From contig JBFMHB010000030.1 of the NCBI GenBank assembly GCA_040752915.1, forward strand, positions 1-36,996: a stretch of DNA of 36,996 bases. The letters run 5' to 3'. This DNA comes from Acidobacteriota bacterium. GTDB lineage: Bacteria; Acidobacteriota; UBA4820; DSQY01. Position numbers and translations under genes: made by a program. The notes beneath the pieces were generated by a model that was given only the letters and a program-made list of their open reading frames with translations, searched no databases and had not been told where the DNA came from. Shown here piece after piece: positions 1-36,996 of the stretch (the stretch's first letter is position 1; the number at the start of each line of letters is the position of its first letter).

Positions 1-188
1 CCATCGTCAGCCTCATCCTGGAGCACCCCTCCTTGCGGGGGCGGCGCCCCTCCACTTGTTTACTTCCTTTCGGCAAGATTCTTAGGTGAGGCAACGAATC
101 CATTTCGGAAAGAAATTAGCTGAGGCATGTCGGCCCTTTGCCTTGGGTGATTTGACTCTGTTATACTGACCGGCCAAAGGTGGGGCAC
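1..188. other. Window edge and region upstream of the carboxylase gene
   Basis: No complete gene is visible. On the plus strand an open frame runs from position 3 to a TGA at 87-89 and could be the tail of a truncated gene. On the minus strand a strong Shine-Dalgarno match (AAGGAGG, 34 to 28) lies 11 bases before an ATG at 16, so a divergent gene could begin here instead. The two readings compete and neither can be settled from so few bases. A short GC hairpin (GGGGC/GCCCC) sits near 38-52. The rest is the leader of the carboxylase gene. Confidence 0.35.
138..167 (+). promoter_or_regulatory. Candidate sigma-70 promoter for the carboxylase operon
   Basis: The -35-like TTGCCT (138-143) and -10-like TATACT (162-167) are separated by 18 bases. 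The predicted transcription start near 174 leaves a short leader holding AAAGG (176-180) before the ATG at 189. The -10 matches consensus at five of six positions and the -35 at four. Inferred from sequence only. Confidence 0.5.
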
Positions 189-1853
189 ATGGCGACTCTC
201 CCGACGGCGGTCCGCGACGATATCAAGAACAGCCTTGAATTTAAACGGAATCGAGACAGCATGAAGAGCCTGGTCCGCCAGGTGGACGATCTGTCCGCCC
301 TCCTCCGGGAGGGTGGGGGACAAGACGCAATTCGCAAGCAGCACGAAAAGGGGCGCCTGACCGCCCGGGAACGGATCGCGGGCATCCTCGACCCGGGGAG
401 CCCCTTTCACGAACTCCACCTCTTTGCCGCCTACGGAGTCTACGAGGAGTGGGGCGGTTCCCCGGCGGCGGGCGTGGTGACCGGCACGGGCGCCATCTGC
501 GGCCGCCTCTTCATGATCATCGCCAACGACGCGACCGTGAAGGCCGGGGCCTTCTTCCCCATGACCGCAAAGAAGGTGATCCGGGCCCAGACCATCGCTC
601 TGGAGAACCGGTTGCCCGTGCTGTACCTCGTCGACTCCGCCGGGGTCTTCCTTCCCCTGCAGGATGAGGTCTTCCCGGACCAGGACGATTTCGGCCGGGT
701 CTTCTACCTCAACGCCCGCCTCACCGCCGCGGGCGTTCCGCAAATCGCGGCCATCATGGGCTCGTGCGTGGCGGGGGGGGCCTACCTCCCGGTCATGTGC
801 GACACGCTCCTCATGACCGACGGGTCGGGCCTGTACCTGGCCGGCCCCGCCCTGGTCAAGGCCGCCATCGGTCAAGGCGTCTCCTCCGAGGACCTGGGAG
901 GGGCGGGGATGCACGCCTCCGTGTCGGGCACCGTCGACTTCCACGAGAAGGACGACGTCTCCTGCATGGCCCGCATCCGGGAAATCGTTGGGAGGCTGGG
1001 CCATCCGGGCCCCTCCCCCTTCTCCCGGATCGAGGCCTTGCCTCCCCTCTATGACCCCCAGGATCTCTATGGCATTTTCCCCGACAACCCGCTCGGACAG
1101 TACGACGTCCGGGAGGTCATCGCGCGGATCGCGGACGGGAGTGAGTTCACGGAGTACCGAGAGGAATACGGCCGCACCCTCGTGTGCGGCTACGCCCGCA
1201 TCGGCGGCTGGGCCGTCGGCATCGTGGCGAACCAGAAGGTCCACATCCGGGAAAAGGGGCGCCCCGTGGAGATTGGAGGCGTGATTTACGTGGAGAGCGC
1301 CAACAAGACGGCCCGGTTCATCCTGGACTGCCACCAGCAGAAGGTGCCCCTCGTCTTTCTCCACGACGTGAATGGCTTCATGGTAGGAAGGGACTCGGAG
1401 CACGCCGGGATCATCCGCGCCGGGGCCAAGATGGTCAACGCCGTGTCCAACGTGGGCGTCCCGAAGATCTCGGTGATCCTCGGGGGCTCCTTCGGAGCGG
1501 GCCACTACGCCATGTGCGGGAAGGCCTACGGACCCCGCTTCCTCTTCGCCTGGCCCACGGCCAAGTACGCCGTGATGGGCGGCGACCAGGCGGCCAACAC
1601 CCTCCTCGACATCCGGCTCAACCAGCTCCGGAAGTCCGGCAGGACCATTTCCGAAGAGGACAAGAAGAAGGCCCTGGAGGAAATCCGCGACCGGTACGCC
1701 GCCGCCACGGACCCAAAGTACGGGGCCGCTCGGCTCTGGATCGACGCCATCATCGACCCCGCCGAGACGAGGGAGCACCTGATCCGGGCCCTCGACGTGG
1801 CGGCCCACAACCCCGAGGTGCCGCCCCTCCAAGTGGGCGTCCTCCAGACCTAG
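189..1853 (+). CDS. Acyl-CoA carboxylase carboxyltransferase (beta) subunit, methylcrotonyl-CoA carboxylase type
   Basis: A 554-residue biotin-dependent carboxyltransferase that moves CO2 from carboxybiotin to an acyl-CoA. The best fit is 3-methylcrotonyl-CoA carboxylase beta of leucine degradation. Supporting stretches are the KGRLTARERI start of the crotonase-like fold, LVDSAGVFLPLQDEVFPDQD followed by FGRVFYLNARLTAAGVPQIA, MGSCVAGGAYLPVMCDT, and GGSFGAGHYAMCGKAYGPRF in the second half. The length is close to the 530-560 usual for the family. ATG 189 is chosen over an in-frame GTG at 180 because AAAGG at 176-180 is well placed for it. The biotin carboxylase/BCCP alpha subunit is not in the window. 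Geranyl-CoA or another branched acyl-CoA carboxylase remains possible, so no gene symbol is given. The enoyl-CoA hydratase-like gene 31 bases downstream fits the next pathway step. Confidence 0.92.
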   Translation: MATLPTAVRDDIKNSLEFKRNRDSMKSLVRQVDDLSALLREGGGQDAIRKQHEKGRLTARERIAGILDPGSPFHELHLFAAYGVYEEWGGSPAAGVVTGTGAICGRLFMIIANDATVKAGAFFPMTAKKVIRAQTIALENRLPVLYLVDSAGVFLPLQDEVFPDQDDFGRVFYLNARLTAAGVPQIAAIMGSCVAGGAYLPVMCDTLLMTDGSGLYLAGPALVKAAIGQGVSSEDLGGAGMHASVSGTVDFHEKDDVSCMARIREIVGRLGHPGPSPFSRIEALPPLYDPQDLYGIFPDNPLGQYDVREVIARIADGSEFTEYREEYGRTLVCGYARIGGWAVGIVANQKVHIREKGRPVEIGGVIYVESANKTARFILDCHQQKVPLVFLHDVNGFMVGRDSEHAGIIRAGAKMVNAVSNVGVPKISVILGGSFGAGHYAMCGKAYGPRFLFAWPTAKYAVMGGDQAANTLLDIRLNQLRKSGRTISEEDKKKALEEIRDRYAAATDPKYGAARLWIDAIIDPAETREHLIRALDVAAHNPEVPPLQVGVLQT

Positions 1854-1884
1854 CCTGAAGACTCCGGCGGAGAGGCGGTCGGCC

Positions 1885-2670
1885 ATGGCGGAATCCATCC
1901 TTCTCAGCGAGCGGCGGGGGGCGGTGGTTCGGCTCACCCTGAACCGGCCCGAAAGACGCAACGCTCTCGGGCCGGACCTGGTGGCGGCCCTCACCGAGGC
2001 TCTGCGCTCCCTCTCTTCGGAGGATTCCGTCCGCGCCGTGGTCCTGACGGGAGCCGGAACGGCCTTCTGCGCGGGCGCCGACCTGGAGTACCTGGAGCAG
2101 CTGCGCTCGGCCTCGGTGGCGGAGAACGCCGACGATTCCCGGAGGCTGAAGACCCTCTACCGAGCCCTGTCCACCTTCCCGAAGCCCATCGTGGGGGCCG
2201 TGGACGGCCCGGCCCTCGCGGGGGGCTGCGGGCTCGCCTCCGCCTGCGACGTCCTCCTCGCCTCCCCCAGGGCCTCCTTCGGCTATCCCGAAGTGCGGAT
2301 CGGATTCGTGGCCGCCATGGTCCTCGTCTTCCTGGCCCGTCAGCTGGGCGACCGGCTCGCGAGGGAACTCCTTCTGACGGGCCGAACCCTGACCGCGGAG
2401 GAGGCTCGGGAGGCGGGACTGGTGCACCGCGTACTCCCGAGCGACCGCCTCACGGAGGAGGCCCTCGCCGTCGCCGAGAACCTGGCCTCGGGGGCCCCCT
2501 CCTCGCTCGCGCTGACCAAGGAACTCTTGTGGCACACCTCGGGGCTCCCGACGGGGAGCGCCCTGTCCCTCGCGGAGACGGTGAACGTGTTCGCGAGAAC
2601 CACGCCGGACATGCAGGAGGGGCTGAGCGCGTTCTTCGCGAAAAGGAGGCCCTCGTGGCCAGGGTCCTGA
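1885..2670 (+). CDS. Enoyl-CoA hydratase/isomerase family protein, possible methylglutaconyl-CoA hydratase
   Basis: A 261-residue crotonase-fold enzyme. It has the CoA/oxyanion-hole stretch FCAGADLEYL and the second oxyanion segment ALAGGCGLASACD. The first classical catalytic glutamate of mitochondrial enoyl-CoA hydratase (GGGCELA) is glycine here. The second is kept in FGYPEVRIGF. The one-glutamate pattern, as I recall it, also occurs in bacterial LiuC-type 3-methylglutaconyl-CoA hydratases. Together with the adjacent carboxylase this makes the leucine-pathway hydratase the leading guess. A GGAG-like ribosome site precedes the ATG. The 3' end overlaps the histidine kinase gene by 16 bases, and that gene's Shine-Dalgarno lies inside this coding region, so the two are probably translationally coupled. 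Exact substrate is inferred. Confidence 0.85.
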   Translation: MAESILLSERRGAVVRLTLNRPERRNALGPDLVAALTEALRSLSSEDSVRAVVLTGAGTAFCAGADLEYLEQLRSASVAENADDSRRLKTLYRALSTFPKPIVGAVDGPALAGGCGLASACDVLLASPRASFGYPEVRIGFVAAMVLVFLARQLGDRLARELLLTGRTLTAEEAREAGLVHRVLPSDRLTEEALAVAENLASGAPSSLALTKELLWHTSGLPTGSALSLAETVNVFARTTPDMQEGLSAFFAKRRPSWPGS

Positions 2671-4946
2671 CTCGACAGAGTCCCACTTCGCGGCACCAGT
2701 CCTTCATGCGCTGGCTCGAAGCAGTCAGCGAGCCCCTGCTCTCCGAGTGGGTGGAAGCCATCCGGAAAGAGATTCCCGCCTACGCCACCATGGAGCCCCG
2801 CGAGGTTCGCCTGCCCGTGGAGCGGCACTTCGAGGCCCTCCGGTATTACTGGGACCTGGGTCTTCAGAGCCGCCTCTACGTGTTCTACCAGGACCTGGCG
2901 CGCAAGCGGCTGGCGGAAAAGGTGCGCCTCGCCGACGTGGCTCGGGCCGTGGACGTGGGCAAGCGGATTCTTCTGCGCATGCTCGCGGAATCGGAGCTTC
3001 CGGGACGGGAGGATCTGCGGGAGCTGTTCCTCGAGACCTTCCGCGAGAACTCCTACGTCCTCCTGGAGTGCTACCAGGCGGCCACGGAGGAAATGGCCGC
3101 GGAGGCGGAGGCGCGCCTGGAGGCCACCGAGGCCGACGCCGCCAAGTCCCACGAGCAGTGGGGACTGCTGAACCAGATCCTGTCGGGTTTGGACGTGGGG
3201 ATCATCGTCCTCGACTCCCAGCTCAAGGTGGCGTGGCTGAACCAGAACGTGCCGCGGGACCTTCTGCGCCTCCGGCCCGAACTCGCCATGGGGCTCCCCT
3301 GTCAGGAGGCGCTGGCCCACGACGCGGCCGAGTGCTCCCGCTGTTCCGCCTGCTACGTCCTCCAGGGGGCCACGCCCATGCGCCAGCTGATCCGGGCCGG
3401 AGCGGGAAAGAACGCCAAGGACTACCTCAAGATCACGCGCCCCCTCTCGGGCGGGCACCTCGTGGGCCCCCACGTCATCGAGATCTACCTGGACATCACC
3501 GCCCAGCAGGAGGCCATCCGCTCTCTGGCGCGGACCCAGGAACTCGTCCGAAACATCCTGAACTCATCCGTCAGCGCCATCATCTCCACGGACCTGCACG
3601 GGCGCGTCACCCTCTTCAACCGAGCCGCGGAGAAGATCTTCGGATTCACGGAAGGCGAGATGCTCGGCCAGCGGGTGGGGGACTACTACGAGAAGGGCCT
3701 GGCCGAGGCCCGGACGGTGATGCGCCGGCTCCTCGCCGAGGAGGTCATCACGGATTTCGTGACGGCCTTTCGCGCCAAGTCCGGGGAGTACGTCCCCCTG
3801 AAAGTCACCTTTTCCCTCCTGCGCGACGAGCAGGGAACCCTCGTGGGGACCATGAGCTTCTGCCAGGACATCCGGGTGGAGGAAGCCCTCAAGCAGGAGG
3901 TGGCGAGCAAGGACCAGTACCTCCTCTCCATTCTCCAGGCGTCCATGGACGGTCTCGTCACCCTCGACGCCAAGGGCCGCATCGCCTCCTGGAACCGGGG
4001 CGCGGCGGCGTTGTTGGGGGTGGAGCCCGCCTTCGCGTTGGGCCGTTCCATCGACGAGTTCCTCCCGCCCGACCTCATCCGGGAGATGCCCTCCTCCGGC
4101 ACCCAGCCGGGGACCCGGCACTTCGAGGCCCGCCTTCCCAAGGGTTGCGACAGCCACATGGACATCCTGGTCACTCGGACGGAGATCCGGACGCCCGCGG
4201 ACCGCGAGAGGGGCGCTTCCCTCGTTCTCAAGGACGTTACGGAGCTCAAGCGCCTCCAGAAGGACCTCGCGCAGGCCGAGCACCTCGCCGAACTCGGCCA
4301 GTTGGCGGCCAGCGTGGCTCACGAGATCAAGAACCCCATCGCCGGTCTGAGGGGCGCCATGGAGCTCATGGCCCAGCAGCACCAGCTGGACGACCCCCGC
4401 TTCGTGATGTTCCATGAGGGGCTTTCCCAGATCCGCCGCCTCGACGGCCTCGTCAAGGACCTCCTCTCCTACGCCCGCCCCCTCAGCCTGCAGCTCGAGC
4501 CGGTCCCCCTGGGCCTGGTCGTGGAATCCACCCTTCCCTTCGTCCAGCGCGGCGCGGAGGAGGCGGGCGTTTCGCTTACCTGCGCGGTCCCCGAAGACCT
4601 CCCGGTGGTCCACGCCGATCCCCAGCGCCTCCAGCAGGTCATCGTGAACCTCGTCCAGAACGGCATCCAGGCTACGCCGCGAGGCGGAGCCGTCACCGTC
4701 TCCGGGTTCACGTGCGGCCACGAGGTGGCCCTGGAAATCCGGGACACGGGGTCCGGGATGGCGCCGGAGCAGTTGAAGAAGATCTTTCAACCCTTCTATA
4801 CGACCAAGCACATCGGAACCGGCTTGGGCCTCTCCATCGTCCAGCGCATCGTGGGCGCCCACGGCGGGCGCGTGGAGGTCTTCAGCCGGCCCGAGGAAGG
4901 GACCGTGTTCACCGTGTACCTTCCTTACGAATACTGGAGGGCGTGA
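2655..4946 (+). CDS. Multi-PAS cytoplasmic sensor histidine kinase (NtrB type)
   Basis: A 763-residue soluble kinase with no membrane segments. The N-terminal ~160 residues are helical and resemble the RsbR/RsbRD globin-like sensor region (weak, by eye). Three PAS-like domains follow at about 175-290, 295-405 and 415-535. The first carries four cysteines, C216, C227, C230 and C233. The HisKA H-box AHEIKNPIAGL puts the phosphorylated histidine at H556. The ATPase domain has VNLVQNGIQAT, EIRDTGSGM, FQPFYTTK and GTGLGLSIV (about 721). The start is GTG 2655, because AAAAGGAGG at 2641-2649 sits five bases upstream. A longer upstream frame inside the hydratase gene is rejected. The stop overlaps the next ATG by one base (TGATG), so kinase and regulator are a cognate pair. 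The signal is unknown; the cysteine PAS suggests redox, metal or haem sensing. Confidence 0.93.
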   Translation: MARVLTRQSPTSRHQSFMRWLEAVSEPLLSEWVEAIRKEIPAYATMEPREVRLPVERHFEALRYYWDLGLQSRLYVFYQDLARKRLAEKVRLADVARAVDVGKRILLRMLAESELPGREDLRELFLETFRENSYVLLECYQAATEEMAAEAEARLEATEADAAKSHEQWGLLNQILSGLDVGIIVLDSQLKVAWLNQNVPRDLLRLRPELAMGLPCQEALAHDAAECSRCSACYVLQGATPMRQLIRAGAGKNAKDYLKITRPLSGGHLVGPHVIEIYLDITAQQEAIRSLARTQELVRNILNSSVSAIISTDLHGRVTLFNRAAEKIFGFTEGEMLGQRVGDYYEKGLAEARTVMRRLLAEEVITDFVTAFRAKSGEYVPLKVTFSLLRDEQGTLVGTMSFCQDIRVEEALKQEVASKDQYLLSILQASMDGLVTLDAKGRIASWNRGAAALLGVEPAFALGRSIDEFLPPDLIREMPSSGTQPGTRHFEARLPKGCDSHMDILVTRTEIRTPADRERGASLVLKDVTELKRLQKDLAQAEHLAELGQLAASVAHEIKNPIAGLRGAMELMAQQHQLDDPRFVMFHEGLSQIRRLDGLVKDLLSYARPLSLQLEPVPLGLVVESTLPFVQRGAEEAGVSLTCAVPEDLPVVHADPQRLQQVIVNLVQNGIQATPRGGAVTVSGFTCGHEVALEIRDTGSGMAPEQLKKIFQPFYTTKHIGTGLGLSIVQRIVGAHGGRVEVFSRPEEGTVFTVYLPYEYWRA

Positions 4947-6313
4947 TGGCCAAAGAGACGATTCTGCTTGTCGAGGATGAGAAGCTGATCCGGTGGTCCC
5001 TGGCCAACCGCCTCTCCAAGGAGGGCTACGTGGTCGTGGAGGTGGACCGGGGCGCCGACGCCCTCCGATCCGTGGAGGAGCGCGAGGTGGACCTCATCCT
5101 GTTGGATTACCGCCTCCCGGACATGGACGGCCTGCAGGTCCTGAAGGCCATCGGTCCGAAGGCCCGGGAACTTCCCGTCATCATGATGACGGCCTATTCG
5201 ACCGTGGAAAGCGCCATCGAGGCCATGAAGCTGGGGGCCTTCGACTACCTCAACAAGCCCTTCGAGATGGAGGAGCTCCTCGTGGCCATCCAGAAGGCCC
5301 TGGAGAACACCTCCCTCAAGCGGGAGCTGAGCCGCTACCGCCGGGCCCAGGAGGAGCGGTTCGGCGTGAGCAACCTCGTGGGCCGCAACCCCCGGATCGT
5401 GGAGGTCTTCGAGCTGGTCAAGAAGATCGCGGCGTCGTCCGCCACGACAATCCTCCTCCAGGGGGAAAGTGGCACGGGTAAGGACCTGCTCGCCAACACC
5501 ATCCATTACGCCAGCGACCGGGCCAAGAAGCCGTTCATGAATCTCACCTGCTCCGCGCTCCCCGAGTCGGTCCTCGAACAGGAGCTCTTCGGGTATGAGA
5601 AGGGCGCCTTCCCCGAGGCGAAGACCGGGAAAAAGGGCCTTCTCGAACTGGCCGACGGCGGGACGGTGTTTCTCGACGAAGTGGGAGACCTGGGGCCCAA
5701 TTTCCAGTCGAAACTCCTCAGGTTTCTCGAGGAGCGCTCCTTCAAGCGCGTGGGCGGAACCGTGGACATCCACGTGGACGTGCGGATGGTGGCGGCCACC
5801 AGCGCCAATCTCGAACAGGCCGTCACCGAAGGGAGGTACAGGAAGGACCTCTACTACCGGCTCAAGGTGATCCCCATCTACCTTCCCCCGCTCCGGGAGA
5901 GGCCGGAGGACATCCCGCTCCTCGTGAAGCACTTCATCGACCACTTCAACCGGGAGTTCAAGAAGAACACCCGCGGCGTCACCCACTCGGCCATGCAGGC
6001 CCTCATGGAGTATCCCTGGCCCGGGAACATCCGGGAGCTGAAGAACCTCATCGAGCGCGTGATGATCCTCGAGAACAAGGAGATGATCGACCTCTCCGAC
6101 CTGCCCCGCGAGATCCACGCCCAGGAGCCCCACCGGCCTGTGGAGCAGGCCTTCGTTCTGCCGCCGGGGGGCGTCATCCTGGAGGACGTGGAGCGGAGCC
6201 TCCTCGAGCAGTCGCTCAAGCGCACCGGGGGGAACCAGACCCGCGCCGCGAAGCTCCTGGGCCTCAGCCGCGACACGCTTCGGTACCGCCTGAAGAAGTT
6301 CGATCTGGAATAG
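4946..6313 (+). CDS. NtrC-family response regulator with altered GAFTGA loop
   Basis: A 455-residue regulator. The receiver domain (about 1-125) has acidic residues near 10-12, the phospho-acceptor D54 in LLDYRLPDMDG and K104 in YLNKPFE. The AAA+ domain (about 143-385) has Walker A GESGTGKD (173-180) and Walker B VFLDEVGDL (241-249). The C-terminal Fis-type helix-turn-helix ends in NQTRAAKLLGLSRDTLRYRL. The sigma-54-contacting loop, normally GAFTGA, reads GAFPEA (220-225), so the key Thr and Gly are replaced. The nucleotides ggc gcc ttc ccc gag gcg are unambiguous, and the frame is intact on both sides. It may activate sigma-54 polymerase through a non-standard contact, or act as a repressor or sigma-70 regulator. 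GGAGG (4936-4940) precedes the ATG, which overlaps the kinase stop. Confidence 0.93.
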   Translation: MAKETILLVEDEKLIRWSLANRLSKEGYVVVEVDRGADALRSVEEREVDLILLDYRLPDMDGLQVLKAIGPKARELPVIMMTAYSTVESAIEAMKLGAFDYLNKPFEMEELLVAIQKALENTSLKRELSRYRRAQEERFGVSNLVGRNPRIVEVFELVKKIAASSATTILLQGESGTGKDLLANTIHYASDRAKKPFMNLTCSALPESVLEQELFGYEKGAFPEAKTGKKGLLELADGGTVFLDEVGDLGPNFQSKLLRFLEERSFKRVGGTVDIHVDVRMVAATSANLEQAVTEGRYRKDLYYRLKVIPIYLPPLRERPEDIPLLVKHFIDHFNREFKKNTRGVTHSAMQALMEYPWPGNIRELKNLIERVMILENKEMIDLSDLPREIHAQEPHRPVEQAFVLPPGGVILEDVERSLLEQSLKRTGGNQTRAAKLLGLSRDTLRYRLKKFDLE

Positions 6314-6439
6314 CATCGTGAGACGTCCGGTCGGGTCGATGAGGATCGCGCCGGGGCTGGTCCCTTCCCGGGAGATGCGGGTCCCCTCGCCCGACGGGTC
6401 ACCCGCTCCGCTCAACTTCCCAAGCCTGGGGCCGTTCCC

Positions 6440-7084
6440 GTGAAAGCGATTGTTTTCGACCTCGACGGTACGCTCATCGACAGCCAGGAAGACGTTCTTT
6501 CCGCATTCGGAGCCGCCTTCCGCGCCCTGGACCTCCCGCTCCCCCCAAGAAGGGAGCTCCTGAGGGTCATCGGCCTCCGTCTGGAGGACTGCTTCCTGTC
6601 CTTCGTGGATGGAGACCCGGCCAGGGCCGCCCAGGGCGCGGGGGCCTTTCGGGCCCACTACGCCCGTCACCACCTGGACCGAACGCGGCCCTTCGCTGGC
6701 GTCGACGACGCGCTGGCCACGCTGGCTCACTCGCAAGCCCTGGGCCTCTGCACCATGAAAAAGGCGGAGTTCATGCACCGTCTGCTGGCGGCCTTCGGGT
6801 GGAGGGAGCGCTTCGCGGCGGTCCTCGGCTCCGAGGAAGGCTTCCCCGCCAAACCCGATCCCGCCATGCTCCTGGAGGTCCTGCGGCGCCTGGGTGCGCG
6901 GCCCGAGCAATCCCTGTTCGTGGGGGATACGTGGATGGACGGCCAAATGGCGAGGGACGCGGGTGTGCCCTTTGCCTTCGCGGCCTACGGATACGGGGAG
7001 GCCTCCCGTCTGGACGGGATTCCCGTGGCGCGGGTGCTGGAGCGCCCCGAGGACATCGCCGCTCTGGGCGGAGCCCGCCCCTGA
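6440..7084 (+). CDS. HAD-superfamily phosphatase, phosphoglycolate phosphatase-like
   Basis: A 214-residue haloacid dehalogenase-like hydrolase. Motif I is FDLDGTLIDS (nucleophile D7, acid/base D9). Motif II is the Thr in LCTMKKAEF, motif III the Lys in AKPDP, and motif IV GDTWMDGQMARDAGV. The helical cap between motifs I and II is typical of the Gph/PpaX/beta-phosphoglucomutase group. The substrate cannot be told from sequence; phosphoglycolate, pyrophosphate or a sugar phosphate are all possible. The start is a GTG with only weak ribosome-site signal. The 126-base gap from the regulator suggests separate or weakly coupled expression. It converges on the M16 peptidase gene with only 19 bases between stops. 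Confidence 0.85.
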   Translation: MKAIVFDLDGTLIDSQEDVLSAFGAAFRALDLPLPPRRELLRVIGLRLEDCFLSFVDGDPARAAQGAGAFRAHYARHHLDRTRPFAGVDDALATLAHSQALGLCTMKKAEFMHRLLAAFGWRERFAAVLGSEEGFPAKPDPAMLLEVLRRLGARPEQSLFVGDTWMDGQMARDAGVPFAFAAYGYGEASRLDGIPVARVLERPEDIAALGGARP

Positions 7085-7103
7085 AGAGAAAGATTCGGCT
7101 CCG

Positions 7104-9758
7104 TCAGCGCCCTTCTCGCACGCTCAGGGGACCGAGCCCGAGGGCCTGAAGCGGCCCCTCGAGTTCTCTCCGGTCCCCCACGACCACCCAGGAGAGGCGT
7201 TCGGGGACGAGCACCTCGGCCCCGGCTTCGATCACCTGCTCCAGCCGTAAAGACCGGAGCGCGGAGAGGAACCGCGCGTGGAAATCGAGGGGGAGCCCGT
7301 ATCTCCACAGGGCCGCCAGCCCCCCGAGAAGCTGGGCCTGGGTCTCGAAGTTCTGGGGATGCCGCAGGATCAGGTTCTCCCGCGCCTTGACGAACTCCTC
7401 CTGGGTGACGGGCGAGCCGGAGAGGATCCGCTCGATCTCCCCGAGGACCTCCCGGATCGAGTCCACCGTCTTGTCCGCCTGCACCGCCGAGCCGAAGACC
7501 CACGGGCGGACTCCTGGCTTGGGATCCAGGTAGGCGTGGGCCCCGTAGGTGTACCCCTTGTCCTCCCGGAGGTTCATGTTGATCCGGCTCGTGAACTGCC
7601 CCCCGAGGACGGCGTTGAAGACGAGGAAGGCCGGGTCCCTCGGATCCAACCGGGACAGCGCGGGGAGCCCCGCGGAGATGTAGGCCTGGGGGGCTCCAGG
7701 TTTGTCCACGAGGAGGAAACCGCCTCCCGGAAGAAACCGATCCGGGTCGGGGTCCTCAGGAGGGGCGCCGGCCGGCGCCCACGATCCGAAGCTGGATTCG
7801 GCCGCGGTCAAGGCTTCTTCCCGGCTCACGTCCCCCACGAAGGCGAGGAGCATCCGCCCGGGATGGTACCGATCCCCATGGAACCCCACGGCCTCTTCAC
7901 GGCGGAAGGACTCCAGGCCGTCCGGATAGCCGTCCGTGGGATGGCCATAAGGCGAGGCCTCGCCGAAGAGGAGGGCCTTGAGGGCGCGGTCCCCCAGTTC
8001 CGGGGCCTCGTCCAGGCGCCTGAGGAGGGATGCCAGATGCTCCTTGCGGACGCGTTCCACATCCTCCGGACGGAAATCGGGCCGGAGCAGGACGTCCGAC
8101 AGGAGGGCCATGCCCTCCCCCAGACGCTCCCGCAACAGGGTGAGGGAGAGAGTCACCTTTTCCGCGTCCACCCGGGTGGCCAGCGCGGTGGCCATGCGCT
8201 TCTGCCGTATCGCCAGGGCCACCGCGTCCTGGCCCGCCGCCGCCTCGTCCAGGAGCCCCGCGGTGAAAAAGGCCAGCCCCGGCCGATCGGGGGGATCCTG
8301 GGCGCTGCCCGCCTCGAGCACGGCCGCCACGGAGACCAGCGGCACCGTCGGGTCCGTCAGGGTCCAGACGTCGATGCCGTTCTTCAGCCTGTCTCTGCAG
8401 ACCTCTGGGAAGGCGAAGGGCCGAGCCTCTCCCGCCGCGGGGAGCTTCCCCCGTTCGAGGGCGGAAGGCCGAGGTCGGGCGGGGACGACGGAAACGGCGG
8501 CGAAGCCGTCCCGGCGGAGGAACCGGCGCGCCGCGTCCGCCACATCCTCGGCGGACACCCGGGCGTAGCGGTCGAACTCCTTCACGAGGCCGCCGGGATC
8601 GCCCCCGAAGACCTCGTAGTAGTTGAGCATGTCGCTTACGCTGCCGAAGCCCCCAACCATCTGGAGGCGTTTCAGAACACCCACGGTGAGGGAATCCACG
8701 GCGGCCCGGACCTCTTCGGGCGCCACGCCATCCCGCCCGAGGCGTTCCATCTCCTCCCACAGAGCGTCTTCCGCTCGTTCGAGGGAAATTCCGGGGCGCA
8801 CCGTCACCACCGCCTGAAACGAGCCCGCGACCTCGCCCGCCAGGTGGCCGCACCAGACCGACTGGGCCAGGTTCTCGTCGATCTGCATCCGCTTCATCAG
8901 TCGAGAGTCCTTCCCCGTGGCCAGAACATAGGCCAGGACGGAGAGGGTGGCGTCCTCCGGGGTCAGGTGACAGACCGTGGGCCAGGCCAGGGTGAGGCGC
9001 GACAGCTGGACCCGGTCCTCGACCACCTCCCGGAAGGGCTTGCTCAGGATAGGGATCCATGGCGTCACCGGCGAGACCGTCGGGCCCGCGGGAATCTCGC
9101 CGAATAGACGACCCACCTGATCGAGCGCCCGCGCGGGATCCACATCGCCCGCAACGCAGAGGGTCGCATTGCTGGGCGTGTAGTACTTGGAGAAAAAGGC
9201 GTGGACGTCCTCCAGGGACGCGGCGTCAAGGTCCGCCATGGAACCGATGACGGGATGGTGGTAGGGGTGCCCCTCCGGATAAAGGTTGGCCAGGAGGACT
9301 TCCTCGGCCACGCCGTAGGGCTCGTTCTCCACGGTCTGACGCCGTTCGTTCTTCACCACCTCCCGCTGGTTGTCCAACTTCTCCTGGGTCAGGCCGGGGA
9401 GGAGCCACCCCATGCGGTCGGCCTCCAGAAAGAGGGCGCGCTCCAGGTAGGACGCCGGTACGACCTCCCAGTAATTGGTCCGGTCCTCCGAGGTGGACCC
9501 GTTGAGCCGCGCCCCGACTTCCTCCAGGGAACGGAAGTAATCCTCCGGACTGTGGGCGGACCCCTGGAACATCATGTGCTCGAACAGGTGCGCGAGGCCC
9601 GTCCGGCCAGGCTTCTCGTCCTTGCTCCCCACGTGGTACCAGATGTCCACCGCGGCCTGAGGCAGGCGGTGGTCTTCATACAGGATCAGCGTAAGGCCGT
9701 TAGGAAGGCGGTGCTTTTCGAAGCGGAGTCGAAATCGGTTCGATGCGTCGGGGGCCAT
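7104..9758 (-). CDS. M16-family zinc metallopeptidase, two-domain single chain
   Basis: An 884-residue insulinase/pitrilysin-family peptidase made of two tandem M16 halves, each with its own peptidase-like and C-terminal domain. The N-terminal half has the inverted zinc motif HLFEH (H57, E60, H61) and a third ligand at E138, 76 residues on. The C-terminal half (from about 455) has no HxxEH, as is normal for the structural half. No signal peptide is visible, so it is probably cytoplasmic. The role may be degradation of small peptides or organelle-peptidase-like processing; this is inferred. The ATG at 9758 is preceded by AGGAGG on the minus strand. An in-frame extension upstream to 9989 is rejected because it is arginine-rich, non-family sequence that crosses the promoter of the divergent lipoprotein gene. 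Confidence 0.92.
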   Translation of the reverse strand: MAPDASNRFRLRFEKHRLPNGLTLILYEDHRLPQAAVDIWYHVGSKDEKPGRTGLAHLFEHMMFQGSAHSPEDYFRSLEEVGARLNGSTSEDRTNYWEVVPASYLERALFLEADRMGWLLPGLTQEKLDNQREVVKNERRQTVENEPYGVAEEVLLANLYPEGHPYHHPVIGSMADLDAASLEDVHAFFSKYYTPSNATLCVAGDVDPARALDQVGRLFGEIPAGPTVSPVTPWIPILSKPFREVVEDRVQLSRLTLAWPTVCHLTPEDATLSVLAYVLATGKDSRLMKRMQIDENLAQSVWCGHLAGEVAGSFQAVVTVRPGISLERAEDALWEEMERLGRDGVAPEEVRAAVDSLTVGVLKRLQMVGGFGSVSDMLNYYEVFGGDPGGLVKEFDRYARVSAEDVADAARRFLRRDGFAAVSVVPARPRPSALERGKLPAAGEARPFAFPEVCRDRLKNGIDVWTLTDPTVPLVSVAAVLEAGSAQDPPDRPGLAFFTAGLLDEAAAGQDAVALAIRQKRMATALATRVDAEKVTLSLTLLRERLGEGMALLSDVLLRPDFRPEDVERVRKEHLASLLRRLDEAPELGDRALKALLFGEASPYGHPTDGYPDGLESFRREEAVGFHGDRYHPGRMLLAFVGDVSREEALTAAESSFGSWAPAGAPPEDPDPDRFLPGGGFLLVDKPGAPQAYISAGLPALSRLDPRDPAFLVFNAVLGGQFTSRINMNLREDKGYTYGAHAYLDPKPGVRPWVFGSAVQADKTVDSIREVLGEIERILSGSPVTQEEFVKARENLILRHPQNFETQAQLLGGLAALWRYGLPLDFHARFLSALRSLRLEQVIEAGAEVLVPERLSWVVVGDRRELEGPLQALGLGPLSVREGR

Positions 9759-9802
9759 GGGCGAACCTCCTGAGCCGGCGCGGCGGATCGGGTCGGGTGG
9801 CG

Positions 9803-9811
9803 AGTATACCA
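9803..9811 (-). promoter_or_regulatory. Candidate extended -10 promoter of the M16 peptidase gene
   Basis: On the minus strand the bases read TGGTATACT, a TGn extended -10 with a -10 hexamer matching consensus at five of six positions. No good -35 is seen, as is common for extended -10 promoters. The predicted start lies about 38 bases before the ATG at 9758. Confidence 0.45.
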
Positions 9812-9856
9812 GAGGAAGCCTCGGTGCGACCTGGGCGCGGCGCGGACCGGCTCCCC

Positions 9857-9885
9857 TTGCCGGTCTCGAGCGGACATGGTACGTT
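9857..9885 (+). promoter_or_regulatory. Weak candidate promoter of the lipoprotein gene
   Basis: TTGCCG (9857-9862) and TACGTT (9880-9885) are separated by 17 bases, ahead of the ATG at 9913. Hexamer matches are modest, and this is the best pair I found in the divergent gap. Confidence 0.3.
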
Positions 9886-9912
9886 GAGTCATCTTTGATG
9901 GGAGTCCTGACC

Positions 9913-10500
9913 ATGAGAAAATGGCTCGTCGTCCTTCTCGGCGCCACGCTCGTCGTCCTCCTGGCCTCCTGCAACCTGTCAAACCTCATGAAAGGCGGTC
10001 AACAGGAGACCAATGAGGTGGCCAACGAACCCGCGTCCCCGCCCGAAACCGAGACGCCTCCGTCCGCCACCACGCCCTCGGGCACCCAGACCACCCGGCC
10101 CACCACCCCCTCCACTCAGGGATCGACCCGCCCCACGACCCCGTCCACTCAGGGAACGACCCCGTCCACCCAGCCGGTGACGCCGCCGCCCGCCGAGGTC
10201 CGCGAAGCCAAGGCTTTCCTTGGCGTCATCTTCATCACCGACCTCAAGGAGGGCATGTTCCGCGTCAAGTCCGATACGGACACGCTCCTGGATCACAGCT
10301 TCTCGGGAAAGGACATCCGGGTTGAGCGGGAACTCAAGGTCCCCGCCGGCACGCAGACCTTGAAATTCATCGTCATCAACAAAGCGGGGGCCCGCGGCAT
10401 TCGGACCCTCGACGTGAATTACAAGCCCCGCACGCACCATACGGTCCGGGTGGTCTGCAAGGAGTCTCCCGGCAACATCGCCCTGGAGATCCTGGAGTAG
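9913..10500 (+). CDS. Putative lipoprotein with Thr/Pro-rich linker
   Basis: A 195-residue protein with a lipoprotein signal peptide. It has MRK, a hydrophobic core and the lipobox LLASC, so the lipidated cysteine would be C20 followed by Asn, which does not match the inner-membrane Asp retention rule. Residues about 30-95 are low-complexity with repeated Thr/Pro/Ser units (TTPSTQG recurs), a typical periplasmic spacer. The C-terminal ~90 residues form a small globular domain with a GV-type start, alternating beta strands and a single Cys near the end. I do not recognise this domain. ATG 9913 is chosen over an upstream ATG at 9898 because GGGAG at 9900-9904 is well spaced for it. A strong hairpin follows the stop, so the gene is probably monocistronic. 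Confidence 0.82.
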   Translation: MRKWLVVLLGATLVVLLASCNLSNLMKGGQQETNEVANEPASPPETETPPSATTPSGTQTTRPTTPSTQGSTRPTTPSTQGTTPSTQPVTPPPAEVREAKAFLGVIFITDLKEGMFRVKSDTDTLLDHSFSGKDIRVERELKVPAGTQTLKFIVINKAGARGIRTLDVNYKPRTHHTVRVVCKESPGNIALEILE

Positions 10501-10522
10501 ACCGGCCGGTTACGGAAACGGG

Positions 10523-10550
10523 GCGGCCGGCCTTGCAGGCCGGCCGCTTT
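10523..10550 (+). terminator. Probable rho-independent terminator after the lipoprotein gene
   Basis: A perfect 10-bp GC stem (GCGGCCGGCC / GGCCGGCCGC, 10523-10532 and 10538-10547) with a five-base loop is followed by TTTCGTC. The U-tract is short, as is common in high-GC genomes. It lies 22 bases past the stop codon. Confidence 0.65.
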
Positions 10551-10609
10551 CGTCTCCGGGGGAACAGTCCGGGGACTGAGGGCGTTTGAGGGAGCAGGGG
10601 AGCCTGCCC

Positions 10610-11008
10610 ATGCATCGAGCGAAAGCCGCCCTGGCCGCCGTCTTCGCGTCGTTTCTCCTGGGGGTGGCTCTATGGCCGGACGCCCCCGTCCCCTCCTTTC
10701 GCGATAAGATCCAGCCCATTCTGGACAGAGAGTGCGTCGAGTGCCACGGGCCCAAGCGCGCGAAGGCTCGGCTGGATCTCAGCGCGGGCCGCGCCCATTC
10801 GAACCTCGTCGGAGTCCCCTCCTCGGAACGGCCCGAAATCCTCCGCGTCAAGCCGGGCGACCCGGAAGCGTCCTATCTCTGGCTCAAGCTGGACCACCGC
10901 GCGCCGGAAGGGTCCGGCATGCCCAAGGGTCTTTTCCTCTCCAGGAGACTCTCCCGGGAGGATCTCGACCTGATCCGGCTCTGGATCCAGGCCGGAGCGC
11001 CCCACTAG
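10610..11008 (+). CDS. Exported mono-haem cytochrome-like protein (planctomycete cytochrome C motif)
   Basis: A 132-residue protein with a signal-peptide-like N-terminus (HRAKAALAAVFASFLLGVAL) and one haem-binding motif CVECH (C42, C45, H46). The context IQPILDRECVECHGPKRAKA, then RLDLSAG and PGDPEASYLWLKL, matches the planctomycete cytochrome C (PSCyt1-like) pattern. A methionine in GSGMPKG could be the distal haem ligand. It probably carries electrons, or serves as a haem domain, in the periplasm. In Planctomycetes this domain is often fused to large DUF1549/DUF1553 proteins; here it stands alone. ATG 10610 is preferred over an upstream in-frame TTG at 10586 because GGGGAG precedes it and the signal peptide then begins properly. 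Confidence 0.8.
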   Translation: MHRAKAALAAVFASFLLGVALWPDAPVPSFRDKIQPILDRECVECHGPKRAKARLDLSAGRAHSNLVGVPSSERPEILRVKPGDPEASYLWLKLDHRAPEGSGMPKGLFLSRRLSREDLDLIRLWIQAGAPH

Positions 11009-11033
11009 GCCGAGATCGGAGCACCCGCGGGAG

Positions 11034-11062
11034 TTGTCGCCCGGGGGGCACCGAATTACATT
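11034..11062 (+). promoter_or_regulatory. Candidate promoter of the GYD-domain gene
   Basis: TTGTCG (11034-11039) and TACATT (11057-11062) are separated by 17 bases, each matching consensus at four positions. The predicted start is about 20 bases before the ATG at 11091. Confidence 0.4.
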
Positions 11063-11090
11063 CCCACCAGACGCCGCGAGGGAGGATCTC

Positions 11091-11393
11091 ATGCCGCTGT
11101 TTGTTCTGATGACTCGTCTGGCCCCGGAAACCATGCACGACGCGGAGGGACGGAGGGCACGCGGAAAGGAATGGCTCAAGAAGGTCAAGGATGCGTGCCC
11201 GGAGGTCAAATGGCTGTCTCACTACGCGATCCTCGGTCCGTACGACTTCCTTGACATTTACGAAGCCCCGGACGCGGAGGCCGCCCACAAGGTTTCCCTC
11301 ATCACTCGGGCCCAGGGCGCGCTCCACGTGGAGAGCTGGCAGGCCCTGCCTTACGAGGACTACCTGCGCGTCCTCGGCCAAGTGAAGCCTTAG
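11091..11393 (+). CDS. GYD-domain small protein
   Basis: A 100-residue protein beginning MPLFVLMTRLAPETM. Residues about 40-60 read VKWLSHYAILGPYDFLDIYE, where the L-G-x-Y-D-F-L-x-I/V pattern is the hallmark of the GYD family (PF08734). The family has a ferredoxin-like fold similar to Lrp/AsnC effector domains; its function is not established. GGGAGG lies just upstream of the ATG. An in-frame extension to 11034 is rejected because it crosses the promoter and lacks family sequence. The next gene converges, and a hairpin at 11440-11464 separates them. Confidence 0.82.
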   Translation: MPLFVLMTRLAPETMHDAEGRRARGKEWLKKVKDACPEVKWLSHYAILGPYDFLDIYEAPDAEAAHKVSLITRAQGALHVESWQALPYEDYLRVLGQVKP

Positions 11394-11431
11394 ACCGAAT
11401 CCCGAGGGGGGATCCTGGAGGCCGGCGGGTG

Positions 11432-11464
11432 AAAAAGAAGAAGGGCCGGCAGGGCCGGCCCTTC
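11432..11464 (-). terminator. Rho-independent terminator of the coiled-coil protein gene
   Basis: A perfect 11-bp stem (11440-11450 with 11454-11464) has a three-base loop. Read on the minus strand it is followed by TTCTTTTT (11439-11432), a good U-tract for transcripts arriving from the gene at 12972-11500. The hairpin may also slow plus-strand transcription of the GYD gene, though no plus-strand U-tract follows. Confidence 0.7.
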
Positions 11465-11499
11465 GGGTGAACCTTTGGGGTCTCGCGCCGGGGGGAAGA

Positions 11500-12972
11500 T
11501 CAGCCCTCCGCGCGCTTGAGGCTCTGGAGGGCCGCCCCGAGCTTCTCCGACAGGACGTCGCCGAGGTTCAGACCCGCGGAGGGCGGAGGGGCGGAGGGAC
11601 GGGCCTCGGGCTTCTCCCGGCGCGGCGGCCGCTCGGCCGCCGGCTTCGGCTCGGGCGGCGGAACCGGAGGAGGAGCGTCCTTGCCCATCTTGGCCCGGAC
11701 CGTCCGGATCTTTTCCGAGAGTTCCTTTCCCGTCGCGTCCACGCCGGCGAGGCGCTTTCGCTTCTCCTCGACCCAGCCACGAAGCTTCTCCGCTCCGGCC
11801 GAGTCCTTGGACGCCCCCAGACGCCGTTCGAGGTCGGCGATCTCGGATTCGATCTTGGCCTTCAAGTCCTGATTCTTGTAGAAGGCCGTCTCCCAGCGGG
11901 TGAGGTGCTCCACCATCCGGTCGAGCCACTCGTGGTGCTTCTGCTTGCGCTCGACCTTGAGGGCTTCGATGCGCTCGGAGGACTTTCTCCAGGCAGCCCT
12001 CAGGATTCCGCGGACCCGCTCTTTCTCCGCCGGGGAGAGGGAGGACTCCTTGACCTCCGTCTGGAAGGTCCGGATCGCCGTCTGGACCCCGTGAGGGTCT
12101 TCACCCTCCGCTTGAGCGAGCAGAGATTCCGCCCTCTCTCTCAAGGCCGAGAGGATCTTTCCCCGAACCGCCTTTCGCCTGGACTTGATGACCTCCCGGA
12201 CCTCGACCCACTTGGCCCAGCACGCTTCCCGGTCTTCCCGGACGAGCCGCGCGTCCAGCGTTTCGGCAGGGGGGGCACCCCCCTCCTCGGAGGGCGCGGG
12301 TCCGGAGCCCGGGTTCGTTTTCATCAGGTTCAGGGCGTCGTTCAGGAGGGCCTGGGCCCTGTCCAGATCGGCCTCCGGGCACTCGGGGGAGAGACAGGCC
12401 TCGGCGGCCTGGATGGCTGCCTCGATGTGGGCTCGCTTCTTGGCCGACTCCTCCCGGGTCTTGGCCCGTTCCCCCTCTTGAAAGGCCCGTGTCGCCTCGC
12501 AGAAACCGTGGAAGTCGTTCCACAAGGCCTCCCGGTCTTTGGCCTCCAGGGGTTTGAAGGTCTTGAACATGGAGGTGATTTCCCGGGCGTGGGCCCAGAA
12601 TTCCGCGAAGGAGACGGGGGCGTCGGCCTGAATGTGAGCCCGCAGCTTCTCGATTTCGGCGCGGATCACCTCCGCGTTGGCGTGGGCGATCTGAAGCCAT
12701 CGCTCCCGGTCCAGGTCGGACCCCTTCTTGGTCGGCTCCGCGGGGGCCCCGCCGCCGGACGAAGGAGCGGGTTGCTCACCAGGGGATGCCGGCGAGGGAC
12801 CGGAGCCGTCCGGCGCCTCCCGAGGAGAGAGCCCGGCCGTCGGCGCCGAAACCTCCTCCGGCGTCCCCGGCTGAGCTTCCGAGAGCGACTCCGCCTGATC
12901 TCTGGGAGCTTCGGGAAGGTCGGTGGGAGTAAGGGGGGTGGGGTTCGGGTCCTGGCTGAGCTCGTCGGTCAT
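11500..12972 (-). CDS. Coiled-coil protein, weakly DUF349-like
   Basis: A 490-residue cytoplasmic protein with three parts. Residues 1-85 are acidic, Pro/Ser-rich and probably disordered. Residues about 85-420 are highly charged alpha-helix with heptad character. Residues about 420-465 are Pro/Arg/Lys-rich, and a short C-terminal segment (LNLGDVLSEKLGAALQSLK) looks like an interaction helix. Recurrent blocks with Trp followed by a Phe/Arg-rich helix (REALWNDFHGFCEATRAFQE; RAAWRKSSERIEALKVERKQ) recall the DUF349 repeat, but this is by eye only. No catalytic motif is seen. AGGAGG precedes the ATG. The gene has the best sigma-70 promoter in the window, about 250 bases upstream, and a clear terminator, so it is an expressed single-gene unit. 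Function unknown. Confidence 0.8.
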   Translation of the reverse strand: MTDELSQDPNPTPLTPTDLPEAPRDQAESLSEAQPGTPEEVSAPTAGLSPREAPDGSGPSPASPGEQPAPSSGGGAPAEPTKKGSDLDRERWLQIAHANAEVIRAEIEKLRAHIQADAPVSFAEFWAHAREITSMFKTFKPLEAKDREALWNDFHGFCEATRAFQEGERAKTREESAKKRAHIEAAIQAAEACLSPECPEADLDRAQALLNDALNLMKTNPGSGPAPSEEGGAPPAETLDARLVREDREACWAKWVEVREVIKSRRKAVRGKILSALRERAESLLAQAEGEDPHGVQTAIRTFQTEVKESSLSPAEKERVRGILRAAWRKSSERIEALKVERKQKHHEWLDRMVEHLTRWETAFYKNQDLKAKIESEIADLERRLGASKDSAGAEKLRGWVEEKRKRLAGVDATGKELSEKIRTVRAKMGKDAPPPVPPPEPKPAAERPPRREKPEARPSAPPPSAGLNLGDVLSEKLGAALQSLKRAEG

Positions 12973-13232
12973 GGGAACCTCCTGCTGGGTTCCGCCGCAC
13001 CCCGAAGGGCCGGCGCGTAGGCGAAGGGGTCTTTGGCCGCGGCGCCCTTCTTCCCCTCATCGCTCGGGGAGCGCCGCCGGCGTCGTTCGCCGGGCCTTCC
13101 TGGCCCGGAGAACGGTCTTGGCATTTCCCGGTCGGTGGGGAACCGGGGCGGCGGAAGTACCGGGAAGTGAGGTGGTTTCTCCGAAGGGAAAAGGGCCTCG
13201 CTCCCGTCCGGGGACCGAAGCCCCCACGGGCG
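12973..13232 (-). promoter_or_regulatory. Long 5' leader of the coiled-coil gene
   Basis: If transcription starts at about 13226, the mRNA has an untranslated leader of roughly 250 bases. It contains a perfect 7-bp hairpin, CCGGGCC/GGCCCGG with a five-base loop (13090-13108), and other GC-rich pairings. I do not recognise a known riboswitch or a leader peptide with confidence. Open frames across this stretch are short or arginine-rich and look like GC artefacts. Confidence 0.35.
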
Positions 13233-13261
13233 AAGATATCAGCGCCGCAAGGCCCTGTCAA
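13233..13261 (-). promoter_or_regulatory. Consensus sigma-70 promoter of the coiled-coil gene
   Basis: On the minus strand a perfect TTGACA (13261-13256), a 17-base spacer and TATCTT (13238-13233) are seen. This is the closest sigma-70 consensus match I found in the window. It lies in the divergent gap shared with the HD-GYP gene and points towards the gene at 12972. Confidence 0.6.
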
Positions 13262-13361
13262 GAACGGCCGGCGACGCCGCCGCTCCGCACAGGAGAGGCC
13301 TGGACAGCGGCGGGGTTGTGGGGCATTCTGAGGGGGCGATCCAGGATCCGCGGGGAGACCG

Positions 13362-14960
13362 ATGACCCGAGACCGGGAGTTCGACGACCAGGCGCTGATT
13401 CTCGATCAGCTCACGGAAGTGAGCCTGGCCCTGTCCACCGAGAGGGACTTCCGGAAACTTCTGGACCTGATCCTGTCCAGGGCCCTGCTCCTGGCCCGGT
13501 GCGACGCGGGGAGCCTCTACATACGCGTCCCCGACGACGACCCGGAGAACCCAGGCCCTCCGCGCCTGCGCTTCGTGGCCGCCCAGAACGCCTCCGTGGC
13601 CTTCCGCTTCCGCGAAGCCGAACTCCCCATCACGGAGAGGAGCCTCGCGGGCCATGCGGCCCTCACGGGGGAGCCTCTCCTCATCGAGGACGCCTACGCC
13701 ATTCCCGCTTCGGCTCCCTACCGCTTCAACGCCGGGTTCGACCGCGAGACGGGCTACCGCACGCGCTCCCTTCTGGTCCTTCCCATGACGAACCCCAAGG
13801 GCGAGGTGACGGGCGTCCTCCAGCTCATCAACCGCAAGCGGGACCCTACGGCCCTGCTCGACTCCCCGCAGGCCGTCGAACGGGAGGTCGTCCCCTTCGA
13901 CGCCGCCACCACGCGGCTCATGAAGGCCGTGGGGAGCCTGGCGGCGGTGGCGGTGGACAACGCGCGCCTCTACGAAAACATCGAGCGTCTCTTCGAGGGC
14001 TTCGTGAAGGCCTCGGTGACGGCCATCGAGCAGCGCGACCCCACCACCTCGGGACACTCCCTCCGGGTGTCGGCTCTCTGCGTCGGGCTGGCCGAGGCGG
14101 CGGGCCGGGAGGAAAGGGGGGCCCTCGCCGGAATCTCCTTTTCGGACGAGCAGGTGCGGGAACTCCGGTACGCGGCCCTCCTCCACGACTTCGGCAAGGT
14201 CGGCGTGCGCGAGCACGTCCTGGTCAAGGCGAAGAAGCTCTACCCTTTCGAAATGGAGAGGATCGAAACGCGCCTCGAAGTAGCCCGCCTTCACAGGGAA
14301 CGAGCCATCCTTCTACAGAAGGTGGAGGCCGCCCTGGGGAGCGATCCGGACAGGGCGGCTCGCCTCGCCGCCCTCGACCGGGCTCTGGCCTTTTCGGAGT
14401 CGGACCTCGCGCGCTTCCGCGAGACGATCCTCCGGGCCAACGAGCCCACGGTCCTTCCGGAAGGAGACTTCTCCACCTTGCAGGAGATCGCCGCGGCCTC
14501 CTTCACCGATCGCGAGGGGCGTCCACACGCCCTCCTGGAACCGAGGGAGGTGGCCATTCTCTCCATACGAAAGGGCAGCCTCACCGAGGAGGAGCGCCTG
14601 GAAATCGAAAGCCACGTGACCCACACTTACGAGTTCCTGAAGAAGATCCCTTGGACCGGCGAGCTCCGCCGCATCCCGGAGATCGCCTTCGCGCACCACG
14701 AGAAGATCAACGGGCGAGGGTACCCGCGCCGGGTCTCCGGGACGGAGATCCCCGTTCAATCCCGCATCATGACCGTCGCCGACATATATGACGCCCTCTC
14801 CGCCTCGGACAGACCGTACAAGCGGGCCGTCCCTCCCGAACGCGCCCTCGCCATCCTGGAAGAGGAGGCCCGCGACGGCTTCCTCGATCCGGATCTCGTG
14901 GGCCTCTTCATCGGCGCCCGCATCTGGACGACCGTGGGCACGGGAAGCCTGCGGGCCTAG
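13362..14960 (+). CDS. GAF-HD-GYP protein, probable c-di-GMP phosphodiesterase
   Basis: A 532-residue soluble protein. A GAF domain spans about 20-205 (LLARCDAGSLYIR, LAGHAALTGEPLLIEDAY, LLVLPMTNPKGEVTGVLQLI). The HD-GYP domain follows: H232 in SGHSLRVSALC, H275-D276 in LLHDFGKVG, H445-H446-E447 and the GYP motif GRGYP (451-455), then DIYDALSASDRPYKRA. The catalytic metal-binding residues appear intact, so hydrolysis of cyclic di-GMP is likely. The spacing between HD and HHE is about 170 residues, against roughly 60-70 in typical members. The extra ~100 residues (about 295-395) are charged and helical. The GAF domain presumably senses a small ligand. GGGGAG precedes the ATG. The PAS-GGDEF gene at 29066-28137 could be the opposing synthase. 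Small genes follow closely in the same direction. Confidence 0.9.
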   Translation: MTRDREFDDQALILDQLTEVSLALSTERDFRKLLDLILSRALLLARCDAGSLYIRVPDDDPENPGPPRLRFVAAQNASVAFRFREAELPITERSLAGHAALTGEPLLIEDAYAIPASAPYRFNAGFDRETGYRTRSLLVLPMTNPKGEVTGVLQLINRKRDPTALLDSPQAVEREVVPFDAATTRLMKAVGSLAAVAVDNARLYENIERLFEGFVKASVTAIEQRDPTTSGHSLRVSALCVGLAEAAGREERGALAGISFSDEQVRELRYAALLHDFGKVGVREHVLVKAKKLYPFEMERIETRLEVARLHRERAILLQKVEAALGSDPDRAARLAALDRALAFSESDLARFRETILRANEPTVLPEGDFSTLQEIAAASFTDREGRPHALLEPREVAILSIRKGSLTEEERLEIESHVTHTYEFLKKIPWTGELRRIPEIAFAHHEKINGRGYPRRVSGTEIPVQSRIMTVADIYDALSASDRPYKRAVPPERALAILEEEARDGFLDPDLVGLFIGARIWTTVGTGSLRA

Positions 14961-14975
14961 GCGCGTCCCTCCGCC

Positions 14976-15347
14976 ATGGCGCTCACGGTCCTCTACGACG
15001 AGTCCTGCCCCCTCTGCCTCGCCTCCCGACGACGCCTGGAGCGGCTCGACGTCTTTCGGCGCCTGCGCTTCCTGGGAATCTCGGAGGCCCCGGTCACTCT
15101 CCTCCAGCCACACGGCCTCCGCCCCGCGGACCTCGCCGAGGCGCTCCACGTCGTGGACGCCCGAGGGAGGGTGCTTCGCGGCTTCCGGGCCGTGCGCCGC
15201 CTGCTCTGGATCCATCCCCTGACCTGGCCCGCCGCGCTCTTTCTCCACCTTCCCGGCGCCGGCTGGATCGGAGAGGCCGTGTACAGGCGGGTGGCTCTCC
15301 GGCGCCATTCGGGGCTACCCTGGCCATGGAAAGGAGACGCGACATGA
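14976..15347 (+). CDS. DCC-family (DUF393) thiol-disulfide oxidoreductase-like protein
   Basis: A 123-residue protein with the DUF393 signature near the start, VLYDESCPLC, giving a CxxC at C11 and C14 (usual form YDGxCPLC). WIHPLTWPAALFLHLPG and GEAVYRRVALRRH match the conserved C-terminal half of the family. The fold is thioredoxin-like and a redox role is usually proposed, but it is not proven for most members. The stop overlaps the next start as ATGA at 15344-15347, so it is probably co-translated with the DUF2238 membrane protein. It begins 15 bases after the HD-GYP stop. Confidence 0.85.
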   Translation: MALTVLYDESCPLCLASRRRLERLDVFRRLRFLGISEAPVTLLQPHGLRPADLAEALHVVDARGRVLRGFRAVRRLLWIHPLTWPAALFLHLPGAGWIGEAVYRRVALRRHSGLPWPWKGDAT

Positions 15348-15961
15348 GACCGCGCGTTGGTCCTTCCCCCCTGGTCGTCGGCCTGAGCCTCGCCGTAGGG
15401 GCCGTCCTCCTCTGGTCGGGGATCCACCCCCGCGACCGCCTCACCTGGTTCCTGGAGGTCCTGCCCGTCCTTCTCGCCTGGCCCCTCCTCGCCCTCACCT
15501 ACCGCCGCTTCCGCTTCACGCCTCTGGCCTACGCCTTCATCGCCTTGCACATGGCCGTCCTCATGGTGGGCGGGAAGTACACCTACGCCGAAGTCCCCCT
15601 GTTCAATTGGCTGCGCGACACCTTCGACCTCGGCCGCAACTACTACGACCGCGTGGGGCACTTCTTCCAGGGATTCGTCCCGGCCCTGCTCGCCCGCGAG
15701 ATCCTCCTGCGCGCCTCCCCCCTGCGGCCGGGGGGATGGCTCTTCTTTCTGGTGACGTGCGTCTGCCTGGCCGTGAGCGCCGTCTACGAATTCTTCGAGT
15801 GGGGCGTGGCCGTCGCCACGGGGACCGCCGCCGACGCCTTCCTCGGCACCCAGGGCGACGTCTGGGACACCCAATGGGACATGTTCATGGCCCTGATCGG
15901 CGCCCTCTCGTCCCAGCTCCTCCTCTCCCGCCTTCAGGACCGGCAGAGGACCGAGGGGTAG
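15344..15961 (+). CDS. DUF2238 (YjdF-like) integral membrane protein
   Basis: A 205-residue inner-membrane protein with about six hydrophobic segments. The conserved polar blocks are typical of DUF2238: KYTYAEVP, RNYYDRVGHFFQGF and, further on, VYEFFEWGVA, LGTQGDVWDTQWDM. The His/Glu/Asp residues sit near membrane boundaries and are strongly conserved in the family, suggesting a metal or proton role, but function is unknown. ATG 15344 is chosen over an in-frame ATG at 15326. GGAG (about 15331-15334) is correctly spaced for 15344, and the ATGA overlap with the DCC gene is a usual coupling arrangement. Confidence 0.85.
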   Translation: MRPRVGPSPLVVGLSLAVGAVLLWSGIHPRDRLTWFLEVLPVLLAWPLLALTYRRFRFTPLAYAFIALHMAVLMVGGKYTYAEVPLFNWLRDTFDLGRNYYDRVGHFFQGFVPALLAREILLRASPLRPGGWLFFLVTCVCLAVSAVYEFFEWGVAVATGTAADAFLGTQGDVWDTQWDMFMALIGALSSQLLLSRLQDRQRTEG

Positions 15962-15966
15962 GCGCT

Positions 15967-16000
15967 CGGAAGCGGTCAGGCCTTGCTTCCGCGTCTTTCG
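15967..16000 (+). terminator. Possible terminator after the DUF2238 gene
   Basis: A 7-bp stem CGGAAGC/GCTTCCG (15967-15973, 15985-15991) with an 11-base loop is followed by T-rich sequence (GTCTTTCGCCTTTCC). It lies in a convergent gap. The loop is long, so this is only moderately convincing. Confidence 0.4.
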
Positions 16001-16022
16001 CCTTTCCTCTCACTTTCTTTTC

Positions 16023-16496
16023 TCAGTAGAAAAAGACGCTCTTGTACCGGACGGTGAGGATGGCCTCGGCGGCGAGAGGGCCCCTGCCGGGAAGGTCCAG
16101 CGTCACCCGGAGGGGATAGTCACCCGGGAGGAAGAGGGTCCGGTCGAGCCGGATGACCACGGGACGGATGACGTGCCCCCCGGGCGGGATGACCATTTCC
16201 GATCTGGCGGATTCCTCAGGTTCCCCGTCCGCCGCCGTGACCCCTTCGAGAGAAACGGCCCGCCCGGCCACCTCCACATCCACGCTCGGGGGAGGCAGGG
16301 ATGACACCGCGACGGGCGCGTCGCTCCGGTTGCGCAGGATGAGGTAAAGGGTCACATCCTGCCCCGGCGCGTACGCCGAGTAGGGAAGCGACACGTGCAG
16401 GCCGAGAGTCGGCAATGGCCCCTTCGCGGACACCGCCAGGCAGGCCCATGCCATCGCCGCCGCGACCCTCCAGACCCGTCCGCCCATCTTCTCCAC
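16023..16496 (-). CDS. Small exported Ig-like hypothetical protein
   Basis: A 157-residue protein with a signal-peptide-like N-terminus (WRVAAAMAWACLAVSAKG). A single beta-sandwich-like domain follows, with YAPGQDVTLYLILRNRSDAP, a PPGGHVI turn and GDYPLRVTLDL. This resembles BsuPI/Ig-like domains only in pattern, and no family is claimed. It ends in an aromatic tail, SVFFY. The start is uncertain: GTG at 16496 has GGAGGAG very close, and the in-frame ATG at 16487 gives a slightly shorter signal peptide. It converges with the DUF2238 gene. Confidence 0.7.
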   Translation of the reverse strand: MEKMGGRVWRVAAAMAWACLAVSAKGPLPTLGLHVSLPYSAYAPGQDVTLYLILRNRSDAPVAVSSLPPPSVDVEVAGRAVSLEGVTAADGEPEESARSEMVIPPGGHVIRPVVIRLDRTLFLPGDYPLRVTLDLPGRGPLAAEAILTVRYKSVFFY

Positions 16497-16545
16497 ATCT
16501 CCTCCCGCTAACCCGGTCCGTTCCTTCGCTCTCCGCCTCGCCCCC

Positions 16546-16594
16546 CACGTCTCACGTTTCGCGTCTCACGTTTTGCGTCCCACGTCTTACGTTT
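16546..16594. repeat. Seven tandem degenerate heptamers
   Basis: Read on the plus strand as CACGTCT, CACGTTT, CGCGTCT, CACGTTT, TGCGTCC, CACGTCT, TACGTTT. Each unit has the pattern NRCGTYY, with alternating CT and TT endings. The array sits 50 bases upstream of the start of the small exported protein gene (16496) and at the edge of the repeat region. Copy number may vary between strains. Confidence 0.8.
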
Positions 16595-16874
16595 CATCAT
16601 GCGTGTCCAAAATAAAGCAGCGTGTCTCCTTCGAACGTCGGCCGGGCCCTGGCCGCGCCCTTGGCGCGGCACGGAGGGCCTGGTCCGGGCGCGTCCATGC
16701 CCGCCTCCCCGCGCCCCGTTCCCAGCCCCTCCGCCGCCCATCGGGCTCCAGGCCCGGCCTCGTGCTGGAATGCGCCTCCCCCCTCCTCTGGCGTTGCGCC
16801 GGCGGCGCCGGACCGATTGCGGCGTCAGCCTTCGGCGGCCAGCTCCTCGACGTACATCCCAGTACGCCTGCGTA

Positions 16875-16896
16875 GCAGCCGCCTCGGCTTCCTTGC
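16875..16896 (-). repeat. Dispersed repeat copy A, distal segment
   Basis: These 22 bases match 36975-36996 in inverse orientation at 21 of 22 positions. In copy B this segment lies five bases from the 51-base core, but here it is 277 bases away. More of this segment may exist beyond 16875, but copy B is cut by the window end, so its length is unknown. Confidence 0.7.
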
Positions 16897-16898
16897 CG

Positions 16899-17169
16899 GG
16901 GGTCCGGCCCTCCGGGGGCTCTCGGCGCGTTGCCCGCCGGGCCAGAGCAGGTTCGCGAAGGCGCGACGAGCGCGTGCCGGAAGCACGCCAAGGAGCGCCG
17001 ACAAAGAAGATGCCTGGCCCGGCGTCAACCCGGAGGGACGGGGCGGCCTGGGCGCCCGGCTGTGTCACGGCTCGTCGAGGATGCCCCCCGCATGTTCCTC
17101 CTCGCCGCTCCTTGCCGTGCATCCCAGGGCGCTCCCGTCGCGCCAGAGATCCCCGGGGGGCCGGACCCC
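16899..17169. repeat. 271-bp imperfect palindrome interrupting a dispersed repeat
   Basis: The ends are inverted repeats, 16899-16917 against 17151-17169, pairing at 18 of 19 positions. Inside, 16960-16974 pairs approximately with 17128-17144, and 16983-17000 pairs with 17103-17120 at 16 of 18. All pairs are nested in the right order around GGGCGCCC at 17050-17057. The left arm has roughly 35 extra bases. There is no coding potential. It could be a small non-autonomous mobile element, a fold-back pair of diverged repeats, or a structured RNA. Confidence 0.6.
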
Positions 17170-17173
17170 TTCA

Positions 17174-17257
17174 GCCCACCGGCGCCGGGACGCGCCTTCC
17201 TCCGCTTCGCTCCGGAAGGCAGGCAGCATGAGACGCGCAAAAAGATCTTGGACAGGC
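17174..17257 (-). repeat. Dispersed repeat copy A, core
   Basis: The 51 bases 17174-17224 are identical, in inverse orientation, to 36919-36969. A further 19 bases (17239-17257) are identical to 36884-36902. The 14-16 bases between them differ in both sequence and length. The core holds two adjacent imperfect hairpins (CCTTCC...GGAAGG and GGCGC...GCGCC), which resembles REP/BIME-type extragenic repeats. It begins nine bases past the inositol monophosphatase stop. Confidence 0.85.
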
Positions 17258-17265
17258 ATGACGTT

Positions 17266-18042
17266 TCACGTAATGCACTCCCTCAAGGCCGAGGCGAGGT
17301 CCCGCGTGGCGCCCGCCACCACGTTCCGGCCGAAGAGGAAGTCTTCCCCCCCGGAGAAGTCCGTCAGATGGCCCCCCGCGGCCCGAAGGATGGCGGCGCC
17401 GGCGGCCACGTCCCAGGGCCAGAGGCCGCGCTCCCAGAAGCCGTCGAAGCGCCCCGCCGCCGTCCAGCAAAGATCCAGGGCCGCGGCCCCGCACCGGCGG
17501 ATCCCCCCCGTCGCGCACGCCGCCTGCCGGAATCCCTTCACGTAGTGGTCCAGGTGGTCCAGCTCCTTGAAGGGGAAGCCGGTGGCCACGAAGGCCCCCT
17601 CCAGGCGGCGCCGGCCCGAGGTCCGGATGGGATTCCCGTTGAGCGTCGCGGGGAGCCCCTTCCCCCCCTGAAAGAGCTCGTCGTGCACCGGGTCGTAGAC
17701 CACGCCCAGGGCCGGAGCGCCGTCCTCGATGAGGCCCACGGAGACGCAGTAGACGGGCAGGCCCCGAACGAAGTTGTTGGTGCCGTCCAGGGGATCCACA
17801 CAGAAGAACCGCCCTTCCTGGCCCGTGGCGGTGCCCGAGCCTTCCTCCGCCAAGAGGGGCATATCCGGACAGCGCAGGGCGAGGATCGCTTTCACGGCGG
17901 CCTCGCAGGCCTTGTCGGTGGCGGTGACGAAGTCGTTGGCGCCCTTCGCCTCCACCCAGGCGGTCCCCTCCACCCGGGCTTTCTTCAGGATCCGTCCGGC
18001 CTCCAGGGCCGCCTCGGTCATGGCGTCCAGGTACGCTTGCAT
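17266..18042 (-). CDS. Inositol monophosphatase family protein
   Basis: A 258-residue Mg-dependent phosphatase (SuhB/CysQ/IMPase fold). The metal-binding motifs are LLAEEGSG (about 64-70), VDPLDGTNNFVRG (82-94, with D83 and D86) and the C-terminal WPWDVAAGAAIL. The length matches the family (250-270). Substrates could be inositol-1-phosphate, histidinol phosphate, fructose-1,6-bisphosphate or PAP; the sequence does not decide. ATG 18042 overlaps the xerC stop by one base (TGATG) with AGGAGG upstream, and an in-frame TTG one codon earlier is less likely. It is the last gene of the murA operon, and a dispersed repeat begins nine bases after its stop. Confidence 0.9.
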   Translation of the reverse strand: MQAYLDAMTEAALEAGRILKKARVEGTAWVEAKGANDFVTATDKACEAAVKAILALRCPDMPLLAEEGSGTATGQEGRFFCVDPLDGTNNFVRGLPVYCVSVGLIEDGAPALGVVYDPVHDELFQGGKGLPATLNGNPIRTSGRRRLEGAFVATGFPFKELDHLDHYVKGFRQAACATGGIRRCGAAALDLCWTAAGRFDGFWERGLWPWDVAAGAAILRAAGGHLTDFSGGEDFLFGRNVVAGATRDLASALRECIT

Positions 18043-18989
18043 CAATCCTCCTCGGGGTCCGGCGTCCGATTCCTGCGGGCCCGGGGGTGGGCCGAGTCGT
18101 ACACGGCCTTGAGCTGGGCCGTGGCCACGTGGGTGTATTTCTGAGTCGTGGAGAGGCTGGCGTGCCCCAGGAGTTCCTGGATCGTCCTCAGGTCCGCCCC
18201 GCGCGAGAGAAGGTGGGTGGCGAAAGAGTGGCGGAGCGTGTGGGGCGAGGCGTCGGCGTCCGTGGGAATCTGAGGCAGATAACGCTCCACCGTGCGCTGG
18301 AGTGAGCGGGCGGTGAGACGCCTTCCTTTCAGGTTGACGAAGACGGCGGGCGTCAAGGGGACGGGGAAGGCCTCCTTCCGCGCCGCGAGATAGGCCTTTA
18401 GGGCCTGGGCCGCGGGTTCCCCGAAGGGCACGATGCGCTCCTTCCTCCCCTTTCCGAGGACCCTCACGATGCGCCCATCCAGGTCCAGCCCATCGAAGTC
18501 GAGCCCCACGGCCTCGGAGGCCCTCAACCCCGTGGCATACAGGAGTTCGAGGAGGGCCCGGTCTCTCAGGCCCGCCAGAGTGCCCGTGTCGGGCCGGGGC
18601 GGCGCCTCCACCAGCGCCGCCGCCTCCTCCTCCGTGAGGACGCGCGGCACCTTTCTCAGCTGGCGAGGCGTTCCCAGGGCCCGGGCCGGGTTCAGCCCGA
18701 TGCGACCCTCCCGGTGGAGGAAGCGGAAGAAACTGCGCACCGCGGCGAGCTTCCGCATGATGGTGACCCTGGCCAGCCCCCTCTGATGGAGGTGTCCCAG
18801 GTAGGCCCTCAGGGTCAGCGTGTCGACGGATGCGATCTCCACGCCCCCCGGGAACAGGCGCCGCAAGAAGACCTCCATCTGCCGGAGGTCCGACTTGTAG
18901 TTCCGAAGAGTGTGGCCGGAGACGCGCTGCTCGTCCCGCAGGTGGCGCTCGAATTCGGCGAGGGCGGACCGAAGCGCGTCTTTCTCCAT
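18042..18989 (-). CDS. xerC: XerC/XerD-type tyrosine recombinase
   Basis: A 315-residue site-specific recombinase. A core-binding SAM-like domain spans about 1-100 (HTLRNYKSDLRQMEVFL), and the catalytic domain about 115-300. The active-site set is complete: R156 (GLRASE), K180 (GKGRKER), H250 and R253 (HTLRHSFATH), H276 (LLGHASL) and nucleophile Y285 (TTQKYTHV). Length and motifs fit chromosome-dimer-resolving XerC/XerD rather than phage integrases, and the housekeeping operon supports this. Whether it is XerC or XerD cannot be told, and the symbol is a best guess. A -10-like TAGAAT lies only six bases before the ATG, and no good Shine-Dalgarno is seen. Its tail is Arg-rich and acidic (RARRNRTPDPEED). 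Confidence 0.9.
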   Translation of the reverse strand: MEKDALRSALAEFERHLRDEQRVSGHTLRNYKSDLRQMEVFLRRLFPGGVEIASVDTLTLRAYLGHLHQRGLARVTIMRKLAAVRSFFRFLHREGRIGLNPARALGTPRQLRKVPRVLTEEEAAALVEAPPRPDTGTLAGLRDRALLELLYATGLRASEAVGLDFDGLDLDGRIVRVLGKGRKERIVPFGEPAAQALKAYLAARKEAFPVPLTPAVFVNLKGRRLTARSLQRTVERYLPQIPTDADASPHTLRHSFATHLLSRGADLRTIQELLGHASLSTTQKYTHVATAQLKAVYDSAHPRARRNRTPDPEED

Positions 18990-19027
18990 GGCGCCATTCT
19001 ATATGCCGGCGGCCGCCCGCGCGAGAC

Positions 19028-19633
19028 TCAGAGTCGGAGAGCCTTTTCCAGAAAGGCCCTCAGGGCCCTGACGGCTTCCCCTCGGTGGCTGTACCGGTCC
19101 TTCTGCGCCTGATCGGTCACGCCGAAGGTCGTTCCCGAGGGAGGGTGGAAGAAAATCGGGTCGTAGCCGAAACCGTTGGTCCCCAGCGGCTTTTCCGCGA
19201 TGAAGCCGTGGACTCGCCCGCGGAAGACTCGCTCCCCGCCTCCGGGCAGGAGAAGCACGACGATGGCCTCGTAGTAGGCCGACCGGTCGGGGCCGGTCAA
19301 TCCCCGCATCCGCTCGAGAAGGAGATCGTTGCGCTCCCGGTCGGTCCCGAGCCCTCCGTAGCGGGCCGAATAGACGCCCGGCTCGCCGCCGAGGGCGGGC
19401 ACGACGATTCCCGAGTCCTCCGCCGCCACCATCCCGCCCGGAAGGCGAGGGGCGTAGCCTTCGGCCTTCAGGCGCGCGTTCTCCTCGAAGGTGGTCCCCG
19501 TCTCCGGGACCTCGGGCGGGCTCCCCACGTCGTCCAGGAAGAGGAGGGTCAGGGGCAGGCCTTTCAACAGGCCGCGGATCTCCCGCTGCTTGCCGGGGTT
19601 CGAGGTGGCGAAGAGGAGTTCCGGGAGGGCCAT
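19028..19633 (-). CDS. rdgB: XTP/dITP pyrophosphatase (HAM1/RdgB)
   Basis: A 201-residue nucleotide house-cleaning enzyme that hydrolyses dITP, XTP and ITP to monophosphates. Diagnostic motifs are LLFATSNPGKQREI (phosphate binding), TFEENARLKAE, AAEDSGIVVPALGGEPGVYS (catalytic Asp), and the C-terminal NGFGYDPIFFHP and HRGEAVRAL. The length is typical. ATG 19633 is chosen because AAAGGA precedes it and the family N-terminus starts there; an in-frame extension into murA is rejected. The start is ten bases after the murA stop. Confidence 0.95.
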   Translation of the reverse strand: MALPELLFATSNPGKQREIRGLLKGLPLTLLFLDDVGSPPEVPETGTTFEENARLKAEGYAPRLPGGMVAAEDSGIVVPALGGEPGVYSARYGGLGTDRERNDLLLERMRGLTGPDRSAYYEAIVVLLLPGGGERVFRGRVHGFIAEKPLGTNGFGYDPIFFHPPSGTTFGVTDQAQKDRYSHRGEAVRALRAFLEKALRL

Positions 19634-19643
19634 GGAGTCCTTT

Positions 19644-20903
19644 CTAGGCGTCCACCCGCGCGACGCGCCCACCGAGGGAGGAAAGGCGCTCCTCGAGGCG
19701 TTCGTATCCGCGGTCCAGGTGGTAGATCCGCCGTACGGTGGTGGTGCCCTCGGCGCAGAGGCCGGCGAGGACGAGGCACGCGGAGGCGCGGAGGTCGCTG
19801 GCCATGACGGGGGCCCCGGTGAGCGGCCGAGGACCCTGGACCACCGCCAGCCTCCCCTCGATGCGGATGTCGGCACCCATCCTCAGAAGTTCGGGGACGT
19901 GCATGAACCGGTTCTCGAAAATGGTTTCCTGCACGGTCCCCGTGCCCTCGGTTTGGGTCAGGAGGGCCATGAACTGGGCCTGCAGATCGGTGGGGAAGCC
20001 CGGATAGGGAAGAGTCAGCGCATCCATGGCCCGGAGGCGGCCCGCCGCCGCCACGCGGATCCAGTCCGGACCCGCCTCCACGACCGCGCCCATCTGCCGG
20101 AGCTTGACCAGGAGGGCGTCGAGGTGTTCCGGAACCGCCGGGCGGCAGGTCACGTCCCCTCCGGTGATGGCCCCCGCGAGGAGGAGGGTGCCCGCCACGA
20201 TGCGGTCGGGAATGCAACGGAACCTGGCTCCTCCAAGTTCGCGGACTCCCTCCACCTTCAGGGTGTCCGTGCCGATGCCCTCGATCCTCGCCCCCATCGC
20301 CGTAAGGAGACGGGCCAGGTCGGCCACCTCGGGCTCCCGCGCGGCGTTTCGCAGCATCGTCTGGCCTTCGGCGAGGGCCGCCGCCATGAGGAGGTTTTCC
20401 GTCCCTCCCACCGTGACCCGGTCGAAGACCACCTCGCCGCCCCTCAGACGAGGAGCCGTCGCTTCGACGTAGCCGTGCTCCACGCGGATGTCGGCCCCCA
20501 GCGCCGCGAGGGCCCGGAGATGGAGGTCCACGGGGCGGGCGCCGATGGCGCACCCCCCGGGCAGAGACACCCGGCCCCGGCCGAAGCGGGCCAGCAGGGG
20601 CCCGAGGACCAGGATGCTCGCGCGCATTTTCCGCACGAGGTCGTAGGGGGCTTCCAGGTGGCCCCCCGTCCGCGTCGCCTGGAGCGAGAGAGTCCCATCC
20701 GCTCCGTCCACCGCCGCCACGCCCAGGCCTCCCAGGAGCTTGCGCATGGTGGCGATGTCGGCGTGGCCCGAAGGGGCCTCGAAGACCACGGGCTCCCCCG
20801 TCAGGAGGGCCGCCGCCATGCATGGGAGCTGGGCGTTCTTCGAGGTTTCAACCGCCGCGCCGCCGCGCAGGGGAACGCCACCTTCGATCCGGAACGCGTC
20901 CAT
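19644..20903 (-). CDS. murA: UDP-N-acetylglucosamine 1-carboxyvinyltransferase
   Basis: A 419-residue cytoplasmic enzyme for the first committed step of peptidoglycan synthesis, transferring enolpyruvate from PEP to UDP-GlcNAc. It has the N-terminal SKNAQLP (K22, N23), the loop SLPGGCAIGARPVDLH with the catalytic C118 (the fosfomycin target), FPTDLQAQFMAL, ENRFMHVPELLRMGADI and the terminal DRGYERLEERLSSLGG. The length is normal. Because the active-site residue is Cys rather than Asp, fosfomycin sensitivity would be expected. Gaps of 30 bases to the upstream permease and ten to rdgB suggest a polycistronic unit. Confidence 0.96.
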   Translation of the reverse strand: MDAFRIEGGVPLRGGAAVETSKNAQLPCMAAALLTGEPVVFEAPSGHADIATMRKLLGGLGVAAVDGADGTLSLQATRTGGHLEAPYDLVRKMRASILVLGPLLARFGRGRVSLPGGCAIGARPVDLHLRALAALGADIRVEHGYVEATAPRLRGGEVVFDRVTVGGTENLLMAAALAEGQTMLRNAAREPEVADLARLLTAMGARIEGIGTDTLKVEGVRELGGARFRCIPDRIVAGTLLLAGAITGGDVTCRPAVPEHLDALLVKLRQMGAVVEAGPDWIRVAAAGRLRAMDALTLPYPGFPTDLQAQFMALLTQTEGTGTVQETIFENRFMHVPELLRMGADIRIEGRLAVVQGPRPLTGAPVMASDLRASACLVLAGLCAEGTTTVRRIYHLDRGYERLEERLSSLGGRVARVDA

Positions 20904-20933
20904 GCCGCCTCGCGGAAGGGCACCGCCCTCCCC

Positions 20934-22058
20934 TCAAGCCTCCGAGTTTGGGCCGGTTCCGCCGTCCTCGGGGCAGGGTTCGTCGGTTTCGAGCTGGCCC
21001 TCCCTGAGCCTCGGAAAGATGTCCGTGCGGTACACGCGAAAGATTTCCAGAGCCACCGTGAAGAAGAGGGGTCCCACGATGATGCCCAGAAAGCCCAGGC
21101 TCGCCAGGCCCCCGAGCACACCGAGGAGGATCACAAGAAGCGGCATTCGGGCCCGGGTGCTGATGAAGTAAGGGCGGATGAGGTTGTCGATGCTCGAGAC
21201 CACAGCCATGCCCCAGATGGTGAGGAAGAGGGCCTTCCCGTACTGGCCGGCGGCAAAAAGGTACAGCACGCCGGGCACCCAGATCAGCGCCGTCCCCACC
21301 AGCGGTATGAAGGCGAAGACCACCATGACGGCGCCGAAGAACACCGGTGAAGGCAGACCCGCGATGGCGAAGCCCACGCCGCCGAGGGCCCCCTGGATCA
21401 CGCACGTCAGGATGATCCCGTAGAGAACCGCGTAGACCACGCGGCGAACCGCCGAAGCGATGATGTCCTTGTCGCAGCGCTTGAGGGGTATGGCCTCCCA
21501 GAAGGCCTGGGTGATGGCCTCGCCATCCCGAAAAGCGAAGAAGAGGACCGCCACCATGACAAAGAACTTGAGGATGGCCAGGAAGATGTTCTTGAAGAGG
21601 GCCTTCGAGAGCCCCACGGCCACCGTGCTCGCCGTCTTCATGGCCGCGAGGAGGATGGGCTTGATGTCCAGGTCCCGAATGTAGGGCTGTGCCCACTCCA
21701 GGAAACTCTGGACCTTCGGGTTTCCTAGGGCGGCGTCCATGCCGGGGACCTGGCCCGTCGAGGCGTATTCCTCCAAGGCGATGATGACCTGCGCCGCCTC
21801 CCCCGCGAAGAGAACCGCGAGGAGGACGAAGGGGAGGACGATGATCAGGACCACCGTGGCCGTGGCCAGGAAGGAGGCCACGTTCTCCCGCCCCCGGCAC
21901 CATCTCAGGTACCGGCGGTAGAGGGGACGGGCCGCCAGGGCGAGGACCCCCGCCCACGCCAGGGCCGAGAGGAAGGGCCACAGCAGGAGGATCGTGAGGC
22001 CAACCACCGCCACCAGTCCGAGCAGGTAGAGGAGGGTCAGGAACAGCTCCTTGTTCAT
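20934..22058 (-). CDS. AI-2E family (PerM/YdiK-like) transporter
   Basis: A 374-residue inner-membrane protein with about seven or eight hydrophobic segments. AI-2E family features are an N-terminal membrane pair, a soluble loop (about 85-140), GALGGVGFAIAGLPSPVFFG, AFIPLVGTALIWVPGVLYLF, and SSIDNLIRPYFISTRARMPL followed by LLGVLGGLASLGFLGIIVGP. Members export autoinducer-2-type molecules or act as Na+/H+ antiporters; which applies here is unknown. The C-terminal tail is acidic and cytoplasmic. It is the first gene of the operon running through murA, rdgB, xerC and the IMPase. A 17-base perfect palindrome sits just before the start codon. Confidence 0.9.
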   Translation of the reverse strand: MNKELFLTLLYLLGLVAVVGLTILLLWPFLSALAWAGVLALAARPLYRRYLRWCRGRENVASFLATATVVLIIVLPFVLLAVLFAGEAAQVIIALEEYASTGQVPGMDAALGNPKVQSFLEWAQPYIRDLDIKPILLAAMKTASTVAVGLSKALFKNIFLAILKFFVMVAVLFFAFRDGEAITQAFWEAIPLKRCDKDIIASAVRRVVYAVLYGIILTCVIQGALGGVGFAIAGLPSPVFFGAVMVVFAFIPLVGTALIWVPGVLYLFAAGQYGKALFLTIWGMAVVSSIDNLIRPYFISTRARMPLLVILLGVLGGLASLGFLGIIVGPLFFTVALEIFRVYRTDIFPRLREGQLETDEPCPEDGGTGPNSEA

Positions 22059-22062
22059 CTCG

Positions 22063-22083
22063 CTCTCCCGATGGGAGAGTACA
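22063..22083 (-). promoter_or_regulatory. Extended -10 and palindrome at the head of the murA operon
   Basis: On the minus strand TGGTGTACT (extended -10, hexamer 22083-22078) is followed by CTCTCCC-ATC-GGGAGAG (22079-22063), a perfect 7-bp inverted repeat ending four bases before the ATG. If transcription starts near 22071, the palindrome straddles the start site like an operator. If it starts further upstream, the same sequence would form an RNA hairpin hiding the GGGAG ribosome site. Confidence 0.4.
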
Positions 22084-22241
22084 CCACCCCCGCCGGGCCG
22101 AAAAGGGGAAGGGGCGGGGGGTGGGACCGATGGGGTTGGACAGGGAGAGTTTGAGGGACGATTTGCCTCCGCTTCCCATCCTGCAGTGACTCAACGCGCC
22201 CTCACCCCGAACCGACCCCTCACGGAAAGGCCGGGCTCTGC

Positions 22242-22247
22242 TAGAAT
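22242..22247 (+). promoter_or_regulatory. Candidate -10 element of galU
   Basis: TAGAAT lies 25 bases before the galU ATG, and GAGGAGGAG follows at a suitable ribosome-site spacing. No good -35 is seen. The 12-mer TAGAATGGCGCC here is the same as the one just upstream of xerC. Confidence 0.4.
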
Positions 22248-22272
22248 GGCGCCTGCGTGAGGAGGAGAATCC

Positions 22273-23157
22273 ATGCGCGTTCGAAAGGCCGTGATTCCCG
22301 CGGCGGGGTTGGGCACACGGTTCCTGCCGGCCACGAAAGCGTCCCCCAAGGAGATGCTCCCCATCGTGGACAAGCCGGTCATCCAGTACGTGGTGGAGGA
22401 GGCGGCGGCGGCGGGCATCGAGTCCATTCTCATCGTGACGGGCCGCGGCAAGGGGGCTCTGGAGGACCACTTCGACGTCTCCTTCGAACTCGAGCGCGTG
22501 CTCGAAGCCCGCGGAAAGACCGAGGACCTGCGCGCCATCCGGGCCATCTCGGACCTCGCGGAGATTTCCTTCGTCCGACAGCGGGAGGCCCTGGGGCTCG
22601 GCCATGCCGTTCTCTGCGCGCGGACCTGGGCAGGGAACGAGCCCTTCGCCGTGTTCCTCGGGGACGACATTGTCGTATCGGACACGCCCTGCATGCGCCA
22701 GATGCTGGACGTCTTCGAGAGCACTCGGGCCAGCGTCCTGGGAGTCATCGAGGTGGACCGGAGTCAGACCGACAAGTACGGCATCGTGGCGGGCCAGACG
22801 GTGGGGGACAGGCTGCTCGCCGTCACGGACGTCGTGGAAAAGCCCGCTCCGGACGTGGCGCCTTCCCTGACGGCGGTGGTGGGCCGGTACGTCTTCACGC
22901 CCTCCATCTTCGAGGAACTGGCCGTCACGGGCCCGGGCGCCGGCGGTGAGATCCAGCTCACGGACGCGGTTCGGGCCCTCCTGAAGCGGGAGAAGGTCTA
23001 TGCGTACCGGTTCGAGGGGCGGCGGTACGACACGGGCGACCGCCTCGGTTTCCTGCAGGCCACGGTGGAGATGGCCCTGGCGCGGCCCGACCTCAGGGCG
23101 CCCTTCGCCCGGTTCGTCCGAGAAGTGGCTGCCTCTCTGGAGAAGAAACCGTCGTGA
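22273..23157 (+). CDS. galU: UTP-glucose-1-phosphate uridylyltransferase
   Basis: A 294-residue nucleotidyltransferase making UDP-glucose for LPS core, exopolysaccharide and glycolipid synthesis. It has the N-terminal PAAGLGTRFLPATKASPKEM with the uridylyl-binding loop, LPIVDKPVIQYVVEEA, QREALGLGHAVLCA, VFLGDDIV (metal-binding Asp), GGEIQLTDA and the terminal YDTGDRLGFLQATVEMAL. The length is typical. A strong GAGGAGGAG precedes the ATG. The stop overlaps the GTG of the M23 gene as GTGA (23154-23157), so the two are translationally coupled. Confidence 0.95.
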   Translation: MRVRKAVIPAAGLGTRFLPATKASPKEMLPIVDKPVIQYVVEEAAAAGIESILIVTGRGKGALEDHFDVSFELERVLEARGKTEDLRAIRAISDLAEISFVRQREALGLGHAVLCARTWAGNEPFAVFLGDDIVVSDTPCMRQMLDVFESTRASVLGVIEVDRSQTDKYGIVAGQTVGDRLLAVTDVVEKPAPDVAPSLTAVVGRYVFTPSIFEELAVTGPGAGGEIQLTDAVRALLKREKVYAYRFEGRRYDTGDRLGFLQATVEMALARPDLRAPFARFVREVAASLEKKPS

Positions 23158-25028
23158 AGACGACCCCGCGCGTGCTTCTCCTGCTGATCCTGGCGGGGGC
23201 CGCGGCGGGCCTTACCCTCCAGGCCACGGCCCCTCCGGCCTTGAGGACGCCCCTCCCCTTCTTCGACGGGTGCACATCCTCCTTCGGCGAATACCGCCGA
23301 ACGCACTTCCACGGGGGGATCGACTTTCCGACGCGACGCACCGTGGGCTGGCCCTGCGTGGCCGTGGCCGACGGCAAGGTGGTCCGCATCCGGCGCGAGG
23401 CGGGGGGATACGGCCGCGTCCTCTACCTCCAGCTCGACGACGGGCGGATGGCGGTATACGGCCACGTGTGCCGCTTCGAAAACGCCCGCCTTGGCCTGGA
23501 GGACCGCCTGCTGGAGGCCTGTCGCAAGAAGGAGACATCCTTCCCCGGCGACGTGTGGCTGGACCCCCCGCCGCGGGTGAAGGCCGGCCAGACGGTGGCG
23601 TATTCGGGGGACCTCGGCGTGGGCTCCGCCCACCTCCATCTGGAAATCCGGCGGGGGGACGACCTCCTGGACCCCTTCCTTGAAGGGATGCCCCTTCCTT
23701 CCGGGCTGACGCCTCCGCAGATCGTCGGGATCGTGGTCGAGCCGCTCGGTCCCGAGAGCTTCGTGGAGGGCTCCTTCTCGCCTCGCTTCTACGCGGCGCG
23801 GCCTGGAAAGGGCGGGGCGGCAACCTTCGGACCCGCCGAGGTGACGGGGCCCGTGGAGGCCTATGCGGTGGTGAAGGACCATCTCGGCGTGGCGCAGAAC
23901 GCCGTCGGAGTACCCCTCCTTTCGGCCTCCCTCGACGGTCAACCCATCTTCACCATGGACCTGGCTTCCATCAGCCTCGCCCACTACAAGGACTCGCCGC
24001 TCCTCTTTTCGCCGGACCAGGAGAGGGGAGGCGCCGCGGCCTACCGCCTTCGGAGACTGCCCGCCTTCCGCGTGGCGGGGGTGAGCGGGGAGGGCATCCC
24101 ATCCGGCCTGCCGCCGGGGGACCACGCCCTTTCGATCCATGCCGGAGGGCGTCCGGGGCGATCGGCCTCGGCCTCCGGCACCCTCCGCGTGCGGGCCGGT
24201 CCCGGCGCGGAAACGCGGCTTTCCCTTCCGGGCTCGGGGTACGTCCTGAGGGAAGTGGAGGTGGTTTCCGCCGGAATCCGCCTCCGCCTGGAACGCGGCT
24301 CCTCCCAGGGAACCACGCCCCTTCTTCTGGGGGCTTCTCCGGTGCGGGGCCTCCGGGTCCTCTCCGGCCGGTCGGCCTCGGTGGAAGCCCTCATCCCGCG
24401 CGAATCGCTGCCCGCTCAGGGCGCGCCTCTGGTCCTGGGGGAGGCGCCCACGGGATGGATCGCCGCCGCCGGACCCGGAAAAGCCACGTCGGGACCGGTC
24501 GGGCTGGAGATCCCCGAGGGGGCCGTGGGCATATTGAGGCCGCGCCGCGACGGCTTCCGGCCGGGCACCGCCTTCGAGTTGAGAGTCGGCCCGCACGCCC
24601 CGGCGCTTCGCGCCTTGGTGACCTATCCCGGAGTGGAGCCCGGAGGCGGGCTGGGTGTCTGGAGGGACCGGCTTTTCCTGGACAACTGGACGGGCAAGGC
24701 CGTGCCCTTCCGCGGCAACGGGGTATACGGCCTGAGGGAGGACCGGCGGCCTCCCGTGTGGGGAAAGCCCAGAGTGGGACGGATCCCGAACCAGGGCGAC
24801 CCACAGCTCGTGCTTCCCCTCTCCGACGCGGAAACGGGACCGGACGCGAGGAGCCTCGCCCTCCTTCTCGACGGCCAGACCGCCTTCGCCGATTGGGATC
24901 CGGATTCGGGGGAGGCGCGCGTGGACCTTTCCCGGGTGCCGCCCGGAACCCACACCGTGTCGGGGCGGGTGCGCGACTACGCGGGAAATGGGGCCGAACT
25001 TCCCCCCTCCCGCTTCCTCATCAAGTAG
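23154..25028 (+). CDS. Exported M23-type (LytM) endopeptidase homologue with large C-terminal beta region
   Basis: A 624-residue protein with an N-terminal signal peptide (LLLLILAGAAAGLTLQA). The M23 domain (about 35-175) keeps the zinc-binding H53 and D57 in HFHGGIDF and the HLH pair H160/H162 in GSAHLHLEI, with YGHV in between. The metal site therefore looks intact, consistent with peptidoglycan peptide cleavage. An insertion of about 35 residues (105-142) separates YGHV from the KAGQTVAYSGD segment. The remaining ~450 residues are Gly/Pro-rich and probably several beta-sandwich modules, some Ig/bacterial-surface-like (HTVSGRVRDYAGNGAELP near the end). They may bind envelope or substrate. 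The GTG start overlaps the galU stop by four bases. The ankyrin gene starts 27 bases downstream. Confidence 0.88.
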   Translation: MKTTPRVLLLLILAGAAAGLTLQATAPPALRTPLPFFDGCTSSFGEYRRTHFHGGIDFPTRRTVGWPCVAVADGKVVRIRREAGGYGRVLYLQLDDGRMAVYGHVCRFENARLGLEDRLLEACRKKETSFPGDVWLDPPPRVKAGQTVAYSGDLGVGSAHLHLEIRRGDDLLDPFLEGMPLPSGLTPPQIVGIVVEPLGPESFVEGSFSPRFYAARPGKGGAATFGPAEVTGPVEAYAVVKDHLGVAQNAVGVPLLSASLDGQPIFTMDLASISLAHYKDSPLLFSPDQERGGAAAYRLRRLPAFRVAGVSGEGIPSGLPPGDHALSIHAGGRPGRSASASGTLRVRAGPGAETRLSLPGSGYVLREVEVVSAGIRLRLERGSSQGTTPLLLGASPVRGLRVLSGRSASVEALIPRESLPAQGAPLVLGEAPTGWIAAAGPGKATSGPVGLEIPEGAVGILRPRRDGFRPGTAFELRVGPHAPALRALVTYPGVEPGGGLGVWRDRLFLDNWTGKAVPFRGNGVYGLREDRRPPVWGKPRVGRIPNQGDPQLVLPLSDAETGPDARSLALLLDGQTAFADWDPDSGEARVDLSRVPPGTHTVSGRVRDYAGNGAELPPSRFLIK

Positions 25029-25055
25029 GCCCCGCGGCGTGCTAGACTGACGGTC

Positions 25056-28000
25056 ATGATGCGCACGCGGGGGGGGCTCCGGGTTCTGGTTCCCGTCCTG
25101 TTGGCCGCCGCGCTGGGGGCGGCGCCGGCGGCCCAGGAGTGGGAGGATCCGGCCCACCCGACTCTCCTTCAGGCCGTCCATCAGGGAAACGCGGCCACCG
25201 TCAAGAACCTCCTCGAATCCGGCGCCGACCCCGAGGGACCGGGCTTTCCGTTCGCACCCCCCGCCTTGTGGGCCGCGCGAAACGGCCGCGAGGACATCCT
25301 GCGCCTTCTGGTGGCAAAGGGCGCGGATCCAAGAGGAAAGGGGATCCTGCGCCTTGACCCTCCGGACCAGGGTTTTTACGGGAACACCCTGGGCGCCGCC
25401 GCCGGTGAGGGCCACCTGGGGGTCGTCCGGTACCTGATCGAAACCTGCCGGGTCCCCGTCGACGACCGGGAAATCGTGGAGGACGGGACGGAGACGGGTT
25501 GGACGGCGCTCATGTGGGCCGCCTCCGCGGGGCGCGCCGACGTCTGCGCCTACCTTCTGACCCAGGGCGCCTCCCCCGCCGCCACCGACGGGCAAGGCCT
25601 CACGGCTCTCCACCAGGCGGCCCACCGCGGCCGCGCCGAGGTGTGCCGACTTCTCCTCCAGGCGGGCGCCGACCCGAAATCGAGGAACCGCGAGGGGTTC
25701 CTTCCCCTTCACCTGGCGGCGGCCTCCTCCGACCTGGACACCCTGCGGCTCCTTCTGGAGCGCTCCCCCGACGTCAATGCCACCTCCGCGGAAGGGGTCC
25801 GCCCGCTCCACACGGCCGCCGCGGACGGGTCGCCCGAAGCCGTCGCGGCCCTCCTGGCGGCCAAGGCCGACGTCCGGGCGAAGAACGACAACGGCTGGAC
25901 GGCCCTCCACTTCGCCGCCCGGAGGGGACACGCGGCCCTCTGCTCGATCTTGCTGCAGGCGGGAGCGGATCCCGACGCCCGGACACGCACGGGGGAGACG
26001 GCCCTCCACTGGGCGGTTCACGCCGGGAGCAAGGAGGCCGTGGCGGTCCTCCTCCTCGGCGGAGCCTCCCTCCACGCCGAGAGCGGAGACGGATACACCC
26101 CCCTGCACGTGGCGGCCCTGGTGGGCCAGCGGGAGATCGCCGACCTGCTCCTGTCCCGGGGAGCCCGGCTCAAGGCGCGCACCGCCGAGGGGTTCACCCC
26201 CCTCCACCTGGCGGCCATGGCCGGGCACAAGGAAGCCTGCGAGCATCTCCTCGTCCAGGGTGCCGGCGTGGGTGACCGGGACCTGGACGACTGGACGCCT
26301 CTCCACTGGGCCTGCTTCCACGCCAAGGACGAGGTGGTTTCTCTGATGCTCGCATGGGGTTCGGACCCGGACGCCCCCAACGTCTCGGGCGATACGCCCC
26401 TGCACCTGGCGGCATCGGCCAACGACGCCGAAATCTGTTCGGCGCTGCTGGCCCGGGGCGCCTCCACCGCCGCGCGCAACATCCGCCAGGAGACTCCCCT
26501 GGGGAGGGCCCTCCGGCTGGGCCGATTCGCCGCCGTGGAGGCCCTGAGAAAGGGAGGCGCCCGGCTGGGCTCCGGGGACGTGGACGGCGCCGCGGGGCCC
26601 TTCGGACTGCCCCTTCTGATCTGGGCGGCGGCCACTCGAAACACCGAAAGTCTGGCGGATATCCTGGCCCTCGGGGCCAACCCCGACGTCCGGGACGAAC
26701 AGGGCCGGACGGCCCTGCACTTCGCGGTGGAGGCGGACGCCCCGGAGATTCGGGATCTCCTTCTCGATGCGGGGGCCGACCCCAACGTGCGGGACCGAGA
26801 GGGGCGCACGCCCCTCCACGAAGCGGCATCCACGGGAAGAGCGGAGTCGGTGCGGAGGCTCCTGGACGCCGGGGCCTCCCACTCCCCGGCCACGGAGGGG
26901 GCCGGCGAGACCCCCCTGCATCTCGCTCTCTCCGTGGGATCCCCCGAGACGGTTCGAGTCCTTCTGGAGGCGGGGGCGGACCCGAGCGAGGCCGATTCGC
27001 AGGGACGCACCGCCCTCCATTACGCCGCCGCCTCGGGAGAGACCGAAACCCTTGGGCTACTCCTGGCGCGGGGCGCCGACGTATCGGCCCGGGACAAGGA
27101 CGGGCGGACGGCTCTGCACGCCGCCGCGGGCTCCGGGGCCACGGAAGCGGCCCTGCGCCTGTTGGCGGCGGGAGCGGACGTGTCCGCCGAAACGGCAGAC
27201 GGGGCCACTCCCCTCACGGCGGCCGTGGAACGGGGCCATTCCGAAACGGCCGAGGTCTTGAGAGGCCGGGGCGCTGTTCTGGGAAGACCCATCGAGGCGG
27301 AGCTGTTGAAGGCCGTGCGCAGCGGGGAGCGGGAGGAGGTCCGGCGGCTCCTGAAGGCCGGCGCGAATCCGGACGCGGCCGATTTCGACGGAAACACCGC
27401 ATTGGCCCTTTCGGTGGATCTGGGGGACGGTGAGATGGCGGCCTCCCTCCTGGCCGCCGGGGCCTCCCCGGACGGGACAGGCGGCGGCGTGACCCCGCCC
27501 CTGGTCCTGGCCGCCGATTCGGGTGACCGGAGATTGCTGGCCCTTCTGTTGGACGCCGGAGCCGACCCCTCGCGCTCCGCTCCGCCCGAGCGTCGCACCG
27601 CCCTCCACGCCGCCGTGGCCCTGGGCCGGAAGGACCTGGTTCTGAGGCTTCTGGAGTCGGCCGCCGATCCCAACGTTTCGGACGGGGAGGGGCGAACCCC
27701 CCTCTTCGAGGCCTCCGAGGGATTTCGAGGCGGACTGGCCGGACTCCTCCTCGAGCGGGGCGCCGACCCGGCCGCACGGGATCGGGAAGGGCGGACTCCC
27801 CTCCACGCGGCCATTCTGAGGAGGGACGCGCGCCTCGCCCAGCTCCTGATCGACGGGGGGGCGGACCCGAACGCACGGGATGAAAAGGGCGACACGCCAC
27901 TTCACGCGGCCGTCCGCCGCCAGCTCGCCCCGGCGGTGGCCTCCCTTCTGGAAAAGGGGGCGGACACGCATTTGAGAAACGCGGACGGGTTCACGCCCCT

Positions 28001-28100
28001 GGGGCTCGCCTTCGACCTGGGCGACCGCCATATGGCGGACCTGCTGAGAAAAAGGGACGGGACTTTGGGACGATGGGTTCTTCCCGGCGAGGTGCGCTGA
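25056..28100 (+). CDS. Giant exported ankyrin-repeat protein (about 29 repeats)
   Basis: A 1014-residue protein with a signal peptide (RVLVPVLLAAALGAAPAAQE), followed almost entirely by ankyrin repeats from about 35 to 1005. I count roughly 29 units of about 33 residues, most with the canonical core TALHxAA/TPLHxAA, a helix and LLxxGADPNxRD. A few units are degenerate: the third has an insertion, the 14th lacks TPLH, and the 21st-22nd form a break. No enzymatic domain is visible. It should form a long superhelical binding scaffold in the periplasm or outside the cell. The cluster galU, M23 protein, ankyrin suggests an envelope role. A TAGACT -10-like sequence lies at 25043-25048, but no good Shine-Dalgarno precedes the ATG. 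Long antisense frames here are GC artefacts. Confidence 0.92.
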   Translation: MMRTRGGLRVLVPVLLAAALGAAPAAQEWEDPAHPTLLQAVHQGNAATVKNLLESGADPEGPGFPFAPPALWAARNGREDILRLLVAKGADPRGKGILRLDPPDQGFYGNTLGAAAGEGHLGVVRYLIETCRVPVDDREIVEDGTETGWTALMWAASAGRADVCAYLLTQGASPAATDGQGLTALHQAAHRGRAEVCRLLLQAGADPKSRNREGFLPLHLAAASSDLDTLRLLLERSPDVNATSAEGVRPLHTAAADGSPEAVAALLAAKADVRAKNDNGWTALHFAARRGHAALCSILLQAGADPDARTRTGETALHWAVHAGSKEAVAVLLLGGASLHAESGDGYTPLHVAALVGQREIADLLLSRGARLKARTAEGFTPLHLAAMAGHKEACEHLLVQGAGVGDRDLDDWTPLHWACFHAKDEVVSLMLAWGSDPDAPNVSGDTPLHLAASANDAEICSALLARGASTAARNIRQETPLGRALRLGRFAAVEALRKGGARLGSGDVDGAAGPFGLPLLIWAAATRNTESLADILALGANPDVRDEQGRTALHFAVEADAPEIRDLLLDAGADPNVRDREGRTPLHEAASTGRAESVRRLLDAGASHSPATEGAGETPLHLALSVGSPETVRVLLEAGADPSEADSQGRTALHYAAASGETETLGLLLARGADVSARDKDGRTALHAAAGSGATEAALRLLAAGADVSAETADGATPLTAAVERGHSETAEVLRGRGAVLGRPIEAELLKAVRSGEREEVRRLLKAGANPDAADFDGNTALALSVDLGDGEMAASLLAAGASPDGTGGGVTPPLVLAADSGDRRLLALLLDAGADPSRSAPPERRTALHAAVALGRKDLVLRLLESAADPNVSDGEGRTPLFEASEGFRGGLAGLLLERGADPAARDREGRTPLHAAILRRDARLAQLLIDGGADPNARDEKGDTPLHAAVRRQLAPAVASLLEKGADTHLRNADGFTPLGLAFDLGDRHMADLLRKRDGTLGRWVLPGEVR

Positions 28101-28136
28101 GACCGGTGGGCGCCAGCGAAGGGCCGATCCTTGTCC

Positions 28137-29066
28137 CTAGGCCCCCCCCGCCTCCACCCTCGAATTCCTCCGGGCCAGGGTCACCCGGTTCCGGCCGGCG
28201 TTCTTGCTGGCGTAGAGCGCCTCATCGGCGCGCTTCAGGAGTTCGCCGGCTTCCTCCCCCGGGGAAGCGGAGGCGGCCCCCACGGAGAGGGTCACCGAGA
28301 CCCGGCGCCCGGCTATTTCCAGATTCGAGCTCTCCACGAGAAACCGGAATTTCTCCCCCGCGGCCCGAAGCCCCGCCGGTGAAACGTTTTTTACGACGGC
28401 GAGAAACTCCTCGCCTCCCCACCGACCCACGAGGTCGAAGGAGCGGGAGGCCGACGCCAAGGTGCGGGCCGTCATGCGGAGAACCCGGTCGCCCGCCTCG
28501 TGGCCGAACCCGTCGTTGATCTCCTTGAACCGGTCCAGGTCCATCATGAGGACGCCGAAGGGCCAGCCGAAGCGGTTGAGCTCATTGAGGGCCGCGTCGA
28601 GACCCATCTCGGCGAAGCGGCGGTTGGGAAGCTCCGTAAGGGGGTCCAGGTAGGCCAGCCTCTCCAGGACCTTCACCTGTTCGAGGGCGGCGACGCGGGA
28701 GGTGTGCTCCGTGAAGACCTCCACGGCGCCCGTCACGGCGCCGTCGGACCCGAAGATGGGCGCCGTTCTCACGAGGACGGGCACGCGGTGGCCGTCCCGG
28801 TGGTGGAGGTAGACTTCGGTCTCCCTGGAGGCACGATCGGCCATGGTCCGCGCCAGGGGGCAAGCCCCCGTGCAGAGCGCGCACCCCTCCAGATCCACGT
28901 GGGCCAGGAGGTTGTCCATGCACCGATGGCCCAGGACCTCCGCCGCGGAGTACCCGGTGATGCGCTCCGCGCCGCGGTTCCAATAGGTGATGCGCCTTTC
29001 CCGGTCCACGAAGTAGACGCCGTCATACAGGTTGTCGAGAAGAGTCTTGTAAAAGCTCGGATCCAC
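28137..29066 (-). CDS. PAS-GGDEF diguanylate cyclase
   Basis: A 309-residue soluble protein. An N-terminal PAS domain (about 3-125) carries four cysteines, C49, C62, C65 and C69, in the pattern C-x12-C-x2-C-x3-C. A short linker leads to the GGDEF domain (about 138-300). It has LDPLTELPNRR, the metal site MMDLDRFKEIND, the catalytic loop GGEEF (217-221), and an allosteric inhibitory site RSFD five residues before it. Synthesis of cyclic di-GMP with product inhibition is therefore likely. GTG 29066 is chosen because GGGGGAG lies just upstream. An in-frame TTG at 29105 would add 13 residues with no ribosome site. It is the last gene of a minus-strand series after the exchanger. Confidence 0.9.
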   Translation of the reverse strand: MDPSFYKTLLDNLYDGVYFVDRERRITYWNRGAERITGYSAAEVLGHRCMDNLLAHVDLEGCALCTGACPLARTMADRASRETEVYLHHRDGHRVPVLVRTAPIFGSDGAVTGAVEVFTEHTSRVAALEQVKVLERLAYLDPLTELPNRRFAEMGLDAALNELNRFGWPFGVLMMDLDRFKEINDGFGHEAGDRVLRMTARTLASASRSFDLVGRWGGEEFLAVVKNVSPAGLRAAGEKFRFLVESSNLEIAGRRVSVTLSVGAASASPGEEAGELLKRADEALYASKNAGRNRVTLARRNSRVEAGGA

Positions 29067-29139
29067 TCGAGACTCCCCCGCCCCAGCGGAGCGGCCCACT
29101 GGCAAAACGCCGCGGAGGGCGCCCCTTCTTCCCGCGGAC

Positions 29140-30327
29140 TCAGCCCCGCTTCAGCACCCTCTCCCGAAAGAGCCTTCCGAACTCGATGAAGGCCGCCGGG
29201 CGCTCGTAGCGCATGAGCCACCTCAGCACCTCATAGCAGACCCAGGCCAAATAGAGGATCGTGACCTCCTCCCTCAGCGAGGGGATGAAGAACTGGGCCG
29301 CGAAGAGGGCGAAGAGGACCAGGGCCTCGTGCCAGGCCAAGGCCATGTTGACGAGGAGGCAGGCGGCGAAGGCCGACTGGGCCAGAGTCAGAAAGATCTC
29401 CAACCGCTGGGCGTGGTCGAAGGGGATGGGCTCCACGTGTCCCGCGGAGAGCGCGTACACGAAGGGGATCATGGCCGCGAGCATGGTCCACTGGTTGATG
29501 TTCGAGGAGACCATGTTCATGAGCGCCATGGGCGCGCCGGTGATCCGCCGGGCCCAGTAGAAGGCCGACAGCTTCTCCGGAAACTCGCTCAGGAAGGGAG
29601 CCACCCACTGGACGAACACGTACTGGGAGACCCCCAGGGAAAGGGCCATGGCCAGCAGGGAGTGGAGGAAGGGCTCGGCCGTGAAGTAGATGAGGACAGC
29701 CCCGCCGATGAACAGGAACCCGATGGTCAGGTTCCGCCTCCAGGGGGCCATGACCACGATCTTCCGTATGGGCCACTCCTCGCCCTCGGGATCCTCGAGC
29801 TCCTTGGGCGGGATGCGGTTCAGGACGAACATGTACACCGCGTAGATGCCCGTCAGGATGATCCCGTCCCAGATGGAGAGACGGCTCTTGAGCCCGACGA
29901 CCGTGAAATACAGGACACCGGCCAGGAGGCCCATGACCTCCACGCTGTGCTCCGGCTCCAGGCGGATGACGTTGAGGGGCCTTCCGTACTTTCGGCGGTG
30001 GAAGACGGCCGCCGTAGCGTAAATCATGGGCCACCCGAGACCCACGAGGAGCCGGACGGCCCCGGTGAAGTTGGCCGACACCAGGTGGATGCCGTCGGGA
30101 GTGCGGGGGGCCTGCCACGCGATGACGGCCTCCACCGCGAATTCGGGAAGGGTCTGGACCCAGGCCAGGATGGCCAGGGAAAGGCCTTGCGACATGAAAA
30201 ACTGGGCCGACTCGGCGGCCCAGGCGATCATGAAGGCGCTTCCGACAATGGAGGGGAAGGTCCACAACGCCTGCAGGGCGCTCCCCTTGGCGGCGGCGGC
30301 CGCCGCCGCTCCCGACAGGATCTTCAT
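29140..30327 (-). CDS. Sodium/calcium exchanger-like membrane protein
   Basis: A 395-residue inner-membrane protein with about ten hydrophobic segments. Two inverted alpha-repeat-like blocks are visible: QTLPEFAVEAVIAW with VSANFTGAVRLLVGLGWP (about 58-100), and SEFPEKLSAFYWARR with MALMNMVSSNINQWTML (about 247-283). The acidic residue after Pro and the S/N-rich second helix match the CaCA ion-binding pattern. The family is probably Na_Ca_ex (PF01699), though divergent, and the ion is unknown. A charged cytoplasmic loop (about 172-200) separates the halves. The ATG is preceded by GAGG. The gene begins 24 bases after the protease stop, so the two are likely co-transcribed. Confidence 0.78.
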   Translation of the reverse strand: MKILSGAAAAAAAKGSALQALWTFPSIVGSAFMIAWAAESAQFFMSQGLSLAILAWVQTLPEFAVEAVIAWQAPRTPDGIHLVSANFTGAVRLLVGLGWPMIYATAAVFHRRKYGRPLNVIRLEPEHSVEVMGLLAGVLYFTVVGLKSRLSIWDGIILTGIYAVYMFVLNRIPPKELEDPEGEEWPIRKIVVMAPWRRNLTIGFLFIGGAVLIYFTAEPFLHSLLAMALSLGVSQYVFVQWVAPFLSEFPEKLSAFYWARRITGAPMALMNMVSSNINQWTMLAAMIPFVYALSAGHVEPIPFDHAQRLEIFLTLAQSAFAACLLVNMALAWHEALVLFALFAAQFFIPSLREEVTILYLAWVCYEVLRWLMRYERPAAFIEFGRLFRERVLKRG

Positions 30328-30351
30328 GGAAGCCTCATCCGAAAGCGCCGC

Positions 30352-31731
30352 CTAGGGCCACTGCCACACGAAGGTGGTGGCAGGAATGCCCGGGTTGGCG
30401 AAGGTGAAGGTGGCGGGGGTGTTCTTGGGGACCTGGGACTTCAAGTCCGCTCCGCCCTGGATCACGAGTTTCGTGCTCGACTTGTACGCAACACTGGACC
30501 AAGCCGCCCCGTTGATCGTGACCGTGGTGTGGGGCGTGAAGTGGGTCCCGGTGACGACGAACCGGAAGGAGGGGGTGGACACCTTCTTCATGGTGGCCGC
30601 CTGGGGGGCCTCCAGATACGGGGCCACCTCCGGAGCGATCTTACCGATGTCCACGCCCTGATTCATGGCCGAGGAGTCGCAGGCGGCGCCGCCCGTTCCG
30701 AAGTGGTGGAGGGCCACCACCCGGTAGGGCTCGCTGTAGGTCAGGACGGGGGAGCCCGAGGAGCCGCCCTCGGTATCCGCGAAGTACCCCACGTCGGAGT
30801 TCTTGGCGTTCCCCTTGAGGCCCACCGCCTGGATCGTGGCGTTTCCGCCCGCGTCCAAATCGGAAGCGACGCCGAACCGCTTCGGGCTCCCCCCGGGGTG
30901 CTGAGGGATCCAGATCCGCGTTCCCGTGGCGGGCGTGGAGTCCCCGAGGGTGAGGTGGCCGTACCGGGCGGCCGGATCGTCCGATTCGAAGTACAGGAGG
31001 CTGTAGTCGAGCTTCTGGTTCGTCGAGAGGAAATGGGCTCCGGTGGTGGTGGTTTCCGTGGAGGGAACCCCGGTGCCGCACCCCGAGTACTGGTAGCGCC
31101 ACCGCACTTCCAGGGAGTTGGCCTCGCTCTCCGAATCCACGCAGTGGTTGTTCGTCAGGAAGTGCTCGTAAGGCGAAACGAGGGACCCGGTGCAAAGGTA
31201 CCAGCCCCCGCCATCGTCCTCGAAGAGCATCCGCCCCACCGCGTCCCCGGCCGAGCGGAGGGAAGGACCGTAACAGGCCGGATCGCGGGAGTCGTTGGAG
31301 CCGCAGATGGACTCGGGATCGAGGTCCGCCGATTCGGCGAGGATTCGCTCCGACCCGCGGGCCAGGCCGTCCACTACGAGCCCCCAGGGCATGGAGCCCT
31401 CTGCGGGCCAGACCTCGAGCACCGCCCGATCGCCGTCCACGGAGGGCAGCCACCGGCCATCGAGGGGCCCCACGTGGGAGAAAACCAGCGCGCCCGCCCC
31501 GTCGTGGAGGAGGAAGAGATCCTCGGGACCGAGGTCCAGCGTGTCCAGGTGGAACCTGAGGAAGGTGGCCCCCGGAAGGACGACCTCCTGGCTCCACATC
31601 CCTCCCCGCACGGGATGGGGGCTCTCGATCCGGGCGTCGAGGGAATCGCCGACCCGGAGGCGGGCCTCGGGAGTCAGGATGAACGCGGCGGACGCGACGG
31701 CGGCGACCCACAACGCGGTTTTCCGGCGCAT
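30352..31731 (-). CDS. Secreted trypsin-like serine protease with C-terminal Ig/TIG-like domain
   Basis: A 459-residue protein with a signal peptide (RRKTALWVAAVASAAFIL). A beta-rich N-terminal region spans about 25-135, the chymotrypsin-fold domain about 155-375, and an IPT/TIG-like domain about 380-459 (FRFVVTGTHFTPHTTVTING). The catalytic triad is complete: H196 in FLTNNHCVD, D242 in LDYSLLYF and S325 in GGSSGSP. Several Cys pairs suggest disulfides. The arrangement resembles lysyl-endopeptidase-type bacterial S1 proteases. An Asp (D319) six residues before the serine could act as the trypsin-like pocket residue, which is inference. GGAGG precedes the ATG, and a plausible promoter lies just upstream. 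Confidence 0.9.
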   Translation of the reverse strand: MRRKTALWVAAVASAAFILTPEARLRVGDSLDARIESPHPVRGGMWSQEVVLPGATFLRFHLDTLDLGPEDLFLLHDGAGALVFSHVGPLDGRWLPSVDGDRAVLEVWPAEGSMPWGLVVDGLARGSERILAESADLDPESICGSNDSRDPACYGPSLRSAGDAVGRMLFEDDGGGWYLCTGSLVSPYEHFLTNNHCVDSESEANSLEVRWRYQYSGCGTGVPSTETTTTGAHFLSTNQKLDYSLLYFESDDPAARYGHLTLGDSTPATGTRIWIPQHPGGSPKRFGVASDLDAGGNATIQAVGLKGNAKNSDVGYFADTEGGSSGSPVLTYSEPYRVVALHHFGTGGAACDSSAMNQGVDIGKIAPEVAPYLEAPQAATMKKVSTPSFRFVVTGTHFTPHTTVTINGAAWSSVAYKSSTKLVIQGGADLKSQVPKNTPATFTFANPGIPATTFVWQWP

Positions 31732-31778
31732 GGCAAGAACCTCCGCTCCCCCCAGCCGGGGGTGGAACCGCCTTTCAA

Positions 31779-31806
31779 CTTATCCCCTTTGGCCGGCTGC
31801 CGTCAA
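31779..31806 (-). promoter_or_regulatory. Candidate promoter of the protease gene
   Basis: On the minus strand TTGACG (31806-31801, five of six matches), a 16-base spacer and GATAAG (31784-31779, four of six). The predicted start is about 40 bases before the ATG at 31731. It lies in the 87-base gap after the LptFG stop. Confidence 0.45.
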
Positions 31807-31818
31807 CGCGAGGGAGCG

Positions 31819-34122
31819 TCAGGTTCGAAGGTTGAGGAGCAGGAAGCCCCCCGCGCAGGCGAAGAGGAAGGCGGGCGCCCACGCGGCCAGGGCAGGGTCG
31901 AGCCAGGCCATGACCCCTACGGAGTTGAACACCGCCGAGAGCGTGTAGAACCCCACCACGAGGAGGAGCGCGATGGCGATGCCGTACAGGGAGCCCCTGC
32001 GGCCCGCCAGGAATGCGAAGGGGAGCCCGGCGAGGAGGAGCACGAGGGGCGCGCTTCCTTCGGAGAACTTCTTGTAGTAGTCCATTCGCTGCTGATCGGC
32101 GGGGAACCCCCGCTCCTCCAGCCGCCGGATCAGACGCCTCAGCTCCGAAGAGGAGAAGTACCGGCCCTCCCGCTGGGGCGGCAGGACGAAGTAATCCAGT
32201 GGGAGCTTCACGTCGAGCCGCCCCGGCGCCAGTTCCTCGAAAGCGGGCCTCGCCCCGCGGTCCCACCTCCATCCCTTGGCGTATTCGAGGCTCGTCTTCT
32301 CCGAAAAGGAGCTGCGCTTGAGGAAGGTGCGGCTGCGGATCCGGAACCGGTCCGGGTCCAGGCCGTAGACCGAGAACCCCTGAAAGGACTTGGAGCGGGC
32401 GTCGTAGTGGTTGTAATGGAAGAGGGCCCCTCGGTCCGGCGCGAAGAGCCACACGTCCATGGTGCTGGCCACGTTCCGGGCCGTGTAGTTTTTGAGCTTG
32501 TCGCGCAGGTTCAGGGCCTTCCGGCTGGCGGCGGGCACCACGGCCTCCTGGAACCCCCACGTGAGGAACCCCGCCGCGGCGCCCAGGGCCAGGGCGGGGA
32601 GGCAGAGCCGGAAGAGGGAGATGCCCGAGGCCTTCAGCGCCGTCAGTTCGTTCGTCCGCTCCAGGATTCCGAAGGTCACCAGCACCGTCATGAGCACGGC
32701 GAGGGGGGCCAGGAGCGTGAGCACCTCGGGCGAACGGGCGAGGAGGTACTTGAAGAGGACCTTCCCCTTGTCGGCCCCCGAGAGAAACTCGGAGAGCCCC
32801 CGGATCTCGATGATCCAGTCCAGAAGGAGCACGGAGAGCCCGATGAGCAAGGCGTAGCGGAGCATCTGCCCCAGGAGGTACCGGTCCAGGATCTTGAGCC
32901 AGGACCCGAGCCGGAACCTCCCCCGGGGGGACGTGCCTGCAGACGAGGGCTCCCGGGAAGGAAAGAGGAGCAGGAAGGGGCGCATCCAAAGCGGCTCGGC
33001 CATCCGGTCCTTCCGGGCCAGGAAGAGTAGCCCGGCGAAGAGGAGGAGGGCATCGGGGAACCAGGCGGCCACGTCGGGCCGGACCTTCCCCGCCACCGCC
33101 AGGTCCGCCAGGGCCGACAGAAGGATCCAGTAGACCAGGAGGACGATGAGGGAGAGGCTGAAGCCGGCGCCCTTGCCGCCCCGCAGGTTCACCATGCCCA
33201 GGGGCACGCCCACCAGGACGAAGATGAGGGCGGCGAAGGCGGTGGCCAGGCGCCGGTGGAGTTCGTAGGAGAGGCCGTTGCGGATCCGCTCCGCCTCCTG
33301 GGCTCCCGCGTTCCCCTGGGGGAGTCGGAGGCGCCCCAGGAGTTCGCGCGTGGACAACTCCGTCAGGCTCTTGCGCTGGCTCTTCGCCGTGTCGGGGGCG
33401 GTCTCGACCGTGAGGGCCTGCTCCTCGAAGGTCGCCACCTGGACCTTGCCCGGCGTCTTCCGGTTGAACTGGATCGTCTCGCCCTTCTCCAAAAGGAACG
33501 TGAGGGTGCCCGACTCGGGGGAGCGCACCACCCTTCCGTAGTCCGCGAGGGTGAGGATGTCCACCGAGGGGCCTGTCCGGTTGAAGACGAAGACCCCTTC
33601 GTACCGGCCTGCGGCCACGTCCGCCGACCTCGCGTAGAGGAGCACGCCCGGCACCCGGTCGAAGAAGGCCCCGGGCTTGAGGAGCCGGACCAGGTTCAGG
33701 GCCTGGGCCGATTCGGTCTGGATCCGGTCCGACTGGGCCCGGCAGGCGGGGATGAGCCACAGGTTGAAGGCCAGGAGGAGCGCGAAGAGGGCCGTTCCGA
33801 ACAGGAGGGGGGCCCGAAGAAAGGCGGCCCCCCGAAGGCCGCCCGCGCGCATGGCCACGATCTCGCTGTCCGCCGACAGTCGGCCGTAGGCGATGATGGT
33901 GCCCACCAGGAGCGCCACGGGGATCGTGTAGGCAAGGAGGTTGGGCAGGCTCAGCAGGAAGAGGACCCCGCTCGCCGAGGCCGAGAGGCCCTGCTGGATG
34001 ACCAGGCCCGCCAGCTGGAAAAGGAGATTGATGAGGAAGAAGAAGGAGTACACCACGAGCCCGATGGCGAAGGGCCCCGCCATCTCCCGAAGGATGTACC
34101 GGTCGAGGATCCTCAGGCCCAC
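31819..34122 (-). CDS. LptF-LptG fusion, LPS export permease
   Basis: A 767-residue inner-membrane protein in which two LptF/LptG-family permeases are joined in one chain. The first half (about 1-365) starts LRILDRYILREM, with the LptF-like VGVPLGM block and membrane helices around a periplasmic beta region. A linker of about 40 residues follows (MAEPLWMRPFLLLFPSREPS and on). The second half (from about 406) starts LKILDRYLLGQMLRYALL, with GILERTNELTALKASGISLF as in LptG, a periplasmic domain and final helices. Normally LptF and LptG are separate ~360-residue proteins that pair with the LptB ATPase to extract LPS. LptB is not in the window. GTG 34122 with GGGGAGG upstream is chosen over an Arg-rich in-frame extension to 34239. 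No stop or frameshift separates the halves. Confidence 0.92.
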   Translation of the reverse strand: MGLRILDRYILREMAGPFAIGLVVYSFFFLINLLFQLAGLVIQQGLSASASGVLFLLSLPNLLAYTIPVALLVGTIIAYGRLSADSEIVAMRAGGLRGAAFLRAPLLFGTALFALLLAFNLWLIPACRAQSDRIQTESAQALNLVRLLKPGAFFDRVPGVLLYARSADVAAGRYEGVFVFNRTGPSVDILTLADYGRVVRSPESGTLTFLLEKGETIQFNRKTPGKVQVATFEEQALTVETAPDTAKSQRKSLTELSTRELLGRLRLPQGNAGAQEAERIRNGLSYELHRRLATAFAALIFVLVGVPLGMVNLRGGKGAGFSLSLIVLLVYWILLSALADLAVAGKVRPDVAAWFPDALLLFAGLLFLARKDRMAEPLWMRPFLLLFPSREPSSAGTSPRGRFRLGSWLKILDRYLLGQMLRYALLIGLSVLLLDWIIEIRGLSEFLSGADKGKVLFKYLLARSPEVLTLLAPLAVLMTVLVTFGILERTNELTALKASGISLFRLCLPALALGAAAGFLTWGFQEAVVPAASRKALNLRDKLKNYTARNVASTMDVWLFAPDRGALFHYNHYDARSKSFQGFSVYGLDPDRFRIRSRTFLKRSSFSEKTSLEYAKGWRWDRGARPAFEELAPGRLDVKLPLDYFVLPPQREGRYFSSSELRRLIRRLEERGFPADQQRMDYYKKFSEGSAPLVLLLAGLPFAFLAGRRGSLYGIAIALLLVVGFYTLSAVFNSVGVMAWLDPALAAWAPAFLFACAGGFLLLNLRT

Positions 34123-34265
34123 GGCGCCTCCCCATTCAGGATAGCGCGGGAGGGGGGGAACGGGAAGCCGCGCCGGCCGGCCCGCCTCGCTGGAACCAAA
34201 GACCCTCGCCCGACGTAGACTCAAGCGATTGGCCGGCACGGAGCACCATGGGAGGAGGGGAATCC

Positions 34266-35621
34266 ATGAACCATCCTGAGATCACGCCGAAGCCGGCGCC
34301 CATCCAAGGCGAGCCCATTCCGGGTGACGAGACGGGAGAGTTCGCTCCGGCCCTGCCGGAGGAGCGCCTGGCCCACATCGACTTCATCCGGGGCGCGGCC
34401 CTCTTCGGCGTCCTGGCCATGAACCTCCAATACTTCTTCCGAGGCCCTTACGAACTCTTCGTATGGAGCGGCCACACCCACCCCGGCTTTCTCAACGACT
34501 GCGTGGACGACCTCCTGTCCCTCCTGGTCGAGGGCAAGGCCATGACGCTCTTCTCCATGCTCTTCGCCGTGGGCCTGTCCATCCAGATGGAACGAAAGCT
34601 CGCGCGCGGGGGCTCCTTCTGGGGTTTCGCGCTCAGGAGGATCGGAGCCCTCTTCGCCATCGGGGCGGCCCACATCGTGCTGATCTGGAACGGAGACATC
34701 CTCACGATGTACGCCCTCATGGCCCTCCCGCTCTTCGCCTTCCTGAAGCGAAGGACACGAACTCTTCACATCTGGCTGGGGACCCTCCTCGGGCTCGCCG
34801 GGGTGGCCGGCGCCATCTTCGGCTTCGTCCGCCTCTCTTCCCCGCAGAACGGCGAGAGGCGCGCCCAGGCCCTCGCCGATGCGTCGGCCATGGCGCAAAA
34901 GCTCCTGGAGGGATACGGCCAGACGGGATGGTGGGACATCCTGGTGTTCCGCCTGCAGGATTACCTCGAACACCTGGGCATGATGGCCGGGGGGCTGGTT
35001 CTCGTCCTCCTGAACTTCCTGGTGGGCCTCGCCGTCTGGCGGTCCGGCATCTTGCAGAACCCCGCGACGAACCTGCCCAGGATCCGGCGCGCGGCCCTCT
35101 GGCTCAGCGGTCTGGGGCTGGCCACGGGGGGCGTCAACCTCTTCATCCGTCCCCTCGCGGAATACGCCCGGAGCCACGGCCCCTGGGCCAAACTCCTGGC
35201 CCTGCCCCTGAGCCTCTCGCAGATCTACCACATGCCCCTTCTCGGGCTGGGATTCGGCGCCTTGCTCCTCCTGCTCTGGCAGAGCGGCCGGGCGCGGAGT
35301 CTCCTGGACGCCGTCGCCGCGGCGGGCCGCATGGCGCTCACCCAGTACCTTCTCCAGAGCCTGGTCATGACGGCGGTGTTTTACGGCTGGGGCCTCGGCC
35401 TGTACGGCAAGATCGGCTCCGCGGCGGGCCTGGGAATCGCCGCCTCCTTCTACGCGATCCAGGTGGCGGCAAGCGCCTGGTGGCTGAGGCGGTACCGTTT
35501 CGGACCCGCGGAGTGGCTCTGGCGGTCCGCCGGGTACGCCCGCCTCCAGCCCTTCCGTCTGGCGATCCCTTCCGCCGCGCCATCGGCGCCCCTCGCCCCG
35601 GAACCCGCCCGGAAGGGGTAG
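34266..35621 (+). CDS. DUF418 family membrane protein
   Basis: A 451-residue inner-membrane protein with about ten hydrophobic helices. The family start LAHIDFIRGAALFGVLAMNL (about 36-55) is typical of DUF418/acyltransferase-3-like proteins. The C-terminal block AAAGRMALTQYLLQSLVMTA followed by FYGWGLGLYGKIG and FGPAEWLWRSAGY matches the DUF418 domain. The function is unknown, with a transport or O-acyl-transfer-like role suggested for relatives. ATG 34266 is chosen because GGAGGGG lies directly before it; an in-frame ATG at 34248 has no ribosome site. It diverges from LptFG with a gap of about 140 bases. Confidence 0.88.
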   Translation: MNHPEITPKPAPIQGEPIPGDETGEFAPALPEERLAHIDFIRGAALFGVLAMNLQYFFRGPYELFVWSGHTHPGFLNDCVDDLLSLLVEGKAMTLFSMLFAVGLSIQMERKLARGGSFWGFALRRIGALFAIGAAHIVLIWNGDILTMYALMALPLFAFLKRRTRTLHIWLGTLLGLAGVAGAIFGFVRLSSPQNGERRAQALADASAMAQKLLEGYGQTGWWDILVFRLQDYLEHLGMMAGGLVLVLLNFLVGLAVWRSGILQNPATNLPRIRRAALWLSGLGLATGGVNLFIRPLAEYARSHGPWAKLLALPLSLSQIYHMPLLGLGFGALLLLLWQSGRARSLLDAVAAAGRMALTQYLLQSLVMTAVFYGWGLGLYGKIGSAAGLGIAASFYAIQVAASAWWLRRYRFGPAEWLWRSAGYARLQPFRLAIPSAAPSAPLAPEPARKG

Positions 35622-35654
35622 CGGGAATCCACCGAAGGTCTCGCTGTCGCCCGC

Positions 35655-36464
35655 CTACGGCGCGGCGAGGATGGCCTTCACGGCGGCGATTTCCTTCTCC
35701 AGCCCGTAGCGGCACTTGGCCTGGAGGGCTGCGTCCTCGCCCGGGCAGGGTCCTTGGGCCAGCTTCGCCTCCAGGGGCGGCAAGACCACCTTGGCGTAGT
35801 AGTCCTTGTGCTTCGTGTCCGCCAGGACCCAGTCCTGCCCGTTCCATTCGTACACGTGCGGGATCCCGGGCAATCCGTCCGCAAAAGCCCATCCCTCAGG
35901 CCACTCCAGGATTTCGTCGGCCAGGATGCGGTTACCCCCGGATCCCTCTGGACGATAAAGACGACTGGCGAGGGTCGGGTATTCTCCTTGATTGCCGATT
36001 CTGCGCTGGTGAAACAGACCGCCAACTTGTTCGACCAGGACCAGATAATCGGCTTTCCCGTTTTCTGCAACGCACAGCAGAGCGACCCTGCCGTCACCAT
36101 GGAGGTCTACGAACCCGTACTCCTGGTACACGTGGACGTCGAACTCCGGATAGGTTGCGCCCTCCTCGTCTTGAAACGTCAGACCCGTGTAGGCCCGGGA
36201 CACAACGCTGTAAGACGGGGAATCTTCATCGTAGGGGTATACGAAGGTGCAGAGGAATTGCTGAACCGTATCCACCGAAGAGAAGATCTCCTGCAATTTC
36301 GCAGTGTGTTCTACGGTCCACGGTACGCCTGCCGCCGCATCCCGGACGGAAGCGCATTGGACGGGGATGTACTCCGAACAGGTCGCCGCGTGTATCCTGA
36401 CCGCCAGTCCCAATGCGGCCAGAAGCAACGGACTCGCCAGGCCTATGCGGCATCCTTTCTCCAT
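35655..36464 (-). CDS. Exported hypothetical protein
   Basis: A 269-residue protein with a signal-peptide-like N-terminus (CRIGLASPLLLAALGLAVRI) and several Cys in the mature part, possibly disulfide-bonded. A central segment with aromatic-rich beta strands contains YGFVDLHGDGRVALLCV, reminiscent of DxDGDG calcium or FG-GAP-like loops. The C-terminus is helical and charged. I do not recognise the family. ATG 36464 is chosen because it opens a normal signal peptide; an in-frame ATG at 36503 adds 13 residues without a ribosome site. It converges with the DUF418 gene. Base composition is somewhat less GC-rich than its neighbours, by eye. Confidence 0.75.
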   Translation of the reverse strand: MEKGCRIGLASPLLLAALGLAVRIHAATCSEYIPVQCASVRDAAAGVPWTVEHTAKLQEIFSSVDTVQQFLCTFVYPYDEDSPSYSVVSRAYTGLTFQDEEGATYPEFDVHVYQEYGFVDLHGDGRVALLCVAENGKADYLVLVEQVGGLFHQRRIGNQGEYPTLASRLYRPEGSGGNRILADEILEWPEGWAFADGLPGIPHVYEWNGQDWVLADTKHKDYYAKVVLPPLEAKLAQGPCPGEDAALQAKCRYGLEKEIAAVKAILAAP

Positions 36465-36503
36465 GGCTTGCCTAGTTTCTGCAGAAAAAGACCGTGTCAG
36501 CAT

Positions 36504-36996
36504 GGGTGGTTCTCAAAGGGTTGTTTTCGATGTTGCGAACCCAGGAAGGAGGGAAAACGGGCGGGTTCGCGGGAATGTGCGGACATTGTAGAGACAGGCC
36601 TTCTGCCTCTTCTGCCTTTCTTGGCCATCCTCAAGCCCTGCCGCCAGAAGAGTACCCCCCAGGACTCTTCGGAGCAAGGACTTGCTGTGCCATCTCCCTT
36701 CGGCGTCTTTCTCCTTCATTCTTCTCCCCCTCTTGAGACGGCCGCCTCCAAACCCCTCTCCGTCCTCCGGGCGGCGGAATCGGTCCAACGGGTTCCATGG
36801 GTTCGAATCTACCCCCCCCCCGCGTTGTCAAGGGGGGTGCGCCGCGGGCCATCTTTCGCCGGCTGAAAGGGGAAAGGCGGGAAGCCTGTCCAAGATCTTT
36901 TTGGGCCCGTTTTGTGCGGCCTGCCTTCCGGAGCGAAGCGGAGGAAGGCGCGTCCCGGCGCCGGTGGGCCGAGTGCAAGGAAGCCGAGGCGGCCGC
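36504..36996. other. Gene-free tail of the window
   Basis: No convincing gene; the open frames are short and low-complexity. It contains the leader of the minus-strand hypothetical gene, a run of ten C (36812-36821) that can pair with GGGGGG at 36832-36837, and a TTGACA on the minus strand (36831-36826) without a good -10 at normal spacing (TAGATT lies 14 bases away). The last 110 bases are dispersed repeat copy B. Confidence 0.6.
36884..36996 (+). repeat. Dispersed repeat copy B (cut by window end)
   Basis: Matches copy A in inverse orientation in three blocks: 36884-36902 (19 of 19), 36919-36969 (51 of 51) and 36975-36996 (21 of 22). The last two blocks are five bases apart here but 278 bases apart in copy A. 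The element continues past the window. No coding potential is seen. Confidence 0.85.

Follow-up and report, generated by a model that had tools for sequence, protein, structure and literature searches.

Two copies of R1, a dispersed repeat, lie in the stretch of DNA analysed here (the window, 36,996 nucleotides, a whole contig, C30, of a draft genome of 3.07 Mb in 153 contigs), and in one of them the blocks of the repeat are separated by an additional 277 bases. The question raised by this locus is whether these bases were gained by one copy or lost by the other, and, if they were gained, what kind of element they represent and which enzyme could have moved it.

Results

Organization of the R1 copies

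Without the insert R1 measures approximately 400 bp, and about 20 full or partial copies are present in the source genome (G000). The sequence agrees with the original prediction in that the blocks of copy B stand five bases apart, the 22-base block occupying 36975-36996, ACTCG 36970-36974 and the 51-base identical core lying within 36884-36969, while those of copy A are split by 16897-17173 (Table 1); the 22-base block is identical in the two copies at 21 of 22 positions. The 19-bp inverted ends described for the extra segment were found at 16899-16917 and 17151-17169, with 18 of 19 positions complementary, and the claim that the insert lacks a target duplication held as well. Copy A is placed in an intergenic region (16.5-17.27 kb) directly downstream of an inositol-monophosphatase gene (17266-18045, minus strand), which is adjoined by a tyrosine recombinase gene (18042-18989; Phage_integrase and SAM-like N-terminal domains, possibly XerC/D). 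Degenerate (T)CACGTTT units form a short array around the copy (16545-16596 and 17262-17275), and the CGTTTCA present on both R1 flanks might be a target duplication or merely part of this array. The contig itself stops inside an R1 copy (36884-36996), contigs C95, C72 and C2 likewise terminate in R1 copies, and the assembly appears to break at repeats of this kind.

Table 1. Coordinates of the R1 copies, the inserted segment and its structural parts in the window.
Feature	Position	Strand	Remarks
R1 copy A, including the insert	16597-17261	+	Homology to other copies of the source genome; empty R1 reference, contig C68
R1 left terminal inverted repeat, TCATGCGTGTCCAA	16597-16610	+	13/14 complementary to 17248-17261
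Inserted segment	16897-17173	+	Non-autonomous fold-back element, 277 bp; conserved bounds 16899-17169
P1 5' strand (terminal stem), starts GGGGTCCGG	16899-16921	+	23 pairs, 13 with both-side changes (26 copies)
P2 5' strand, GCGC	16925-16928	+	Partner 17140-17143; 100% of cells paired
Hairpin arm 1 (H unit), GUUG...CAAC	16929-17029	+	Helices 3-5, 13 pairs with both-side changes
CCGGAGG hairpin of the junction, separating arms 1 and 2	17030-17036	+	Invariant; alignment A1
Hairpin arm 2 (H unit)	17037-17139	+	Both-side changes at 13 pairs in helices 7-10; sequence approximates arm 1 reverse-complemented
P1 3' strand, ends CCGGACCCC	17146-17169	+	Pairs in the 26-copy alignment
R1 right terminal inverted repeat, TTGGACAGGCATGA	17248-17261	-	Read from the sequence
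R1 copy B, empty site	36884-36996	-	Ends with the contig end

Recurrence of the segment and empty sites

Further copies of the segment and counterparts of the empty site were both found in the source genome and in its relatives, named in the records as Acidobacteria MAGs and Candidatus Aminicenantes. Three places in the source genome hold the segment (two of the copies complete, the third truncated at its left end), and among the Aminicenantes relatives 39 matches were obtained in G003, 17 in G007 and 5 in G001; many of those in G003 and G007 lie outside R1, with bounds within ±2 of positions 16899 and 17169 of the window. Segment length ranges from 271 to 283 bp, and its non-coding status was judged from structure. 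Far from holding the 277 bases throughout, most R1 copies are without them, and most of the others in the source genome show a short empty site of the ACTCGG/ACTAGG type. Across three genera in total, empty sites read ACTCGG in the source genome and ACTAGG, CCTAGG or ATGAGG in other copies and genera, while filled sites read YG-[GGGGTC...GACCCC]-TTCA or -TGGG; the two differ by several bases and the exact junction is thus not defined. At one G007 locus (L132) the segment is inverted at the identical R1 site, and it is also found at either of two sites in the arms of fam2, an unrelated second repeat with different ends.

The occurrence of R1 with and without the segment, together with the lone, inverted and fam2 copies, makes insertion into R1, and not deletion in copy B, the sound reading. 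The original prediction had left the choice between a small non-autonomous mobile element and a fold-back unit: the first is borne out by same-ended copies in other contexts and by empty sites, and the second holds too, the mobile element being itself a conserved fold-back structure. No target-site duplication was seen for the window's segment type on comparing filled and empty R1 sites, and neither direct excision nor strain-level polymorphism of the segment was seen in the genomes examined.

A covarying two-arm fold

As a single strand the segment folds with a stability that none of 200 dinucleotide shuffles reached (z = -6.6 as RNA, -5.8 as DNA). The alignment of 26 full copies (A1) yielded a consensus structure of 89 pairs, in which a 23-bp terminal stem (P1) and a GCGC/GCGC helix lead to a three-way junction with two long hairpin arms (Table 1). 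Of the inner pairings proposed earlier, the 35-nt inverted pair and GGGCGCCC (17050-17057) are present, but a single nested hairpin around GGGCGCCC is not favoured; the fold backed by covariation consists instead of the long terminal stem and two separate arms around CCCGGAGGG (17029-17037), which the 35-nt inverted pair links. When arm 1 was aligned globally against reverse-complemented arm 2, the identities obtained were unstable (0.29-0.63), and the similarity of the arms therefore rests on that inverted pair and on reverse-strand matches of the covariance model described below.

The covariance check proposed for the stems turned out in favour of this structure: 39 of the 89 pairs carry both-side changes in at least one of the 26 copies, cells with such changes number 226 as compared to 26-38 after sliding the partners by 1-3 columns, and pairing holds in 96.2% of cells. 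One G.U pair in P1 is nearly invariant (25 of 26 copies), and conserved unpaired motifs comprise GACAAAGAAGATGC, CATCCCAGGGCGC, CCAGAGAT and others.

A phylum-wide core with varied ends

A covariance model built from the 26-copy alignment scored 260.5 bits on the window segment and 118 bits on its reverse strand, and matched 66 times in G003, 24 in G007, 16 in G002 and 10 in G009, some of these matches being one locus counted on both strands. When the phylum was scanned, with Acidobacteriota alone as the scope, the same fold was present in 62 of 297 sampled genomes (E <= 1e-6). At 32 loci outside the training set, 93.1% of cells are paired, both-side changes affect 78 of the 89 pairs and the corresponding cells number 836 against 105-166 when slid; this alignment was fitted to the model and leans to its structure, a bias from which the 26-copy figures, taken on the original alignment, are free. 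The model also matches R1 itself, weakly (19.6 bits, a half-unit at 16828-16888), so that the window segment appears to be one superfamily member lodged within a distantly related one.

At least five kinds of ends were read in the 32 loci, namely GGAGCCTGTCCGAGTA, GAGCCTATCC, GTGTCCTGTCCCAGGA, GGGTCTGTTTTCAAATT, (TA)GCAGGCTGYTGA and others. TA flanks both sides at 21 of the 32 loci (TA background 1.3%) and CTAG at 10, while the window's branch has GGGGTCNGG ends and neither flank. Core-free palindromes of 49 bp with GGAGCCTGTCCGAGTA (GGAGCC) ends occur in two further genomes (L313, G038 C20; L320, G257 C159), indicating that these ends can exist without the core. In G008, a fluoride riboswitch (58.4 bits; L238, 1355-1415) lies approximately 85 bp from a core-bearing element.

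None of 4227 Rfam models matched at gathering score and no credible match appeared even at E <= 10; searches of plasmid, phage and viral sequences for the element gave no match, and it is not described in the open-licence papers searched. The segment is a new fold-back family, classed as MITE-like in view of the missing duplication in the window's type, whose unusual feature is a phylum-wide structured core common to unrelated ends.

Discussion

Candidate enzymes

We consider likely the joint reading in which a fold-back MITE inserted into R1, its two-arm core is found in elements of varied ends, and a Y1 transposase is the mover of the GGGGTCNGG type. The segment would have entered R1, with copy B representing the unoccupied repeat; as a single strand it would fold into the long terminal stem and two arms at the three-way junction, and a Y1 (HUH, IS200-like) transposase of the TIRYT group could act on it in trans, for example during replication. 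Such action would account for two features: no target duplication would be left, and P1 could take on any sequence change that preserves its pairing. Taken by itself, the Y1 route for the window's type, the most likely of those considered, is a real possibility, at somewhat less than an even chance. We infer which transposase acts, the passage through a single strand and the reason for the conservation of the core.

Y1 genes of the same genomes reside in TIRtrons flanked by GGGGTCAGGTCTTK or GGGGTCACATCTTG inverted repeats. One in G003 (C229) is 993 bp long with GGGGTCAGGTCTTGCAAT ends, also read GGGGTCAGGTCTTG, and encodes 311 aa, one in the source genome (C23) has GGGGTCACATCTTG ends and encodes 289 aa, and both proteins possess a Y1_Tnp domain (E = 4.1e-11 and 8.2e-13, respectively) and a C-terminal HTH; further TIRtrons are found in G007 (C136) and G001 (C49 and C52). 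The TIRYT class is characterized by the motif GGGGWSAS and includes a defined Acidobacteria group (PMC3733652; PMC6006769). The segment ends are GGGGTCAGG in G001, GGGGTCTGG in G003 and GGGGTCCGG in the window, and share only 6-9 terminal bases with the TIRtron ends. G001 copies fit the motif exactly (GGGGTCAG), the window copy is one base off (GGGGTCCG) and several copies are further off, with AGGCTCTGG and GGGTTCCGG among the branch copies that depart from it more strongly. The TA/CTAG-flanked ends of other superfamily members point to DDE transposases, and therefore to a core that is not bound to Y1 enzymes.

R1 was also considered as the end of a specific Y1 element and rejected, given that the R1-like copy of contig C65 is complete in itself and that other Y1 genes have no R1 ends. 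That copy (L191, approximately 2043-2450) either abuts a Y1 reading frame in its upstream part or overlaps it there. When reading frames near single ends were compared all against all, the matches listed were mostly the element itself, and no clear shared transposase stood out among them.

A DDE transposase of the IS1182/IS5 kind is an unlikely mover of the window's segment, and offers a better fit than Y1 for the other superfamily members. IS1272, of the IS1182 family, is reported to replace target stem-loops without duplication (PMC5678879). Relatives of the segment have TA/CTAG flanks, while the window's type has GGGGTCCGG ends and no such flank, the features of IS1182-type MITEs being found only in other types of the superfamily. 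In G257 the CTAGAGATCCATCCGGAAA ends of an IS1182 transposase (NF033551, 288 bits) resemble the fam2 ends GAGCCTATCCGGAAA, but no PF05598 transposase was detected in G000, G003 or G007, in which the segment is present or abundant. Contig ends of G168 show GGAGCCCGTCCGAGTA and then a reading frame, MKIFRPYEPDQ..., which we take to be transposase-like, although NCBIfam gave no family for this short peptide. Moreover, the P1 sequence is free to vary while pairing, unlike a DDE binding site. There are four such GGAGCCCGTCCGAGTA contig ends in G168 (L301, L305, L308, L311), two of which run into the MKIFRPYEPDQ frame, and they are probably a collapsed insertion sequence with ends like those of core-bearing elements. 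A full autonomous element with GGAGCCTGTCCGAGTA ends was looked for and abandoned as a candidate, only contig-end fragments being present in G168 and no full copy in its family. Whatever probability is not taken by Y1 and DDE enzymes falls to an extinct or unidentified transposase as mover of the window's type.

Nature of the fold

Why the core is kept while the ends change is a separate matter. We tentatively suggest, as a possibility on the unlikely side, that the two-hairpin core is an independently selected ssDNA or RNA module serving replication, targeting or host benefit, which passed between elements moved by Y1/HUH and by DDE enzymes, had its ends swapped by nesting and was kept throughout the phylum.

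It is doubtful that the core serves as a non-coding RNA with a regulatory or catalytic function, riding on mobile elements and maintained in its fold by selection on the RNA. The phylum-wide covariation, the conserved unpaired motifs and the nearly invariant G.U pair of P1 are all consistent with such an RNA; nevertheless no strand preference was detected, G.U and A.C types being 28:20 (p = 0.31) and phylum-wide cells 68:52, the reverse strand also fits the model (118 vs. 260 bits) and does so nearly equally in many relatives, and Rfam offers no credible counterpart. The fold may act as single-stranded DNA on either strand.

Covariation could also arise without function, if template switching at quasi-palindromes used one arm of each hairpin to rewrite its partner. 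Correction templated by hairpins is known as a mutational process, and in favour of this view are also the fit of both strands to the model and the reverse complementarity between parts of arms 1 and 2. We regard it as quite unlikely: across the phylum, internal loops and bulges are kept unpaired and have not been turned into perfect palindromes, which argues for selection or functional constraint, and the invariant unpaired motifs require selection or recent spread. Part of the covariation could nonetheless stem from hairpin-templated mutation.

Very improbable, and largely refuted, is an origin of copy B and the remaining short R1 copies by deletion, from an R1 in which the segment was always present. 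Deletions do happen: in an R1 copy of contig C24 of the source genome (L146), only 17 nt of the segment's right stem are left at the site. The short sequences shared by empty sites across three genera nevertheless led us to reject this origin for copy B, the stem remnants it predicts are absent from the empty sites of relatives, and the segment is also found on its own, within fam2, and in the opposite orientation at the same site of R1.

Small palindromic repeats are commonly regarded as debris particular to one species. In the present case one complex fold, covarying at nearly every pair, was traced through a phylum and at least five kinds of ends. This opens a concrete test of where in a bacterial fold-back element selection acts and of the enzymes that handle it, and the covariance model is supplied for a repeat class that breaks metagenome assemblies.

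Comparison with known systems

Among the closest parallels are the TIR repeats of TIRYT/TIRtron systems (Y1 subclass 2.1), dispersed palindromic repeats with Y1 genes in the same genome, GGGGWSAS-type inverted repeats and no duplication (PMC3733652; PMC6006769). The TIRtrons of the present genomes have GGGGTCAGG.../GGGGTCACA... ends; unlike them, the segment has a two-arm core, the best core match in the TIRtrons examined being unconvincing (9.5 bits, E = 0.35). With the IS1182 family (IS1272), characterized by target palindromes and no duplication, and with its possible MITEs, the fam2 type shares CTAG/TA context and similar terminal sequence, whereas the window's segment has other ends and neither flank.

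HEARO, the IscB omega-RNA and other large Rfam RNAs are likewise large structured elements in many genomic copies, but the segment matches none of the 4227 models at gathering score; any resemblance to large RNAs already known, or to the T-shaped termini of viruses, is taken as an analogy only. As in REP/BIME elements with RAYT, each unit contains two inverted imperfect hairpins, nesting is mosaic and a Y1 enzyme would act in trans; REP units, however, are of 20-40 nt with a GTAG tag, which was not found in the ends read here, while the units described are of approximately 100 nt and enclosed by a long terminal stem. ERIC, NEMIS, RUP, bcr1 and YPAL, MITEs or stem-loop families of 70-300 bp, resemble the segment in their inverted ends, intergenic location, lack of coding capacity and whole-unit fold. 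These families are reported to have narrower host ranges and one set of ends each (PMC3733652), whereas here a single core extends through a phylum with unrelated ends.
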